In this document: positions 1 to 64,000 of the stretch, one piece after another | How positions within the stretch are numbered: the first letter of the stretch is position 1 | Layout of the letters: each line of letters opens with the position of its first letter | From: Acidobacteriota bacterium | Lineage (GTDB): Bacteria; Acidobacteriota; Vicinamibacteria; Vicinamibacterales; JAFNAJ01 | DNA: 64,000 bases | Reading direction: 5' to 3' | Assembly: GCA_023384575.1 (NCBI GenBank) | Contig: JAHDVP010000003.1 | Coordinates: 137,086-201,085 of the forward strand | Notes under the pieces: model-generated | Database searches by the model: none | Told to the model about the DNA's origin: nothing | Seen by the model: the letters and a program-made list of their open reading frames with translations, nothing else | Translations under genes and position numbers: made by a program

Positions 1-73
1 TCCCGCGCCCGAGAGTGGCGGTCTTCGCCACCTGATCGCCCCAGACGTTTCGGGGTTCCCGGAGGATTCATTC
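1..73 (+). promoter_or_regulatory. 5' leader of the five-gene metabolic operon, with a small hairpin and strong RBS
   Basis: The stretch before the first gene holds a perfect 6-bp inverted repeat with a 5-nt loop (15-20 pairing with 26-31). A GGAGG ribosome binding site at 61-65 lies 8 nt before the ATG at 74. No convincing -35/-10 pair is visible, and the window cuts the region, so the promoter may lie further upstream. Confidence 0.4.
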
Positions 74-1192
74 ATGGCCACGCACAGGATTGGCTGGATG
101 CCCGGAGACGGCATCGGCAACGACGTGATGGAAGCAACGCGACTCGTGCTCGATCGGGCCGGGTTCGAGGCGGAGTACGTACACGGCGACATCGGCTGGG
201 ACTACTGGTGCAGCGAGGGCGACGCGCTGCCCCAGCGCACCGTCGACATGCTCGGCACCGTCAAGGCTGCCCTGTTCGGCGCCATCACGTCGAAGCCGAT
301 CAAGGAAGCCGCTCAGGAGCTGGCGCCGGCTCTCCAGGGGTCCGGCCTCGTCTACCGGTCGCCGATTGTCCGGATGCGGCAGCTCTTCGACCTGTACGTG
401 TGCCTGAGGCCCTGCCGCGCCTACCCGAGCAACCCGCTGAACTACAAGGAAGGCATCGATCTGGTGGTGTTCCGCGAGAACACCGAGGATCTCTACGCCG
501 GCGTCGAGTTTCCCCAGGTGCCCGATCGCCTGCGCGAGACGCTGACGGAGCTGTCGCCGCCGTTCAAGGCCTTCAAGGACCTGCCGGGGACCGAGTACGC
601 GGTGTCGTGCAAGATCAACACGAAGGCCGGCTCGGAGCGCATTGTCCGCGCGGCGTTCGAGTTCGCCCGCACGTACGGCCGCCGCAAGGTGAGTGTCGTC
701 CACAAGGCCAACGTCGTCCGTGCCACCGATGGCCTGTTCCTCGAGGCGGCGCGGCGCGTGGCCCACGACTACCCCGACATCGCCGTCGACGATGCGAACG
801 TCGACGCGATCACGATGTGGCTGCTCAAGAACCCGTTCAACTACGACGTGCTGGTCGCGCCGAACCTCTACGGCGACATCATCTCGGATCTCTGCGCGCA
901 GATGGTGGGCGGGCTGGGCTTCGGGTGCTCGGGCAACATCGGGCACCAGCTCGCGGTGTTCGAGCCGACGCACGGATCGGCCCCGAAGTACGCGGGCCAG
1001 TACAAGGTGAACCCCATTGCGACGATTCTCGCCGCGAAGATGATGCTCGACTGGCTCGGCGAGCGCGACATGGGGGCGCGGATCGATCGAGCGGTGGCCG
1101 AGGTGATTCGAGAGGGGACCGTCCGCACCTACGACATGGGCGGCAGCGCGTCGACGCTCGACATGGCCGAGGCCATCGCCGCGAGGCTGTGA
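74..1192 (+). CDS. isocitrate/isopropylmalate-type dehydrogenase
   Basis: A 372-residue member of the beta-decarboxylating dehydrogenase family, which oxidises a 2-hydroxy-3-carboxy acid and releases CO2. Visible family features are the substrate arginines R102, R112 and R134 (in FRENTEDLYAG), the catalytic Lys in VVHKANV (about 211), and metal aspartates in the NLYGDIISD region. The substrate loop (RSPIVRMRQ, 95-103) keeps the Ser of E. coli isocitrate dehydrogenase but has Ile98 where that enzyme has Asn115. K305-Y306 (in SAPKYAGQ) match the NADP-binding Lys-Tyr pair of E. coli Icd, suggesting NADP use. The REN motif is more like isocitrate or homoisocitrate dehydrogenase than LeuB. It overlaps the next gene by ATGA. 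The family is sure and the substrate is not: isocitrate, homoisocitrate, 3-methylmalate and D-malate/tartrate-type substrates remain possible. Confidence 0.9.
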   Translation: MATHRIGWMPGDGIGNDVMEATRLVLDRAGFEAEYVHGDIGWDYWCSEGDALPQRTVDMLGTVKAALFGAITSKPIKEAAQELAPALQGSGLVYRSPIVRMRQLFDLYVCLRPCRAYPSNPLNYKEGIDLVVFRENTEDLYAGVEFPQVPDRLRETLTELSPPFKAFKDLPGTEYAVSCKINTKAGSERIVRAAFEFARTYGRRKVSVVHKANVVRATDGLFLEAARRVAHDYPDIAVDDANVDAITMWLLKNPFNYDVLVAPNLYGDIISDLCAQMVGGLGFGCSGNIGHQLAVFEPTHGSAPKYAGQYKVNPIATILAAKMMLDWLGERDMGARIDRAVAEVIREGTVRTYDMGGSASTLDMAEAIAARL

Positions 1193-2103
1193 TGGCGCGC
1201 ATCGTGCTTCACGAGGTGGGCCCTCGCGACGGCCTTCAGATGGAGAAGGCCGTCGTGCCGACCGACGTGAAGGAGGCCTGGATCAGGCGTCTGCTCGCGG
1301 CCGGCCTCGACATCGTGCAGGTGGGCTCGTTCGTGCACCCTGACAAGGTGCCGCAGATGGCCGACACCGACGAGCTGTTCCGGCGGCTCACGGCCGACCG
1401 GCCCGCCGGCGGCGTCCTCTCCGGCCTCGCGCTGAACGAGAAGGGCGTCGATCGCGGGCTGCGGTGCGGCGTCGAGCTGTTCTGCGTGGGCGCGTCGGCG
1501 AGCGACACGCACAGCCGGCGGAACACCGGCATGAGCACTGACGAGGCCGTCGGCCGCATCGTCGCGGTCGCACGTGAAGCGGTGGCCGCGAAGAAGGCCG
1601 TGCAGATCTCGGTGCAGTCGGCCTTCGGCTGCGGCTTCGAGGGGCCGATCCCGGAAGAGCGGGTGCTCGGCATCGTGCGGGCGTATCTCGAGGCAGGTCT
1701 GCGGCAGGTCAGCCTCGCCGACACGGCTGGCCACGCGCACCCGGCGCAGGTCGAGCGCCTGTTCTCTCAGGTGAGGGCGCTCGCCTCCGACGTGGAGTGC
1801 ACCTGCCATCTCCACAACACGTATGGCCTCGGGATGGCCAACATCTTCGCGGCCCTGCGGGCCGGCGTCACGGCGGTCGAGACGTCCTTCGCCGGGCTCG
1901 GCGGCTGTCCCTTCACGAAGGTGGCCGCCGGCAACGTGGCCACCGAGGACTTCGTGCACGCGCTGCAGCGCGACTCGCTGCGCGAGGACGTGGATCTTCA
2001 GGCGCTGATCGCGGTCTCCCGCGACGTGGGCGCCCATCTGGGGCGGGAGATGCCGGGCTTCGTCCACAAGACCGGGCCGATCGCCCGCGCGGAGCGGACA
2101 TGA
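1192..2103 (+). CDS. HMG-CoA lyase-like DRE-TIM metallolyase
   Basis: A 303-residue protein of the HMG-CoA lyase branch of the DRE-TIM superfamily, whose members cleave (or form) a 3-hydroxyacyl-CoA from a CoA ester and an oxo acid or ketone. It begins with HEVGPRDGLQ, giving the conserved Glu8, Arg12 and Asp13. Metal ligands are present as DTAG and the HLH of CTCHLHNTYG. The flexible loop AGLGGCPF carries the catalytic Cys239. The strand equivalent to human IETTSFV reads IVQVGSFV, so the substrate-contacting Glu72 of the human enzyme is Gln43 here. This change argues against ordinary HMG-CoA as substrate. It is translationally coupled at both ends (ATGA overlaps) to the dehydrogenase and CoA transferase genes. 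A citramalyl-CoA- or citryl-CoA-like substrate is possible but unproven. Confidence 0.88.
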   Translation: MARIVLHEVGPRDGLQMEKAVVPTDVKEAWIRRLLAAGLDIVQVGSFVHPDKVPQMADTDELFRRLTADRPAGGVLSGLALNEKGVDRGLRCGVELFCVGASASDTHSRRNTGMSTDEAVGRIVAVAREAVAAKKAVQISVQSAFGCGFEGPIPEERVLGIVRAYLEAGLRQVSLADTAGHAHPAQVERLFSQVRALASDVECTCHLHNTYGLGMANIFAALRAGVTAVETSFAGLGGCPFTKVAAGNVATEDFVHALQRDSLREDVDLQALIAVSRDVGAHLGREMPGFVHKTGPIARAERT

Positions 2104-3299
2104 CCCAGCCGATGCTGAAGGGCGTGCGGGTACTCGACCTCACCAACGTGCTGTCGGGCCCGTTCGCCACCTTGCACCTCGCGCTGCTCGGTGCCGAGGT
2201 GATCAAGATCGAGAACCCGAAAGACGGCGACCTCGCGCGCAAGCTGGGCATCGTGCCCGAGCTCAACGAGCAGCTGATGGGCACGAGCTTCCTCGCGCAG
2301 AACGCGAACAAGAAGTCGGTGACGCTGAACCTGAAGCCGGCCGAGGGAAAGGAGATCTTCAAGCGACTCGTGGGCACCGCCGACGTGCTCGTCGAGAACT
2401 TCCGTCCCGACGTGATGGACCGCCTCGGGCTGGGGTACGCGACGCTCTCCCCCCTGAACCCGAAGCTCGTCTACTGCGCCATCTCCGGGTTCGGCCGCAC
2501 GGGCCCGGACGCGCTCAAGCCCGCCTACGATCAGATCATCCAGGGGCTCTCCGGCGTGATGGCGGTCAACGGCGACCAGCGGCTGAACCCGCTGCGTGCC
2601 GGGTTCCCGGTGTGCGACACCGTCGGCGGTCTCAACGCGGCGTTCGCCGTGATGGCGGCGCTCTACCACCGCGAGCGGACGGGCGAAGGTCAGTACATCG
2701 ACGTGGCGCTGCTCGACTCGATCATGCCGCTCATGGGCTGGGTGGCGGCGAACCTGCTGATCGGCGGACAGGCGCCAGTGCTCATGGGCAACGACAACTT
2801 CACGGCCGCGCCGTCTGGCACGTTCCGGACGGGCGACGGCTACATCAACATCGCCGCCAACAAGCAGGAGCAGTGGGAGGCGCTGTGCGAGGTGCTGGAG
2901 CTCGTCGAGCTCAAGACCGACCCGCGCTTCGAGAAGCGTGACGCGCGCAAGAAGCACCGTCAGGCGCTCACGCCGCTCGTCGAGGCGAAGCTCGTCGGGC
3001 GCCCGACGGCCGAGTGGGTGGAGCGGCTGAATGCGCGCGACGTGCCGAGCGGCGCGATCCTGAGTCTCGAGGACGCGCTCGGGCAGCCGCAGGTCGCGCA
3101 CCGGGGCGCGCTCGAGCAGGTGCCCGTCGAGGGGATCGGCACGCTGCCGCTCTTCGGATTGACGGCGCACTTCGGCAAGGGGCACGGCCACATCGAGGCG
3201 CCGCCGCCACGGCTCGGCGCGCACACGCGCGAGGTGCTGACGGAGATCGGGGTCGATGACGAGGCGCTCGCCAGGTTGAAGGGCGCGGGCATCGTCTGA
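2100..3299 (+). CDS. CaiB/BaiF (class III) CoA transferase
   Basis: A 399-residue class III CoA transferase, which moves CoA between two carboxylic acids through enzyme-bound mixed anhydrides. The N-terminus VRVLDLTNVLSGPF is the family opening, and the catalytic aspartate is probably Asp173 in PVCDTVGGLNAAF, the position aligned with Asp169 of formyl-CoA transferase. YHRERTGEGQYIDVAL is the conserved segment that follows. The ATG at 2100 overlaps the lyase stop codon, which fixes the start. In this operon it would load CoA onto, or remove it from, the hydroxy-dicarboxylate handled by the lyase. Close relatives use succinyl-CoA with itaconate, citramalate or mesaconate, so one of these is a fair guess. 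The exact acids cannot be read from the sequence. Confidence 0.92.
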   Translation: MTQPMLKGVRVLDLTNVLSGPFATLHLALLGAEVIKIENPKDGDLARKLGIVPELNEQLMGTSFLAQNANKKSVTLNLKPAEGKEIFKRLVGTADVLVENFRPDVMDRLGLGYATLSPLNPKLVYCAISGFGRTGPDALKPAYDQIIQGLSGVMAVNGDQRLNPLRAGFPVCDTVGGLNAAFAVMAALYHRERTGEGQYIDVALLDSIMPLMGWVAANLLIGGQAPVLMGNDNFTAAPSGTFRTGDGYINIAANKQEQWEALCEVLELVELKTDPRFEKRDARKKHRQALTPLVEAKLVGRPTAEWVERLNARDVPSGAILSLEDALGQPQVAHRGALEQVPVEGIGTLPLFGLTAHFGKGHGHIEAPPPRLGAHTREVLTEIGVDDEALARLKGAGIV

Positions 3300-3373
3300 C
3301 GCCGGTCGCCCGACGACTGGCGATCGGGCGCCGGCGCACGAACGGGGACTCGTTCCGGAGGAGAGGACGTTCC

Positions 3374-4663
3374 ATGGGCATGACCTACGTGCAGAAGCTG
3401 CTCGCCCGGGCCTGCGGCCGCGCGCACGTCGACGTCGGCGAGGTCGTCGAGCCGCCGGTCGACCTCGCGATGTCGCACGAGAACGCGGCGCTCGTCGTCA
3501 ACCAGTTCAAGGCGATCTACGAGGGGACCGGACGCGAGCCGCGCGTGTGGGCGCCAGATCGGGTCGCCATCATCTTCGATCACCGCGTGCCGGCGGAGTC
3601 GGCCAAGACCGCGAGTAATCAGAAGCGCGTGCGCGAGTTCGTCGGCGCGCAGGGGTTGACGAAGTTCCACGACATCCGCGGCGACCGCGGCGGCATCTGC
3701 CATCAGATCCTGCCGGAGAACGGCTACGTTCGCCCAGGCGCGGTGGTCGTGGGCACCGACAGCCACACGACGACGCACGGTGCGCTCGGCGCGTTCGCCT
3801 TCGGCATCGGCGCCACCGAGATGGCGTCGGTCTGGACGCTCGGCCGGGTGCTGAACCTCGAGGTGCCGGCGACGATTCGGGTCGACGTGCACGGCCCGCT
3901 GCCCGACGGCGTCTACGCGAAGGACCTGATCCTCCACCTGATCGGCCGGCTCGGGGCCGAAGGGGCCAATTTCAAGGTCATCGAGTTCCACGGCGACACG
4001 ATCCGGGACATGCCGACCTCGGGTCGGCTGGTGCTCTGCAACATGACGGTGGAGGCCGGCGCGACGGCCGGTGTCGTCGTACCCGACGACGAGACCGCCA
4101 GATACCTCAGGGACGAAGCGGGGGTTGCCGACGCGCTCGATGGCTTCGCGCCCGACGCCGATGCGGTGTACGACCGGGTCGTGGACATCGACGTGACGAC
4201 GCTCGTCCCGCAGGTGGCGTGTCCGCACACTGTCGACAACGTCAAGCCCATCGAGTCGGTGACGGGCACCAGGGTGCACCAGATCGTGATCGGGTCGTGC
4301 ACCAACGGCCGCCTCGACGACCTCGAGGTCGCGGCGCGGATCCTCCGCGGGCGCCGCGTGGCCGACGGAACCAGGCTGCTGGTGTTTCCGGCTTCGTGGC
4401 GCATCTATTCCGACGCGATGCGCCTCGGCTACCTGCAGGCGCTCGTCGACGCCGGGGCTGTCGTCTGCAATCCGGGGTGCGGCCCGTGCCTGGGCGTCCA
4501 CCAGGGTGCGCTCGGCGACGGCGAGACGGCGCTCGCCACGACGAACCGGAACTTCAAGGGGCGCATGGGCAATCCAGGCGCCGACGTGTATCTGTGTTCC
4601 ACGGCGGTGGCGGCCGCAAGCGCACTCACCGGCCACATCGCCGACCCCAGAGGAGGGCACTGA
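3374..4663 (+). CDS. aconitase-family hydro-lyase, large subunit (LeuC/HacA-like)
   Basis: A 429-residue large subunit of the two-subunit isopropylmalate isomerase/homoaconitase family, which moves a hydroxyl group between adjacent carbons through a dehydrated intermediate. The [4Fe-4S] ligands are Cys309 (GSCTNGR), Cys369 and Cys372 (NPGCGPCLG). VGTDSHTTTHGALG and FGIGATEMA are the usual active-site segments. The length fits the archaeal/bacterial short LeuC type rather than monomeric aconitase. The start at 3374 has a GGAGGAG ribosome binding site at 3357-3363, and a second ATG two codons later is an alternative. It lies 74 nt after the CoA transferase gene and one base before its small subunit. 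It could act on isopropylmalate, but the gene company points to another 2- or 3-substituted malate. Confidence 0.92.
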   Translation: MGMTYVQKLLARACGRAHVDVGEVVEPPVDLAMSHENAALVVNQFKAIYEGTGREPRVWAPDRVAIIFDHRVPAESAKTASNQKRVREFVGAQGLTKFHDIRGDRGGICHQILPENGYVRPGAVVVGTDSHTTTHGALGAFAFGIGATEMASVWTLGRVLNLEVPATIRVDVHGPLPDGVYAKDLILHLIGRLGAEGANFKVIEFHGDTIRDMPTSGRLVLCNMTVEAGATAGVVVPDDETARYLRDEAGVADALDGFAPDADAVYDRVVDIDVTTLVPQVACPHTVDNVKPIESVTGTRVHQIVIGSCTNGRLDDLEVAARILRGRRVADGTRLLVFPASWRIYSDAMRLGYLQALVDAGAVVCNPGCGPCLGVHQGALGDGETALATTNRNFKGRMGNPGADVYLCSTAVAAASALTGHIADPRGGH

Positions 4664-4664
4664 G

Positions 4665-5180
4665 ATGACGACACGCCCCGTCGTCTTCACCCTCGGCGAC
4701 GACGTGTCGACCGACCTCATCTACCCAGGCCGTTACATGGCCACCGTGCTGCCGACGGAGACCCCGCAATACGCCTTCGCCGATCACGCGGAGTTCCGCG
4801 TGAAGCTCTCGTCCGGGGAGATCGCCCCGGGCTCCGTCGTCGTCGCGGGCGCCAACTTCGGATGCGGGTCGTCGCGCGAGCAGGCGGCCTCGTGCCTGAA
4901 GGGCTACGACCTCGTCGTCGTGGCCCGCGATTTCGCGCGGATCTTCCTGCAGAACGCGATCAACGTCGGCCTCCAGGTCGTCATCTGTCCCGACATCGAG
5001 GCGAACGAGGGCGATGAAGTCGAGCTGACCGACCGGGAGGTGGTCAACCACACATCCGGCCGACGCTTCGCGATCCGCCCGCTGCCGGCAGCGCGCCAGG
5101 CCATCATCGATGCCGGAGGCCTCGTGCCCTACACGCGCGAACTGCTCACGAGGCAGGAGGTGAAGCGACCGGCATCCTGA
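4665..5180 (+). CDS. aconitase-family hydro-lyase, small subunit (LeuD/HacB-like)
   Basis: The 171-residue small (swivel) subunit partner of the preceding gene. DDVSTDLIYPGRYMA and NFGCGSSREQAA are the conserved signatures, the second contributing substrate-binding serine and arginine. The substrate-recognition loop reads YMAT where the characterised archaeal homoaconitase has YLRT, whose Arg holds the distal carboxylate. Loss of that Arg suggests a non-carboxylated side chain such as methyl or alkyl. The ATG at 4665 follows an AGGAGG site at 4651-4656 inside the end of the large-subunit gene. It closes the operon and is followed by the convergent proS. Confidence 0.92.
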   Translation: MTTRPVVFTLGDDVSTDLIYPGRYMATVLPTETPQYAFADHAEFRVKLSSGEIAPGSVVVAGANFGCGSSREQAASCLKGYDLVVVARDFARIFLQNAINVGLQVVICPDIEANEGDEVELTDREVVNHTSGRRFAIRPLPAARQAIIDAGGLVPYTRELLTRQEVKRPAS

Positions 5181-5234
5181 GAGGGCCTACGCTCGGTCTC
5201 CGCTCGCGCCCAGGCGCCGCTGGATCGACGACCT

Positions 5235-5256
5235 GGCCGCGGGCCCCTCGGCGGCC
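5235..5256. terminator. possible bidirectional hairpin between convergent genes
   Basis: GGCCGC at 5235-5240 pairs with GCGGCC at 5251-5256 across a 10-nt loop, between two genes that end facing each other (stops at 5180 and 5266). There is no T-run on either side, so termination is a guess from position and pairing. Confidence 0.3.
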
Positions 5257-5265
5257 CACTGACCC

Positions 5266-6717
5266 TCAGTACGCCTTCGCGAACCAGGCGGTGACGACGG
5301 CGGCGCGATCGCACCGGACGCAGGCGCCAGAGGGCTCGGGCGAGCCGAACGGGATGTTGCGGATGGTGGCCTGCGTGTCGCTCTTGATCTGCGCCTCGCA
5401 CTCGGCCGTGCCGCACCAGGGCGCGATGACGAAGCCGGGCCGCCCCTCCATGAGGCTCGAGAACGCGTCCCAGGTCGACGCGCTCGCCGTGCGATCCTCA
5501 CGGAACCGGCGCGCGCGCTCGAGCAGCGTGCGCTGGATGTCGTCGAGCAGCCCCACGACCTGTCCGGGAAGGCCGTCGCGCGGGACGAACGTCTTCTCGC
5601 GCGTGTCGCGTCGCGCGAGCACGACCTGGTGCTTCTCGATGTCCTTCGGGCCGATCTCGAGCCGCACGGGGACGCCCCGCAGCTCCCACTCGGCGAACTT
5701 CCATCCAGGCGTGTAGGCGTCGCGCTCGTCGAGCATCACACGGACGTCGGCTGCGACCAGCGCGTCGCGAATCGCCTGCGCGTGCGGCAGGACCGTCTCG
5801 CGCCAGTTGCCGCGGGGAATGGGGACGATCACCACCTGGTACGGCGCCACGCGCGGCGGCAGGATCAGACCGCTGTCGTCGCCGTGCGTCATGATGACGC
5901 CCCCGATGAGCCGCGTCGACACGCCCCACGACGTCGTCCACGCGTGCTGGAGCGACTTGTCCCGCGCCTGGAACTGGATGCCGAACGCCCGGGCGAAATT
6001 CTGCCCCAGGTTGTGCGAGGTGCCCGCCTGCAGCGCACGACCATCGCCCATGAGCGCCTCGATCGAATACGTCTTGGACGCGCCAGCGAACTTCTCGCTC
6101 TCGCTTTTCTGGCCCTCGACGACCGGCATCGCGAGCACGTTCTCGCAGAACTCCTTGTAGAGCGCGAGGATCTTCAGCGTCTCGTCCTGGGCCTCGTCTT
6201 CGGTCTCGTGCGCGGTGTGCCCTTCCTGCCACAGGAACTCGGTCGTCCGCAGGAACGGCCGCGTGACCTTCTCCCAGCGCACGACGTTGGCCCACTGGTT
6301 GACGAGCACCGGCAGGTCGCGCCACGACTGGATCCACTTCGCGTACATCGTCCCGATGATGGCCTCCGAGGTCGGCCGCACGACCAGCGGCTCCTCGAGT
6401 ACCTCGGTGCCCCCCTTCGTCACCCACGCCACCTGCGGCGCGAAGCCCTCCACGTGCTCCGCCTCGCGCAGCAGCAGGCTCTCGGGAATGAAGAGCGGGA
6501 AATACGCGTTCACGTGCCCGGTGGCCTTGAAACGGCGATCGAGCTGCTGCTGCAGCAGCTCCCAGATGGCGTAGCCGTACGGCCGGATCACCATGCAGCC
6601 CTTGACGGGCGAATAGTCCGCGAGCTCCGCGCGCCGGACGACGTCGAGATACCAGCGCGAGAAGTCCTCGGACTGGGGGGTGATCTCGGTGACGAACGCT
6701 TCCTTCTCGTTGGCCAT
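5266..6717 (-). CDS. proS: prolyl-tRNA synthetase, archaeal/eukaryotic-like form
   Basis: A 483-residue class II aminoacyl-tRNA synthetase that charges tRNA-Pro with proline. It has the compact form without the bacterial editing insertion: the catalytic core occupies about 15-290, with motif 2 in PFLRTTEFLWQEGHTAH and motif 3 in THGDDSGLILPPRVAP. An anticodon-binding domain follows (about 295-400). The C-terminal domain has four cysteines (WCGTAEC near 430 and CVRC near 465) and ends in Ala-Tyr, as in ProRS of the archaeal type. The ATG at 6717 is preceded by a purine-rich stretch. It is divergent from aroB and stands alone as a transcription unit. Confidence 0.97.
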   Translation of the reverse strand: MANEKEAFVTEITPQSEDFSRWYLDVVRRAELADYSPVKGCMVIRPYGYAIWELLQQQLDRRFKATGHVNAYFPLFIPESLLLREAEHVEGFAPQVAWVTKGGTEVLEEPLVVRPTSEAIIGTMYAKWIQSWRDLPVLVNQWANVVRWEKVTRPFLRTTEFLWQEGHTAHETEDEAQDETLKILALYKEFCENVLAMPVVEGQKSESEKFAGASKTYSIEALMGDGRALQAGTSHNLGQNFARAFGIQFQARDKSLQHAWTTSWGVSTRLIGGVIMTHGDDSGLILPPRVAPYQVVIVPIPRGNWRETVLPHAQAIRDALVAADVRVMLDERDAYTPGWKFAEWELRGVPVRLEIGPKDIEKHQVVLARRDTREKTFVPRDGLPGQVVGLLDDIQRTLLERARRFREDRTASASTWDAFSSLMEGRPGFVIAPWCGTAECEAQIKSDTQATIRNIPFGSPEPSGACVRCDRAAVVTAWFAKAY

Positions 6718-6734
6718 GGGCTCCCTTGCGATCC

Positions 6735-6743
6735 TGTTATGCT
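6735..6743. promoter_or_regulatory. possible back-to-back promoter elements between proS and aroB
   Basis: The plus strand reads TGTTATGCT, an extended -10 pattern facing aroB. Just beside it the minus strand reads TGGTAGCAT, an extended -10 facing proS. Neither has a good -35. The 92-nt gap is the only place promoters for both genes can lie unless they are inside coding sequence. Pattern match only. Confidence 0.3.
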
Positions 6744-6809
6744 ACCACTTTCGCTTTCGCGCCACGGTGGCGGGTCGTCGGACCGGGCGCGCAGCCGCTG
6801 GCCTTCGGC

Positions 6810-7889
6810 ATGGACCTGATTCGCATCGACGTCGGCTCCCCACCCGCGACCTACCCGGTCGAGATTGGAGAAGGGCTGGCCGCGACGCTGGCCCGGCATC
6901 TCGACGCTCTCGGCGTGGGCCGCCGACGGGTCGTCGTCTCGACCTTGCCGATCTGGCGGTTCGTCGGCGACCGCCTCGGGTTGGGGCACGTCGACCCCAT
7001 CTTCGTCCCCGACGGCGAGCGCTTCAAGCAGCTGCCGAACGTCGTTCGCATCTACGATGCGCTCATCAAGGCGGGCGTCGACCGGGCGTCGGTCGTCGTC
7101 GCCGTCGGAGGGGGCGTCGTCGGCGACACGGCGGGGTTCGCCGCCGCGACCTTTCTGCGCGGGCTCTCGCTCGTCCACGTGCCGACCACGCTGCTCGCCC
7201 AGGTCGACAGCGCCGTCGGTGGCAAGGTCGGCGTCAACCACCCGCTCGGCAAGAACCTGATAGGCGCCTTCCACCGTCCGCGCGCGGTCGTCGTCGACCC
7301 GACGCTGCTCGGCACGCTGCCCAGGCGCGAGTTTCGCGCAGGACTCTACGAGGTGGTGAAGTACGGCGTGATCGCGAGCGAGGCCATCGTCGAGCGGCTC
7401 GAGCGCGACCTGCGGCGCGTCTTCGCGCGGGATCCCGACGTGCTCGTGCCGCTCATCGCCGACTGCTGCGGCATCAAGGCTCGCGTCGTCACGAGCGACG
7501 AGCGCGAGGCCGGTGAGCGCCGCATCCTGAACTTCGGCCACACCGCGGGCCACGCGCTCGAGGCCATCACGCGGTACCGCCGGTTCCGCCACGGAGAAGC
7601 CGTCGGGTACGGGATGCTCGTCGCCTCGAAGATCGCCGAGGCCCGCGGGCTCGTGCCACCGGCCTTCCACGAACGCCTGGCGCGCCTCATCGCACGGATG
7701 GGCCCGCTGCCGGCCGTCGCCGATCTCTCGGCGAGGCACGCGCTCGAGGCGATGCGGCTCGACAAGAAGGTCGTCGAGGGGCGCCTGCACTACGTGCTGC
7801 CGGTCGCCATGGGACAGACGACCATCGTGGACGACGTGACGGAGAAGGAGCTCGGCAGAGCGCTCGGCGCCATCGGCCTCACGCGCTGA
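6810..7889 (+). CDS. aroB: 3-dehydroquinate synthase
   Basis: A 359-residue cytoplasmic enzyme of the shikimate pathway that converts DAHP to 3-dehydroquinate using NAD and a metal ion. The NAD-binding glycine-rich segment is VGGGVVGDTAGFAAATF, followed by VPTTLLAQVDSAVGGK, the family signature. Metal ligands lie in YEVVKYG (Glu) and NFGHTAGHALE (His, His). The start MDLIRIDV at 6810 is chosen because homology begins there; the frame is open further upstream but that part is not protein-like. No aroK or other aro gene is adjacent. It ends 15 nt from the convergent response-regulator gene. Confidence 0.96.
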   Translation: MDLIRIDVGSPPATYPVEIGEGLAATLARHLDALGVGRRRVVVSTLPIWRFVGDRLGLGHVDPIFVPDGERFKQLPNVVRIYDALIKAGVDRASVVVAVGGGVVGDTAGFAAATFLRGLSLVHVPTTLLAQVDSAVGGKVGVNHPLGKNLIGAFHRPRAVVVDPTLLGTLPRREFRAGLYEVVKYGVIASEAIVERLERDLRRVFARDPDVLVPLIADCCGIKARVVTSDEREAGERRILNFGHTAGHALEAITRYRRFRHGEAVGYGMLVASKIAEARGLVPPAFHERLARLIARMGPLPAVADLSARHALEAMRLDKKVVEGRLHYVLPVAMGQTTIVDDVTEKELGRALGAIGLTR

Positions 7890-7904
7890 ACGACTGCGAG
7901 TCGC

Positions 7905-9329
7905 TCACTCGAGACGGTGCTCGCGCATCTTCGCCGCGAGGTAGCGCACCGGGACCTGCAGCGCCTCGGCGGCCTTCGCGCGGTCGCCGCCATGCTGGGC
8001 GAGCGCCATCGCCACCTTGCGCCGCTCGGCCTCGAGCAGCACACGACGTGTGGCGTCGGCGAGACTCCCCGATAGATCGATCGACGCCCACGGGTCGACC
8101 GTGCCGGCGCTGGCGGGCTGCGCGGGCGCTGGCGCCTCGCCGGAGAACGCGAGGTGCAGGTGCGCCGGGTGGATCGTGTCGCCGTCGGCGAGGATGACGG
8201 CGCGCTCGAGGCAGTTCTGCAGCTCGCGCACGTTGCCCGGCCAGGGATACGCCATCAGCTCGTCGAGGGCCGCAGGCGACAACGTGAGGTCGCGCTTCTT
8301 CTGGTCGCGACAGAACCGCTCGACGAAGTGACGCGCCAGCAGCGGCACGTCCGCCGGCCGTTCGCGCAGCGGCGGGACCGTCACGGGAAAGACCGACAGC
8401 CGGAAGTAGAGATCCTCGCGGAACCTCCGGGCCGCGACCGCCGCACGGAGGTTGCGGTTGGTCGCCGCCACCACGCGCACGTCGACCTGCAGCGGCACGT
8501 TCCCGCCGAGGCGTTCGAAGGTCTTCTGCTCGAGCGCACGCAAGACCTTCGCCTGGAGGCCGAGCGGCAGATCGCCGATCTCGTCGAGAAACAGCGTGCC
8601 GCGATGGGCGACCTCGAACTTGCCGGGCTTGCGCGTCGCCGCGCCCGTGAACGCCCCCTTCTCGTAGCCGAACAGCTCGCTCTCGAGCAGCGTCTCGGGA
8701 ATCGCGGCGCAGTTGATGGCGACAAACGGCCCGTCGGCACGCGGGCTGAGCACGTGCAGCGTTCGCGCGATCAGTTCCTTGCCGGTACCGCTCTCGCCTT
8801 CGATCAGCACCGTCGTCTCGGCCGCCGCGGCGCGCTGCACCGAGGTCAGCACCCGCCTGAGGCTCTCGTGTTCGCCGACGATGTGCGGTGCGCCACGCCG
8901 GACGGCCAGTTCCTCCTTGAGGAGGAGGTTCTCGGTCGCCAGTCGCCGCTGTTCGAGCGCCCGCCCGATGAGCAGCAGCAGGTGGTCGGGATCGACCGGC
9001 TTCGCGAGGAAGTCGAGCGCCCCCTCGCGAACCGCACGGACCGCTTCTTCGACGCCCCCGTAGGCCGTCATCACGACGACCGGCATGTCGGGGTCGGCGG
9101 CCTTTGCGGCGCGCAGCACCCCGAACCCGTCGCCCGCGGGAAGGCGGAGATCGGAGAGCACCAGCCCGGGACGGCGATCGAGAAGGGCCTGTTCGGCCTC
9201 GGGCTGATCGCGTGCCTCGATGACCTCGTGCCCGCCGCGTTCGAGCGCGAGGCGCAACATCGACCGCAGCGAGTCCTTGTCCTCGACGAGCAACACCTCG
9301 ACGGGCGTCGAGACGCGGGGGCGCGTCAT
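7905..9329 (-). CDS. sigma-54-dependent response regulator (NtrC family)
   Basis: A 474-residue transcription activator with three domains. The receiver (about 10-125) has the phospho-acceptor Asp60 and Lys110. The AAA+ domain (about 148-380) has Walker A GESGTGKE at 178-185, the sigma-54-contacting GAFTGA at 225-230 and Walker [10 protein letters not shown]. The C-terminal helix-turn-helix is near 440-474. It would remodel sigma-54 RNA polymerase at its targets after phosphorylation. It is the last gene of the minor-pilin group, and the histidine kinase at 12427-13716 in the same gene string is its likely partner. It is clearly distinct from PilR at 20223, with a different tail and different receiver sequence. 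Its target promoters are not evident. Confidence 0.93.
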
Positions 9330-9351
9330 CGACCACCCCGGCCCGCGGCCG

Positions 9352-9909
9352 TCATTCCCGCCATGCGGCCGGAACGCCCGCCGTGTCGGCCTCGGCCTCG
9401 AGGGACGCCAGCGCCTTGAGCAAGGCGTCGAGGGCTTCGCGCCCCTCGGTCAGGTCGCGTGTCAGCGACGCACGCTGCGACGACAACGCCGCAACCCGCT
9501 CGGAGTCGCCGCCGACCTCCTCGGAGGGCAACGCGGCCACCTGCGCCTGCAGGTCGTCGACGCGCTCGCGTTGCTGGGCGATCGCCTCGCGCGCCTCGGC
9601 AAACCGCTTCCGCCACGCGGCCTCGTCCAGCTCGACGTCTCCCGGCGCCGCATCCGCGGCCGGGGGCTCGCCGCCCGGCGACTGACCTGACCGTGGCTCC
9701 TCAGGCGCAACGGGCGCTGCGACCGTCAGCGTGCCTTTCGGGACGTCGTCGTTGGTGTAGACCTTGGCGGGGGCCTTCACGGCCTTGCGGCGCTCGGCCT
9801 CCCGGCGAGAGAGCTCGGCGAGCGACGGCTGCTGGCCTCCGGCCAGCGCCGACGCCGGCGCGGCCACCAGGGCGGCGAGGAGGAGGACGGGCAAGGTGAA
9901 CCACTTCAT
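9352..9909 (-). CDS. secreted coiled-coil protein of unknown function
   Basis: A 185-residue protein not matched to a named family. Residues 1-24 form a signal peptide (MKW followed by a Leu/Ala-rich core, ending ASALAG). A charged helix rich in Glu/Arg follows (SRREAERRKAV), then VYTNDDVPKG, a short motif that recurs in secreted acidobacterial proteins by my recollection. After a Pro/Gly linker, residues about 95-180 have heptad-like Leu/Ala spacing typical of a coiled coil. The start at 9909 is chosen over an in-frame upstream ATG because it opens the signal peptide and has an AGAGGA ribosome binding site. It sits between the pilX-like gene and the second NtrC-type regulator, so a periplasmic role in pilus assembly is conceivable. 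Confidence 0.8.
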   Translation of the reverse strand: MKWFTLPVLLLAALVAAPASALAGGQQPSLAELSRREAERRKAVKAPAKVYTNDDVPKGTLTVAAPVAPEEPRSGQSPGGEPPAADAAPGDVELDEAAWRKRFAEAREAIAQQRERVDDLQAQVAALPSEEVGGDSERVAALSSQRASLTRDLTEGREALDALLKALASLEAEADTAGVPAAWRE

Positions 9910-10019
9910 GGCAAGTCCTCTCGAACGAGGTCGCCGCTCGCCTGACGCACCCGCGCCAGGACGGTCACGCGACAGACCATTCGTGTAATCGGCCGGAGCG
10001 CGCGAGGCCCCACTCGACC

Positions 10020-10652
10020 TCACGGGTCCCGGTGCCAGGTAACGATTTCAACATCCGTGCCACCGACGCGGCGCACCAGGGCGCCCAGCCACGCCTGCTC
10101 CGGACCCGGGCCGACCGCGACCGCCTGCAGGCGAACGGTCGAGTTGGTATCTGCCAGCGGTTGCCCATCGCCATCGTCTTCGTCGTCGGCCACCCAGACG
10201 GCAACGGATGGCCACGGTCCTGGAGCGTCGAGGGGAACCAGGGCCGCCAGATCGCCCCAGAGCCAGAGGCGCCACTGGGGTCGATTCGGGCCGGCCGTCC
10301 GAGCGTCGGTCCTGGCCTGCAGCGCCACGCCGAGGGCAGCCAGGTCGACGGCCCCGCCCGACTCGAGCGGCACGACCAGCGGACCGTCGCGGTAGTCGGA
10401 CGTCACGCTCCCCGTGAGCGCGTCGGTCCAGGCCAGCACGCGCCCAAGCTCGTCCACCGAAAGGGTGATGGCGCTCTCGGCCGCCAGCATAGCCTGATCG
10501 GCCCGCCGTTGGTGTGTCGTCATTCGCCAGTCGACGAGCACGTGCATGGCGAGCGTGCCCGCGAGCACCGCCATGGCGCCCGACAGGACCACGACGACCA
10601 GCAGGGCGCTGCCGCGGGTGTCGCCCGCAGGCCAGGGGCTACTGCAGGGCAC
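10020..10652 (-). CDS. PilX-like minor pilin assembly protein
   Basis: A 210-residue protein whose first 50 residues resemble the PilX N-terminal domain. RGSALLVVVVLSG opens a single membrane helix, and QRRADQAMLAAESAI is the typical segment after it. The remainder has no recognisable domain. A GTG at 10652 is taken as the start because it overlaps the end of the pilW-like gene and places the hydrophobic helix near the N-terminus; upstream in-frame codons would add a non-helical extension. Such proteins join other minor pilins at the pilus tip or priming complex in the inner membrane. It is the third of three coupled genes (pilV, pilW, pilX order). Family assignment rests mainly on the N-terminus and on position. 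Confidence 0.75.
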   Translation of the reverse strand: MPCSSPWPAGDTRGSALLVVVVLSGAMAVLAGTLAMHVLVDWRMTTHQRRADQAMLAAESAITLSVDELGRVLAWTDALTGSVTSDYRDGPLVVPLESGGAVDLAALGVALQARTDARTAGPNRPQWRLWLWGDLAALVPLDAPGPWPSVAVWVADDEDDGDGQPLADTNSTVRLQAVAVGPGPEQAWLGALVRRVGGTDVEIVTWHRDP

Positions 10653-11697
10653 GGGGGGAGACCTCGAAGCGAAGCCGCACGTCGGGCACGACGTGCGGCC
10701 CGGTGGCCAGCCCGGCGCGCAGGAATCTCGTGCCCGCCGAGCGCAGCAGAGGATCGGGCGTCTCGAGGCGGAGAGCGACCTCGAGCCGGCGGACACGCAG
10801 CAGGTCGGCGTCGAAGGCCGCCAGCCCCTCGCCGCACCAGGGACCGTCGGCCAGCGACGGCAAGGGCAGCGGAACGACCGCATCGGCTCCGCCGAGCGGG
10901 GCGAGCCGCGCGGTGCCGTCGGCATGACGGAGGCAGCCGTCCACCCCCTCGGGCACCGATGGGCCAGCCGGCGGCTCGGCAACGCCGAACCAGCGCACCT
11001 CGAAGGCCACCACGTGGTCGAGCCATGGCACGTCGGCTCCGCCGCCAGTCGCCACACGCACCTCACGTTGCGCTTCGCGCCAGTAGATCACCCTGACCTC
11101 AACGGGGAGGATCGCGGCCCGGACATCGGGGTGGAACCCGTGCGCGAGAGGCGTGGCGAGCACGGCAAGGCCCGAAGTCGACGATGCCACACTTGCCACC
11201 TCGGCGCGGCCGGTCGCGTCGACGAGCATCGCGATGTCGCCCGCGGCGAGTCCGCACGTCGCCGACGGGCCGCACCAGGTGGTCCCGTCGAAGGTCACCA
11301 CCGTGTCGCCGGGCCAGACGGGTGAGGAGAGTGGCGCCGCGGCCGCTCCCTCGGGCACGGATACGACGGCAAACCGCTCACCCGAGGCCGAGTCCGGGGC
11401 GTCTGGCATGGGCACGCCCCAGCGTCTTGGCAGCAGCACCGGAACGTGCCGGGAGAGGCGCCCCCCGGGTGGGGCCGAAAGGGCCCCGCGGCCAGCCGCC
11501 TGCAACTGCTCCGAGAGGAACGCCACGGCCCCACGGAGGTTCTGGTGAACGTCGATCGCGGCGGGCACGCGGTGACTGGTGCTCAAGGCGGCGTCGAGCA
11601 GCGGCCAGGCCACGGCCGCCACGAGCACGGCGAGTGCGAGCGAGACGACGAGCTCGGCCAGCGAGAACCCGTCGTGGCCTTTTCGCCCGGTCCTCAT
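10639..11697 (-). CDS. PilW-like minor prepilin
   Basis: A 352-residue prepilin. The short leader ends in Gly10, followed by Phe11 and Glu15 (GFSLAELVVSLALAVLV), the pattern cut and N-methylated by PilD. A large globular domain follows, with four cysteines (CGPSATC, DGCLRH and GPWCGEG) that could form two disulfides in the periplasm. Length and composition fit PilW. The ATG at 11697 overlaps the stop of the pilV-like gene (ATGA), so translation is probably coupled. Minor pilins of this type prime pilus assembly and are often surface exposed at the tip. Confidence 0.85.
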   Translation of the reverse strand: MRTGRKGHDGFSLAELVVSLALAVLVAAVAWPLLDAALSTSHRVPAAIDVHQNLRGAVAFLSEQLQAAGRGALSAPPGGRLSRHVPVLLPRRWGVPMPDAPDSASGERFAVVSVPEGAAAAPLSSPVWPGDTVVTFDGTTWCGPSATCGLAAGDIAMLVDATGRAEVASVASSTSGLAVLATPLAHGFHPDVRAAILPVEVRVIYWREAQREVRVATGGGADVPWLDHVVAFEVRWFGVAEPPAGPSVPEGVDGCLRHADGTARLAPLGGADAVVPLPLPSLADGPWCGEGLAAFDADLLRVRRLEVALRLETPDPLLRSAGTRFLRAGLATGPHVVPDVRLRFEVSPRALQ

Positions 11698-12188
11698 GGC
11701 GTCCTCCGAGTGACGGCCGCCGCCCAGCCTTCGCCGGGCTGTCGCGGTCGACTGGCACTGCGGCCGATGGCAGACGCCGGAAAGACCAGCACGACGATGA
11801 CGTGCGCGTCGGGGCTGCCGCCGATCGGCGTGGCGGCCCATCGCCGAACGAAGTCGCCCGGCAGTGCGGCTGCGCCAGCGACCCGTCCCTCGGCGTCGAG
11901 CCACTCGACCCATCCGGGGACGTCGGCCTCGAGGGTGCCGGCAGGTGACGCCGGTGGCGTGTCAGGCGCCGCCGCGAAGGCCGCTCGCAGCTCGTGCACT
12001 TTGGACACGGCGAGGACGTGGGCGGCAGCATCGCTGGCCGCGAGGCTCGTCGACCGTGACACGTGTACGAAGAACGGAGCGAGCCCGGCCATCACCACCG
12101 CCAGCACGCCAAGGGCGACGGCGACCTCGAGCAGGGAGAAGCCCTGAACCCGGCTCCGGCTCGCGTGGTCTACTCGACGAATCGTCAT
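11694..12188 (-). CDS. PilV-like minor prepilin
   Basis: A 164-residue prepilin with leader peptidase site Gly16/Phe17 and Glu21 (QGFSLLEVAVALG). A single hydrophobic helix and a small periplasmic domain follow. It is the first gene of the pilV-pilW-pilX set. The ATG at 12188 is used; another ATG at 12200 would add four residues, and neither has a clear ribosome binding site. The C-terminal part is Pro/Ala-rich and shows no cysteines. Assignment to PilV rather than FimT or another minor pilin comes from gene order. Confidence 0.82.
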   Translation of the reverse strand: MTIRRVDHASRSRVQGFSLLEVAVALGVLAVVMAGLAPFFVHVSRSTSLAASDAAAHVLAVSKVHELRAAFAAAPDTPPASPAGTLEADVPGWVEWLDAEGRVAGAAALPGDFVRRWAATPIGGSPDAHVIVVLVFPASAIGRSASRPRQPGEGWAAAVTRRTP

Positions 12189-12426
12189 GCCCACGCTCAT
12201 GGCAAGGGCCGGGCCAACGCCGGGCCGCAGGAGGGCGTTGGTAGCCGCGGCGCGAGAAGTCGAACGAATCCTGGGAAAGCTGGCGCTGGCGCAGGTCGAG
12301 TCACACGACGACGGCCGGTGCCAACATGGCCGCTGTCGAGAAGCGCGCAACTTCTGCGAGGCAGAGTGGCGTGCCTCGTGGCAACTTCTGCCATCGACGG
12401 CCGGGAGTCCGGTCGACGGCGAGTCT
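12189..12426. other. intergenic gap upstream of the minor-pilin genes
   Basis: These 238 nt separate the histidine kinase stop from pilV and hold no recognisable gene. At 12202-12216 the minus strand reads TGGCCCGGCCCTTGC, a sigma-54-like arrangement with correct spacing. It would put the transcription start only about 2 nt before the pilV ATG, so I do not call it a promoter. A plus-strand word TGGCAACTTCTGCC near 12380 is also too short for sigma-54. Confidence 0.4.
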
Positions 12427-13716
12427 TCAGGTCGCGGCGGCCATGGCAGGGCTGCCGGCGCGCAACGGCAGCGCGACGTGGAAGCGCGCGCCGCCACCAG
12501 GGGCCTCGGAGACGCTGACCCGCCCGTTGTGCGTGACGACGATCTTCTGCACGAGCGCGAGACCGAGACCCGTGCCGGCTGCCTTGGTGGTGAAGAAGGG
12601 CTGGAACACCCGGTCGCGGTCGGCCGGGTCGATGCCAGGCCCGTTGTCGGTGACCGTGATGCGCAGCACGTCGCGCGACCGGTCGACGCTGCCGAGCAGT
12701 TCGATCGCCGGCGGCCGACCGGCCACGACACAGGCCTCGAGGGCGTTGCGACACAGGTTGCTCAGGGCCTGGCGCAGCAGGACCTCGTCGCCCTCGACGA
12801 ATCCGAACTCGCCGGCGACGATCACCTCGCCACCGCGGGCGACGACATCGGACCGGATCTCCGAGGCCGCACGCGAGGCGAGCGCCTGCACGTCGACCGG
12901 AGCCACGGCGAGCGTGGCGGGCCGCGCGAAGCCGAGGAACTTGTCGACGACCTCGCCGAGCGCCTGCGTCTCGTTTCTGATGCCCTCGACGCACGCGGCG
13001 TACGGCGCGGGCAGGTCGGCGGGCTCCATCAGCCGCGCGTAGCCGTGGATCGTGGCGAGGCCATTGCGAAACTCGTGCGCGAGCCCGGCAGTCAGCTCGC
13101 CGAGCCTGGCCAGACCGTCCTTGAGGCGCACTTGTTCTTCGAGCGCCACGACGGCCGAGAGATCGGAGAAGAGGCACACCACCGCCTGCAGGTGCCGATG
13201 CTCGTCGAACACGGGCGAGACCGACACGCCGAGGTGCGTCGGCCCATCCGCGGCGCCGGTCGGCCTGAGCTCCACGGTTCGGCGCAGGATTGGCGCGGCC
13301 CGCCGCAGGCTCTCGTCGACGACCTCGGCGAGCGGCGCCCACGTCGCCAGGAGGTCGCGGAATGGCCCACCGTGTGACCCCGGGCCGAGACCGAGGAGCC
13401 GCGCCGCGGCGGGGTTGACCATCCGGACGTCGCCGCTGACGTCGACGAGCAGCAGGCCGGCGGTGAGGCCGGCCACGATCTCGACGCTCAGGCGCTCTGA
13501 GGCCTCGGCGCGCGCCTGGAGGGCGCGCTCCTGGTCGCGGAGCTTTCCAACGGCCTCCTGCAACGCTGCCGTGACGAACGCCGTCTCGGTGCCGCCACGA
13601 TCGCGACGCCGGGCGTCGCGCGAGGCCATCAGGAGGCGGAAGACGGCAATGCCCAGCACGCACACGAGCAGGAAGACGAGCCCGAGCAGCAGAAGAAGGT
13701 AGGCCTGGGTGTTCAT
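12427..13716 (-). CDS. PAS-containing sensor histidine kinase
   Basis: A 429-residue kinase. It has one N-terminal membrane helix (about 5-30), a short coiled linker, a PAS domain (about 75-190), a HisKA dimerisation helix with the phosphorylated His near 214 (GLAHEFRNGLATIHGY), and a catalytic ATPase domain with an N box (NLCRNALEA) and G boxes (DNGPGID, GTGLGLALV). It has only one membrane segment and no large periplasmic sensor, so it probably senses a cytoplasmic or membrane signal through PAS. The ATG at 13716 starts directly before the membrane helix. It lies between pilD and the minor pilins and probably phosphorylates the regulator at 7905-9329. It is distinct from the multi-spanning PilS at 21734. 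Confidence 0.92.
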   Translation of the reverse strand: MNTQAYLLLLLGLVFLLVCVLGIAVFRLLMASRDARRRDRGGTETAFVTAALQEAVGKLRDQERALQARAEASERLSVEIVAGLTAGLLLVDVSGDVRMVNPAAARLLGLGPGSHGGPFRDLLATWAPLAEVVDESLRRAAPILRRTVELRPTGAADGPTHLGVSVSPVFDEHRHLQAVVCLFSDLSAVVALEEQVRLKDGLARLGELTAGLAHEFRNGLATIHGYARLMEPADLPAPYAACVEGIRNETQALGEVVDKFLGFARPATLAVAPVDVQALASRAASEIRSDVVARGGEVIVAGEFGFVEGDEVLLRQALSNLCRNALEACVVAGRPPAIELLGSVDRSRDVLRITVTDNGPGIDPADRDRVFQPFFTTKAAGTGLGLALVQKIVVTHNGRVSVSEAPGGGARFHVALPLRAGSPAMAAAT

Positions 13717-13744
13717 CTCGTCTCTTGGCGCGAGGGCACGACGC

Positions 13745-14521
13745 CTACTCGTAGAAGCCCGTGTACCAGAGGATGATGCCGTCGCCCCAGAGGCTGGCGA
13801 CGAGGGCGCCGACCGCCAGGAACGTGCCGAATGGCAGCTTGAGCTGGCCATCACCGCGGCCGAGCAGGATGAGCGCGCCGCCCACGAGCGCCCCGGTGAC
13901 CGACGCGAGAGCGAGGGTCAGCAGCATGGCCGGCCAGCCCAGAAAGGCGCCGATCATCGCGAGCATCTTGACGTCGCCGAAGCCGAGGCCGTCGACGCCC
14001 CGCCACAGGAAATAGGCCCAGGCAATCAGGTACGGCAGTCCCCCACCCGCCACGGCGCCGATGACCGCGCTCGTGAGGCCTGGTGGCAGCGCGAGGCTGA
14101 AGGCGAGCCCCGCGACGATGCCCGGCAGGGTGATGACGTTCGGCAGGATCTGGTGCTCGAGGTCGATGGCGAAGAGCGCGACCATCGCGGCGGCAAAGAG
14201 CAGCCGCGGCACGAGCAGCCACTCGGGCCCGATGACGGCCACGTGCAGCACGAAGAGGCCGCCCGTGACGGCTTCGACGATCGGATAGCGCGATGAGATG
14301 GGCGCACGGCACGACGCGCAACGTCCGCCGAGCACGAGGAAGCCGACGAGGGGCACGTTGTGCACCCAGCGAATCGGATGCCCGCACGCAGGGCAGCGCG
14401 ATGCCGGCCAGATGATGGACTCGCGCCGCGGCAGCCGGTGGATGCACACGTTGAGGAAGCTGCCGACCATCAGACCGAGCACACCGGCGAGCGCGGCGAG
14501 CGTCCACGCGTCGGCGGTCAC
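13745..14521 (-). CDS. pilD: prepilin peptidase / N-methyltransferase
   Basis: A 258-residue inner-membrane aspartic protease that removes prepilin leaders and methylates the new N-terminus. The cytoplasmic N-terminal domain has two CxxC zinc motifs (CPAC and CASC, about 44-75). The catalytic aspartates lie in FAIDLEHQILPN and GLGFGDVKML, the second being the GxGD motif. About seven to eight membrane helices are visible. The GTG at 14521 overlaps the upstream stop as GTGA and matches the usual family start. It serves the pilins at 18656-19799 and the minor pilins at 10020-12188. Confidence 0.96.
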   Translation of the reverse strand: MTADAWTLAALAGVLGLMVGSFLNVCIHRLPRRESIIWPASRCPACGHPIRWVHNVPLVGFLVLGGRCASCRAPISSRYPIVEAVTGGLFVLHVAVIGPEWLLVPRLLFAAAMVALFAIDLEHQILPNVITLPGIVAGLAFSLALPPGLTSAVIGAVAGGGLPYLIAWAYFLWRGVDGLGFGDVKMLAMIGAFLGWPAMLLTLALASVTGALVGGALILLGRGDGQLKLPFGTFLAVGALVASLWGDGIILWYTGFYE

Positions 14522-15453
14522 CGCAGCCCCCCTCCTGGCGGCTCGGTCGGCATCGGCCAGAGCGGCGAGTTGCGGGCCACCTCGACGCGGCCGGTCAGCG
14601 GGTCGAGCGCGAACGGTGTCGCCGTCGGGTCGAGCGGCGTGCCCCACACGAAGCCCCGGCGCTGCAGGTCGGCCCAGCGGTAGGGCGGTTGCCCGCCTGC
14701 GGCGCGGTAGCGGCGCACGGCGGCCGACAGCTCGTCGATGCGGTCGAGCGCGTCGAGTTGCTGAAGCCGCCGCGCCGAGTCCCTGCGAAGCCACTCGTTG
14801 TCGTCGGCGCTTTCGAGCAACGACCGCCACAGCGCCCGCGAGGCCTGCCGGTCGCCGCCCTGGACCAGTGTGGTGGCGGCGAGCGAACGCAAGAACCAGG
14901 GGGCACCCGGCACATCGGCGGCGCGATTGAACCAGTCGGCCGCCGCCTGGTAGTCGTGCAGCCACCAGTAGTGGATGAAGCCGATGTCCTGCATGTAGCG
15001 CCACGACCCGGGCCGGGCCTCGAGGCCGCGCTCGAGCAGCGCGATCGCCTGGTCTGGACGGCCGGGCCCACCCGGCGGGGCCTCGGCGAGGAAGAGCGAC
15101 CCGAACCGATAGGCGATGTTGAAGAGCGGGTCGAGCTCGGTCGCGATCGTCAGCAGCGGATGGAGCAGCTCGTACTTCTTCTCGCCCGTCGCGGCCCGAC
15201 GCGTCCCGCCGAAGTGCTGCAGCGCACGAATCCAGTACACGTCGGCCACCAGCGGATCGAACGAGAGGGCGAGCCGCTTCATCACGGCCGGCGACTGCAC
15301 GTAGAGCACCGACTCGGCGATGGGATCGCGCGGGTGCGATCGGTCGCGGACGACCTGGAGCGCCACGGCGGCGACGAGCAGGACGACGAGCAGACCGCCG
15401 AGGCGGCCGCCCCGCGGCGCCGGCACCACCGTCGCGCCTTCCACTCCACTCAC
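14518..15453 (-). CDS. membrane-anchored TPR-like protein of the pilus locus, function unknown
   Basis: A 311-residue protein with one hydrophobic helix near residues 15-35 (LGGLLVVLLVAAVALQVV) and a mainly helical remainder with weak tetratricopeptide spacing. Examples are LLTIATELDPLFNIAYRF and ALLERGLEARPGSWRYMQ. DPLVADVYWIRALQHFGG is a distinctive segment that looks conserved in related pilus loci as I recall them. The GTG at 15453 forms a GTGA overlap with the permease stop, and another GTG at 15444 is possible. Position between pilI and pilD suggests a role in pilus assembly, perhaps standing in for Myxococcus PilG. No enzymatic motif is seen. Confidence 0.8.
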   Translation of the reverse strand: MSGVEGATVVPAPRGGRLGGLLVVLLVAAVALQVVRDRSHPRDPIAESVLYVQSPAVMKRLALSFDPLVADVYWIRALQHFGGTRRAATGEKKYELLHPLLTIATELDPLFNIAYRFGSLFLAEAPPGGPGRPDQAIALLERGLEARPGSWRYMQDIGFIHYWWLHDYQAAADWFNRAADVPGAPWFLRSLAATTLVQGGDRQASRALWRSLLESADDNEWLRRDSARRLQQLDALDRIDELSAAVRRYRAAGGQPPYRWADLQRRGFVWGTPLDPTATPFALDPLTGRVEVARNSPLWPMPTEPPGGGLR

Positions 15454-16259
15454 TTGAAGTCCCGTCTCGAGAAGATCCAGACGGCCGCGACGAGCAGCAC
15501 GCCAATGTACGCCACACCGTACGCGGTGGTGAGTCCGACGTAGCCGAGCGCCACGGCCTGCCCGTGCACGACCTGCGCCTTGACATCGAACGGGGACAGG
15601 TTCGGCAGGACGTAGTACAGCACCCGCGCGATCCAGGCGACGACGGCCGAATCGACGACCTGTTCGAAGTTCCGCAGGTCGGCGTTGAAGTGGCCGACGA
15701 CGTAGAGGCCGAAGGTGAGCGCGGCCGACAACAGCGGGCTCGAGAACGTCGAGAAGAAGATGGCGAGGCCGGTGATGAGCGCCAGTTCGACGAAGATCAG
15801 GAAGATGGCGATCAGCAGCGCGGGATCGAGCGCCGGCGCCTCCCACACCGACCGCACCGCGTCGCTCGTCGTCCGGTCCATGTAGAGGAGCACGAGGCCG
15901 AGCGCCACGGCCATCACCGCGACGTTCACCGCCAGGGTCAGCACGAGGCCCAGGTACTTCGCGACGACGAACTGCGACCGCGTGATCGGCTTGGCGAGCA
16001 ACGCATAGACGCTGCGCCGCTCGACTTCTTTCGACACGAGGCCGATGCCGATGAAGACCGCGATGAAGAGGCCGAAGAGCGACGTCGCCGCCAGCCCGAG
16101 ATCCTTGATGATCTTCACCTCCTGGCCGGCGGTGAGCTGCCCGAGGAGCAGCGAGGCCGCAATCAGCAGGATGGCGAAGAAGACCAGGTTGTAGAGCACC
16201 TTGTCGCGAACCGACTCGCGGAACACGTTCACGGCGATGCGCCAGGTGGTGGCGAGCAC
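15450..16259 (-). CDS. pilI: ABC transporter permease, PilI-like by position
   Basis: A 269-residue ABC-2 type permease with six membrane helices. LGLAATSLFGLFIAVFIG and the segment KEVERRSVYALLAKPITRSQF resemble the NosY/GldF group. GTG at 16259 starts two nucleotides after the ATPase stop, so the two genes are a unit. In Myxococcus xanthus the pilH ATPase and pilI permease genes lie between pilA and pilD, which is the order seen here. The symbol is given on synteny, not sequence identity. The transported substrate is unknown even in the model organism. Confidence 0.83.
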   Translation of the reverse strand: MLATTWRIAVNVFRESVRDKVLYNLVFFAILLIAASLLLGQLTAGQEVKIIKDLGLAATSLFGLFIAVFIGIGLVSKEVERRSVYALLAKPITRSQFVVAKYLGLVLTLAVNVAVMAVALGLVLLYMDRTTSDAVRSVWEAPALDPALLIAIFLIFVELALITGLAIFFSTFSSPLLSAALTFGLYVVGHFNADLRNFEQVVDSAVVAWIARVLYYVLPNLSPFDVKAQVVHGQAVALGYVGLTTAYGVAYIGVLLVAAVWIFSRRDFK

Positions 16260-16261
16260 GG

Positions 16262-17224
16262 CTAGGCCTCCCCCTCGCCCATCCTCGACCAGTCCGCGGC
16301 GGCCACCTGCTTCACGAAGAGGTCTTCGAGCGTCTCGCGCACGGGGGTCACCGAGACGATGGCCGCGCCGAGCGCCGCGAGTTCCGGGACGACCTGCTCC
16401 GGCCGCCGATCCATGCCGAACTCGAGCGTGTAGCGTCCCTCGGCGATGCGGCTCGACCGCCGCGCGGCGGAGGACAACCGCGCCAGCGCGGCCTCTGCCA
16501 GCCCCTCGACGACGACCTCCCACCCGTGGGCCTTGAGGGCCAGCATGTCCGACAGCCGGCCGCTCGCCATCAGCCGGCCACGAGCGACGATGGCGACGCG
16601 ACTGCAGAGCGCCTCGGCGTCGGAGAGGATGTGCGAGCTGAAGAACACCGTGCGCCCCTCGTCGCGCAGGCTCAGGATCAGCGTCCGGACGTCACGGCGC
16701 CCGAGCGGGTCGAGCCCCGACATCGGCTCGTCGAGGAACACGACCTCAGGGTCGTTCACCAGGGCCTGAGCGATGCCCACGCGCTGGATCATGCCCTTCG
16801 AGAACTTCCGGAGTGGGAGCCGGCGCTCGGCGCCAATCTGCACGGTGTCGAGCAGGCGCGCGACCCGCCGGCGGCGCTCGTCGGCCGCGTAGCCGAAAAG
16901 GCCGGCGAAGTAGTCGAGCAGTTCCTCAGCGGTGAGGTAGTCGTAGAAGTACGGGTGCTCGGGAAGGTAGCCGATCCGCCGGCGCACCGATACGTCGCCG
17001 ACGGGCCGGCCGAGGACCCTGGCCTGGCCGGACGTCGGAAAGACCAGCTGCATCAGCAGCTTCAGCGTCGTCGTCTTGCCGGCGCCGTTCGGCCCGAGGA
17101 AACCAAACACCTCGCCGGGCTCGACGGCGAGGGTGAGGCGGTCGAGCGCCCGATAGGGTCGCGGGCGCCAGAAGCCGACGCGGTAGTCTTTCGTGAGCTC
17201 GTCGGTCGCGATCGCTGCGGCCAT
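16262..17224 (-). CDS. pilH: ABC transporter ATPase, PilH-like by position
   Basis: A 320-residue ATP-binding subunit. Walker A is GPNGAGKTT, the signature is the less usual [15 protein letters not shown], and Walker B is [15 protein letters not shown]-terminal extension of about 90 residues follows the switch His ([10 protein letters not shown]), as in the NatA/NosF group. ATG at 17224 is preferred over a GTG six bases upstream. It pairs with the permease gene downstream. Its location between pilin and pilD genes matches M. xanthus pilH, whose loss abolishes social motility according to published work on pilGHI. Confidence 0.88.
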
Positions 17225-17269
17225 CGTCACGGGGGAAATGCAAGATTCCGGCCGGACCAGGCGGCCCCT

Positions 17270-18538
17270 CTACCTCGTCGCACCAGCCTTCCGCAGTTCG
17301 TACCCGATGATGGCGTCGAAGAACTGCGGCTGGAGCCCGCCCTCGACCTTGACGCCGTTGATGAAGAAGGTCGGCGTCGCCCCGACGCGCAGCAGCCCTC
17401 CGAGCGCGATGTCGGCCTTCACCTGCTCGACGACCACCGGGTAGCGCTCGTCGAAGTCGGTGCGCCCCGCGATCTCGGCCAGAGCGGCCTTGATGCCGGC
17501 CGGCGTCAGCGTCGCTTGATTGGCGAAGAGCCAGTCGTCCATGCGCTCGCGCTGCCCCTTCTCGTCGGCGAGCCTTGCGGCCACCGCTGCCGCACACGCG
17601 CTGCGGTGCGTGCCGCCGGGCGTGCCGGCATTGCACGCGGGGTCGATCGGATAGTCCTTGTTGACGAACTTCACGCGACCGGGGTGCTCGGCTTCGTACC
17701 TCGCGAGGATCGGCTTGTAGGCCTGATGCGTCGACCCGCAGGGCGGGCACTGGTGATCGTTGAACTTCACGATGACCACCGACGCCCCCTGCCCGTCGAC
17801 CGGCACGATGCTGCGCGGCTGGCTGTCGAACCAGCGCTCGACCTCGGCGCGCTGGTCCTGCGGCAGGGTCGCGGCAGGGTTGGGGTTGGCCGCGGGGCCA
17901 GCCGCCATGCCGGCCGCGACGTCTGCGACGCTCGCGCTGCCTTTCGGGAACCAGGCGACTGCCGTCGCCGCACCCACCACCAGGACGAACAGGAACGCCA
18001 GGGCTGCCGGCGTACCGAGCGCGCGCGCGTCGCGCAGCGCACGGGACGGCAGGGTGGCCATCGGAAAGGACGTCGCCATCGCCGAACCCACGAACAGGCC
18101 GATCACGGCCACATACGTCACCAGACACAAGAGGCACAGGGTCCTGATCACGAAGAACGCCCCGTACCCGAGGTGGAGCACGAACGCCAGGCCAACGACC
18201 GACAGAGCCAGGACGTAGCCGGGCACGCTCTCGCGCACGTGGGCCGACCCGTGCCGTTCGGCGAGCAGCAGCCCGACGACCGCGACGAACCAGAGCAGAC
18301 CGAACACCGCCACCGGCACGCCGAGCAGGTAGCCGTAGGCGCTCTGGTACGCGTTGGCGCAGCTCCAGGTCGTGTTGATGTCGCAGAAGCTCGTGTACCC
18401 AGGGCTGCGGAGCAGCTGGAAGTGGACCCACGCCGAGGACGCCGACGCGCCAAGGCCGAGCAGCGCGAAGACCCAGAAGGCGATCCGAAGCCTGGGCGAG
18501 AGGGGCACGACAGGTGGCGGTCCCGCTTTCTTGGCCAT
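17270..18538 (-). CDS. VKOR-DsbA fusion (disulfide-forming oxidoreductase)
   Basis: A 422-residue fusion. Residues about 15-155 are a VKOR domain of four to five membrane helices with loop cysteines Cys52 and Cys60 and the redox pair CLLC (135-138). After another helix and a Pro/Ala linker, residues about 235-420 form a DsbA-like thioredoxin domain with CPPC (264-267) and the cis-Pro segment GATPTFFING. In this architecture the thioredoxin half oxidises periplasmic proteins and the VKOR half passes electrons to quinone, replacing DsbB. Two extra cysteines (DPACNAGTPGGTHRSAC) may form a structural disulfide. It sits between the second pilin and pilH, which suggests that pilins or pilus proteins are its clients. 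Confidence 0.94.
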   Translation of the reverse strand: MAKKAGPPPVVPLSPRLRIAFWVFALLGLGASASSAWVHFQLLRSPGYTSFCDINTTWSCANAYQSAYGYLLGVPVAVFGLLWFVAVVGLLLAERHGSAHVRESVPGYVLALSVVGLAFVLHLGYGAFFVIRTLCLLCLVTYVAVIGLFVGSAMATSFPMATLPSRALRDARALGTPAALAFLFVLVVGAATAVAWFPKGSASVADVAAGMAAGPAANPNPAATLPQDQRAEVERWFDSQPRSIVPVDGQGASVVIVKFNDHQCPPCGSTHQAYKPILARYEAEHPGRVKFVNKDYPIDPACNAGTPGGTHRSACAAAVAARLADEKGQRERMDDWLFANQATLTPAGIKAALAEIAGRTDFDERYPVVVEQVKADIALGGLLRVGATPTFFINGVKVEGGLQPQFFDAIIGYELRKAGATR

Positions 18539-18655
18539 GATCGGAGGAATCGTAACACGCCTTCGCTCACCTGATCTGCCCTGGAGCTCCGGCGTGCAGG
18601 CAACGCCTTCGCCCGCCCGGCGGAGGAGGCTACGGCCGGGGCCGGCCGGACCTCG
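18539..18655. other. intergenic gap between pilin 2 and the VKOR-DsbA gene
   Basis: These 117 nt lie downstream of the second pilin on the minus strand. A GC-rich stretch at 18633-18648 can fold into a short 5-bp hairpin, too weak to call a terminator with confidence. A partial sigma-54-like core (GGGCGAAGGCGTTGC, minus strand, near 18600-18615) lies about 60 nt before the VKOR-DsbA start and is listed only as noticed. Confidence 0.3.
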
Positions 18656-19153
18656 CTACTGGATGGGTGAGATCGTTCCGCCGGCGGTGAAGGGCTCCGG
18701 CGGGGGCACGCCTGTCAGATCCTGCCAGATGGTCCCGGCCTGGTTCGTCGAGAAGCCCCGGCGGCCGGTGGTCGCCGAAAGCGGCGTCCCCGTGGCGTAA
18801 TAGGCGGTCACCGGGACGGTCGCATCGCAGGCAATCGGCCCGGCCTGCGAGTTGAGGCCGGCTGCCAGCGCGAAGTTGAAACCCGACCGCGGATTGAACC
18901 CCATGTCCTCCGACAGGAACGCCCCGGCGATGAGGTCGTCCACGTCGACGGCGTACGATCCCCGCGCGCACGAGGCCGCATAAGTGGACTGGGCGCTGTT
19001 GATCGCACGCAGCGAACCAATCGCCGAAGCTTCGTTGCCCGAGGCCCTGGCCGCCATCAGGAAAGGCGCCGTGAGGGCCGACAGGATGCCGATGAGCGCG
19101 ACGACGATGAGGAGTTCGACCAGCGTGAACCCCGATGTCTGCCTGCTTTGCAT
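18656..19153 (-). CDS. type IV pilin, second copy
   Basis: A 165-residue prepilin with Gly8/Phe9 cleavage site and Glu13 (SGFTLVELLIVVALIGI). It is clearly a paralogue of the pilin directly upstream, sharing GNEASAIGS, the INSAQ-TY block, AYYAT, the TNQ-GT-WQD block and the ending GGTISPIQ. Two cysteines, Cys62 (SCARG) and Cys109 (IACD), could pair. The ATG at 19153 has an AGAGGAGC site about 9 nt upstream. An upstream ATG at 19174 would lengthen the leader and lacks a ribosome binding site at a useful distance. It is separated from pilin 1 by a perfect hairpin, so it may be expressed less. Confidence 0.93.
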   Translation of the reverse strand: MQSRQTSGFTLVELLIVVALIGILSALTAPFLMAARASGNEASAIGSLRAINSAQSTYAASCARGSYAVDVDDLIAGAFLSEDMGFNPRSGFNFALAAGLNSQAGPIACDATVPVTAYYATGTPLSATTGRRGFSTNQAGTIWQDLTGVPPPEPFTAGGTISPIQ

Positions 19154-19210
19154 GACCCTGCTCCTCTGCGCCATCGCCTCCCGGTATCTGCGCCCCCCCT
19201 GTTACGAGGA

Positions 19211-19240
19211 GGGCCGGACGTTCTCGCGAACGTCCGGCCC
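19211..19240 (-). terminator. perfect 12-bp hairpin between the tandem pilins
   Basis: Positions 19211-19222 are the exact reverse complement of 19229-19240, with a 6-nt loop. No T-run follows on the minus strand, so it may be an attenuator, a weak terminator or an mRNA-stabilising 3' structure for the upstream pilin transcript rather than a full stop. Confidence 0.6.
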
Positions 19241-19265
19241 CGGAGAGGAGAAGCGGTGTCGCGGG

Positions 19266-19799
19266 CTACTGGATCGGGGAGATCGTCCCGCCGGAGACGA
19301 ACGGCTCGGGCGGCGCGCCGTTGGTGCCGTCGGCGTCCTGCCACACGGTGCCACCCTGGTTGGTCGCGAAGGCACGCGTGCCGGTCGTGCCGACGGTCGC
19401 CGGCTCGGCCGTGGCGTAGTAGGCGGTGAACGACGGGGTGCCGTTGCAGTCGTCCGGTGCGGCCACCGCGCCAGCGCCCTGCACCATCGTCACGTCGTAG
19501 CCGCTCTTGAGGACCGCCGCGGCCTCGGTCAGGTCGGCCGACAGGAACGGCTCGAGGCCGCCGGGGCACGGAATGCCGAGCACCTGGAGGTCTTCAGAAT
19601 AGCCGCCGCGCGCGGCCGATGCTGAGTAGGTGGCCTGGGCGCTGTTGATCGAGCGCATCGACCCGATGGCCGACGCCTCGTTGCCCGACATGCGGGCGCG
19701 CATCAGGCCCGGAATGGCGATGGCCGCGATGATGCCGATGATCGCAACGACGATCAGCAGCTCGATGAGGGTGAAACCCTTGTTTCCGCGCATCTTCAT
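19266..19799 (-). CDS. pilA: type IV pilin, probable major subunit
   Basis: A 177-residue prepilin with leader MKMRGNKG cut before Phe9 and Glu13 at mature position 5 (GFTLIELLIVVAIIGI). This is the best match to the type IVa consensus among the pilins here. The globular part has Cys78 (GIPCPGG) and Cys118 (DDCNG), a plausible disulfide loop. An AGAGGAGC ribosome binding site lies about 9 nt before the ATG. It follows pilR and is preceded by a sigma-54 promoter, the arrangement expected for the regulated major pilin. The mature chain is longer than the short pilins of Geobacter, so a conductive-type pilus is not suggested. Confidence 0.94.
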   Translation of the reverse strand: MKMRGNKGFTLIELLIVVAIIGIIAAIAIPGLMRARMSGNEASAIGSMRSINSAQATYSASAARGGYSEDLQVLGIPCPGGLEPFLSADLTEAAAVLKSGYDVTMVQGAGAVAAPDDCNGTPSFTAYYATAEPATVGTTGTRAFATNQGGTVWQDADGTNGAPPEPFVSGGTISPIQ

Positions 19800-19905
19800 G
19801 GACTCGCTCCTCTGAGAAAGAACCGGTGAACGTGACGGGCTCGTAAGCCGTGGGGCGTGGTCGCGCTCACTCGGTGCCGACCGTTGCCTCGTGCCCGTTC
19901 TATGA

Positions 19906-19920
19906 GCAACCCGGATGCCA
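19906..19920 (-). promoter_or_regulatory. sigma-54 promoter for pilA
   Basis: The minus strand reads TGGCATCCGGGTTGC, matching the sigma-54 consensus TGGCAC-N5-TTGC at all but one position, with exactly 10 nt between GG and GC. It predicts a start near 19894 and a 95-nt leader to the pilA ATG. It lies directly downstream of pilS-pilR, whose product is a sigma-54 activator. Confidence 0.75.
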
Positions 19921-20068
19921 ACCAGCTGGCTCCGGCAACCCGATCCGCTTACCCATTGATTAGACGCCATTTCTGGCAGGTGGGCCGGACTCCTCGCCGC
20001 CAGATCGGCGATGACGCGGCTGCGCCTGACAATCTTCGTCACCCCGAGACTGCCGAAAATCGTCAGGG

Positions 20069-20094
20069 CGACAGGGAGTGTCGGTACTCAGACA
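20069..20094. promoter_or_regulatory. candidate PilR binding (enhancer) sites
   Basis: CGACA-N5-TGTCG is a perfect inverted repeat at 20069-20083, and the same TGTC half also pairs with GACA at 20091-20094 (TGTC-N8-GACA). The group is centred about 190 nt upstream of the predicted pilA start, a normal distance for an enhancer-binding activator. Known PilR sites contain TGTC, which is the reason for the suggestion. Confidence 0.45.
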
Positions 20095-20095
20095 A

Positions 20096-20165
20096 GGCGC
20101 AGAGGGTGCAGAGAGCGCGGAGAAGCTCACCGCAGAGACGCAGAGCTCGCGGAGACGCGCAAAGG
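20096..20165. repeat. CGCAGAGACGCAGAG-type repeat tract
   Basis: Imperfect tandem copies of a roughly 8-nt AGACGCAG unit, including an exact CGCAGAGACGCAGAG at 20131-20145. The same 15-mer appears in the outer arms of the palindrome at 33813-34044, so it belongs to a dispersed family. Confidence 0.6.
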
Positions 20166-20222
20166 GCTGAGCCCTCATCACTCAGAGTTCACAGCTCATG
20201 GCTCAGAGCTCATCGCTCGTCG

Positions 20223-21734
20223 CTACAGGCTGTATTTCTTCAAATAATACCGGAACGACCGGAAGCTCATGCCGAGCAGATCGGCGGCGCGCGTCTTCAC
20301 ACCGCCGGCCCGGCGCAGCGCCTCGGCCAGGTAGGCCGACTCCACCTGCTGGACGTGCCGTTCGAGGTCGAAGCCGGTCTCGGGAAAATCGACGGCAGCC
20401 GACGCGCTGGGCCCGGAGTCGACCGACGCCGCGCCCATGCCCGAGGGCGGCCGCGGCGCGTGCCGCACGTGATCGGGCAGGCTGTCGACGAGGATGGTGG
20501 GCGTCTGCTCGAGCGCGACCGCGCGTTCCATCGCATTCTCGAGCTCGCGGATGTTCCCCGGCCAGCCGTAGCGTTGCAGGCAGGCCATCGCCTCGCGCGA
20601 CAGCCCCGCGACGCGCTTCTCCATCCTCGCGGCGAAGCGCTCCACGAAGTGCTGGGCGAGCAGCGGGATGTCCTCGACGCGCTCGCGCAGCGGTGGCAGC
20701 AGCAGGGGAATCACGTTGACACGGTAGAAGAGGTCCTCGCGGAACCTGCCCTCGGCCACGTACTGCGGCAGGTCGCGGTTGGTCGCGGCGATGATGCGGA
20801 TGTCGGCCTCGATCTCCTCGGTCCCGCCGACGCGCCGGAACCGCCGCTCCTGCAGGACGCGCAGCAGCTTCACCTGCATGAGCGGACTCATCTCGCTGAT
20901 CTCGTCGAGGAAGATCGTGCCCTTCTCGGCGACCTCGACGAGCCCCTTCTTGTTGGTCGCGGCCCCGGTGAAGGCCCCGCGGACGTGACCGAACAGCTCC
21001 GACTCGAGCAGCGTCTCGGTGAGCGCCCCGCAGTTGAGGGCCACGAACGGACGGTCGCGCCGCAGCGAGTGCAGGTGGATGGCGCGCGCGGCGAGTTCCT
21101 TGCCCGTGCCCGATTCCCCGGTCACCAGCACGGTGCTGCTCGTCGGCGCGATCGTCTCGATGAGACGGAACACCGCGAGCATCGCCTCGCTCCGGCCGAT
21201 GATGTTGGCGAACTCGTGCCGGCGGTCGAGCTCGCGTTTGAGCAGCAGGTTCTCCCGGCGCAGCGCCTGCCGCTCGACCTCCTTGCGCACCTTCAGCTTC
21301 AGCTCGTCGACGTCGAAGGGCTTGGTGAGGTAGTCGCTCGCGCCGAGGCGGAGGGCCTCGACCGCCGTTTCGGTCGAGGCGAACGCGGTGATCACGATGC
21401 CGGCCAGTTCGGGGTCGATGGCCCGGGCGGCGCGCAGCACCTCGACGCCGCTCATGTCGGGCATCTTGAGGTCGGATACGAGCACGTCGAAGCGCCCCTG
21501 CTCGAGCGCCGCGAGCGCCTGGCGGCCGTTCTCCGCCGCGACGACGTCGTAGCCCTCCCGCGTCATCACGATGGTCAGCAGCTCGCGCATCGACAGCTCG
21601 TCGTCGGCCACGAGCACCCGGGGCGCGGGTCGGGCCCCAGGCAGGGCGGTCGCGCCCCCGCCCGGGGGCCGCTGCCCGGCGACCGGGCCGGCGGGCGTCA
21701 CGCCACTCGTGGATGTCGGCATGCTCCGGCTCAT
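20223..21734 (-). CDS. pilR: pilus two-component response regulator
   Basis: A 503-residue NtrC-family activator. After a Pro/Gly-rich N-terminal 38 residues comes the receiver, with Asp88 and Lys138. The AAA+ domain follows, with Walker A GESGTGKE (206-213) and GAFTGA (253-258). A Fis-type helix-turn-helix is at the C-terminus ([21 protein letters not shown]). It should activate the sigma-54 promoter upstream of pilA. The ATG at 21734 overlaps the pilS stop by one base (TGATG); a GTG three bases earlier is also possible. The N-terminal tail before the receiver is longer than usual. Confidence 0.95.
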
Positions 21735-23470
21735 CACGCCGACAGGCGCTCTGGCGCGGCGTCGAGTCGGTTCGACCGCGCCGGCACGGCGTCGGAGAGG
21801 GCGAGAGGTGCGGCCGCGACGGCGTCGGCCTCGCCCGGCAGCGTGATGGTGACCTCCGTGCCCTCGCCTTCAATCGACGACACGCGGACCTCGCCGCCGT
21901 GGTCGCTCACGATGCGGTGGACGATCGCGAGGCCGAGGCCCGCCCCGCGTGGGAAGGACGAGCGGAACGGGTGGAAGACGTGATCGAGGTCGTCGGGGGC
22001 GATCCCGACCCCCTCGTCGCGCACGCGCAAGACAACGCCGCCCTCCGGCAGGTCGGCCCGCTCGGTCGAGAGCTCGAGCCGCCCGCCGCGCGGCATGGCG
22101 CGCAAGCCGTTGGTGGCGAGGTTCCACACGATCTGCTTGACCTGCGCCTCGTCGGCCGTCACCCAGATCGCCCCCTCGTCGCTCTCGACGCGCACGTCGT
22201 GAGCCGGACCACACTCCGAACCGTTCCTGATGAGGAGCGCGGTGTCCTCGAGCAGCCGCCGCAGGTCGACCCTGGTGGCCTCGCGCCGCGCGGGCCTGGC
22301 GTACGACAGCAGCTCGGCAATCGTCTCGTTGAGCCGCCGTGATTCGCGCAGGACGATGTCCATCAGCTGGGCCTGTTGCGCGGTCAACGTCAGTTCCTGG
22401 CGCAGCAGCTGGATCGACCCGGTCATCGACGCGAGCGGGTTGCGGATCTCGTGTGCGATACCCGCCGCCATCTCGCCCACCGCCGCGAGCCGCTTCTGCA
22501 ACTGCGCCTCGGCCTCGAGCCGCTTGGCCTCGGTCACGTCCTGGAACGACACGATGAAGCCCGACTGACCCGTCGAGGTCACGAGCGGCGCGATGCTGAG
22601 ACCGAGCGCGATGCGCCCGCCCGACGGCCTCACGAACGCGCTCTCGAGACGGCGGGCCCGGCCGGTCGCGACGAAGCCGTCGAGCGACCCCCGCACGTCG
22701 TCCGACAACTGGAGCACGTCCCAGACCGGCTGGTTCACCGCGTCGCGCGGGGAGACGCCCGTGATGGCCTCGGCGGCGCGATTGAACGTCAGGATGCGCC
22801 CGCCGGGGGTGGTCGTGACGAGACCACCGGTCAGGCTGTCGATCACGTGCTGGTTGAAGGCGCGCAGATCGGCAATCTGCGTCGAGGCGCGCTCGAGCCT
22901 CGCGCCGGCGCTCTCGAGGCTCTCCGCGAGGTAGCCGGCCAGCAGCCCGACGACGACGAAGCCCGCGCCGTTGAGGAACACGATCGCCGCCGCCTGGCGT
23001 GCGGCGGGCAGATCGAGCCCGGCCGAATCGAGCGGCCCGAGGTACTGGGCGAGCACGATGCCGGCGTACAGCGTGGCGCCGAGCGAGGCGACGAGCATGC
23101 CGCCCCGTCGGCGGGCGACTACGGCGCCCGCGACGACCGGCACGACGTAGAAGGTCGCAAACAGGCTCGTGATGCCACCGGTGGCGAGCACGATCGCCGA
23201 GACGATGCACGAGTCGGCGGCAAGCTGGGCGTCGACGAGCCAGCGGTGTCGCGGGACGTACCGGAGCGTTGCGGCGTAGATCCCGGTGAGCGCGAAGGTG
23301 ACGGCGATGAGCGTGAAGAGCGGGTCGGCCGTCACGGCGGCGAGCACCCCGCGCGCTCGCAGCAGGACCGCCGCGCCGAGCAACACCGCGAGCGACACGG
23401 CGCGCAGGCCAATCAGCCAGAGCAGCCGCCGTCGCAACGCGGTGTCGTCGTCCGCACTCCGTCCCGGCAT
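21734..23470 (-). CDS. pilS: pilus sensor histidine kinase
   Basis: A 578-residue PilS-type kinase. Residues about 14-185 carry six membrane helices with almost no periplasmic domain, typical of PilS. A PAS domain (about 205-315) precedes the HisKA helix with His340 (GIAHEIRNPLASM), followed by the ATPase domain with NLATNGLRAM, DEGVGIAPDD and GAGLGLAIV. The start overlaps the pilC stop by one base. In Pseudomonas, PilS senses pilin level through the membrane and controls PilR phosphorylation, and the adjacent pilR-pilA arrangement supports the same circuit here. Confidence 0.95.
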   Translation of the reverse strand: MPGRSADDDTALRRRLLWLIGLRAVSLAVLLGAAVLLRARGVLAAVTADPLFTLIAVTFALTGIYAATLRYVPRHRWLVDAQLAADSCIVSAIVLATGGITSLFATFYVVPVVAGAVVARRRGGMLVASLGATLYAGIVLAQYLGPLDSAGLDLPAARQAAAIVFLNGAGFVVVGLLAGYLAESLESAGARLERASTQIADLRAFNQHVIDSLTGGLVTTTPGGRILTFNRAAEAITGVSPRDAVNQPVWDVLQLSDDVRGSLDGFVATGRARRLESAFVRPSGGRIALGLSIAPLVTSTGQSGFIVSFQDVTEAKRLEAEAQLQKRLAAVGEMAAGIAHEIRNPLASMTGSIQLLRQELTLTAQQAQLMDIVLRESRRLNETIAELLSYARPARREATRVDLRRLLEDTALLIRNGSECGPAHDVRVESDEGAIWVTADEAQVKQIVWNLATNGLRAMPRGGRLELSTERADLPEGGVVLRVRDEGVGIAPDDLDHVFHPFRSSFPRGAGLGLAIVHRIVSDHGGEVRVSSIEGEGTEVTITLPGEADAVAAAPLALSDAVPARSNRLDAAPERLSA

Positions 23471-24681
23471 CAGGTCAGCTTCGAGATGAGGTCGAAGATC
23501 GGCATGTACATCGCGATGACGATGCCGCCGACCACCACGCCCAGAAACGCGATCATCACCGGCTCGAGCAGGGTCAGGAGGCCCGCCACGGCCGTGTCGA
23601 CCTCGTCCTCGTAGAAATCAGCGATCTTCGAGAGCATCATGTCGAGCGCGCCCGTCGTCTCGCCGACGTTGATCATCTGCGTGACCATCGGCGGGAAGAC
23701 CTTGGTGGCGGCGAGCGGGGCCGACACGGTCTCGCCACGCTCGATGCTCTCGCGGGTCTTGACGATCGCGTCTTCGATGATGGCGTTGCCCGCGGTCTTC
23801 GCCGTGATGTCGAGGCCGTCGAGGATGGGCACGCCCGAGCTGAGCAGCGTGGAGAGCGTGCGGCAGAACCGCGCCACCGCCACCTTGCGCAGGATCACGC
23901 CGAGGATGGGCAGCCGCAGCGCCAGCCCGTCGACCACCCGGCGGCCCCGGTAGGTGCTGTAGAACTGCCGGAACGCGAAGCTCAGCACGACGAGGCCGAC
24001 GAGGACGAACGGCGCCCACGTCACGAGCGAGTTGCTCATCCAGATCACGACCCGGGTGGGCAGCGGCAGCTGGGCGCCGAGACCCGCGAACAGGGCCGCG
24101 AAAGTCGGGATGACCTTCCACAGGATGACCGCCACGACGGCCGCGGCGATCACCATGACGGCGACCGGGTAGATCATCGCCGACTTGACCTGGGCCTTCA
24201 GCTTGACGTTCTTCTCGATGTACGTCGCCAGGCGCTTCAGGATCGTGTCGAGAATGCCGCCTGCCTCGCCCGCGGCCACCATGTTGGTGTAGAGCGCGTC
24301 GAAGGCCTTCGGGAACTTCCGCATCGCGTCGGCCAGCGACGCGCCGCCCTCGACCTCCTCGCGGGTGCGAAGGATGGTCTGCGCGAAGCCCTTGTGCTCT
24401 TCCTGCTTGCCAAGAATATCGAGGCACTGCACGAGCGGCAGGCCGGCGTCGATCATCACCGAGAACTGCCGGGTGAAGATCGCGAGATTCTTCGTCGGCA
24501 CCGACCGGCCCCTGGCCGATGGCCCCGCCTTGACGACCTTCGGCTTGGCCGGGTCGATCTTGGTGACGAGAATCTGCTCTCGCCGCAGGTTGGCCATGGC
24601 GGCTTCGAGCGTATCGGCGACCCGCTCGCCGGTGACCGCTTGCCCGCCGCGTGTCCGCCCCGAGAATGCGTAGGTCGGCAT
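23470..24681 (-). CDS. pilC: type IV pilus inner-membrane platform protein
   Basis: A 403-residue GspF/PilC protein with two repeated cytoplasmic helical domains, about 70-190 and 275-390. They are joined through three membrane helices near 170-195, 215-240 and 375-398. The repeats are seen as LPLVQCLDIL and VPILDGLDIT, and as AGEAGGILDTIL and VGETTGALDMML. It recruits the PilB and PilT motors and feeds pilins into the fibre. It lies 30 nt downstream of pilT and overlaps pilS. Confidence 0.97.
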   Translation of the reverse strand: MPTYAFSGRTRGGQAVTGERVADTLEAAMANLRREQILVTKIDPAKPKVVKAGPSARGRSVPTKNLAIFTRQFSVMIDAGLPLVQCLDILGKQEEHKGFAQTILRTREEVEGGASLADAMRKFPKAFDALYTNMVAAGEAGGILDTILKRLATYIEKNVKLKAQVKSAMIYPVAVMVIAAAVVAVILWKVIPTFAALFAGLGAQLPLPTRVVIWMSNSLVTWAPFVLVGLVVLSFAFRQFYSTYRGRRVVDGLALRLPILGVILRKVAVARFCRTLSTLLSSGVPILDGLDITAKTAGNAIIEDAIVKTRESIERGETVSAPLAATKVFPPMVTQMINVGETTGALDMMLSKIADFYEDEVDTAVAGLLTLLEPVMIAFLGVVVGGIVIAMYMPIFDLISKLT

Positions 24682-24711
24682 CGGTTCTGTCCTCGTCTCA
24701 CGTCCCCTGGG

Positions 24712-25836
24712 TTACGCCTGCCGCCGCATCGGCGTGCCGCGGCCGAGCCCCGCACCCGGCACCACGCCCGAACCGCGGTTGATCATCTCGAGCAGTTCGT
24801 CCTTGAGCGAGCTGGCCGAGAGGGCCGTCTCGAGCGTGATCTGCCCCGACAGGTACAGCGTCGCCAGACACTGGTTCATCGTCTGCATGCCGAGCTTCTC
24901 CTGACCGGCCTGCATCGCGGAGTAGATCTGGTGAATCTTGTCCTCGCGGATCAGGTTGCGAATGGCCGGCGTCGGCACCAGAATCTCGAGCCCGACGATG
25001 CGGCCTGGCACCTTCGACCGGCGCAGGAGCGTCTGGCAGACGATGCCCTCGAGGACGAGGGAGAGCTGGGTCCGGATCTGCCCCTGCTGGTGTGCCGGGA
25101 AGACATCGATGATGCGGTTGATCGTCTGCGAGGCCGAGTTCGTGTGGAGCGTCGCGAACGTGAGGTGACCGGTCTCGGCGATCCGCAGCGCCGACTCGAT
25201 GGTCTCGAGGTCGCGCATCTCGCCGATGAGCACCACGTCGGGGTCCTCGCGCAGCGCCGCCCTGAGCGCGATGCCGAAGCCCGTGGTGTCGCTGTGCACC
25301 TCGCGCTGGTTCACCACGCAGCCCTTGTGCTCGTGGATGTACTCGATCGGATCCTCGATCGTCAGGATGTGCTCGTTACGCTCGTTGTTGATCTTGTCGA
25401 GCATCGCGGCGAGCGTCGTCGACTTGCCGCTGCCGGTGGGCCCGGTCACCAGCACCAGGCCGCGGGGCCGCTCGGCGAGCTTGGCGATGACGGGCGGAAG
25501 GCCGAGCTCGTGAAAGCCGCGGACCCGTTCGGGAATCACACGGTAGACCGAAGCCACGGCGCCCCGCTGGTTGAACACGTTGCAGCGGAAGCGCCCGACG
25601 CCGCGCACGCCAAAGGAGAAGTCCAGCTCGAGCGTTTCTTCGAACCGCTTCTTCTGGGCGTCGGTGCACACGCTGTAGGCGAGCTGCTTGGTCTGGGCCG
25701 GCGAGAGCGGCGGCAGATCCAGCCGCTGCAGCTTGCCGTGCACGCGGATCTGCGGCGGGCTGTTGGTCGTCAGGTGAAGGTCGGAGCCCTCCATCTCGAC
25801 GGTCTTCTTCAGGAGTTCCGGCAGGGTCATCGGCAT
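24712..25836 (-). CDS. pilT: pilus retraction ATPase
   Basis: A 374-residue hexameric secretion ATPase that powers pilus disassembly. Walker A is GPTGSGKST (132-140), the Asp box is LTIEDPIEYIH, Walker B is PDVVLIGEMRD and the His box is GHLTFATLHTNSA. AIRNLIRE near 295 is the PilT-specific retraction motif. Start MPMT at 25836 has GAGGG upstream; the internal ATG two codons on is an alternative. It lacks the long N-terminal domain of PilB. A 281-nt structured gap separates it from pilB. Confidence 0.98.
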   Translation of the reverse strand: MPMTLPELLKKTVEMEGSDLHLTTNSPPQIRVHGKLQRLDLPPLSPAQTKQLAYSVCTDAQKKRFEETLELDFSFGVRGVGRFRCNVFNQRGAVASVYRVIPERVRGFHELGLPPVIAKLAERPRGLVLVTGPTGSGKSTTLAAMLDKINNERNEHILTIEDPIEYIHEHKGCVVNQREVHSDTTGFGIALRAALREDPDVVLIGEMRDLETIESALRIAETGHLTFATLHTNSASQTINRIIDVFPAHQQGQIRTQLSLVLEGIVCQTLLRRSKVPGRIVGLEILVPTPAIRNLIREDKIHQIYSAMQAGQEKLGMQTMNQCLATLYLSGQITLETALSASSLKDELLEMINRGSGVVPGAGLGRGTPMRRQA

Positions 25837-26117
25837 CAGGCCCTCGGGCCCGGGGCCGGCGGGCCCGGGCAGGTCCAGGAGAGTCGGAAAACCGACTCCC
25901 GATCACGAATTTCGACCACCATCGACGTCGGGGCGGCGCAGCCCGGGCCGTGCGAAGGCCGCGACCGGTCGGGGGCTGACGCCGATGTAATCGGCGACGA
26001 TCACCGTTTCGTGACCGTCGCCCCGGGATAGGGAGCAAGCTCTGTTCCAGCCCCCACGGCTGAGGCAGGATCCTGGCCGGGAAACTCGACAGGTCGGTCC
26101 GGAAGGAGGGAGACGGA
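25837..26117 (-). other. structured spacer between pilB and pilT
   Basis: This 281-nt minus-strand stretch has no protein-like frame but several strong hairpins. One at 25993-26022 has a 12-bp stem (one G-T pair) and a 6-nt loop. Another at 25881-25898 has a 7-bp stem and a TTTT loop, and a third is a GGGCCC-rich fold near 25845-25870. It may be a 3' structure protecting the pilB message, a terminator with a separate pilT promoter, or a leader RNA. It does not match the c-di-GMP riboswitch consensus. Confidence 0.5.
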
Positions 26118-27860
26118 CTACCTGACGGTCTCGCGGACGACTTCCTCGATCGTCGTGAGGCCGTCGCGGATCTTGCGCAAACCGCTCTGGCGGAGGGAGA
26201 TCATGCCTTCTTCGACGGCCTTCCGGCGCAGCTCGATGGCCGAGGCCCCCACGAGCACCAGTTCGCGGATCTCGTCGGCCACGTCCATGACCTCGTACAG
26301 GCCGACGCGGCCCTTGTAGCCGGTGCCGTTGCACTTTTCGCACCCCTCACCGTGCATCGGCGTGACCGTGGCCGCGACATCCGGGGGATAGCCGACGTCG
26401 ACGAGCGCGGCCGGGGGGACGGGGTGGGGCGCCTTGCAGTTGGTGCAGATGCGCCGCACGAGGCGCTGGGCGCAGATGAGGTTGACCGAGCTCGCGACGA
26501 GGAACGGCTCGATGCCCATGTTCATGAGGCGGTTGATGGTGCTCGGCGCGTCGTTGGTGTGCAGCGTCGACAGCACCATGTGGCCGGTCAGTGCCGCCTT
26601 GACGGCGATCTCGGCGGTCTCGAAGTCGCGAATCTCGCCGACGAGGATGATGTTCGGGTCCTGCCGCAGGAACGAGCGCAGCGCGGCCGCGAAGTTCAGG
26701 CCGATGTTGTCGCGGACCTGCACCTGGTTGACGCCGGGCAGGTTGAACTCCACAGGGTCCTCGGCGGTCATGATGTTCGTCTCGGCCGTGTTGAGGCGCG
26801 AGATCGCCGAGTAGAGCGTGTTGGTCTTGCCGCTGCCGGTCGGACCGGTCACGAGGCACATGCCCCAGGGCTTGAGGATGGCGGCCTCGAACTTCGAGAG
26901 CGACTCGGGCTCGAACCCGAGGCGCGTCATGTCGAGCATCAGCTTGTCGCGATCGAGCAGGCGGAGCACGATCTTCTCGCCGAAGAGCGTCGGCAGGCAC
27001 GATACGCGGAAGTCGATCTCCTTCGACCGGCCGGCGTCGTTGTAGCGGATCTTGATCCGGCCGTCCTGCGGCAGCCGCTTCTCGGCGATGTCGAGCTTCG
27101 CCATGATCTTGATCCGCGACGTGATCGCGTCGCGGAACTTCATCGGCGGCGCCATCACGTTGTACAGGATGCCGTCGATGCGGAACCTCACGCGGAACTC
27201 GCGCTCGTACGGCTCGATGTGGATGTCGCTTGCGCCCTTCTGGATCGCCGACATCAGCGTCAGGTTCACCAGACGGATGACCGGCGCCTCGCCGCTCTGC
27301 CGCTCGAGCGAACCGACGTCGAGCTCCTCGAGGTCTTCGAGCACCTCGACGTCCCCGTCCTGCACGAGGGGCATTTCCTCGAGGGCTCTCGTCGCCACGT
27401 CGAGCGCCGATGTCACGGGAGCCGACGGCTGCCGGATGACGCCGTAGTACTTCTGGATCGCCGCCAGGACCGCCGCCTCGGACGACACGACCGGTTCGAC
27501 GTTGTACCCCGTCATGAACTTGATGTCGTCCATGGCGAAGACGTTCGTCGGATCGGTCATCGCGATCGTCAGCGTCGCGCCCGATCGGCTGAGCGGGATG
27601 ATCTGGTACTTCTGCGCGGTCTCGGAGGGAATGAGCTTGATGACCGCCGCGTCGACCTCGAACTGGGCCAGGTTGATCGACGGCACGCCGTACTGCTTGC
27701 TGAGCAGGGCCGTGATCTCCTCGTCGCGCACGAAGCCCAGCTTGACGAGATTGAGGCCGAGCTTCCCCCCGTTGGCCTTCTGGTAGTTCAAGGCCTCCTG
27801 GAGCTGCTGCGGAGTGATCTTCTTCTCCTTGAGAAGAAGCTCGCCAATACGGACGGCCAT
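26118..27860 (-). CDS. pilB: pilus extension ATPase
   Basis: A 580-residue assembly motor. Residues about 1-145 form a MshEN-type N-terminal domain (IGELLLKEKKITPQQLQEAL), a fold that binds c-di-GMP in some homologues. The ATPase core carries ASDIHIEP, Walker A GPTGSGKT near 339-346, Walker B NIILVGEIRDFET and the His box LSTLHTNDA. A four-cysteine zinc site follows (CTNC near 475, CEKC near 510). Start MAVRIGE at 27860 follows GAGGGACGAG. It is the first pilus gene of the cluster after a PorV-like gene. Confidence 0.98.
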   Translation of the reverse strand: MAVRIGELLLKEKKITPQQLQEALNYQKANGGKLGLNLVKLGFVRDEEITALLSKQYGVPSINLAQFEVDAAVIKLIPSETAQKYQIIPLSRSGATLTIAMTDPTNVFAMDDIKFMTGYNVEPVVSSEAAVLAAIQKYYGVIRQPSAPVTSALDVATRALEEMPLVQDGDVEVLEDLEELDVGSLERQSGEAPVIRLVNLTLMSAIQKGASDIHIEPYEREFRVRFRIDGILYNVMAPPMKFRDAITSRIKIMAKLDIAEKRLPQDGRIKIRYNDAGRSKEIDFRVSCLPTLFGEKIVLRLLDRDKLMLDMTRLGFEPESLSKFEAAILKPWGMCLVTGPTGSGKTNTLYSAISRLNTAETNIMTAEDPVEFNLPGVNQVQVRDNIGLNFAAALRSFLRQDPNIILVGEIRDFETAEIAVKAALTGHMVLSTLHTNDAPSTINRLMNMGIEPFLVASSVNLICAQRLVRRICTNCKAPHPVPPAALVDVGYPPDVAATVTPMHGEGCEKCNGTGYKGRVGLYEVMDVADEIRELVLVGASAIELRRKAVEEGMISLRQSGLRKIRDGLTTIEEVVRETVR

Positions 27861-27963
27861 GCGTGCTCGTCCCTCGACTCTCTCGAACTTCAGCGCCTCG
27901 CGCGTCCGGGCGCGAGACCTCGCCCCCGACAAGGCGCGCCCGTCCCCTCTCGGGCGGCGCGTC

Positions 27964-28989
27964 TCAGAACGCGACCCGCGCCGAGACCCCCCATCCCCGG
28001 TCGGCGACCCCGCCGCCCAGGGTCACCCGGGCGTCGACGAAGACCCCGCTCGCCACCGCGACGCCGACGCCGGCTGCCGCGGCAACGCGCCGCTCGTCCA
28101 GGGTGTTGGCCCTGACGCCGGCCCTCACGGCCACCCGGCGATCGTGCCACCAGGTCTCGCCCCCCGCGGCGACCATCCGCCGGTCGCCCCAGGGCGACCA
28201 CGTGCGGGTGAGGTCGGCATCGACCGCCAGCGTGACGCGGTCGGACGGCTGGAGCGCGCCGCCAGCGCGGACCTGCCGCTCGAGGCCCATCCGGGCGCCC
28301 GACGGCGTGTCGAACGAGGGCGCCAGGATGTTCCGGGCGACCACGCCCACGCGAACCCGCCCCAGCACGGCCAACGCCCCTAGATCGACGTCGGTGGTGT
28401 TGCGGCCTCGGCCGTCGAGCGCCGCGGCCTCGCCCGCCAACTCGTCCAACGGCCGCCCGGCCGCGACCGCATCGTCGGCCGCGACCCCGCGCACGAGCTT
28501 GAGGGACGCCGCGACGGTCAGCCCCTCGACGACCGTCTGGACCAGCGTGGCCGCCCAGTGGTGCGTGACGAGCGAACGGAGTTCGACGGGGCCCTCGCTC
28601 TGTTGGCCGGACACCGGTCCACCTGCAGGTCGTGGTGGCCCCGCGACACTCGACCGCAAGCGGTAGTAGGCGAGGCCAAGCGGCGGGGTGGCGAGGCCGA
28701 CGAACGCCGCCGAACCCTCTGATGCCGCCCCCCCCACTGAGGTATCGTCCCCATGCCCGGCTTCATGAATCTGCCACTCGGCGACCAGGCTCGCGAAGTC
28801 GCCCGTGGCCAGCCCCGCGGGGTTCCAGTACACCGCGGTCGCATCGTCGGCCACGGCGACAAAGGCGCCGCCCATCCCGAGCGCCCGGGTACCGACGACC
28901 TCGAAGGTCTGGGCCTCGGCACGCGACCCGACGCCGCCAGCCAGCACGGCACCGGCCAGCGACACCGCCACCCATCCACCGAGGCGCAT
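27964..28989 (-). CDS. PorV/UPF0164-like outer-membrane protein
   Basis: A 341-residue protein with a signal peptide (about 1-26, ending SRAEAQ). GTRALGMGGAFVAVADDATAVYWNPAGLA follows, in blocks typical of the PorV/PorQ/TraF-like beta-barrel family. The rest alternates short hydrophobic strands and ends in Phe (GWGVSARVAF), as outer-membrane barrels do. It is 103 nt upstream of pilB on the same strand and may share its promoter. In other bacteria such barrels help export or anchor surface proteins. Its role with pili is only suggested by position. Parts have unusual Arg/Gly/Ala-rich composition, in line with the high GC. Confidence 0.75.
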   Translation of the reverse strand: MRLGGWVAVSLAGAVLAGGVGSRAEAQTFEVVGTRALGMGGAFVAVADDATAVYWNPAGLATGDFASLVAEWQIHEAGHGDDTSVGGAASEGSAAFVGLATPPLGLAYYRLRSSVAGPPRPAGGPVSGQQSEGPVELRSLVTHHWAATLVQTVVEGLTVAASLKLVRGVAADDAVAAGRPLDELAGEAAALDGRGRNTTDVDLGALAVLGRVRVGVVARNILAPSFDTPSGARMGLERQVRAGGALQPSDRVTLAVDADLTRTWSPWGDRRMVAAGGETWWHDRRVAVRAGVRANTLDERRVAAAAGVGVAVASGVFVDARVTLGGGVADRGWGVSARVAF

Positions 28990-29180
28990 GCCGCCAAGCT
29001 TAGCGTACGCCCGGGGCCGGCGGCCCCATCGGTCTGGCGCAGCCGGTGTCCGACGAAACCCCGGGGGGCCGACCGACGTATAAGGCTCAGTGGGATAGAA
29101 TCGCTGACCGGACGGCCGTCGTTTGGGGCCAGTGCGGCTCGATCGCCCCGCGAGCGCCTTCCTCGGTCGAGGATCTCACG
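28990..29180. promoter_or_regulatory. divergent promoter region, with a TAGAAT -10 toward the Yip1 operon
   Basis: This 191-nt gap separates two divergent units. On the plus strand TAGAAT at 29096-29101 is a good -10. The element 17 nt before it (CCGACG, 29073-29078) matches the -35 consensus at only three positions. It would give a leader of about 70 nt to the ATG at 29181. No clear promoter is seen on the minus strand. Confidence 0.4.
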
Positions 29181-29903
29181 ATGGTGTCACCCACAGCCGC
29201 ACCCGCGGAACCCAGGTCGCTCTTTGCGCGCCTGACGGGCGTCATCCTGTCGCCGTCGGACGTGTTCCCCAGCATCGTGGCCCACCCCCGGTGGTTCGGC
29301 GCCTTGGCAGCCACGGTGGGCATCACCACTCTGACGACGTTTCTCTTTCTGAGCACCGACATCGGCCGCCAGGCCATGCTCGACCAGCAGGTCGCCAGCA
29401 TGGAGGGGCTCGGCATTCAGGTCTCGAACGAGCAGTACGCGCAGATGCAGGCGCGCAGCGGCTCGAGCGCCTATCTCGGTGCCGGGTCGGTGCTCGTCGT
29501 GACGCCGCTCGTGTTCGCGGCGATCGCCGGCATCCTGCTCGGCGTGTTCAACGCGCTGCTCGGCGGCGAGGCCAGCTACAAGCAGGTCTTCACCGTCGTC
29601 GCGCACTGCGGGGCGATCTCGATCCTGCAGCAGATCTTCATCGTGCCGCTCAACTACGTGCGGGAGTCGTTGAGCAGCCCGACGAATCTGGCGGTGTTCT
29701 TTCCGATGCTCGACGAGGGCGGGTTCCTCGCCGGCTTCCTCGGCAGCATCGACCTGTTCCTGGTCTGGCAGGTCGTCGTCCTGGCGATTGGTCTTGCCGT
29801 GCTGTACCGGCGGCCCATGCGGTCGATCCTGATGGGGCTTGGCAGCGTCTATCTCGTGATCGCTCTGGGAATCGGGCTCGTGAAGAGCCTGATGGGGGGA
29901 TGA
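29181..29903 (+). CDS. Yip1-domain membrane protein
   Basis: A 240-residue integral membrane protein of the Yip1 family with five predicted helices (about 32-52, 95-120, 135-155, 185-205 and 215-235). The N-terminal LTGVILSPSDVFPSI block is the family hallmark. The start at 29181 gives a short cytoplasmic N-terminus and follows GAGG weakly. Bacterial Yip1 proteins are poorly understood and often sit beside transporter genes. Here the stop overlaps the start of the adaptor gene, so it is probably part of the same export machinery. No catalytic residues are seen. Confidence 0.87.
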   Translation: MVSPTAAPAEPRSLFARLTGVILSPSDVFPSIVAHPRWFGALAATVGITTLTTFLFLSTDIGRQAMLDQQVASMEGLGIQVSNEQYAQMQARSGSSAYLGAGSVLVVTPLVFAAIAGILLGVFNALLGGEASYKQVFTVVAHCGAISILQQIFIVPLNYVRESLSSPTNLAVFFPMLDEGGFLAGFLGSIDLFLVWQVVVLAIGLAVLYRRPMRSILMGLGSVYLVIALGIGLVKSLMGG

Positions 29904-31243
29904 TGGCGGTTTCGCGCAAGAAGATCTTGATCGGCGTCGGCGTGATCGCGGTGGGGGCCGCGGTCGTCTTCGCCAACCTGAAGTTTCGCCGGGCCGAGGG
30001 CAAGGTCGTCAACGTCGAGGCCGTCGCGGCGCGGGATCTCGAGGCGATCGTCTCGGCCTCCGGCAAGATCAACCCGAAGCGGTCGGTGAACATCTCGGCC
30101 GATACCATGGGGCGCGTCACGGAACTGGCGGTGCAGGAAGGCCAGATCGTGAAGCGGGGCCAGTTCCTGATGCAGATCGACCCGCGCAACCTCGAGAGCG
30201 CGTACCAGCGCAGTCAGGCCAGCCTGGCGGCGGCCGAGTCGCAGCTCGAACAGACCCGCACGCTCGTGCGCACGGCCGAGGAGAACCTCGCGCTCGCACG
30301 CGAGAACCTGCGGCGGCAGCGCGATCTGTGGACGGAACAGCTCACGACGAAGGAGGCGCTCGATCGCGCCGAGACCGAGGTTCGCGTGCGCGAGACCGAG
30401 CTCTCCGAGCGGCGGCAGCAGGTGTCGACGCAGGATCAGCGGATCCGGCAGGAACGCGCCGTGCTCGCCAGCGCCCGGTACGACCTGAGCAAGGTCCGCA
30501 TCGAGTCGCCGATCGACGGCATCGTCACGCGGCGCAACATCGAGGAAGGCGAGACGGTCGTCATCGGCACGATGAACAACCCCGGCACCGTGCTGCTGAC
30601 GATTGCCGATATGTCGATCATCGAAGCCGAGGTGGAGGTCGACGAGACCGACATCCCGACGATCCAGATCGGGCAGCCGGCCAAGATCACCGTCGATGCC
30701 ATCCGCGACCACACGTTCGCGGGGACGGTGAGCGAGATCGGCAACAGCCCGATCCAGACCACGAGCACGGGCCAGCAGGGGCAGGCGACGAACTTCAAGG
30801 TCGTCGTCACGCTCGACGAGCCGATCCCCAACGTGCGGCCTGGCTTCACCTGCACGGCCGAGATCACGACGGCGACCCGCGGCAAGGCCCTGTCGGTGCC
30901 GATTCAGGCCATGGCCGTGCGGGAGCTCGTCTACGACGCGGACGGGCAGATCGTCCGGCAGCCACGCGAGGAGCGCCGCGGGCGGTCGGTCGAACCCGTC
31001 GCCTCGGCCGAGACCCTCCCGGAGGGGCAGACGCGGCGTGAGGCCGAAGGCGTGTTCGTCATGCGCGACGGCGTAGCCGAGTTCGTTCCCGTCAGGACGG
31101 GCATCGCCGGCGATCGGCACTTCGAGGTGCTCGACGGACTGAAGGAGGGCGACCAAGTCATCACGGGCCCCTTCGCCTCGGTCCGCGACCTCGCCGACGG
31201 CGACAAGGTGCGCGTCGAGACGCCGAAGACGACACGCCGCTGA
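29900..31243 (+). CDS. MacA-like periplasmic adaptor (membrane fusion protein)
   Basis: A 447-residue HlyD/MacA-type adaptor. One N-terminal membrane helix (about 7-27) is followed by a barrel-sandwich lipoyl domain split around a long coiled-coil hairpin (about 95-200, Leu/Ala/Arg/Glu-rich). Then come the beta-barrel (VEVDETDIPTIQIGQPAKI) and membrane-proximal domains. It would link an inner-membrane ABC transporter to an outer-membrane channel. The ATG at 29900 overlaps the Yip1 stop as ATGA; a second ATG follows at once. It is the first of three genes of a MacAB-like set in which the ATPase gene is absent. Confidence 0.93.
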   Translation: MMAVSRKKILIGVGVIAVGAAVVFANLKFRRAEGKVVNVEAVAARDLEAIVSASGKINPKRSVNISADTMGRVTELAVQEGQIVKRGQFLMQIDPRNLESAYQRSQASLAAAESQLEQTRTLVRTAEENLALARENLRRQRDLWTEQLTTKEALDRAETEVRVRETELSERRQQVSTQDQRIRQERAVLASARYDLSKVRIESPIDGIVTRRNIEEGETVVIGTMNNPGTVLLTIADMSIIEAEVEVDETDIPTIQIGQPAKITVDAIRDHTFAGTVSEIGNSPIQTTSTGQQGQATNFKVVVTLDEPIPNVRPGFTCTAEITTATRGKALSVPIQAMAVRELVYDADGQIVRQPREERRGRSVEPVASAETLPEGQTRREAEGVFVMRDGVAEFVPVRTGIAGDRHFEVLDGLKEGDQVITGPFASVRDLADGDKVRVETPKTTRR

Positions 31244-31258
31244 GGCCGGGACCGCCCC

Positions 31259-32482
<1,224 letters not shown>

Positions 32483-32486
32483 CGCG

Positions 32487-33776
32487 ATGGCGAAGCTGAG
32501 GACGGGGCTCCTGGCCGAGATCGTCACGATGGCGGTCGACACGCTCAGGACGAACAAGCTCCGGTCGGCGCTCACCGTGCTCGGCATCGTGATCGGCATC
32601 ATGTCGATCGTCGGCATGACGGCGCTCATCCGCGGCTTCGACGAATCGCTGCGCGATTCGATCCGCGAGCTGGGGCCCAAGACGATCTTCGTCGCCAAGT
32701 TCAGCGGCCTGAGCTTCATGGGCGGCCGCGATTTCCTCGACCTCATCCGCCGCCCCAACCTGACGCTCGAGGACGCCCACGCGATCCAGCGCAGCGCACC
32801 GACCGTTCGCTTCGTCAGCGTGACCTACGGCGGCGGGATCGCGGCCCGGCGCGAGCGCCTCAGTTACCGCGGCAACCGCACGAACGCCATGGCCATCATC
32901 GGCACGAGCTCGAACTTCGCCGACGCGAACTTCATCAAGCTCGCCGACGGGCGCTTCTTCACCGACACCGAGGTGCGTGGACGCCGTCAGGTGGTCGTGC
33001 TCGGCGATTCGCCGGCACAGGCCCTGTTCCGAAACGTCGATCCGATCGGCAAGAAGATCCGGGTCGGGCGCGACGAGTACACCGTCGTCGGCGTGCTCGG
33101 CAAGCGGCCGAGCCCGGCCGGCATCGGGCAGGGGGCGGACGACTTCGTCGCCATCCCTCACCTCACCTACCAGAAGAAGTTCGGCATGGAGGGGTTCCGC
33201 ATCCGTGGCTTCCTCCACCGCGACGTGATGCTGACCGTCGTGCCCCACGACTGGGCCTCGCAGGCCGACACGATTCGCGAGGTCGAACAGGTGATGCGGG
33301 CCCGGCACGGACTGCGCCTCGACGAGGAGAACGACTTCGACCTCGTGACACAGGACGCGGCGCTGAAGGTGTGGGAGCAGTTCAGCCGGGCGACGCTGCT
33401 CGCCCTCGTCGCGATCTCGTCGATCGCGCTCATGGTCGGCGGCATCGGCGTGATGGCCATCATGACCATCTCGGTCACCGAGCGGACGCGCGAGATCGGG
33501 GTCCGCAAGGCCATCGGGGCGCGGCGGCGCGAGATTCTCTGGCAGTTCCTGCTCGAGGCGGTGTTCCTCACCTCCCTCGGGGGCCTCCTCGGCATCGTCC
33601 TCGGTGCCGGGCTCGGCTACACCATCAGCCGTTTCTCGGGCTTCCCGGTCTCGCTGCCCTGGTGGTCGTTTGCCATCGGCATCGGGTTCTCGGCCTCGGT
33701 GGGCATCTTCTTCGGCCTCTTCCCGGCCTTCAAGGCCGCGAAGCTCGATCCGATCGAGGCGCTGAGGTACGAGTGA
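32487..33776 (+). CDS. MacB-like ABC transporter permease 2
   Basis: A 429-residue permease of the same type as its upstream neighbour, four bases away. It has an N-terminal helix (LRSALTVLGIVIGIMSIVGM), a periplasmic MacB domain, three C-terminal helices, the cytoplasmic block TERTREIGVRKAIGARRREI and the ending KLDPIEALRYE. The periplasmic domain differs clearly from that of permease 1 and carries an insert near residues 75-125. It is the last gene of the export operon. Substrate unknown; relatives export peptides, lipoproteins or macrolides. Confidence 0.93.
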   Translation: MAKLRTGLLAEIVTMAVDTLRTNKLRSALTVLGIVIGIMSIVGMTALIRGFDESLRDSIRELGPKTIFVAKFSGLSFMGGRDFLDLIRRPNLTLEDAHAIQRSAPTVRFVSVTYGGGIAARRERLSYRGNRTNAMAIIGTSSNFADANFIKLADGRFFTDTEVRGRRQVVVLGDSPAQALFRNVDPIGKKIRVGRDEYTVVGVLGKRPSPAGIGQGADDFVAIPHLTYQKKFGMEGFRIRGFLHRDVMLTVVPHDWASQADTIREVEQVMRARHGLRLDEENDFDLVTQDAALKVWEQFSRATLLALVAISSIALMVGGIGVMAIMTISVTERTREIGVRKAIGARRREILWQFLLEAVFLTSLGGLLGIVLGAGLGYTISRFSGFPVSLPWWSFAIGIGFSASVGIFFGLFPAFKAAKLDPIEALRYE

Positions 33777-33812
33777 GGGGGCGAGAAGGGCCCAACGCAT
33801 AAACGCAAAGGG

Positions 33813-34044
33813 CGCAGAGACGCAAAGACGCAGAGGGCCCGGCGGCAGGCCGCGAAGCGGCCGTGTGTGCGAGGGACGCCGGGTGGGGGCCGAGAGCCGC
33901 GCTGGCACTTGCCAGAGCCGGCGGGGCGGCTCTCGGCCCCCACCCGGCGTCCCTCGCACCGCGCGGCTCCGCCGCGCCCGCCGGGCCCTTCCCTGTCGAG
34001 CATCACCGCCCACCTGAACGTCTCTGCGTCTCTGCGTCTCTGCG
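33813..34044. repeat. nested palindromic element (MITE/REP-like)
   Basis: The outer arms are 23 nt (33813-33835 and 34022-34044), inverted, with one mismatch, and made of AGACGCAG-type units. The inner arms run 33835-33900 and 33926-33988. Their innermost 34 nt match perfectly and their outer 11 nt match again, around a 25-nt loop. Folded as RNA this is a very stable hairpin that could stop transcription after the permease operon. The size and architecture also suggest a small non-coding mobile repeat. No flanking target duplication was identified. Confidence 0.65.
33991..34016 (+). repeat. direct repeat copy 1
   Basis: This 26-nt segment, starting CCCTGTCGAG, recurs at 34082-34107 with four differences, all C to T. 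The spacing between copies is 91 nt. Confidence 0.5.
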
Positions 34045-34081
34045 GTACCCTTCTCCGCGCCCTCTGCTTCCTCTGCCCCTC

Positions 34082-34107
34082 CCCTGTCGAGTATCATCGC
34101 CTACTTG
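34082..34107 (+). repeat. direct repeat copy 2
   Basis: Second copy of the 26-nt repeat at 33991-34016. In this copy the changes create TATCAT, a weak -10-like word at 34092-34097 ahead of the EF-G paralogue, with no supporting -35. Confidence 0.45.
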
Positions 34108-34326
34108 AGGGGTCTGCCGGCCTGCGGCTGGGCCACGATCCAGCGGCCTGCCGACGCGTCCGGCGACCGGCACCCGTGCAGCGCTCATTGACCGACCGGG
34201 GCACCGCGCCCGCAGCCACGCCCCGGTCCTGACGCCCATCGCCCCGCAGTCCGACGTCCTCCCGGCACATCCCGCGCGACCGACGGACCGCACGACTGAG
34301 GGACTGGCGACGGAGGCTCCATCGCT

Positions 34327-36426
34327 ATGAAGGTCTACGACGCAGGCTCGATCAGGAACGTCGCCGTGGTCGGACACGGCGGAGCGGGCAAAACCCAGCT
34401 CGTCTCCGCCATGCTGTTCGACGCCGGCATGGTGAACCGCCTCGGCAGGGTCGACGACGGCACCACGGTCACCGACTTCGACGAGGAGGAGATCGGGCGC
34501 AAGCACACGCTCTCGTCGAGCCTGGCGTTCGCCGAGTGGAACAAGGTCAAGGTCAACGTCATCGACACGCCGGGTTTCGCCAACTTCCTGAGCGACGCCC
34601 GCGCGGCCCTCCGGGTGGCCGACGCGGCCGTGGTCGTCGTCGATGCGGTATCGGGCGTGGAGGTGCAGACCGAGAAGGTCTGGCACATCGCTGAGGAGTT
34701 CCACCTGCCGCGGCTCGTCGCGCTCAACCGGATCGATCGCGACCGCGCGAGCCTCGAGCGCAGCCTCGAGTCGCTCCGCGGCGCGTTCGGCCGTGGCGTC
34801 GTCCCGGTGACGCTGCCGCTCGGCGAGGAGAAGGACTTCGCGGGCATCGTCGACCTGGTGTCGATGAAGGCCCTGACGTTCGCCACCGACGGCAGCGGCT
34901 CGTTCAAGGAGGGTCCCGTCCCGTCCGCCCTGGCCGACGAGGCGGCTGCCGCGCGCGAGGCTCTCGTCGAGATGGTCGCCGAGGCCGACGACAGCCTGAT
35001 GGAGCGCTTCTTCGAAGAGGGTACCCTCACGCAGGACGAGCTCGAGTCGGGCCTCCGCAAGGCCACCGCGGCGGGAAAGGTCTTTCCGCTGTTCTGCACG
35101 TCGGCGACGCTGAACGTGGGCGTCCACGGGCTGCTCGACGGCATCGTGGCGTACGTGCCGTCTCCTGGTGAGCGCCCGTTCGGAGCGGTCGACCGTTCGG
35201 CCGGCGACGTCACGCCCGTTCAGGCTGACGAGGGCGCGCCGACCACGGCGTTCGTCTGGAAGACGATCGCCGACGCGTTCGCCGGGCGGATCACGCTGTT
35301 CCGCGTGGTCACCGGCGTCGTGAAGGCCGACTCGACCATCCACAACCTCACCAAGGACGCCGCCGAGCGGCTCGGACATCTGCTCATCATGCAGGGCAAG
35401 ACGCAGACGCAGGTGACCGAACTGCGGGCGGGCGACCTCGGCGCCGTGGCGAAGCTCAAGGAAACGCAGACCAACGACACGATCGGCGACAAGGCCGCCC
35501 AGGTCACGTTCCCGCCCACGGCGTACGCGAAGCCCCTGCTGTCGTACGCGATCGAGCCGAAGAGCCGCGGCGACGAGGACAAGATCTCGACGTCGCTCCA
35601 GCGGCTGCAGGAAGAGGACCCGACCATCCAGTACACCCGCGACCCGCAGACGAAGGAACTGCTGCTGTCCGGCCAGGGCCAGCTGCACATCGAGGTCACC
35701 GTCGCCAAGCTGAAGCGCCGCTTCGGCGTCGACGTCAACCTGAAGCTCCCGCGCATCGCCTACCTCGAGACGATCACGGCATCGACCGAGGCGCACGGCC
35801 GCCACAAGAAGCAGACCGGCGGGCACGGGCAGTTCGGTGACTGCAAGATTCGGATGGAGCCGCTGCCGCGTGGCGCCGACTTCGAGTTCGTCGACGACAT
35901 CTTCGGGGGCTCGATTCCACGCCAGTTCGTGCCGGCCGTCGAGAAGGGCATCCAGGACGCGCGCCAGCGTGGCTACCTCGCCGGCTACCCCGTTGTCGAT
36001 TTCAAGGTGTCGGTGTACGACGGCTCGTTCCACCCGGTCGACTCGAACGAACTGTCGTTCAAGATGGCGGGGTCGCTGGCGTTCAAGGACGCGATGTCAC
36101 GCGCGCGGCCGACGATCCTCGAGCCGGTCATGAACGTCGAGGTCTACGCGCCGAGCGAGTACGCCGGCGACCTCATGGGCGACATCAACGGACGGCGTGG
36201 ACGCATCGCGGGGATGGACTCGCGGGGCACGACGACCATCATCCGCGCCCAGGTACCGATGGCCGAGATGCTGACCTACGAGCAGCAACTCACGTCGGCC
36301 ACGGGCGGGCGCGGGTCGTACCAGATGGAGTTCTCGCACTACGAGGAGGTGCCAGCGCACCTGCAGTCGAAGATCGTGGCTGCCGCGAAGGCGGAGCGCG
36401 GCGACCAGGCGGCCGAGGCCGAGTAG
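34327..36426 (+). CDS. elongation factor G paralogue (EF-G2 type)
   Basis: A 699-residue translational GTPase with all five EF-G domains. G1 is GHGGAGKT (16-23). The G3 motif reads DTPGF at 80-84, so the catalytic His of DTPGH in EF-G is replaced by Phe84. G4 is NRID rather than NKxD (134-137). Domain IV (TGGHGQFGDCKI) and domain V are present. The canonical fusA lies at 52540-54645, so this is a second, diverged copy of the EF-G2 kind known in several phyla. Such paralogues may act in stress, recycling or specialised translocation. It stands alone behind a palindromic intergenic region. Confidence 0.93.
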   Translation: MKVYDAGSIRNVAVVGHGGAGKTQLVSAMLFDAGMVNRLGRVDDGTTVTDFDEEEIGRKHTLSSSLAFAEWNKVKVNVIDTPGFANFLSDARAALRVADAAVVVVDAVSGVEVQTEKVWHIAEEFHLPRLVALNRIDRDRASLERSLESLRGAFGRGVVPVTLPLGEEKDFAGIVDLVSMKALTFATDGSGSFKEGPVPSALADEAAAAREALVEMVAEADDSLMERFFEEGTLTQDELESGLRKATAAGKVFPLFCTSATLNVGVHGLLDGIVAYVPSPGERPFGAVDRSAGDVTPVQADEGAPTTAFVWKTIADAFAGRITLFRVVTGVVKADSTIHNLTKDAAERLGHLLIMQGKTQTQVTELRAGDLGAVAKLKETQTNDTIGDKAAQVTFPPTAYAKPLLSYAIEPKSRGDEDKISTSLQRLQEEDPTIQYTRDPQTKELLLSGQGQLHIEVTVAKLKRRFGVDVNLKLPRIAYLETITASTEAHGRHKKQTGGHGQFGDCKIRMEPLPRGADFEFVDDIFGGSIPRQFVPAVEKGIQDARQRGYLAGYPVVDFKVSVYDGSFHPVDSNELSFKMAGSLAFKDAMSRARPTILEPVMNVEVYAPSEYAGDLMGDINGRRGRIAGMDSRGTTTIIRAQVPMAEMLTYEQQLTSATGGRGSYQMEFSHYEEVPAHLQSKIVAAAKAERGDQAAEAE

Positions 36427-36436
36427 CACGATTGCC

Positions 36437-36509
36437 GTACGCGACAACGCCACGACCCTGCCGTCCCCTCGGTGCCCGGGGTCCGCGGTCTCGTGGCGTC
36501 GTCGTGTAC
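36437..36509. terminator. long bidirectional hairpin between the EF-G paralogue and rplQ
   Basis: Positions 36437-36457 pair with 36487-36509 over about 19 of 21 bases, with a two-base bulge and a GC-rich 29-nt loop. It lies exactly between two convergent units. There is no T-run, but position and stem length make it the likely end of both the EF-G paralogue transcript and the 19-kb ribosomal transcript. Confidence 0.6.
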
Positions 36510-36543
36510 GCCGCGCCCCCGGCAGGACGTGCGACGCTGGCCC

Positions 36544-37116
36544 CTATTCGGCGGCGTCGCTCTTCTTGCGAGTGGCCCTCTTCTTCGCGGCAGGCTTCTC
36601 GCCCGCTTCGGCCCGGGCCTCGGCCTTCTTGCCGCGCAGACGGCTCGCCGCTGCGCGCAGCCGGCCGCCGACGCCCTTTGGCGTGGGCGCCGCTGCCACC
36701 TCGTCGGTGTCCTTCTCGAGGTTCGGGTTGTACTCGCTGCCGACGAGCTCGATCTGGGCGACCTCGGCGCTGTCTCCGCGCCGGAAGCCGAGGCGGAGGA
36801 TTCGGGTGTAGCCCCCGGGCCGGCCCGCGAACCTCGGCGCGAGCGTCTCGAACAGCTTGCCCACCACCTTCTCGTTGTGGATGTCCTGCGCGACGAGCCG
36901 GCGGGCGAAGAGCGCCTTCGGCGTGCGTTCGCCCTCGGCGAGGCCCCGCTTGGCCACCGTGATGAGGCGCTCGACGAACGGCCGCAGCTCCTTCGCCTTG
37001 GGCACGGTCGTCTCGATGCGCTCGTGACGGAGGAGGGCCTCCGCCTGGTTGCGCAGCAACGCGAGGCGGTGCTCGGTGACTCGGCCCAGCTTGCGGTGTG
37101 CTACTCGATGACGCAT
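36544..37116 (-). CDS. rplQ: ribosomal protein L17 with a charged C-terminal tail
   Basis: The first 120 residues of this 190-residue protein are canonical L17 ([30 protein letters not shown]), a 50S protein near the exit tunnel. Residues about 125-190 are an added tail rich in Lys, Ala and Arg. It contains short repeats such as [10 protein letters not shown] and is probably disordered. It is the last gene of the alpha-operon part, 9 nt after rpoA. Confidence 0.97.
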
Positions 37117-37125
37117 GGTGTCTCG

Positions 37126-38109
37126 CTACTCGGACGCCTGGGTGGCGGGCTGATCGAGGCGCATGCCCAGGCTCAGGCCCATCGACGTCAGGATTTCCTT
37201 GATCTCGTTGAGCGACTTCCGGCCGAAGTTCTTCGTCTTCAGCATCTCGTTCTCCGACTTCTGAACGAGCTCGCGGATGGTCCGGATGTTCGCGTTCTTC
37301 AGGCAGTTGTACGACCGCACCGACAGCTCGAGCTCCTCGACGCTCTTGTCGAGGTGCTCGTTGCCGCTCGCCGTCGGCTTGTCGCCCATGCCCTCGGCCA
37401 GCGGCTCGTCGGCGTCGTCGGCGCTCATGAAGATCGCCAGGTGCCGGTTGAGCGTCTTGGCCGCCTCCGACAGCGCGTCGGAGGGCGAGATGGCGCCGTT
37501 GGTGCGCACCTCGAGGGTGAGCTTGTCGAAGTCGGTGGCCTGGCCGACACGTGCGGCTTCGACCAGGTAGTTGACCTTCTTGACCGGCGAGTGCACCGAG
37601 TCGACGGGGATCCACCCGATGCCGAGGTCTTCGTCGAAGTTCTTGTCGGCCGACACGTAGCCTCGGCCCCGCTTGAGGCGCAGCTCCATGTGGAGGTGGC
37701 CGCCGTCGGAGATGGTCGCAATGTGCGCGTCGGGCTCGAGGATCTCGACCTCGTGATCGACCTCGATGTCGCTGGCCTTCACGGCGCCGGCGCGGTCGAC
37801 GCGCAGGTAGACCGTCTTCACCTCGTCGGTATGCAGCTTCAGCGGAATCTGCTTGAGGTTGAGGATGATGTCGGTCGCGTCCTCGGCCACGCCCTGAATG
37901 GGCGAGAACTCGTGGAGCACGCCGTCGATCTTCACCGCGGTGACCGCCGCGCCCTCGATCGACGAGAGCAGCACGCGTCGCAGGGCGTTGCCGATGGTCG
38001 TGCCGAAGCCGCGCTCGAACGGCTGCGCCGAGAAGCGGCCGAACGTCGGGGTCGCGGTCTCCCGCTCGAAGTCGAGACGGTTCGGGAGCTGCAAGCCTTT
38101 CCAGAGCAT
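37126..38109 (-). CDS. rpoA: RNA polymerase alpha subunit
   Basis: At 327 residues this is a full-length alpha subunit. The N-terminal dimerisation domain (about 1-230) has [16 protein letters not shown], and the flexible linker is followed by the C-terminal domain (about 255-315) with [15 protein letters not shown] and [13 protein letters not shown], which binds UP elements and activators. The usual place between rpsD and rplQ is kept. Confidence 0.98.
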
Positions 38110-38133
38110 CGATGGTGTCCTTTCGTTTCCCGC

Positions 38134-38763
38134 CTACTTCGAGTACAGCTCGACGATCAGCTGTTCCTGCACGGGCAGGTTGATCTGCTCGCGCGTCGGC
38201 AGCGAGACGACCCGGCCCGAGACCGCGCCCGCGTCGAACGTCAGCCACTCGGGAATGCCGCGTCCCTTCACTTCCTCCATCGCGTGCGCGATCGACGCGT
38301 TCTTCGCACTCGTCTGGCGCACGGTGACCACGTCGCCCTCGCGAAGCGAGTACGACGGGATGTCGACCTTCTTGCCGTTGACGAGGAAGTGGCCGTGGCG
38401 CACGAGCTGACGCGCCTGGGCGCGCGAGGTCGACAGGCCGAGCCGGTAGATCACGTTGTCGAAGCGCCGCTCGAGCAGTTGCAGCAGCGTTTCGCCGGTG
38501 ATGCCGCGCTGGCGCTCGGCCGTCTCGAAGTAGCGGCGGAACTGGTTCTCGAGCACGCCGTAGATGCGCTTGACCTTCTGCTTCTCGCGCAGCTGCAGGC
38601 CGTAGCCCACGAGCTTCGCCCGCCGCGCCTTGCCATGCTGGCCGGGCGGCAGGTTGCGCTTCTCGATCGCGCACTTCTCGGTGTAGCAGCGCTCGCCCTT
38701 CAAGAAGAGCTTCATGCTTTCGCGCCGGCAGAGACGGCACACGGGACCGATGTATCGAGCCAT
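38134..38763 (-). CDS. rpsD: ribosomal protein S4
   Basis: A 209-residue 30S assembly protein of the zinc-binding form: CRLC at 9-12 and further cysteines in GERCYTEKC. The S4 RNA-binding domain covers about 98-160 ([11 protein letters not shown]). In many bacteria S4 represses its own operon, and the 69-nt gap before it is the only sizeable spacer nearby. Confidence 0.98.
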
Positions 38764-38832
38764 TCAGACGTTCCTTCTCAACCGGGCCACGGCCGCCGGG
38801 CACCCGCCCGCAGCCGTTCGCCCACAGCCTCG

Positions 38833-39249
38833 CTAGACTCGCCGACGCTTCGGCGGCCGGCAGCCGTTGTGCGGGATCGGCGTGACGTCGCGGATCGACT
38901 TCACCTCGATGCCCACGGTCTGCAACGCGCGGATGGCCGACTCGCGGCCGGCCCCGGGCCCCTTCACCCGCACCTCGACCGAGCGCAGCCCCACCGTCTT
39001 CGCGGCGTTGCCCGCGTTCAGCGCGGCCTGGGTCGCCGCAAACGGCGTGCCCTTGCGTGAACCCTTGAACCCGATGGCCCCTGCGCTCGACCACGAGACG
39101 ACGTTCCCCTCGGTGTCGGTGATGGTGATCATCGTGTTGTTGAACGACGCGTGAATGTGCGCGAAGCCCGAGTGGACCACGCGCTTCTCGCCGCGCTTCT
39201 TGAAGACCTTCTTGCGTCCCGCCTTCTCCGACGCGTCAGACTTTGCCAT
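38833..39249 (-). CDS. rpsK: ribosomal protein S11
   Basis: 138 residues. The core [18 protein letters not shown] and the ending [13 protein letters not shown] are conserved. S11 forms part of the 30S platform. A basic N-terminal extension of about 15 residues ([12 protein letters not shown]) precedes the core. It follows rpsM by three bases. Confidence 0.98.
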
Positions 39250-39252
39250 CGC

Positions 39253-39627
39253 TTACACCGTCTTCTTCCGGGCGACCGCGCCCTTGCGCGGGCCCTTGCG
39301 GGTCCGGGCGTTGGTCCGCGTCCGCTGCCCCCGCAGCGGGAGGCTGCGCCGGTGCCGCAGTCCGCGGTAGCAGCCGATCTCCATCAGCCGCTTGATGTTC
39401 ATCGAGATCTCCTTCCGGAGATCGCCTTCGACGCCACCTACTTCCTCGATCACCCGGCTGATCTTCCGGACGTCGTCCTCGGTGAGGTCCTTCACCCGGA
39501 TGTCGGGGCTCACCCCGGCCGCCGTGAGAATGTCGCCCGAGCGCTTGCGCCCGATGCCGAAGATGTAGGTCAAGCCGACCTCGATGCGCTTGGTGCGTGG
39601 CAGATCCACGCCTGCGATACGTGCCAT
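39253..39627 (-). CDS. rpsM: ribosomal protein S13
   Basis: 124 residues starting [20 protein letters not shown] and ending in the basic tail that contacts tRNA and the 16S rRNA ([20 protein letters not shown]). S13 lies at the head of the 30S subunit and forms bridges to 50S. Length is standard. Confidence 0.98.
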
Positions 39628-39654
39628 CGTCGTCTTCCTGTCGCTCCGCCGGGC

Positions 39655-39768
39655 CTAGCCCTGGCGCTGCTTGTGCTTGGTGTTCGGGCAGATCACGCGC
39701 ACCACCCCATGGCGACGCACGATCTTGCACTTGTCACAGATCCGCTTGACCGACGCCCTGACCTTCAT
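39655..39768 (-). CDS. rpmJ: ribosomal protein L36
   Basis: 37 residues with the zinc ribbon CDKC...CPNTKH, the C+ form. It starts with ATG at 39768 and overlaps the infA stop by four bases. This small 50S protein is easily missed by automatic calling. Confidence 0.97.
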
Positions 39769-40004
39769 GCTCCCGTCCTTCCGTCGTCCTCGAGGCGGCG
39801 CGTGATGCGCCCGCGCCCGAGGTCGTGCGGCGACAGCCGCACGCGCACGCGATCGCCGGCCACGAGCCGGACGAAGTTCTTTTCCCACCCGCCCGCGACA
39901 TGGGCCACGACCAGGTGCCCCGACCCGAGGCGCACGCGGAAGAGCGCGTGCGGCAGCAACTCGGTCACGACCCCGTCCGCCTCGACCGGCTCGCCGCGGG
40001 CCAT
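39765..40004 (-). CDS. infA: translation initiation factor IF-1
   Basis: 79 residues forming an S1-like OB fold: [31 protein letters not shown] and RGRIT are the conserved blocks. It is more Arg- and acid-rich than most IF-1 proteins, with a short C-terminal extension ([10 protein letters not shown]), but position between map and rpmJ fits. Confidence 0.93.
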
Positions 40005-40014
40005 CTCCCGGCCG

Positions 40015-40812
40015 TCACGAGGCCGGCACGTCCACCGGCGCCGGCAGCGCGCCGCGCGCCGAGGGCGGCAGCGTCAGCACCATCGGCCCCTCGACGCCCA
40101 CCGCGACCGTGTGCTCGAAGTGCGCCGACAGGCTCCCGTCCTTCGTCACCGCGGTCCAGCCGTCGCGCAGCACCTTCACGGCGGGACGCCCCGCATTGAC
40201 CATCGGCTCGATGGCCAGCACCATGCCCTCGGCGAGCCTCGGCCCGCGGCCCCGGTCGCCGTAGTTCGGAATCTGCGGCTCCTCGTGCAGCGCCGCCCCG
40301 ATGCCGTGCCCGACGAACTCGCGGACGACCGAGAACCCGTGCGCCTCCACGTGGTGCTGCACGGCGTGACCGATGTCCGACACGCGCGCCCCGATCTTCA
40401 CCTCGCCGATCGCCGCCCACAGCGCCGCGCGCGTCACGTCGAGCAGGCGCGAGGCCGCCGGAGCGATCGTCCCGACCGGGACGGTCACCGCCGAGTCGCC
40501 GAAGAAACCGTCGAGCCGCACCCCCATGTCGATGGAGATGATGTCGCCGACCCGCAGCACCCGCTTCGGCGACGGGATGCCGTGGACCACCTCGTCGTTC
40601 ACCGACGTGCAGAGCGTCGCCGGGAAGCCGCGGTAGCCCTTGAACGCCGGATGGGCTCCCCTGGCCCTCACCTCGCGCTCGGCGAACGCGTCGAGCTCCG
40701 CCGTCGTCACGCCCGGCGCCACGAGAGCCGCCACGTCCGCCAGCACCTCGGCCACCAAGCCGTTGGCCGCGCGCATCCGCTCGATCTCCGCTGGTGACTT
40801 GCAGACGATCAC
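40015..40812 (-). CDS. map: methionine aminopeptidase, type I
   Basis: A 265-residue metalloprotease that removes the initiator Met. The metal ligands are in ISIDMGVRLDGFFGDSA (two Asp), GHGIGAALHEEP (His), AIEPMV (Glu) and the final HFEHTVAV (Glu). There is a C-terminal tail of about 15 residues rich in Pro and Ala. The GTG start at 40812 overlaps the adk stop (GTGA). Confidence 0.97.
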   Translation of the reverse strand: MIVCKSPAEIERMRAANGLVAEVLADVAALVAPGVTTAELDAFAEREVRARGAHPAFKGYRGFPATLCTSVNDEVVHGIPSPKRVLRVGDIISIDMGVRLDGFFGDSAVTVPVGTIAPAASRLLDVTRAALWAAIGEVKIGARVSDIGHAVQHHVEAHGFSVVREFVGHGIGAALHEEPQIPNYGDRGRGPRLAEGMVLAIEPMVNAGRPAVKVLRDGWTAVTKDGSLSAHFEHTVAVGVEGPMVLTLPPSARGALPAPVDVPAS

Positions 40813-41492
40813 GCGTGCTCTTCCCTCGTGGCCGGTCGCGCCGCGCGCACCGCCACCTGCGCTTCCACGGCCTCCCGCATCGCGGCCGTCACCTCGTCCG
40901 GCGCCCGGTTCCCGTCGATCGCGACAAACAGCGCCCGCGCCCGGTAGTACTCGACGAGCGGCTGCGTCTGCCGCTCGAACACCGCCAGCCGTTCGCGCAC
41001 CACCGAATCGCCGTCGTCGGCCCGCTGCACGTAGCGTCCCCCGCAAGCCGGGCACGGCGAGTCGGGCGGCACCCCGGGCGCCGCGTTGGCCCCGCAGCTG
41101 TCGCAGATGCGTCGCGCGCCCAGGCGGCTCACCAGGACGTCCATCGGCACGACCACGTGCACCACGGTGAGGCGCCCGCGCCCCGCCATCATCGCGTCGA
41201 GCGCCTCCGCCTGGGCCACCGTGCGCGGGAACCCATCGAGCACGAATCCCGCCACCGCATCGGGCCGGGCCAGGCGCTCGCGGACGATCTCGTTCATGAT
41301 CTCGTCACCAACGAGCTGGCCACCCGCCATCGTCTCGCGGATGCGCCCGCCGAGTGCCGTGCCGCTCGTCGCGCACTCGCGAAGGATATCGCCAGTCGAC
41401 ACCTTCGGGATGCCGAACGCTCGCGACAGGCGCTCGGCCTGCGTGCCCTTCCCTGCCCCCGGGGGGCCCAGCATCACCACGTTCAGCGCCAT
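40809..41492 (-). CDS. adk: adenylate kinase
   Basis: A 227-residue enzyme converting ATP and AMP to two ADP. P-loop GPPGAGKGT is near 9-17, the AMP-binding DGFPRT follows, and the LID domain has a four-cysteine zinc site (CDSC and CPAC, about 130-153). The 15-residue C-terminal tail is Ala/Arg-rich. Place between secY and map is the usual one. Confidence 0.98.
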   Translation of the reverse strand: MALNVVMLGPPGAGKGTQAERLSRAFGIPKVSTGDILRECATSGTALGGRIRETMAGGQLVGDEIMNEIVRERLARPDAVAGFVLDGFPRTVAQAEALDAMMAGRGRLTVVHVVVPMDVLVSRLGARRICDSCGANAAPGVPPDSPCPACGGRYVQRADDGDSVVRERLAVFERQTQPLVEYYRARALFVAIDGNRAPDEVTAAMREAVEAQVAVRAARPATREEHA

Positions 41493-41556
41493 CGTCCTCG
41501 GTCCCTCGGGGGCCAGGCGGTCGGGCCGCGAGATGAACGTCCGGCCGCCAGGACGA

Positions 41557-42945
41557 CTACCCCCGGCGCCCGCGGATACGGGTCTTCTTCATGAACCCGT
41601 CGTAGTGTCGCATGATGAGCTGCGACTCGACCTGGTTCACGGTGTCCATCGACACGCCGACGATGATGAGCAGCGACGTGCCGCCGAAGTAGAACGTCAC
41701 GTTGAGGCCCTCGGTGATGAACCGGGGCAGCATCGCGTCGAGCTGTTCGCCGATGAACGGGATCGGCGCGACCTTGAAGCCCATGATCAGGAACTCGGGG
41801 AGAATGGCCACGAGCGCCAGGTACACCGCCCCCACGAGCGTGATGCGGGTCAGGATCGTGTCGATGTGCTCGGCCGTGCGCTTGCCGGGCCGGATGCCCG
41901 GGATGAACCCGCCGTACTTGCGCATGTTCTCGGCCACGTCGTCCGGATTGAAGATGATGGCCGTGTAGAAATACGCGAAGAAGATGATCAGCGCGACGTA
42001 GATCAGGTTGTAGAGCGGCATCCCGTAGCTCAGCTGGTCGGTCATCGACCGGACCCACCCTTCCTGCGGGAGCGCGGTCGCCAGCGTGGCCGGAAACGCC
42101 AGAATCGACGAGGCGAAGATCACGGGAATGACGCCGCCGGTGTTCACCTTGAGCGGGATGTGCGTGCTCGATCCGCCGTACATCCGACGCCCGACCACGC
42201 GTTTCGCGTATTGCACGGTGACCCGGCGCTGGCCGCGTTCGATGAACACGATGGCCGCGATCACGAGCACCATCATCAGCAGCAGCAGGACGAGCCGCAG
42301 CAGCCCCATCTGCCCGGTCCGCAGCTGATCGAGCGTCGTGATCACCGCCGACGGCAGCCCGACCACGATGCCCGCGAAGATGATGAGCGACATCCCGTTG
42401 CCGATGCCGCGCTCGGTGATCTGCTCGCCGAGCCACATGATGAAGGTCGTGCCCGTCGTCAGCGTCAGCACGGTCATCAGGCGGAAGCCCCAGCCTCCCT
42501 CGTAGACGAGCGGCAGGCCCCCGACCACGTCCGTCTGACGCTCGAGGAAGATCGCAATCCCCATCGACTGCACGATGCTCAGGGCAATCGTGCCGTAGCG
42601 GGTGTACTGCGTGATCTTGCGCCGGCCGAGCTCACCCTCCTTCGACAGCCGCTCGAGATAGGGCCAGACGACGGTCAGCAGCTGCAGGATGATCGACGCG
42701 CTGATGTACGGCATGATGCCGAGCGCGAAGATCGTCACCCGCGACAGGTTCCCGCCCGAGAACATGTCGTACAGCCCGAACATGGTGTTGCGGGCCTGCT
42801 CGGCCAGGATCGCCAGCGCCTCGGCGTTCACGCCCGGCGTCGGGATGTGGTTGCCGATGCGGTACACGCCGAGCAGCCCGAGCGTGAAGAGCACACGCTT
42901 CCTCAGCTCGGGCACCGCGAAGATGTTCTTCAGACTCTCGATCAT
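41557..42945 (-). CDS. secY: protein translocase subunit SecY
   Basis: 462 residues with ten membrane helices. It is the channel of the Sec translocon. N-terminal RKRVLFTLGLLGVYRIGNHIP and the plug region GGNLSRVTIFALGIMPYI are family signatures. The C-terminal cytoplasmic segment is short and basic (KKTRIRGRRG). It follows rplO as in the standard spc operon. Confidence 0.98.
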   Translation of the reverse strand: MIESLKNIFAVPELRKRVLFTLGLLGVYRIGNHIPTPGVNAEALAILAEQARNTMFGLYDMFSGGNLSRVTIFALGIMPYISASIILQLLTVVWPYLERLSKEGELGRRKITQYTRYGTIALSIVQSMGIAIFLERQTDVVGGLPLVYEGGWGFRLMTVLTLTTGTTFIMWLGEQITERGIGNGMSLIIFAGIVVGLPSAVITTLDQLRTGQMGLLRLVLLLLMMVLVIAAIVFIERGQRRVTVQYAKRVVGRRMYGGSSTHIPLKVNTGGVIPVIFASSILAFPATLATALPQEGWVRSMTDQLSYGMPLYNLIYVALIIFFAYFYTAIIFNPDDVAENMRKYGGFIPGIRPGKRTAEHIDTILTRITLVGAVYLALVAILPEFLIMGFKVAPIPFIGEQLDAMLPRFITEGLNVTFYFGGTSLLIIVGVSMDTVNQVESQLIMRHYDGFMKKTRIRGRRG

Positions 42946-42990
42946 ACGGCTCCGTGGGCGTCGCGTCGCCGCGCCCCCCGACGCCCGGCG

Positions 42991-43449
42991 TTACGCGCCG
43001 GCGCTCGCCAGCGGCTCGGCCGCGCCGCCGGCCGCCGCGATCTTGTCCGCCGCCTTCCCGCTGAACCGGTGCGCCTGCACCGTCAGCGCCTTGTCGATCT
43101 CGCCGCGGCCGAGCACCTTCACGGGCATCTCCCTGCCGCGCAGCAGGCCACGCTCGCGCATCAACTCCGGCGTCACCACCGCACCCGGCTCGAACGCCGC
43201 GGCGAGCACGTCCAGATTGACCACCGCGAACTCGACGCGGAACGGGTTGTTGAACCCCCGCTTCGGCACGCGCCGGTGCAGCGGCATCTGGCCACCCTCG
43301 AAGCCGCGCTTGGCCGAGTAGCCCGAGCGCGACTGCTGGCCCTTGTGCCCCTTGCCCGCCGTCTTGCCGTTGCCCGACCCATGGCCGCGTCCCACGCGCT
43401 TGCGATCGCGGGTCGCGCCGGCCGGCGGCTGCAGTTTGCTCAAATCCAT
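42991..43449 (-). CDS. rplO: ribosomal protein L15
   Basis: 152 residues. The Gly-rich basic N-terminus ([20 protein letters not shown]) penetrates the 50S core, and the C-terminal half is the globular L15 domain. The last ten residues are Ala-rich. Confidence 0.97.
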
Positions 43450-43459
43450 GGCTCGGCTC

Positions 43460-43654
43460 CTACTCCTCGACCCGCACCAGGTGACGCACCTTGTGAATCA
43501 TCCCGCGCATCGCGGGATGGTCGATCACTTCGACGGTGTGCCCGAGACGCCGGAGTCCCAGGCCCTCGACCACCTTGCCCTGGGCCTTGTTGAACCCGAT
43601 CGGGCTCTTCACCAGCGTGACCTTCAGCCGGCCCGCTCTGCTTGTCTGCTCCAT
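43460..43654 (-). CDS. rpmD: ribosomal protein L30
   Basis: 64 residues, bacterial-length L30 with [21 protein letters not shown] few bases separate it from rpsE and rplO. L30 is absent from some phyla, so its presence is mildly informative. Confidence 0.96.
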
Positions 43655-43667
43655 GACCTGTCGCTCC

Positions 43668-44183
43668 TCACGCGCTCGCCAGCTCTTCGAGATCCTTGCC
43701 GCGGAGCCGGGCCACGAGCACCGGGTCCTTGAGCTGTCGGAGCCCCGTGATGGTGGCCCGCACGACGTTCTGCGCGTTGTCCGACCCGAGCGACTTGGTC
43801 AGGATGTTCTGGATCCCCGCCGACTCGACGACGGCCCGCACCGCCCCGCCCGCGATGATGCCGGTGCCATCCGGCGCCGGCTTCAGCAGCACGCTGCCCG
43901 CGCCGAACCGGCCGACGATGCTGTGCGGGATGGTGGTGCCCTGGAGCGGCACGCGAACGAGCGCTTTCTTGGCCGCCTCGATGCCCTTCCGGATCGCCGA
44001 CGGCACCTCCTTCGCCTTGCCCAGGCCGTAGCCGACGTGGCCGTGGCCGTCGCCGACGACGACGAGCGCCGAGAAGCTGAGGTTCTTGCCGCCCTTGACC
44101 ACCTTGGTGACCCGGTTGATGGAGACGACCGTGTCCTTCAGGTCGAGCTGGGACGGATCGATCTTTTCGCGGATGTCGTACAT
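43668..44183 (-). CDS. rpsE: ribosomal protein S5
   Basis: 171 residues. The N-terminal double-stranded-RNA-binding-like domain contains [20 protein letters not shown], and the C-terminal domain [21 protein letters not shown]5 helps decoding accuracy and mRNA unwinding at the entry channel. Confidence 0.98.
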
Positions 44184-44197
44184 GTCTGGACTCGAGT

Positions 44198-44572
44198 CTA
44201 GAACTCCAACCCTGCCTCGCGCGCGGCCTCGGCCAGTGCCTTGACCCGCCCGTGGTAGAGGAAGCCGCCGCGGTCGAAGACCACGCGCGTGATGCCCTGC
44301 TCGCGGAGCCGTTCGGCCACCACCCTGCCGACCACCGAAGCGCCCGCCACGTTGCTGCCGCGAGCGCCCTCGCCGAGCTGGGCCCTCACCGTCGGCTCCA
44401 CCGTCGACGCCGCCACCAGCGTCCGCCCACCGAGGTCGTCGATGACCTGGGCGTAGAGGTGGGCCTCGCTGCGAAACACCGCCAGCCGCGGCCGTTCCGC
44501 CGTGCCCGAGATCCGCTTGCGCTGGCGCAGCCGGATCCGCTCGCGCCGATCGTCCTTCGTCTTGATCTTCAT
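44198..44572 (-). CDS. rplR: ribosomal protein L18
   Basis: 124 residues, 5S rRNA-binding protein. [20 protein letters not shown] and the ending [11 protein letters not shown] match the family. A basic N-terminus of about 20 residues precedes the core. Confidence 0.97.
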
Positions 44573-44622
44573 CGGTCTCAGCTCTCCGCCCGCCCGCGCG
44601 CCCTGGCCCGCGGGGTCTGCGG

Positions 44623-45162
44623 CTACTTGGCGCCCGTCTTGCCCGCCTTCTTCTTCAGCACTTCGCCGGTGTAGCGCACGCCCTTCTGCTTGTAGGGATC
44701 GGGCTGCCGCATCCGACGGATGTTGGCCGCGACCTGCCCCACCAGCTGCCTGTCGATCCCGGTTACCGTCACGTGCGTCTGCTTCTCGATCGCGATGTCG
44801 ATGCCCTCGGGCACGTCGAAGACGATGGGGTGCGAGTAGCCGAGCGCGAAGTGCACCTGCCGCCCCTTGACCTCGGCGCGGTACCCCACGCCGACGATGT
44901 CGAGCTCCTTCTTGAAGCCCTCGGTCACGCCGGTGACGGCGTTGGCCACCAGGCTGCGCGCCAGCCCATGGAACTTGACGTGGCCCGGCTCGTCGTTGAC
45001 CAGCCGCGCCACGAGCTCCGCGTCGTGCTGCTCGAAAGCGACGCCCGGCGGCAGCGGCTGTCGCAGGGCGCCCTTCGGCCCCTGCACCTCGACGGCCTCG
45101 GCCGAGATGGACACCTTCACGCCCTTCGGCACGGGAATGGGTTTCTTACCGATACGCGACAT
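44623..45162 (-). CDS. rplF: ribosomal protein L6
   Basis: 179 residues with two repeated L6 domains (about 1-80 and 85-170). [15 protein letters not shown] opens the protein, and the signature [18 protein letters not shown] closes the second domain. The tail [10 protein letters not shown] is basic. Confidence 0.98.
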
Positions 45163-45271
45163 GGCAGTTTGCTCTCAGCTCACGAACTCTCGAAACCGGC
45201 CCCGACGGCGCCGGCGACCCGCCGCCTGGCGGGCGGCCGCGGCCCCGCGACCGCCTGCACGGCGCCCGGGG

Positions 45272-45679
45272 CTACCAGACGTTGCACAGCACCTCGCCGC
45301 CGACGCCGGCCCGCGCGGCCTCGCGCCCGGTCATCACGCCCCGCGACGTGGTCAGGATGCTCGTGCCGAGGCCGCCGAGCACGACCGGCACCTCGGTGCG
45401 GCCCGAGTAGACCCGCCGACCCGGCCGGCTCACGCGCTCGATGCCGGTGATGACGCGCTCGCCCCGCGGTCCGTACTTCAGCGTGAGGCGCAGCACCTTG
45501 GTGGCGAAGCCCTTCTCGGTCTTGCGCTCGACGACCTTGAAGCCCTGGATGTACCCCTCGCCCTCGAGAATCCGCGCGATCTCCAGCTTCACGTTGGAGG
45601 CCGGCACGTCGACGCGCGTGTGGCGCGCGAGCGTCGCATTGCGAATGCGCGACAGCATATCGGCGATCGGATCAGTCAT
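45272..45679 (-). CDS. rpsH: ribosomal protein S8
   Basis: 135 residues. MTDPIADMLSRIRNA and the closing GGEVLCNVW are hallmark ends. S8 binds 16S rRNA and, in E. coli, its own operon message. Two unusual spacers flank this gene, a 63-nt one with a perfect hairpin upstream and a 109-nt one downstream. Confidence 0.98.
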   Translation of the reverse strand: MTDPIADMLSRIRNATLARHTRVDVPASNVKLEIARILEGEGYIQGFKVVERKTEKGFATKVLRLTLKYGPRGERVITGIERVSRPGRRVYSGRTEVPVVLGGLGTSILTTSRGVMTGREAARAGVGGEVLCNVW

Positions 45680-45708
45680 GACACTCAGCTCTCAGCTTGC
45701 AGATCTGG

Positions 45709-45731
45709 TCGGCCGGCCCCCGGCCGGCCGA
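45709..45731 (-). other. perfect 10-bp hairpin between rpsN and rpsH
   Basis: Positions 45709-45718 pair exactly with 45722-45731, leaving a 3-nt loop, inside the 63-nt rpsN-rpsH spacer. It ends about 30 nt before the rpsH start. It could be an RNA-stability or regulatory element, S8 being an autoregulator in other bacteria, though the stem does not resemble the known S8 site. Confidence 0.4.
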
Positions 45732-45742
45732 ACACGCTCCCG

Positions 45743-45928
45743 TTACCAACTGCTCTTGATCACACCCGCCACGTCGCCCTTGAGCGCCAGCTCGCGGAAG
45801 CACAGGCGGCAGAGGGCGAACTTGCGCAGGTAGGCGCGCGGCCGGCCGCAGCGGCGGCACCGGTGCCTCTGGCGCGTCGAGAACTTCGGCGTCTTCTCTT
45901 CCCGGGCGATCTTCGCAGTGGTGGCCAT
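45743..45928 (-). CDS. rpsN: ribosomal protein S14, zinc-binding short form
   Basis: 61 residues with CRRC and CRLC zinc motifs (24-27 and 40-43), the short type Z form of S14. It is a 30S head protein located between rplE and rpsH as in most spc operons. Confidence 0.97.
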
Positions 45929-45932
45929 GGTC

Positions 45933-46475
45933 TCAATTCGTCCTGAACGGCACGCCGATGAGCTGCAGGAGCTTGCGCGCCTCTTCGTCCGTCTTCGCGG
46001 TGGTGACCACCGAGATGTTCATCCCCCGCGTCTTCTCGACCTTCATGTAGTCGATCTCCGGGAACATCAGCTGGTCCTTCAGGCCCAGCGTGTAGTTGCC
46101 CCGGCCGTCGAATCCCTTCGGCGACACGCCCCGGAAGTCGCGCACGCGCGGCAGCGCGATCGACACCAGGCGATCGAGGAACTCGTACATCCGCTCGCCG
46201 CGCAGCGTGACCATCGATCCGACCGGCATGCCCTGGCGGACCTTGAAGGCCGCAATCGACTTCTTGGCGCGGGTCACGGCCGGCCGCTGGCCGACGATGC
46301 GCGCAAGGTCGTCCGACGCCGTGTCGATGACCTTCGCGTTCTGGGTCGCCTCGCCGAGCCCCATGTTGACCACGATCTTCCGGATCTTGGGGACGGCCAT
46401 GATGTTCGTGTAGCCGAACTCCTTGCGGAGCGCCGGCACCACCTCGTTGAGGTACTTCTCGCGCAGGCGGTTCAT
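45933..46475 (-). CDS. rplE: ribosomal protein L5
   Basis: 180 residues, a 5S rRNA-binding protein contacting P-site tRNA. Conserved blocks are [30 protein letters not shown] and [17 protein letters not shown]. The ATG at 46475 overlaps the rplX stop (ATGA); in-frame codons further upstream lie inside rplX. Confidence 0.98.
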
Positions 46476-46804
46476 TTGTCGACCACTCCCTCGCACTTGC
46501 GGCAGACACGCACCTTGCGGCCGTCGGCGAGCAGCCGCCGCCCGACCCGTGTCTTCTCGCCGCACTCCGGACACACCATCTGCACGTTCGACGCGTGGAT
46601 CCCCGCCTCGCGCTCGACGATGCCGCCCTTGACGTTGCGTTGCGGGTTCGGCTTGGTGTGCCGCTTGATCAGGTTCACGCCCTCGACGGTCAGGCGGTTC
46701 TTCTCGGCGTCGACCTTGAGGACGCGCCCGCGCTTGCCGCGGTCGCGCCCGGCCAGCACCACCACGGTGTCGTTGCGGCGGATCGGACTCTGTAAACGGG
46801 ACAT
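46472..46804 (-). CDS. rplX: ribosomal protein L24
   Basis: 110 residues. The KOW motif ([18 protein letters not shown]) is followed by [13 protein letters not shown]. The C-terminal half has two CxxC pairs (CPEC, CRKC), a zinc-binding form of L24. It initiates 50S assembly. Confidence 0.97.
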
Positions 46805-46854
46805 AACGCTCTTCCCAGTCGCTTCGGACCTGCTCTTGGCCGCCCCGGGGCGCC

Positions 46855-47223
46855 TCAGAGCACCTCCGGCGCCAGCGAGATGATCTTCATGAACTTGCGC
46901 TCGCGCAGCTCGCGCGCCACCGGCCCGAACACGCGCGTGCCGATGGGTTCGCCGTCGTCCTTCACGAGCACCGCGGCGTTGCGGTCGAACCGGATGTAGC
47001 TGCCGTCCCGGCGCCGGTGCTCCTTGCGCGTCCGCACGATGACGGCCTTCACCACCTGCCCCTTCTTCACGTTGGAGTCGGGCGTCGCTTCCTTCACCGA
47101 GGCCGTCACGATGTCGCCCAGCCGCGCGTAGCGCCCGGTCGAGCCGCCGATCGGATTGATCACCGAGAGCTTCCTCGCGCCGGAGTTGTCGGCCACGTCG
47201 AGAATCGATCGCATCTGGATCAT
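46855..47223 (-). CDS. rplN: ribosomal protein L14
   Basis: 122 residues, standard length. [19 protein letters not shown] and the ending [12 protein letters not shown] are conserved. L14 lies at the subunit interface and is the first gene of the classical spc operon, here without a visible separate promoter. Confidence 0.98.
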
Positions 47224-47232
47224 GGCAGCCTC

Positions 47233-47487
47233 CTAGATCTCCGCGGCCCGCTCGACGATCCGCGTGACCACCCAGCGCTTCTGCCGGCTCATCGGCCGGC
47301 CTTCCACGATGGCGACGCGATCGCCCACCTTGGCGGCATCGGCTTCGTCGTGCGCCATGAAGCGTCGGGTCCGCCGCTCGGTCTTGCCGTAGAGACCGTG
47401 GCGTACCTGCCGCTCGACGGCGACCACCACGCTCTTCTGCATCTTGTCGCTCACCACGACGCCGAGGATTTCAGCTTTTCCAGGCAT
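47233..47487 (-). CDS. rpsQ: ribosomal protein S17
   Basis: 84 residues, an OB-fold 16S-binding protein. GVVVSDKMQKSVVVAVERQV and DRVAIVEGRPMSRQKRW are the family blocks. It lies between rpmC and rplN. Confidence 0.98.
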   Translation of the reverse strand: MPGKAEILGVVVSDKMQKSVVVAVERQVRHGLYGKTERRTRRFMAHDEADAAKVGDRVAIVEGRPMSRQKRWVVTRIVERAAEI

Positions 47488-47533
47488 GATCCGTTGTCAC
47501 TGACTCGGTGCCGGCCGCCCGCGGGCGCCGGTC

Positions 47534-47749
47534 CTACGCGTTGATCTCTCCGGCCGTCGCGGTCGCCTTCTCGCGAATCAGCGTCTTCACCCGGGCCAGC
47601 TCGCGTCGCGTCGTCCGCAGCTTCAGGGGCGCGTCGAGCTGGCCCAGCGCCTTCTGCAGCTTCATCCGGAAGATCGTCTCCTCGAGGTCGTGCTCGCGCT
47701 GGCGCAGGTCCTCGACCCCCAGCTCGCGCAACTCGGCCACCTTCGCCAT
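47534..47749 (-). CDS. rpmC: ribosomal protein L29
   Basis: 71 residues, two helices. LEETIFRMKLQKALGQLDAP and TRRELARVKTLIREK are conserved. The ATG at 47749 overlaps the rplP stop by one base. It lies at the tunnel exit beside L23. Confidence 0.97.
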   Translation of the reverse strand: MAKVAELRELGVEDLRQREHDLEETIFRMKLQKALGQLDAPLKLRTTRRELARVKTLIREKATATAGEINA

Positions 47750-48171
47750 CACCCACGCTCCTCTGCGAACCGCGTCGCGAACCGGGTCTTGATGGGCAGC
47801 TTCGCGGCCGCGAGCTGCATGGCCCGGCGCGCCTCGACCTCGGCCACCCCTTCCATCTCGAAGAGGATGCGGCCGGGCTTGATGACGGCCACCCATTCCT
47901 CCGGCGCGCCCTTGCCCTTGCCCATGCGCGTTTCCTGCGGCTTCTTCGTGATCGGCTTGTCGGGGAACACCCGGATCCAGATCTTGCCGCCACGCTTGAC
48001 GAAGCGCGTCATGGCCACGCGGGCCGCCTCGATCTGCCGCGCCGTGAGCCAGCACGGCTCGAGCGCCTTCAACCCGAAGTCGCCGAAAGACACGTCGGAG
48101 CCGCGCCAGGCCTTGCCAGCCATGCGCCCCCGCTGCTGCTTCCGGAACTTCACCTTCTTCGGCATCAACAT
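47749..48171 (-). CDS. rplP: ribosomal protein L16
   Basis: 140 residues beginning [29 protein letters not shown] and [16 protein letters not shown] are the family signatures. L16 helps position tRNA at the A site. Confidence 0.98.
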
Positions 48172-48238
48172 GGGAGAAACCCCGTCTCGCTACCCCGCCA
48201 CCGTCCAACCGGCGGCCCCGTCGCTCCGCCGCGCCCGG

Positions 48239-48925
48239 CTACCCTCGCGCGCCCACCGCGCGACGCGGCGCACGGTAATCCTCTTCGCGGCCCACCCGCG
48301 GCGTGAGGCGTTCGCCCTTGTAGAGCCATACCTTGACGCCGATCCGGCCGTAGGTCGTGCTCGCCTCGGCAAAGCCGTAGTCGATGTCGGCCCGGAGCGT
48401 CTGCAGGGGCAGCTGCCCGTGCAGGTACCACTCGGACCGCGCGATCTCGGCGCCGTTGAGCCGCCCCGACACGCGCACCTTGATCCCGCGCGCCCCGAAC
48501 CGCAGCGCCGCCTCGACGGCCTTGCGCATCGCCCGGCGGAACGCGACGCGCTTCTCGAGCTGCGTCGCCACCGACTCGGAAATCAGCTGCGCGTCGAGCT
48601 CCGGCTTCTGGATCTCCTGGATGTTGATGAAGACGTCGCGCTGGGTCCGCCGCTGGATCTCCTGCTTCAGCTTGTCGACCTCCGTGCCCTTGCGCCCGAT
48701 GATGATGCCGGGGCGCGAGGTGTGGATGTCGATCTTCAGCTTGTTCGCCGCGCGCTCGATCTCGATCTTCGACACGCCCGCGTGCGAGAAGCGCCGCTTC
48801 AGCGAGTCGCGCAGCTTCAGGTCCTCGTGCAGCAGCTTCGCGTACTCGCGATCGGCGAACCACCGCGACCGCCAGGTCTTGTTGTAGCCCAGCCGGAAAC
48901 CGAACGGGTGAACCTTCTGCCCCAT
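48239..48925 (-). CDS. rpsC: ribosomal protein S3
   Basis: 228 residues. [18 protein letters not shown] opens the protein, with a KH domain near 60-110 ([20 protein letters not shown]) and a C-terminal domain with [20 protein letters not shown]. It sits at the mRNA entry site. Confidence 0.98.
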
Positions 48926-48946
48926 GTGTCGTGTCCTCTTCCCTCG

Positions 48947-49351
48947 TCAGCCCCGGGCCGCGTGCGCCGCCGATCCGGTCCGCCGCCCTCGCGACGCCCG
49001 GCCCGCCGCCGGTCGCTCGGCCACCTCCACCGTGAGGTGCGCCGTGCGCTTCAGCACACGGAACGCGCGCCCCATCGGCGCCGGCCGGACCCGCTTCTGC
49101 GACGGGCCCTGGTTCGCGTAGCAGGCCGACACGTAGAGCGTGTCGACGTCGCCGCTGAACCCTTCCTTCTGCTGCGCGTTCGCCATCGCCGACCGCAGCA
49201 CCTTCTGGATGTCCTTCGCCACGTGCTTCCGCGAGTACTGCAGCGTCGCCAGCGCCTGGTTCACCGCCTTGCCGCGGATCTGGTCCAGCACCAGCTTGGC
49301 CTTCTGCGCGGAGGTCCGCACGAAGCGGGCCGTTGCGTGCGCCTGGATCAT
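48947..49351 (-). CDS. rplV: ribosomal protein L22
   Basis: 134 residues. RFVRTSAQKAKLVLDQIRGK and GRAFRVLKRTAHLTVEV are conserved; the beta-hairpin between them lines the exit tunnel. A C-terminal Arg/Ala tail of about 20 residues replaces the usual short end. Confidence 0.97.
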   Translation of the reverse strand: MIQAHATARFVRTSAQKAKLVLDQIRGKAVNQALATLQYSRKHVAKDIQKVLRSAMANAQQKEGFSGDVDTLYVSACYANQGPSQKRVRPAPMGRAFRVLKRTAHLTVEVAERPAAGRASRGRRTGSAAHAARG

Positions 49352-49357
49352 GGCTCC

Positions 49358-49651
49358 CTAGCTCCCCTTGCCCGACGAGGCCGCCTTGTCGGTCTTCGAG
49401 GTGTGCCCCTTGAACGTCCGCGTCGGCGCGAACTCGCCGAGCTTGTGGCCCACCATGTTCTCGGTGACGTACACCGGGATGAACTTCTTGCCGTTGTGCA
49501 CCGCGATCGTGTGCCCGAGCATCTCGGGAATCACCGTCGAGCGCCGCGACCAGGTCTTGATGACCTTCCGATCGCCCGCACGGTTCATCCCCTCGACCTT
49601 CTCGAGGAGCGGGGTGTCGACAAACGGCCCTTTCTTCAGTGATCTACCCAT
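49358..49651 (-). CDS. rpsS: ribosomal protein S19
   Basis: 97 residues, [19 protein letters not shown] to [14 protein letters not shown]19 pairs with S13 in the 30S head. A short Lys/Ser tail follows the conserved core. Confidence 0.98.
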
Positions 49652-49684
49652 GGTCTCCGCACCTGGCGCCGGGTCGACCGGCGG

Positions 49685-50509
49685 CTACTTCGTCCTCCGC
49701 TGCACGATGAAGCGGTCGGTCGACTTGTTTTGCCGGGTCTTGTACCCCTTCGTGGGCACGCCCCACGGCGTCACCGGGTGACGCCCCCCCGAGGTCTTGC
49801 CCTCGCCGCCGCCGAGCGGATGGTCGACGGGGTTCATCGCCACGCCGCGCACGTGCGGACGCTTGCCGAGCCAGCGGCTGCGGCCCGCCTTGCCAATCGA
49901 GACGTTCTCGTGGTCGACGTTGCCCACCTGCCCCACCGTCGCCACGCAGTCGACGCTGATGAGGCGCAGCTCGCTCGACGGCAGCTTCACCGTGGCGTAC
50001 GCGCCCTCCTTCGCGACGAGCTGCACCGAGGCACCGGCGCTGCGCGCGAGCTGGCCGCCCTTGCCGGGGCGCAGCTCGACGTTGTGCACCATGGTGCCGA
50101 GCGGGATGTTCCGCAGCGGCAGCGTGTTGCCTGGCAGGATGTCGACGCTCTCGCCGGCGACGATCGTGTCGCCCACCTTCAGCCCCACCGGGTGCAGGAT
50201 GTAGCGCTTCTCGCCGTCGGCGTAGGTCAAGAGCGCGATCCGGGCCGACCGGTTCGGGTCGTACTCGATCGTCGACACCTTCGCCGGAATGTCCTTCTTG
50301 TCGCGCTTGAAGTCGATGATCCGGTACGTCCGCTTGTGCCCGCCGCCACGCCACCACGACGTCAGCTCGCCGTGGTTGTTCCGGCCGCCCGACTTCTTGA
50401 GGGGCTCGGTCAGCGGCTTGTGCGGCTCGTGCGCGGTGATCTCGTCGAACCGCTGCACGGTCTGGAAGCGCCGCCCGGGCGACGTGGGCTTGTATTTGCG
50501 AATGGCCAT
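49685..50509 (-). CDS. rplB: ribosomal protein L2
   Basis: 274 residues, the large RNA-binding protein near the peptidyl transferase centre. [17 protein letters not shown] opens it and [19 protein letters not shown] is the universal signature, including the conserved His involved in activity. Confidence 0.99.
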
Positions 50510-50521
50510 CGTTCGTGTCCC

Positions 50522-50812
50522 TTAGATCCCGTCGAGGAACTCCGGCAGCTTCTCGCCGTCCTTCAGCCGGACGTAGGCCTTCTTCCAGTCGGGACGCCGA
50601 CCGAAGAACCGGCCCTGCCGCTTGACCTTCCCATGCGCGATCGACGTGCGCACGTCCTCGACCTTGGCCCCGAAGAGCGCCTCGACCGCGCGGCGGATGT
50701 CGATCTTCGTCGCCTCGCGCGCCACCTCGAACACCAGCGTGTTCGTGCCCTCGCGCAGGATGCTGGTCTTCTCGGTGATGATCGGCCGCTCGATGACGCG
50801 TGTGACCTTCAT
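50522..50812 (-). CDS. rplW: ribosomal protein L23
   Basis: 96 residues, VIERPIITEKTS to the KKAYVRLKDGEKLPEF ending. L23 is the docking site for trigger factor and SRP at the tunnel exit. ATG overlaps the rplD stop by four bases. Confidence 0.97.
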   Translation of the reverse strand: MKVTRVIERPIITEKTSILREGTNTLVFEVAREATKIDIRRAVEALFGAKVEDVRTSIAHGKVKRQGRFFGRRPDWKKAYVRLKDGEKLPEFLDGI

Positions 50813-51432
50813 GATCCGAGCACCTCCTGCAGCCGCTCGACGGCCGCCCGCGTCGCGATGACCCGGCGCGCGTCCATCACGTCGCGCGCGCTCACCCGGT
50901 TGCTCGGCACCACCCGCACGCCGGCCAGGTTGCGCGCCGACAGCGCGAAGGCCTCCTCGGGCTTCACGTCGATGACGAGCGTCTTGCCCTCCGCGCCGAG
51001 CCCCCGGAGCAGCGCCGCGGCCGCCTTGGTCTTGACCTCGGCCACCTGCAGCGCGTCGACCACGGTGACCACGCCGTCGCGCAGCTTCTGCAGGAGGGCC
51101 GCCCGGAGCGCGCCGCGCTCCACCTTCTTCGGCAGGGCGTAGCCGTAGTCGCGCGGGGTCGGCCCGAACACGGTGCCCCCCTTGCGCCAGAGCGGGTTCC
51201 GGGTCTCGCCGACCCGGGCGCGGCCGGTCCCCTTCTGCCGCCACGGCTTCTTGCCGCTGCCGCTCACCAGCCCGCGCGTCTTGGTCGCGTGAGTCCCGCG
51301 CCGAGCCTCGGCCTGCTCGTGCCGCACCGACTCCCAGATCAGGTCCGCCTTGACCCGGCCGCCGAACACCTCGTCGCGCAGGTCGAGCGTGCCGACCTTC
51401 TCGTTCTGCGCGTTCACGACATCAACTGTCAT
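50809..51432 (-). CDS. rplD: ribosomal protein L4
   Basis: 207 residues. The tunnel-lining loop contains [18 protein letters not shown], and the N-terminus is the short [16 protein letters not shown]. In E. coli L4 represses the S10 operon; no separate S10 leader is seen here, since rpsJ follows fusA directly. Confidence 0.98.
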
Positions 51433-51456
51433 GGCTCACCTTCGTGTCGTCTCGGG

Positions 51457-52146
51457 CTACTTCCGGCCCTTGAGCCCCTTCTGCGGCTTCTCGGGCTCGG
51501 GCGTCCGCACGGGCGGGGCCGCCACGGCCTTGCGAATCACCACGTAGCCGCCGGCCGCGCCCGGCACCGCCCCGTGCACGAGCAGGAGGTGGTTCTCGGC
51601 GTCGACCTTGACGACCCGCAGGTTGCGCACCGTCACGCGGTCGCTCCCCATGTGTCCCGCGGCGCGCATGCCCTTCACGACGCGCGAGGGGTACGACGAG
51701 GCCCCGATCGAGCCCGGCGCGCGATGGAACATCGACCCGTGCGTGGCCCGCCCGCCGCGGAAATGGTGCCGGCGCACGACGCCCTGGAACCCCTTGCCCT
51801 TGCTCGTGCCGACCACGTCGACGACGTCGCCGTCGGCGAAGAGCGACACCAGCACGCGGTCGCCAGCCTTCACCGGGTCGCCGCCCTCGGCGACCCGCAC
51901 CTCGCGCCGCACGCGCGTCGGCGGCACGCCAGCCTTCTTGTAGTGGCCGGCCGTCGGCTTGTTCACGCGCGCCGGCCGCTTCTCGACGAGCCCCAGCTGG
52001 ACCGCCTCGTAGCCGTCGGTGCCGGCGGTCTTGGCCTGCACCACGACGCAGGGCCCGGCCTCGAGCACCGTCACCGGTGTCACGACGCCGTCGGCGCCGA
52101 AGACCTGGCTCATCCCGACCTTCCTGCCGATGATTCCGGTCACCAT
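51457..52146 (-). CDS. rplC: ribosomal protein L3
   Basis: 229 residues. [17 protein letters not shown] opens it and [21 protein letters not shown] is the conserved core segment, which carries the glutamine methylated in some species. The C-terminal 20 residues (Pro/Lys/Glu-rich) are an extension. Confidence 0.98.
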
Positions 52147-52148
52147 GG

Positions 52149-52484
<336 letters not shown>

Positions 52485-52539
52485 GGCTTCTGCCTATCGG
52501 TCTCTTCGCGGGGCGCGCCCGTCACGCCCCGTTCGGCCG

Positions 52540-54645
52540 TCACTTGCCCTGGATGCGGGCGACGACCTCTTCGCTCACGTTGTGCGGCGCCGGCTCGTAC
52601 CGGTCGAAGTGCATCGAGTAGGTCGCGCGGCCCTGCGTCTTCGACCGCAGGTCGGTCGCGTACCCGAACATCTCCGAGAGCGGCACGCGCGAGGTGACGA
52701 CCTGCGTGCTGCCGCGCGCTTCCATCGACTGGATCCGGCCCCGCCGGCTGTTGAGGTCGCCCATGATGTCGCCCATGTACTCCTCGGGCACCACCACCTC
52801 GACCCGCATCACCGGCTCGAGCAGCACCGGCGCGGCCTTCTTGGCCGCCTCCTGGAACGCCATCGACCCGGCAATCTTGAAGGCCATCTCCGACGAGTCG
52901 ACGTCGTGGAACGAGCCGTCGTAGAGCTCGATCCCCACGTCGTCGACCGGGTACCCCGCGAGCACGCCGCGCGTCATCGCCTCGCGGATGCCCTCGTCGA
53001 TCGGCTTGATGAACTCGCGCGGGATCGTGCCGCCGACAATCGCGTTGACGAACTCGTACCCCTCGCCCGGCTGACGCGGCGTGAGGCGGATCTTCGCGTG
53101 GCCGTACTGCCCACGGCCGCCCGTCTGCTTCACGTACCGGCCCTCGCCCTCCGAGGCGCGCGTCAGCGTCTCCTTGTAGGCGACCTGCGGCTTGCCGACA
53201 CTGGCCTCGACGTTGAACTCGCGCTTCAGGCGGTCGACGATGATCTCGAGGTGCAGCTCGCCCATCCCGGCGATGACCACCTGCCCGGTCTCCGTGTCGG
53301 TCCGCACCCGGAAGGTCGGATCCTCCGCCATCAGCTTCTGCAGCCCCTGCGCGAGCTTCTCCTGGTCGGCCTTGGTCTTCGGCTCGATCGCCAGCGAGAT
53401 CACCGGCTCGGGGAAGTCCATCGACTCGAGCACCACCGGGTGCTTGTCGTCGCAGATCGTGTCGCCCGTCGTCACGCTCTTCAGCCCGACGGCGGCGGCG
53501 ATGTCGCCGGCGTAGACCTCCTTGATCTCCTCACGCTTGTTGGCGTGCATCTTCAGGAGGCGACCGATGCGCTCGTGCTTGCCCTTCGTGGCGTTGAAGA
53601 CCGACGAGCCCGACGTCATCACCCCGGAGTACACACGGATGAACGTGAGCTGACCGACGAAGGGGTCGGTCATGATCTTGAAGACGAGCGCCGAGAACGG
53701 CGCCGAGTCGGACGACTCGCGGACCAGGGCCGGCCCGTCGGGCGCCTTCGGATTCGCGCCCTCGATGGCCGGCACGTCGACCGGCGACGGCAGGAAGTCG
53801 ACCACCGCGTCGAGCAGGGGCTGGACGCCTTTGTTCTTGAACGCCGAGCCGCAGATGACCGGCACGAAGGGGGCACGCTCGCCCCGCACCGACTCGACCG
53901 TCCGGTGGCGCAGCGCCGCCTTGATCTCCGCCTCCTCGATCTCCTCGCCCGCGAGGTACTTCTCGAGGATGCGGTCGTTCACCTCGCTCACCTTCTCGAT
54001 GAGCTTCTCGCGGTACTCCTGCGCCTCGGCCCGCATGTCGGCCGGGATCTCGCCGACGACGTAGTCGGCGCCCATCGTCTCGTCCTTGTACAGGATGGCC
54101 TTCATCCCGATGAGATCGACGACGCCGACGAACCGGTCCTCGGCGCCAATGGGCAGCTGAATGGCGACCGGGTTGCCCTGCAGCTTCGTCTCGATCTGCG
54201 AGAGCGTCCGCTTGAAGTCGGCGCCGATGCGGTCCATCTTGTTGACGAAGCAGATCCGCGGCACTCGGTACTTGTCGGCCTGCCGCCACACCGTCTCCGA
54301 CTGCGGCTCGACGCCGGCGACCGCGTCGAAGACGGCCACCGCGCCATCGAGCACCCGCAGCGACCGCTCGACCTCCGCCGTGAAGTCGACGTGCCCGGGC
54401 GTGTCGATGATGTTGATGCGGACGTCGCGCCAGAAGCAGGTCGTCGCGGCGGAGGTGATGGTGATCCCCCGCTCCTGCTCCTGCTCCATCCAGTCCATGA
54501 CCGCCGTCCCCTCGTGGACCTCACCAATCTTGTAGGTGATGCCCGTGTAATAGAGGATGCGCTCGGTCGTGGTGGTCTTGCCGGCATCGATGTGCGCCAT
54601 GATGCCGATGTTGCGCGTCCGACTCAGTGGAACTTGCCTGGCCAT
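52540..54645 (-). CDS. fusA: elongation factor G
   Basis: A 701-residue canonical EF-G that drives translocation. G1 [17 protein letters not shown] with the catalytic His, and NKMD are all intact, unlike the paralogue at 34327. Domain IV contains [16 protein letters not shown] at 54645 ([14 protein letters not shown]) is preferred over a TTG six bases upstream. Confidence 0.99.
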
Positions 54646-54747
54646 GATCAAACTCAGACGTGTCGGCGTTCGCTCTCGTCCGGCCCCGCGGGCCCGCCCG
54701 GCCGGGGCGCGTCGCCCCCGCCAGCCAATCGCGAACCGACCCGTGTC

Positions 54748-55221
54748 CTACCAGCGATAGTGGGCAAAGGCCTTGTTGGCCTCGGCCATCCGGTGCGTGT
54801 CCTCGCGCTTCTTCACGGCGCCGCCACGCATGTTCGACGCATCGAGGAACTCGTTGGCGAGCTTCTCCTGCATCGTCTTGCCGTCTCCCCGGCTCCGCGC
54901 GTAGCCCACCAGCCAGCGGATGCTCAACGAGAGCCGCCGGTTCGGGTTGACCTCGATCGGCACCTGATAGTTCGACCCCCCCACGCGGCGCGACTTGACC
55001 TCGAGGCTCGGCTTGGTGTTCTCGACGGCCTTCTTGAACACCTTGAGCGGATCGTCGCCCGTCTTGTCGCGGATGATGTCGAAGCTGCCGTACAGAATCG
55101 TCTCGGCCGTGCTCCGCTTCCCGTCGCGCATGACGGTGTTGACGAACTTCGTGACGAGCGGGCTCCCGTAGAGAGGGTCTGGCACCAGCTCGCGCTTCGG
55201 AATCTCACGTCTACGTGGCAT
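54748..55221 (-). CDS. rpsG: ribosomal protein S7
   Basis: 157 residues, [20 protein letters not shown] to the FAHYRW ending. S7 nucleates 30S head assembly and, in E. coli, represses the str operon. A 102-nt spacer separates it from fusA. Confidence 0.98.
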
Positions 55222-55292
55222 AACCTGGACTCATCGTTCGCCGGGCCCGTCGCCACGGGCCGCGCACGCGGCCCGCCGGCGCCAGCCCGCAT

Positions 55293-55667
55293 TCACTGCT
55301 TCGGCCGCTTCGCCCCGTACTTCGACCGCCCCTGCTTCCGCCCCTGCACACCCACCGCGTCGAGCGTGCCGCGGACGACGTGATACCTCACCCCCGGCAG
55401 GTCCTTGACGCGGCCGCCACGAATCAACACGAGCGAGTGCTCCTGCAGGTTGTGGCCCACCCCGGGAATGTAGGTCGTCACCTCGATGTGGTTCGTCAGG
55501 CGCACACGCGCGACCTTGCGCAGAGCCGAGTTCGGCTTCTTCGGCGTCTGGGTGAACACCCGGACGCACACGCCACGCTTCTGGGGGCTCTGCTGGAGAG
55601 CCGGGCTCTTCGTCTTGGTCGCGACCTTGTCGCGCCCCTTGCGCACGAGCTGACTGATCGTCGGCAC
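55293..55667 (-). CDS. rpsL: ribosomal protein S12
   Basis: 124 residues. The GTG at 55667 ([14 protein letters not shown]) is chosen because a GGTGGAG site lies 5 nt before it and the family starts there. The segments [17 protein letters not shown] and [11 protein letters not shown] include Lys42 and the second Lys (in [11 protein letters not shown]) whose mutation gives streptomycin resistance in other bacteria; both are wild type. It is the first gene of the supercluster. Confidence 0.98.
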
Positions 55668-55966
55668 AGACACTCCACCGGCGCCGCTTCCGCGAACGCC
55701 CTGCTCGACCGGCACGCGCCGGCCTCGAAAACGTCAGCAGGCCTCGCCGGCGGGCAGCCAGCCCCCCGGACGAAGCGTCCCGAGCCTTGAAGCGCGACCA
55801 GCGGCCGCCGCCTGGCACTCGGAACCGGTTACCCTACTCGATGAATGGTCGTCGTTGGCGCGCCCACACGGCCGCCAGCGGGGAAGGGGCCCGTCGGCGT
55901 CCGACGGCCCTGTCTTCCAGACGGGGGGGACCAGATAGGGTGTCCTGGCCCCGCCAAAACCTGTCG
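55668..55966 (-). promoter_or_regulatory. structured leader of the rpsL supercluster
   Basis: The predicted transcript carries about 290 nt before rpsL with no coding frame. Two hairpins stand out: 55926-55952 (8 bp with one bulge) and 55887-55910 (CCGTCGG/CCGACGG extended by GGG/CCC). It is long for a plain 5' end, so autoregulation by a ribosomal protein or attenuation is possible. It does not match a leader motif known to me. Confidence 0.4.
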
Positions 55967-55995
55967 AGTCTATCACGACGCGAATGCGAACTCAA
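55967..55995 (-). promoter_or_regulatory. sigma-70-type promoter for the ribosomal supercluster
   Basis: On the minus strand TTGAGT (55990-55995) and TAGACT (55967-55972) are separated by exactly 17 nt, each matching four of six consensus positions. Start would be near 55960. It is the only good promoter seen ahead of the 19-kb gene string. Confidence 0.5.
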
Positions 55996-56063
55996 CCGGC
56001 TCGCTCGGCCGTCGAGTGGCGCCGCGACCCATGAGTCTACCACGGGACCCCGACCGGGGCCAA

Positions 56064-56106
56064 CCTTCGGCACCCTGCCCGCCGAAGGCTTCGCCTCGAA
56101 AGCCTT
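56064..56106 (-). terminator. overlapping hairpins after the beta-barrel gene
   Basis: CCTTCGG/CCGAAGG (56064-56070 with 56082-56088) and AAGGCTT/AAGCCTT (56085-56091 with 56100-56106) overlap, so they are alternative folds. They lie 37 nt downstream of the stop at 56143 and upstream of the rpsL promoter, so they probably insulate the two units. Confidence 0.5.
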
Positions 56107-56142
56107 GTCAGCTGTGAGCCGTCAGCAATCGACCGCCCACCC

Positions 56143-57255
56143 TCACCGCCCGATGCGCACCCGCACGCCGAGCATCACCGAGACGATCCGGTCGTCCATC
56201 ACGGCCTCGCCCCCGTCGAGGTCGTTGCCCTTCAGCTTCGTCCAGCCGACCTCGCCGAACACCGCCACCCACCGGTTCGGCCAGAACTCCGCGCCGCCGC
56301 CGAACTGCCACCCCCATCCCCCGGTCCTGCGCTCGAAGACCTGCGTGGCGCCAGGAATCGTCTGCTCGACCCCGTCAATGCTCCGGACCTGGTCGTCGAC
56401 GGTCTGGGTGGTCGTCAGCAGCCCCTGATGGTAGTTGGCCCCGCCCTTGCCGTAGATCCGAACGGGGCCCGAGGGAATGCCCAACACGGCAGACATCGTC
56501 ACGACCCGCGCGTCGAGCGAGGACGTGAACCGGTAGGTCGTGCCGCTCCCCTCGGCCGTCACCTCGGCCGGACGGAGCCACGTCGCCTCGGCGGCGAAGA
56601 ACGGCTTGAACCAATAGGCCGCGCCGAGCCCGTACCCGACGCCTGAAGCCTCGCTGCTGCAGGTGGGCACGCTGATGCCGCAGGCCTCGGTACCAGCGCT
56701 GCCGATCCACGTGACCCCCCCCGCCCCGAAGAGGTTCAGGCCCGAGGGCGACTGGTCCCACACACGGGGCGGAAGGTCGGGGTCGAAGGCCCCCTGGCGC
56801 AGCAGCACCCGCGACCTCGGCGGCGTCACGTCGACGACCACGGTGCTCACCGGCCTCAGGACGAAGACACCACCGAGCGTCTGGCGCGTGCAGCCGGCGG
56901 GCACCGGAGGGGCCGAGCGCCCGCGCTCGACGAAGACGACCCGCCGCCGCGCGTCACAGCTGTCGACCAGGATGGCCACAGCCGTCTCGTCCTGCGCCCC
57001 TCCGGGCAGCCGCATCGAGAGCGTGGCATGCCCGCTGGCGTCGGCCGTGGCGGCATCGACTTCCGCCGCGTTCATCACGAGGTCGACCGCCGCACCAGGC
57101 GGACTGTTGCGAACGATGACCGTCTGACCGTACGCCAGGCCGGCGCCGGCCAGCGCATAACAGGCCGCCGCGAGCACGACGAACCGCCACGAGCGTCCCA
57201 CGATCCTCACGGCGCATCGGACAAGGGTCGCGCGAACACACCGGGGCCGGGTCAT
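56143..57255 (-). CDS. secreted protein with outer-membrane beta-barrel C-terminus
   Basis: A 370-residue protein I cannot assign to a named family. A basic N-terminus and a hydrophobic stretch ending GLAYGQ (about 25-43) form a signal peptide. Residues about 45-150 resemble an all-beta domain (VIVRNSPPGAAVDLVMN), with a Cys pair. From about 170 on, alternating strands with aromatic residues (GLGAAYWFKPFFAAEATWL, GEVGWTKL) and the ending VMLGVRVRIGR look like an OmpA-like 8-strand barrel. It overlaps the upstream FKBP gene by ATGA, so the FKBP may help fold it. Confidence 0.75.
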   Translation of the reverse strand: MTRPRCVRATLVRCAVRIVGRSWRFVVLAAACYALAGAGLAYGQTVIVRNSPPGAAVDLVMNAAEVDAATADASGHATLSMRLPGGAQDETAVAILVDSCDARRRVVFVERGRSAPPVPAGCTRQTLGGVFVLRPVSTVVVDVTPPRSRVLLRQGAFDPDLPPRVWDQSPSGLNLFGAGGVTWIGSAGTEACGISVPTCSSEASGVGYGLGAAYWFKPFFAAEATWLRPAEVTAEGSGTTYRFTSSLDARVVTMSAVLGIPSGPVRIYGKGGANYHQGLLTTTQTVDDQVRSIDGVEQTIPGATQVFERRTGGWGWQFGGGAEFWPNRWVAVFGEVGWTKLKGNDLDGGEAVMDDRIVSVMLGVRVRIGR

Positions 57256-57728
57256 TCGCCGCCCTCCTCGTCTTCTTCTTCCTCCAGGCCGATGGCCAGC
57301 AGTTCGATATCGAAGACGAGCGTCGCATACGGAGGGATGATGCCATTGCGCACGGCGCCGTAGGCGAGCGACGGCGGAACGACGAGCCGCCGAACGCCGC
57401 CGACGGCCATGCCCGGCAGGCCCTGTTCCCAGCCCCGGATCACCTGACCGAACCCGAGGATGAAGACGTACGGCTCGAGACCTCGCGACGAATCGATCTG
57501 GGCACCCTTCTGGTCGGGCTTCGATGCGTCATAGAGCCAGCCCGTGTAATGCACCGTGACGATGTCGCCCGAGACCGCGGTCTCGCCGTCGCCGACGACG
57601 AGGTCGGTCGAGCTGAATGGGGCGGCACTCGACGGCGCCGTGGGCGCGTCGACGCACCCGGCGAGCAGGGCGGGGAGCACGAGAACCCCCGCGAACGGAC
57701 AGACCGAACGGGACAGGCGCGACAGCAC
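57252..57728 (-). CDS. FKBP-type peptidyl-prolyl isomerase lipoprotein
   Basis: A 158-residue lipoprotein. The hydrophobic N-terminus ends in the lipobox LLAGC (Cys near 25). The FKBP domain (about 45-145) contains VTVHYTGWLYD, VIRGWEQGLPGMAVGG, PPSLAYG and TLVFDIELL, with active-site aromatic residues kept. The C-terminus is strongly acidic (EEEEDEEGGE). The GTG at 57728 has GGAGG seven nt upstream; another GTG at 57731 is closer. It would act on periplasmic proteins, plausibly the barrel encoded next. Confidence 0.93.
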   Translation of the reverse strand: MLSRLSRSVCPFAGVLVLPALLAGCVDAPTAPSSAAPFSSTDLVVGDGETAVSGDIVTVHYTGWLYDASKPDQKGAQIDSSRGLEPYVFILGFGQVIRGWEQGLPGMAVGGVRRLVVPPSLAYGAVRNGIIPPYATLVFDIELLAIGLEEEEDEEGGE

Positions 57729-58127
57729 CACGCAACCTCCACGGAGGGGAGAAGGACGGAGGACCCGGCCAACGGCCGATCTCTGACGATACTCCGTCAC
57801 CCCGCGCCATCGTCAAGTACAGCGTTCGAACGACCAACAACCACTCGCGAGCCCTGATCCGACAATCTGGCTGGCGGCCACAGGCTGGTGGCCGGTGGCC
57901 CGCTTGGCGAACACCCCTACTTCTGGCCAGTTGCCTCCCGTCGCCGGTCGCGAGGTGGGCGATTCGTGCTCGAGGCTCACGGCTCACAGCTCCAACGACC
58001 ACCAACCAATGACCACTGACCAACAACCGATGCCCCTCCCACTCCCGCGCCTCTGGGTCCACGCCGCAACGCGAGCCCTGTATAATACTGAGACCTGATC
58101 TCATTTCCCCTTCTCCCCAGGCCCCCG
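57729..58127. other. 399-nt divergent gap with recurring short words and a -10 box
   Basis: No gene seen. It contains GACCAACAACC-type words (57826-57845 and 57994-58030), a GGCTCACGGCTCACAGC tract (57974-57990), an 11-nt direct repeat CGCGAGCCCTG (57846-57856 and 58070-58080), and the phnD -10 element. The words resemble those found in other intergenic regions of the window. Confidence 0.6.
58081..58086 (+). promoter_or_regulatory. TATAAT -10 element ahead of phnD
   Basis: A perfect TATAAT, immediately preceded by TG, 42 nt before the phnD ATG. No good -35 lies 16-18 nt upstream (TCCACG at best). In such GC-rich sequence a perfect -10 at the right place is notable. No Pho box could be made out. 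Confidence 0.5.
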
Positions 58128-59072
58128 ATGACCTTCCGTACACTCTGTCTCCTGTCCTTGGCGGTGCCGCTGGCGCTTGCCGCGTGCTCGCCCTCCACCA
58201 CGTCGCCAGCCCCGGTGCGGCTGGTCGTCGCCATCCAGCCGACCCTGGCCGCCGATGAGATGCTCGAAAAGGCGCGGCCGCTCGAGGCGTGGCTCGAACA
58301 GGCGCTGCCCGGCACCGACGTCCAGATCTACGTGCCACTCAGCCAGGCCGGCGTGATCGAGGCGCTGCGCTTCGGCCAGGCGCACGTCGCCTTCATGGGC
58401 GCATGGCCGGCATACCTCGCCTCGCGACTCGGTGGAGCGGAGCTCGCGCTCGCCGAGGTCCGCGAGGTGCTCATCGACGACGAGCCCGTCCACGAGACCT
58501 TCTACTTCTCATACTGGGTCGTGCCACAGGGGAGCGCGGCGAAGACGCTGACCGATCTCCAGGGCCGCCGCGCGTGCTTCCCGAGCCCCATCTCGACGTC
58601 GGGCTACGTCGCCCCGCTGGGCCGCCTCGTCGAGCTCGGCCTGGTGACGAAGCCCGACGGCGGCGAAGCCGACCCCGCCAGCTTCTTCGGCGAGGTACGG
58701 TTCGGCGGCGGTTACGCGCAGTGCTGGGAGGCCCTGAAGGGCGGGCAGGTCGACGTGACGGTCATTGCGGGCGACGTCCCGGCCACGCTGTACAAGGACG
58801 TGCTGGCCGAGACGCGGGTCGTCGAGCGACAGGGGCCGATCCCCTCGCACGCGGTGCTGCTCAGCCGCGAGTTCGAAGGACCGCTGCGCCAGCAGGTCGT
58901 CGACGCGCTGCTGCGCCTGGGCGACGAGGAGCACCGGCCCCTCATGCGCCAGTTCGTGTCGGGCATCTTCGTCGGCTTCGAGCGGTCCGACGCCGACACG
59001 CACCTCGCGCAGCTGCGAACGTACCTCGACCAGGGAGGCCTGCGCTTCACCGAGCGCCTCGCCACGCCATGA
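58128..59072 (+). CDS. phnD: phosphonate/phosphite-type substrate-binding lipoprotein
   Basis: A 314-residue periplasmic binding protein. The N-terminal signal ends in a lipobox (ALAAC, Cys20), so it is a membrane-anchored lipoprotein. VVAIQPTLAADEM and VAFMGAWPAYLAS are PhnD-like segments, and PSPISTSGYVAP matches the Ser/Thr-rich ligand loop that holds the phosphonate oxygens. It overlaps the ATPase gene by four bases. Ligand class (phosphonate, phosphite or phosphate) is inferred from the family only. Confidence 0.87.
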   Translation: MTFRTLCLLSLAVPLALAACSPSTTSPAPVRLVVAIQPTLAADEMLEKARPLEAWLEQALPGTDVQIYVPLSQAGVIEALRFGQAHVAFMGAWPAYLASRLGGAELALAEVREVLIDDEPVHETFYFSYWVVPQGSAAKTLTDLQGRRACFPSPISTSGYVAPLGRLVELGLVTKPDGGEADPASFFGEVRFGGGYAQCWEALKGGQVDVTVIAGDVPATLYKDVLAETRVVERQGPIPSHAVLLSREFEGPLRQQVVDALLRLGDEEHRPLMRQFVSGIFVGFERSDADTHLAQLRTYLDQGGLRFTERLATP

Positions 59073-59794
59073 TCGCGCTGCGCGCCGAGCACGTCTCCTT
59101 CGCCTACCGCGACCGACACTGGGTCGTCGACGACGTCACGCTCGAGGTCCCGGCGGGCGGCTGCCTCGTCGTGCTCGGGCCGTCGGGATCGGGCAAGACG
59201 ACGCTGGTGAAGGTGCTGGCGGGCCTGCGCGTGCCCCAGCGCGGCTCGATCGAGGTGCTCGGCGCGCGGCTTGGGCCCGGAGCCGCCGGCCCGCGCTCGC
59301 AGGTTGGCTACATCCCGCAGCAGCTCGGACTCGTTCGCAGCCTCTCGGCTCTCGACAACGTCCTCGTCGGCGGCCTCGGCCGCGCGTCGGGTCTCGGCCC
59401 GCTGTTTGGGTGGTTTCCGCGACGGGAGCGCGCGCGGGCGCTCGAGCTGCTCGACTTCCTCGGCGTCGCCGACAAGGCGGACGATCAGGTGTTCAGGCTG
59501 AGCGGCGGGCAGCGGCAGCGCGTGGCCATCGCGCGCACCCTGTTCCAGCGACCGCAGGTGGTGCTGGCCGACGAGTTCGTCTCCGACCTCGACCTGCCTC
59601 GCGCGAAGCAGGTGTTGACGGCCATGCGCGACCTCGGGCGTCGCGAAGGCATCGCCCTCGTCGTGAACCTGCACGACATCCCGCTCGTCGGCGATCTCGA
59701 TGGAGAAGTCATCATCCTTCGCGAGGGGCGCATCGTGCACCGGGGCCGGACGTCGGCGGTGGACGAGACACTCGCCTGCGCGGTGATGGCATGA
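59069..59794 (+). CDS. phnC: phosphonate-type ABC transporter ATPase
   Basis: A 241-residue ATPase. Walker A is GPSGSGKTT, the Q-loop is YIPQQLGLV, the signature is LSGGQRQRVAIAR and Walker B is VVLADEF. The residues after the Walker Glu (FVSDLD) differ from the usual PxxxLD. The segment GLGRASGLGPLFGWFP is the PhnC-type insert before the signature. It overlaps both neighbours by ATGA. Confidence 0.92.
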   Translation: MIALRAEHVSFAYRDRHWVVDDVTLEVPAGGCLVVLGPSGSGKTTLVKVLAGLRVPQRGSIEVLGARLGPGAAGPRSQVGYIPQQLGLVRSLSALDNVLVGGLGRASGLGPLFGWFPRRERARALELLDFLGVADKADDQVFRLSGGQRQRVAIARTLFQRPQVVLADEFVSDLDLPRAKQVLTAMRDLGRREGIALVVNLHDIPLVGDLDGEVIILREGRIVHRGRTSAVDETLACAVMA

Positions 59795-60573
59795 GCGGAG
59801 CCGGGCGGGGTGGTCGGCTTGCGCCCGCCCTGCTTCCGCTGGCGACGCTGGCGCTGCTCGTCGTCGTCCTCGGACGCCTCGGGCTGTTCGACGGCGCGCG
59901 GCTGTCGCGCGGCGCACGCAACCTCGTCGAGTTCCTGCGGGGCACCGTGCCGCCCGACACCGGCATCCTGCCGGTCGCGGCTGGCGCGCTCGTCGAGTCG
60001 ATCGAGATGGCGTTTGCCGGCAGCCTGCTGGGATTCGCCCTCGCCCTGCCGCTCGGCCTGCTGGGCACGCGGACGCTGTTCCCGCTGCCCGTGGTCGTCG
60101 CCGTGCGCGTGCTCGTCGGCGCCGTCCGCACCATTCCGTCGCTGCTCTGGGCCGTGATCTTCGTCGTCGTCGTCGGGCTGGGCCCGCTCGCCGGCACGCT
60201 GGCGCTCGCCGTCTACACGGTGGGGTTTCTCGGCAAGCTGTACGCGGAGTTCTTCGACGGCGTCGACCCCGAGGTGCTCGAGGCCGTCCGGGGCGTCGGC
60301 GCGCGCCGCTGGCACCTCGCGCGGTTCGTGGTCTGGCCCGAGTCGGCCAATCAGGTGCTGAGCCAGCTGGTCTTCATGTTTGAATACAACGTCCGTGCCT
60401 CGGCCATCGTCGGCCTCGTCGGCGCCGGCGGCATCGGCTTCTACCTGAATGCCTACATCAACACGCTGAACTACCCGCGTGTCGCCACGATCCTGCTCAT
60501 GATCCTCGGGCTCGTGCTGCTGATGGACGTCGTCAGCACGAGGGTGCGACAGCGGTACCTGCTGAGGGGGTGA
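59791..60573 (+). CDS. phnE: phosphonate-type ABC transporter permease
   Basis: A 260-residue permease with about six membrane helices. The coupling segment is EAVRGVGARRWHLARFVVWPE, and the ending region EYNVRASAIVGLVGAGGIG is typical of PhnE. One permease gene is present, which is enough for a homodimeric transporter. No phosphonate-degrading gene (C-P lyase, phnX, ptxD) follows, so the imported compound must be used elsewhere. Confidence 0.92.
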   Translation: MSGAGRGGRLAPALLPLATLALLVVVLGRLGLFDGARLSRGARNLVEFLRGTVPPDTGILPVAAGALVESIEMAFAGSLLGFALALPLGLLGTRTLFPLPVVVAVRVLVGAVRTIPSLLWAVIFVVVVGLGPLAGTLALAVYTVGFLGKLYAEFFDGVDPEVLEAVRGVGARRWHLARFVVWPESANQVLSQLVFMFEYNVRASAIVGLVGAGGIGFYLNAYINTLNYPRVATILLMILGLVLLMDVVSTRVRQRYLLRG

Positions 60574-60579
60574 ACGCCT

Positions 60580-60599
60580 CGGACGACTCCTGTCGTCCG
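60580..60599 (+). terminator. 8-bp hairpin just after phnE
   Basis: Positions 60580-60587 pair perfectly with 60592-60599 around a TCCT loop, seven nt after the phnE stop. No T-run follows. Probably ends the phnDCE message. Confidence 0.5.
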
Positions 60600-60631
60600 G
60601 GTCCGAACGAGGTGGACGTCCGTACGCGAGA

Positions 60632-60663
60632 CGCGGGGTGAGTCGGCAAGGACCCACCCCGCG
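60632..60663 (-). terminator. 13-bp hairpin after rpoC
   Basis: Positions 60632-60644 pair with 60651-60663 with one mismatch and a 6-nt loop, 31 nt downstream of the rpoC stop on the minus strand. Without a T-run, but the most stable fold in the convergent gap. Confidence 0.5.
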
Positions 60664-60694
60664 CGATGCCCGACGGCGGGCGCGCGGCCCGCCC

Positions 60695-64000
<3,306 letters not shown>

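Follow-up and report, generated by a model that had tools for sequence, protein, structure and literature searches.

What reaction does a compact unit encoding a dehydrogenase, a lyase, a CoA transferase and a two-subunit hydro-lyase carry out, in a genome that also encodes LeuA and isocitrate dehydrogenase? The unit opens the window, by which we mean the whole 64,000-nucleotide stretch analysed here (contig 3, positions 137086–201085, of a 5.9 Mb draft genome). We checked its gene families with Pfam and NCBIfam, compared its distribution among 100 related genomes, and compared the loci that surround homologous dehydrogenases in other phyla.

A conserved and mobile five-gene unit

All five genes lie on the + strand. 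The first (74..1192) encodes an NADP-type β-decarboxylating dehydrogenase of the isocitrate/isopropylmalate family (Iso_dh; PF00180, E = 5e-86), a predicted 3-methylmalate (3-alkylmalate) dehydrogenase. It is followed by a DRE-TIM, HMG-CoA-lyase-like (HMGL-like) protein (1192..2103; PF00682; PRK05692 subfamily, 264 bits over the cut-off), a predicted citramalyl-CoA lyase, and by a family III (CaiB) CoA transferase (2100..3299; CoA_transf_3, PF02515, E = 3e-122), predicted to exchange CoA between succinyl-CoA and citramalate. The last two genes encode a two-subunit hydro-lyase (isomerase): a LeuC-type aconitase large subunit (3374..4663; PF00330; PRK00402, 544 bits over the cut-off) and a LeuD-type small subunit (about 4665..5180; PF00694; TIGR02087 LeuD/DmdB family, 122 bits over the cut-off). 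Genes 1 and 2, and genes 2 and 3, overlap by 1–4 bases, genes 4 and 5 nearly abut, and 74 bases separate genes 3 and 4; the unit ends ahead of proS on the opposite strand. An earlier note on this DNA, made from the letters alone, had described a five-gene operon, and the reading frames, families and packing bear it out. Its remark that neither leuA nor TCA genes lie beside the unit is correct locally but not genome-wide: elsewhere in the genome there are two LeuA genes, one LeuCD pair and an NAD-isocitrate dehydrogenase, together with a tartrate-dehydrogenase paralogue, ilvC and threonine deaminase.

The two LeuA genes are at G000:C6:42612-44156 and G000:C26:33465-34598. A long LeuA, matching the whole TIGR00973 model, occurs among the 100 relatives only in this genome and one other (G001), while a short form is common. 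Translations read by eye also revealed two elongation-factor-G-like genes in the window (34327-36426 and 52540-54651), one of them near ribosomal protein genes.

None of the five proteins reached an NCBIfam equivalog cut-off. The HMGL-like, LeuC and LeuD proteins matched subfamily-level models only, and the dehydrogenase scored below every NCBIfam cut-off. Thus, the substrates cannot be read from the names.

Among the 100 relatives, counting the window genome itself, 16 have an orthologue of the CoA transferase (68–74% identity); further matches were at most 43% identical. Dehydrogenase orthologues occurred in 15 genomes, largely the same set, with the exceptions falling among genomes that are 77–91% complete. 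About 10 related loci keep the five-gene order, as do loci in several other phyla, so the grouping is not due to chance; here, too, the idea that it would recur in related genomes proved sound. Two genomes, G033 and G023, have the operon in two pieces at separate places, HMGL-CaiB at one and IDH-LeuC-LeuD at the other, and retain both pieces. Searching named genomes with an alignment of the dehydrogenase gave at least 80 loci in many bacterial and archaeal phyla, and among the loci listed the full cassette was present in Acidobacteriota (Geothrix/Holophagaceae and Thermoanaerobaculia), Ignavibacteria, Latescibacterota, Anaerolineales, Elusimicrobia, Opitutales and others. Pairwise distances of the five proteins were correlated across 20 cassettes (r 0.62–0.93), and identities within the order (65–77%) were little higher than those to other phyla (61–73%), a combination that fits transfer as a unit. 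The five-gene unit is therefore real, conserved and horizontally spread, and, as described below, its chemical logic is well constrained.

The lyase step and the substrate pockets

The HMGL-like protein keeps the catalytic RDGLQ, H-x-H and GGCPF...GN motifs of HMG-CoA lyases and shares only 41% identity with the other homologue of HMG-CoA lyase in this genome. These motifs are common to a wider lyase family, and hence are not diagnostic of the substrate. For the CoA transferase, the best PDB relative is succinate-hydroxymethylglutarate CoA-transferase.

A more informative constraint came from loci in which the lyase step alone has been exchanged. In a Sumerlaeota locus (L098) and a Chloroflexi locus (L114), neither an HMGL nor a CaiB gene is present, and a single isocitrate-lyase-family gene (L098:7168-8106 and L114:4969-5913) stands between the dehydrogenase and LeuCD genes. 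The closest solved relative of this lyase, determined for L114, is petal death protein, known as a 2-alkylmalate lyase. In Bipolaricaulota (L100, 760-7122), CitF and a CitD-CitE fusion precede LeuC, LeuD and a 75%-identical dehydrogenase, with an MmgE/PrpD-family gene following. Finally, two more distant dehydrogenases (L107 and L116) adjoin a citryl-CoA-lyase-like gene, accompanied by a SucD-like gene in L107 but not in L116. All of these replacement lyases, encoded next to a dehydrogenase and an isomerase of the type found in the cassette, make or break a 2-hydroxy-2-R-succinate, interconverting it with acetyl(-CoA) and a 2-oxoacid. Because the HMGL-CaiB pair is swapped for such enzymes, its own step is the cleavage or formation of a 2-hydroxy-2-R-succinate, with R as the only variable left, and this chemical position is well supported. 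The earlier note had deduced that a lyase and a CoA transferase stand in for a hydrolysing synthase and are followed by an isomerase and a decarboxylating dehydrogenase, and the non-orthologous replacement of the lyase step alone backs that order of reactions.

The dehydrogenase and the isomerase bear on the identity of R. Isocitrate dehydrogenase contacts the extra (γ) carboxylate of isocitrate through Lys100 and Asn115 (E. coli numbering). In the window enzyme the substrate pocket instead contains F68 and S96-P97-I98, and most of some 57 relatives keep these residues; isocitrate enzymes show K and S-x-N there. Thus Phe and Ile occupy the positions of K100 and N115 in this enzyme and in almost all of its close relatives, and the isocitrate-type relatives included in that alignment carry K and N. 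At the Asn115 position, homoisocitrate dehydrogenase carries Arg85 and the window enzyme Ile. The isomerase tells a similar story: the specificity loop of the small subunit, GR[YF]MATVLPxETPQ (GRYMATVLP in the window), is conserved in the alignment and has Ala in place of the homoaconitase Arg (YLRT). The LeuC-type large subunit carries the cluster-binding cysteine motifs, and its nearest solved structures are the M. jannaschii isopropylmalate/citramalate isomerase and homoaconitase, with near-equal scores. A LeuCD-type isomerase is therefore encoded with a LeuB/IDH-family dehydrogenase whose pocket, by alignment, is small and hydrophobic. Together, the Phe and Ile of the dehydrogenase and the Arg-free LeuD loop indicate a small alkyl substrate, for which citramalate and 3-methylmalate would be the simplest choice. 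The AlphaFold model of the dehydrogenase, built on a shallow alignment, was poor (pLDDT 58), and the pocket arguments made here are drawn from sequence alignment alone.

The window dehydrogenase also has K305-Y306, as in NADP enzymes, a match to the two residues with which E. coli isocitrate dehydrogenase binds NADP; the genome's NAD-type enzyme has a D-I pair. By these sequence features the enzyme belongs to a distinct NADP-type subfamily. A separate group of dehydrogenases with the motif FKSAILQMR was seen in Treponema, Synergistaceae and Bacillota (L144, L150, L151, L153 and L155); at L150, L151 and L155, three of these five loci, it lies next to one LeuCD pair or two.

Candidate pathways

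We propose, with about even confidence, that the cassette carries out a CoA-conserving interconversion of 2-oxoacids, most likely in the methyl series, between acetyl-CoA plus pyruvate and 2-oxobutyrate plus CO2. For this scheme we infer a methyl side chain, R stereochemistry and succinyl-CoA as the CoA partner. Acetyl-CoA and pyruvate would be joined to (R)-citramalyl-CoA by the HMGL-like lyase; the CaiB transferase would convert this to (R)-citramalate and an acyl-CoA, with succinate/succinyl-CoA as partner; the LeuCD-type isomerase would carry (R)-citramalate through citraconate to 3-methylmalate; and the IDH-like dehydrogenase would yield 2-oxobutyrate, CO2 and NADPH, each step being written as reversible. 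Such a cassette would serve the pyruvate/2-oxobutyrate/propionyl-CoA node of central metabolism, and not branched-chain synthesis alone. In keeping with 2-oxobutyrate as a hub, one cassette (L138) is flanked by methionine γ-lyase-like and 2-oxoacid:ferredoxin oxidoreductase genes and another (L106) by a PorA-like gene, that is, by enzymes that produce and consume 2-oxobutyrate.

Several observations count against the citramalate scheme. Homoaconitase-family models also match the isomerase, homoisocitrate models (scoring far under the cut-off) are among the best NCBIfam matches of the dehydrogenase, and we found no close homologue of characterised function for any cassette enzyme. Cues to direction conflict, with decarboxylating dehydrogenases favouring one way and cleavage-type replacement lyases the other. 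Methylmalonyl-CoA mutase, present in 16/16 cassette genomes and 98/100 overall, fits the scheme but is near-universal in the order and hence uninformative on direction.

The intermediates proposed here are identical to those of the citramalate route to isoleucine, which raises the alternative that the lyase and CoA transferase simply bypass CimA or LeuA in isoleucine or leucine biosynthesis. We compared gene presence in the 16 cassette genomes and the 84 others; all are relatives, so the Fisher values for these counts are not independent tests. CimA (TIGR00977) occurred in none of the 16 cassette genomes, although it is also absent from 70 of the 84 without the cassette, and full-length IlvA is scarcer alongside the cassette (2/16 vs. 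31/84), both as a bypass would predict. However, LeuA is present in 12 of the 16, and the four that lack it lack ilvC as well. Overall, ilvC is absent from nine of the 16 (six of them at least 95% complete), though present in the window genome. Since the cassette is kept in branched-chain auxotrophs that lack ilvC, it is not simply a device for isoleucine or leucine synthesis, and an NADP-type rather than NAD-type dehydrogenase also argues against the bypass. Having examined LeuA, CimA, IlvA and ilvC across the 100 relatives, we rejected isoleucine/leucine replacement as the main role, and regard the bypass as distinctly unlikely. The earlier note's suggestion of leucine/isoleucine chain extension in place of a missing leuA is thus not supported; the check it proposed, whether leuA/cimA is missing where the cassette occurs, came out positive for cimA but not for leuA.

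In a citrate version of the cassette, oxaloacetate and acetyl-CoA would be linked through citryl-CoA, citrate and isocitrate to 2-oxoglutarate, in a CoA-transferase variant of the citrate-cleavage arm of the reductive TCA cycle. The citrate lyase, citryl-CoA-lyase-like and SucD-like ligase genes beside relatives of the dehydrogenase (L100, L107 and L116) fit this, as do the NADP-type cofactor pair and the isocitrate/homoisocitrate dehydrogenases that are the nearest PDB relatives. Yet the enzyme has lost the Lys and Asn that contact the γ-carboxylate, and the window genome is already equipped with isocitrate dehydrogenases of both the NAD and the NADP type, so that we consider a citrate substrate unlikely. 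Lysine (2-oxoadipate) degradation, with the homocitrate route run backwards to 2-oxoglutarate and acetyl-CoA, was suggested by an Elusimicrobia locus (L102:48-7853) whose cassette lies between genes for L-piperidine-6-carboxylate dehydrogenase and for a class III aminotransferase, neighbours that also count against citramalate. The homoaconitase and homoisocitrate names among the nearest models, and the resemblance of CaiB to succinate-glutarate CoA transferase, point the same way. In the window's order, however, the L-piperidine-6-carboxylate dehydrogenase marker (NF050084) is not associated with the cassette (4/16 cassette genomes vs. 20/84 others), the window enzymes lack both the Arg85 of homoisocitrate dehydrogenase and the loop Arg of homoaconitase, and the LeuD loop differs in L102. 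We therefore rejected lysine degradation for this order, where it is very improbable; L102 may be a lysine-linked variant. Equally doubtful is the degradation of external branched C5 acids (citramalate, citraconate or 3-methylmalate), with exits at 2-oxobutyrate and at acetyl-CoA plus pyruvate. It would account for the occurrence of cleavage-type replacement lyases alongside a decarboxylating dehydrogenase, but the cassette contains neither transporter nor regulator, and in several relatives its surroundings appear, from translations read by eye, to be housekeeping genes. A further idea, that the cassette stands in for the glyoxylate shunt in anaplerosis, was also weighed; isocitrate lyase, found in 3/16 cassette genomes and 7/84 others, is too rare across the order to be informative.

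Under the citramalate scheme, operation towards 2-oxobutyrate would provide a route to propionyl-CoA and succinyl-CoA, and operation towards acetyl-CoA and pyruvate would make the cassette the methyl counterpart of the reductive TCA cycle's citrate-cleaving arm. In a bolder form, which we think rather unlikely, the cassette would lie at the heart of an undescribed pathway of this kind that has spread widely by transfer. Propionyl-CoA would be carboxylated to 2-oxobutyrate by 2-oxoacid:ferredoxin oxidoreductase and then, with NADPH, to 3-methylmalate, which would be isomerised to citramalate and, by way of the CoA transferase and an HMG-CoA-lyase-type citramalyl-CoA lyase, cleaved to acetyl-CoA and pyruvate, with at least three alternative lyase systems filling the same slot elsewhere. 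If the citramalate scheme is true, the cassette links acetyl-CoA, pyruvate and propionyl-CoA metabolism, and perhaps CO2 fixation, in many uncultured lineages. Across many bacterial and archaeal phyla, a single dehydrogenase subfamily is paired with interchangeable lyase systems, a warning not to label cassette genes as enzymes of leucine synthesis, as HMG-CoA lyase or as isocitrate dehydrogenase. Geothrix, a cultured genus with an intact cassette, makes direct testing possible.

Comparison with known systems

The titles and abstracts we searched contained no description of the five-gene set, in agreement with the earlier note, which knew of no pathway with exactly these genes; individual reaction partners are known. 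R-citramalyl-CoA lyase and succinyl-CoA:citramalate CoA transferase form an indirect way to R-citramalate, according to a review (PMC8307300), and in Rhodospirillum rubrum citramalate-dependent isoleucine synthesis provides a redox outlet (PMC8490811); a search by term showed the five-gene set in neither paper. The CimA pathway of isoleucine synthesis likewise uses an isomerase and a decarboxylating dehydrogenase to take citramalate through 3-methylmalate to 2-oxobutyrate. The cassette differs in entering by a CoA lyase and CoA transferase where CimA is a hydrolysing synthase, in its NADP-type dehydrogenase, and in being retained without ilvC; with CimA absent and ilvC often missing, it is not a member of that pathway.

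In the α-aminoadipate route of lysine synthesis, homoaconitase and homoisocitrate dehydrogenase are among the nearest named models, but the cassette lacks their specificity Arg residues and scores below the equivalog cut-offs. Nicotinate catabolism, through dimethylmaleate hydratase (DmdAB) and 2,3-dimethylmalate lyase, combines a hydratase of the LeuCD/DmdAB type with a lyase of the isocitrate lyase family, an arrangement shared by L098 and L114; that system has no dehydrogenase or CoA enzymes and acts on another substrate.

A close parallel to the first two steps is the Chloroflexus pair, in which R-citramalyl-CoA lyase (EC 4.1.3.46) is of the HMG-CoA lyase family and succinyl-CoA:D-citramalate CoA transferase (EC 2.8.3.20) of family III. 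In the cassette, too, an HMG-CoA-lyase-family lyase is encoded beside a family III CoA transferase, and the reaction pair is the one proposed here, a likeness of family and predicted reaction. The Chloroflexus pair is not known to be coupled to LeuCD and IDH-like genes. Taken as a whole, the proposed pathway resembles the citrate-cleavage arm of the reductive TCA cycle (citryl-CoA synthetase/lyase, aconitase and NADP-IDH), which performs the same chemistry step for step on substrates with one extra carboxylate, whereas the cassette has a CoA transferase in place of the ligase and a dehydrogenase pocket without the isocitrate-binding Lys and Asn.

What the first reader, a model, noticed from the sequence alone, without database searches (positions are those of the whole stretch)
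17270..18538. A VKOR-DsbA fusion embedded in the pilus operon, with paired cysteines in its neighbours
Both pilins have exactly two cysteines in the globular part (78/118 and 62/109) and the PilW-like protein has four. A disulfide-forming fusion placed between pilin and pilHI genes suggests a dedicated oxidative folding system for this pilus, replacing general DsbA/DsbB. I know of no such pilus-linked VKOR described.
Basis: partly seen in the sequence, partly recalled or inferred. Interest (0 to 1): 0.6.

Follow-up and report, generated by a model that had tools for sequence, protein, structure and literature searches.

The report
Disulfide-making enzyme inside a pilus operon
In one order of soil Acidobacteria, the fused enzyme that makes protein disulfide bonds is encoded directly beside the gene for the main pilus protein, which in these loci always carries exactly two cysteines; the enzyme is a known type and is probably the cell's general one, so its fixed place in the pilus operon, not its chemistry, is what is new.

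Summary
The window belongs to Vicinamibacterales (Acidobacteriota). Relatives of the fusion occur in 114 of 120 genomes of the order. In all 39 loci read in detail it lies just downstream of pilA, including five without pilH. All 101 intact, distinct pilins carry exactly two cysteines, drawn from three slots (A+C 83, B+C 16, A+B 2). Slot swaps happened at least about five times on the tree without breaking the pair: strong evidence for one disulfide per pilin. "Dedicated, replacing general Dsb" is not supported. Elsewhere in the phylum, operons without the fusion carry pilins with 0-6 cysteines. One genome of the order lacks every detectable Dsb gene yet keeps two-cysteine pilins. Nearly all these genomes hold further DsbA-like genes. 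In 21 of 26 genomes this is the only VKOR above cut-off, and 18 of those 21 lack a full-length DsbB, so it is more likely the cell's main oxidase, housed in the pilus operon. VKOR-DsbA fusions are known; VKOR-linked pili were described in Actinomyces and suggested for CPR bacteria.

The parts
17270..18538 (-). VKOR-DsbA fusion, 422 aa
   Evidence: Pfam VKOR and Thioredoxin_4; model matches VKOR and DsbA structures
18089..18478 (-). VKOR domain (residues 21-150); loop pair C52/C60 and active-site C135-X-X-C138
   Evidence: domain; invariant cysteines
17948..18004 (-). fifth hydrophobic segment (residues 179-197) joining VKOR to DsbA
   Evidence: hydropathy
17306..17785 (-). DsbA-like domain (residues 252-411), C264-P-P-C267, cis-Pro type TPT motif, extra pair C302/C315
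19266..19799 (-). PilA-type pilin 1, cysteines 78/118 (slots B+C)
   Evidence: N_methyl, PilA_Myxo partial match
18656..19153 (-). PilA-type pilin 2, cysteines 62/109 (slots A+C)
16262..17230 (-). PilH-like ABC ATPase, 39 bp after the fusion
15450..16259 (-). PilI-like ABC-2 permease
14518..15444 (-). TPR protein kept in the operon of relatives
13745..14521 (-). PilD prepilin peptidase
   Evidence: Peptidase_A24
20223..21737 (-). PilR response regulator
   Evidence: ORF and identity to relatives
21734..23470 (-). PilS histidine kinase
23470..24681 (-). PilC
24712..25836 (-). PilT
26118..27860 (-). PilB
10639..11697 (-). PilW-like minor pilin with four cysteines
19905..19920 (-). sigma-54-like -24/-12 element TGGCATCCGGGTTGCT about 105 bp upstream of pilin 1 (candidate only)
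   Evidence: such matches are as frequent as chance in the window overall

Best explanation
The protein is a self-contained disulfide generator. The C-terminal periplasmic DsbA domain would pass its disulfide to substrates, and the N-terminal membrane VKOR domain would re-oxidise it with quinone. It is encoded in the type IVa pilus operon and most likely forms the single intramolecular disulfide of the major pilins next to it before they are assembled. In most of these genomes it is also the only VKOR and the only recognisable quinone-coupled oxidase, so it probably serves other envelope proteins and the separate DsbA-like proteins too. Shown here: the fusion, its conserved catalytic cysteines, the stable place beside pilA, and the strictly kept two-cysteine pattern of the pilins. 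Inferred: the enzymatic activity, the pilin disulfide itself, and that this enzyme makes it.
For: Both domains with all catalytic cysteines and the cis-proline motif are invariant in the order, and the model matches DsbA and VKOR structures. Relatives of the fusion are in 114 of 120 genomes of the order. A pilin lies directly upstream in 39 of 39 loci, also in five loci lacking pilH. 72 of 72 upstream pilins have exactly two cysteines; 101 of 101 intact distinct sequences do, in three slot combinations, with at least about 5 changes on the tree and never an odd count. In contrast, 66 pilins elsewhere in the phylum have 0, 1, 2, 4 or 6 cysteines. G058 lost the VKOR half, kept a DsbA half at the pil locus, and has a full-length DsbB elsewhere. 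Of 26 order genomes with the fusion, 21 have one VKOR above the cut-off and 18 of those lack a full-length DsbB match. Within the phylum outside the order, genomes with pilins of two or more cysteines more often have a VKOR or DsbB (18 of 20 against 10 of 21, Fisher p = 0.006, not corrected for kinship).
Against: G007 keeps two-Cys pilins with no detectable VKOR, DsbB or DsbA, so the pair can persist without this machinery, unless its genes lie in the missing 6% of that genome. The even-cysteine bias of other exported proteins in the home genome is weak (19 even, 17 odd, against 41/70 in cytoplasmic proteins, p = 0.12), so general substrates are neither shown nor excluded.
Confidence: 0.72

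Rival explanations
1. A pilus-dedicated system: the fusion oxidises pilus proteins only, and other proteins are served by separate Dsb enzymes.
For: Stable place beside pilA, also where pilH and pilI are missing; strict cysteine pairs in adjacent pilins; separate DsbA-like genes exist and some relatives have a neighbouring dsbA-dsbB pair elsewhere (G021, G032, G036, G097).
Against: In 18 of 21 genomes with a single VKOR no full-length DsbB is found, so the other DsbA-like proteins would have no recognisable re-oxidising partner except this VKOR.
Confidence: 0.15
2. The general oxidase of the cell happens to sit in the pilus operon for historical reasons, and pilins are not a special client.
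For: It is the only VKOR in most genomes; pilin operons elsewhere in the phylum with 2-6 Cys pilins work with unlinked or no VKOR; G007 pilins keep the pair without it.
Against: The link persists across the sampled families of the order and survives the loss of intervening operon genes; adjacent pilins show a strict two-cysteine rule not seen in pilins elsewhere in the phylum.
Confidence: 0.25
3. The fusion acts mainly on other pilus parts such as the PilW-like minor pilin, an adhesin or the secretin, and the pilin pair is oxidised without enzymatic help.
For: PilW-like proteins of the operon usually have 4-6 cysteines; G007 shows pilin pairs without Dsb genes.
Against: Minor pilins vary from 0 to 6 cysteines including odd counts, whereas the adjacent major pilins never vary from two.
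Confidence: 0.12

Closest known systems
VKOR-thioredoxin-like/DsbA fusions (Synechococcus sp. VKOR; Clostridium sp. CsVKOR-DsbA, which restores disulfide formation in an E. coli dsbA dsbB double mutant, PMC12453122)
   Same: Same domain order, VKOR first and a DsbA/thioredoxin-like domain last; same catalytic cysteines and cis-proline motif.
   Different: The known ones are treated as general oxidases; this one has a fixed place in a type IV pilus operon.
MdbA/VKOR of Actinomyces oris and oxidative folding of sortase-built pili (PMC5478893; Reardon-Robinson 2015 and Luong 2017 as cited in PMC6744442)
   Same: A VKOR re-oxidises a DsbA-like enzyme that folds pilus proteins.
   Different: Separate genes, Gram-positive sortase pili, general MdbA; no type IV pilus operon.
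CPR bacteria: MdbA-like family and adjacent VKOR proposed to serve type IV pilins (PMC6744442)
   Same: The same proposal for type IV pili from genome content, VKOR next to a DsbA-like gene.
   Different: Not described there as fused or as lying inside the pilin operon; found in CPR bacteria, not Acidobacteriota.
Myxococcus xanthus pil cluster and PilA (PMC11046646)
   Same: PilA is the nearest fold match (weak), pilGHI-type ABC genes accompany the pil cluster (PMC6060248), and the pilin has disulfides.
   Different: M. xanthus PilA has two disulfides and two free cysteines; no VKOR-DsbA was found described for that cluster in the papers searched.

Membership tests
VKOR family (PF07884) | Profile match above the curated cut-off | tested here: met
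   84.0 bits against a cut-off of 27.5
VKOR family (PF07884) | Loop cysteine pair and C-X-X-C in a membrane helix bundle | tested here: met
   C52/C60 and C135/C138 invariant in the order; hydrophobic segments
VKOR family (PF07884) | Quinone-dependent disulfide generation | not testable with these tools
   biochemistry needed
DsbA/Thioredoxin_4 oxidoreductase | Thioredoxin-like fold with C-X-X-C and cis-proline motif | tested here: met
   Thioredoxin_4 41.7 bits over 23.2; C264/C267 and TPT invariant; Foldseek to DsbA structures at E 6e-6
DsbA/Thioredoxin_4 oxidoreductase | Oxidase rather than reductase or isomerase activity | not testable with these tools
   redox potential or complementation needed
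Type IVa pilus operon gene | Stable place inside the pil cluster among relatives | tested here: met
   39 of 39 loci in the order
Pilus-dedicated oxidative folding system | No other general DsbA/VKOR in the genome | tested here: not met
   Two further Thioredoxin_4 genes in the home genome, further ones in nearly all relatives; no second VKOR
Pilus-dedicated oxidative folding system | Pilin cysteine pairs appear and vanish with the fusion | tested here: not met
   G007 and other families keep pairs without an operon fusion

The most novel reading that the evidence does not exclude
In Vicinamibacterales the cell's main disulfide generator became a part of the pilus operon, so that oxidative folding capacity of the envelope rises and falls with pilus expression (PilSR and possibly sigma-54).
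Probability: 0.15. Interest if true: 0.6.

Novelty: new variant of a known kind. Interest (0 to 1): 0.42.

Why it matters
It gives a clear case, conserved through an order of Acidobacteria, in which the enzyme that makes disulfides is encoded with the main pilin. The pilins show an unusually clean record of one disulfide being kept while its cysteines change place. It makes a testable system for pilin oxidation outside the usual models, and it warns that genomes lacking dsbB may carry their oxidase in a pilus operon.

Tried and rejected
A second copy of the fusion explaining the link: second copies exist in a few genomes (one lies beside MsrP/MsrQ-like genes) but are rare. Pilus linkage of VKOR-DsbA in other phyla: no pil genes recognised near the Bdellovibrionota full-length fusions. 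The DsbB-like match in the home genome as a general oxidase: it matches only the first half of the profile, has CVLC but no second loop cysteine pair, and is joined to another domain, so it was not counted as a full DsbB. The VKOR of G033 was set aside as a likely contaminant: short contig, standalone VKOR with its own DsbA. The single three-cysteine pilin (L008) was dropped as a probable frameshift, judged from its scrambled C-terminal sequence. Secretome cysteine parity was underpowered. The literature searches found no description of this linkage in Acidobacteriota.

Full report
The finding. The gene at 17270-18538 on the - strand encodes a 422-residue protein with an N-terminal VKOR domain (Pfam E 1.3e-23) and a C-terminal DsbA-like Thioredoxin_4 domain (E 1.8e-10). 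It has five hydrophobic segments and eight cysteines. All eight are invariant in an alignment of 16 diverse relatives, together with a TPT motif of the cis-proline type. An AlphaFold model (mean pLDDT 84.6, linker poorly predicted) matches DsbA structures and VKOR structures in the PDB.

Where it lives. Named relatives are Vicinamibacterales and other Acidobacteriota. In the order, 114 of 120 sampled genomes have a match; most are full-length, some are truncated at contig ends. In the rest of the phylum only distant matches appear, most of them to the DsbA half. The gene order pilB-pilT-pilC-pilS-pilR-pilA(1-3)-fusion-pilH-pilI-TPR-pilD is kept. In 39 loci read in detail a pilin lies directly upstream of the fusion in all 39 (38 by the strict script count; in L267 an over-long pilC reading frame disturbed the sort order, my reading). 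PilH is present in 34, and five loci lack pilH while the fusion stays beside pilA and pilD. One further locus (G077, L014) keeps fusion and pilH but has an unrelated gene upstream, so the link is not absolute.

The pilin cysteines. All 72 pilins within 4.5 kb upstream of the fusion have exactly two cysteines; some of these loci are the same genome under two names. Among 102 distinct pilin sequences from these loci and from G007, 101 have exactly two and one probable frameshifted sequence has three. The pairs use three alignment slots: A+C in 83, B+C in 16, A+B in 2. On a tree built without those columns the slot pattern changed at least about five times, with three changes forced by well-supported branches for the B+C label, and the count of two was never broken. 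Single free cysteines would be expected to come and go one at a time; a rule of 'two of three slots' is what a disulfide leaves.

Is it dedicated? Three results speak against that. First, in 66 pilins of 41 genomes outside the order (two of them from the same class) the counts are 0 (27), 1 (7), 2 (9), 4 (21) and 6 (2), often in pilA-pilH operons that lack any VKOR. Cysteine pairs in pilins thus do not need an operon-borne fusion. Second, G007, of the same order, has three two-Cys pilins directly followed by pilH, and no match to VKOR, DsbB, Thioredoxin_4 or DSBA in a 94%-complete genome. Third, DsbA-like genes besides the fusion exist in the home genome and in 31 of the 32 other genomes searched, while a second VKOR is usually absent: of 26 order genomes with the fusion, 21 have exactly one VKOR above the cut-off. 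Only three of those 21 have a full-length DsbB match; three more, including the home genome, have a half-match of doubtful function. The simplest reading is that this is the main quinone-coupled oxidase, shared by pilins and others.

A natural replacement. G058 has lost the VKOR half: a membrane-anchored DsbA half remains at the pil locus, and a full-length DsbB lies elsewhere. The pilins there keep slots A+C. This fits a DsbA domain that serves the pilins and is re-oxidised by VKOR or, after the swap, by DsbB. At genome level, outside the order, pilins with two or more cysteines go with a VKOR or DsbB (18 of 20 against 10 of 21, p = 0.006), without correction for kinship.

Known relatives. 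VKOR-DsbA fusions are known from Synechococcus and Clostridium, and the Clostridium one restores disulfide formation in E. coli dsb mutants (PMC12453122). In Actinomyces oris the electron transport chain feeds disulfide formation for sortase-built pili through MdbA (PMC5478893). In CPR bacteria an MdbA-like family with adjacent VKOR was proposed to serve type IV pilins (PMC6744442). I found no paper on this linkage in Acidobacteriota, in a library that lacks most subscription journals.

Verdict. The mechanism, oxidation of the pilin disulfide by the neighbouring fusion, is likely but inferred. The exclusive, dedicated reading is not supported. The enzyme kind is known; its fixed place in a type IVa pilus operon across an order, as usually the only VKOR, is the new part.

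Noticed in passing
L160 about 9313-10596 (own genome contig C34, 39.3 kb): An ORF joins a zinc-ribbon start (CARCGNTLS...CGYCG), hydrophobic segments and a PilA-like globular domain with the same two cysteine slots, but no prepilin motif.
   Followed up: partly
L210 9750-11378 (own genome contig C4, 49.9 kb): DsbB-like half with CVLC but without the second cysteine pair, joined to a propeller-like domain; similar half-matches in six relatives.
   Followed up: partly
G007, L150: A genome of the order with no detectable VKOR, DsbB, Thioredoxin_4 or DSBA gene, yet with two-cysteine pilins; unexplained.
   Followed up: partly
L155 8336-9052 (G058): Only the DsbA half of the fusion remains at the pil locus; a DsbB lies elsewhere in the genome.
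   Followed up: yes
L263 4845-6068 (G002): Second VKOR-DsbA copy outside the pil operon, beside MsrP/MsrQ-like genes and a MoaA-like gene.
   Followed up: partly
window 19905-19920 (-): Sigma-54-like element about 105 bp upstream of the first pilin; plausible for a PilR-controlled operon but not significant by count.
   Followed up: no
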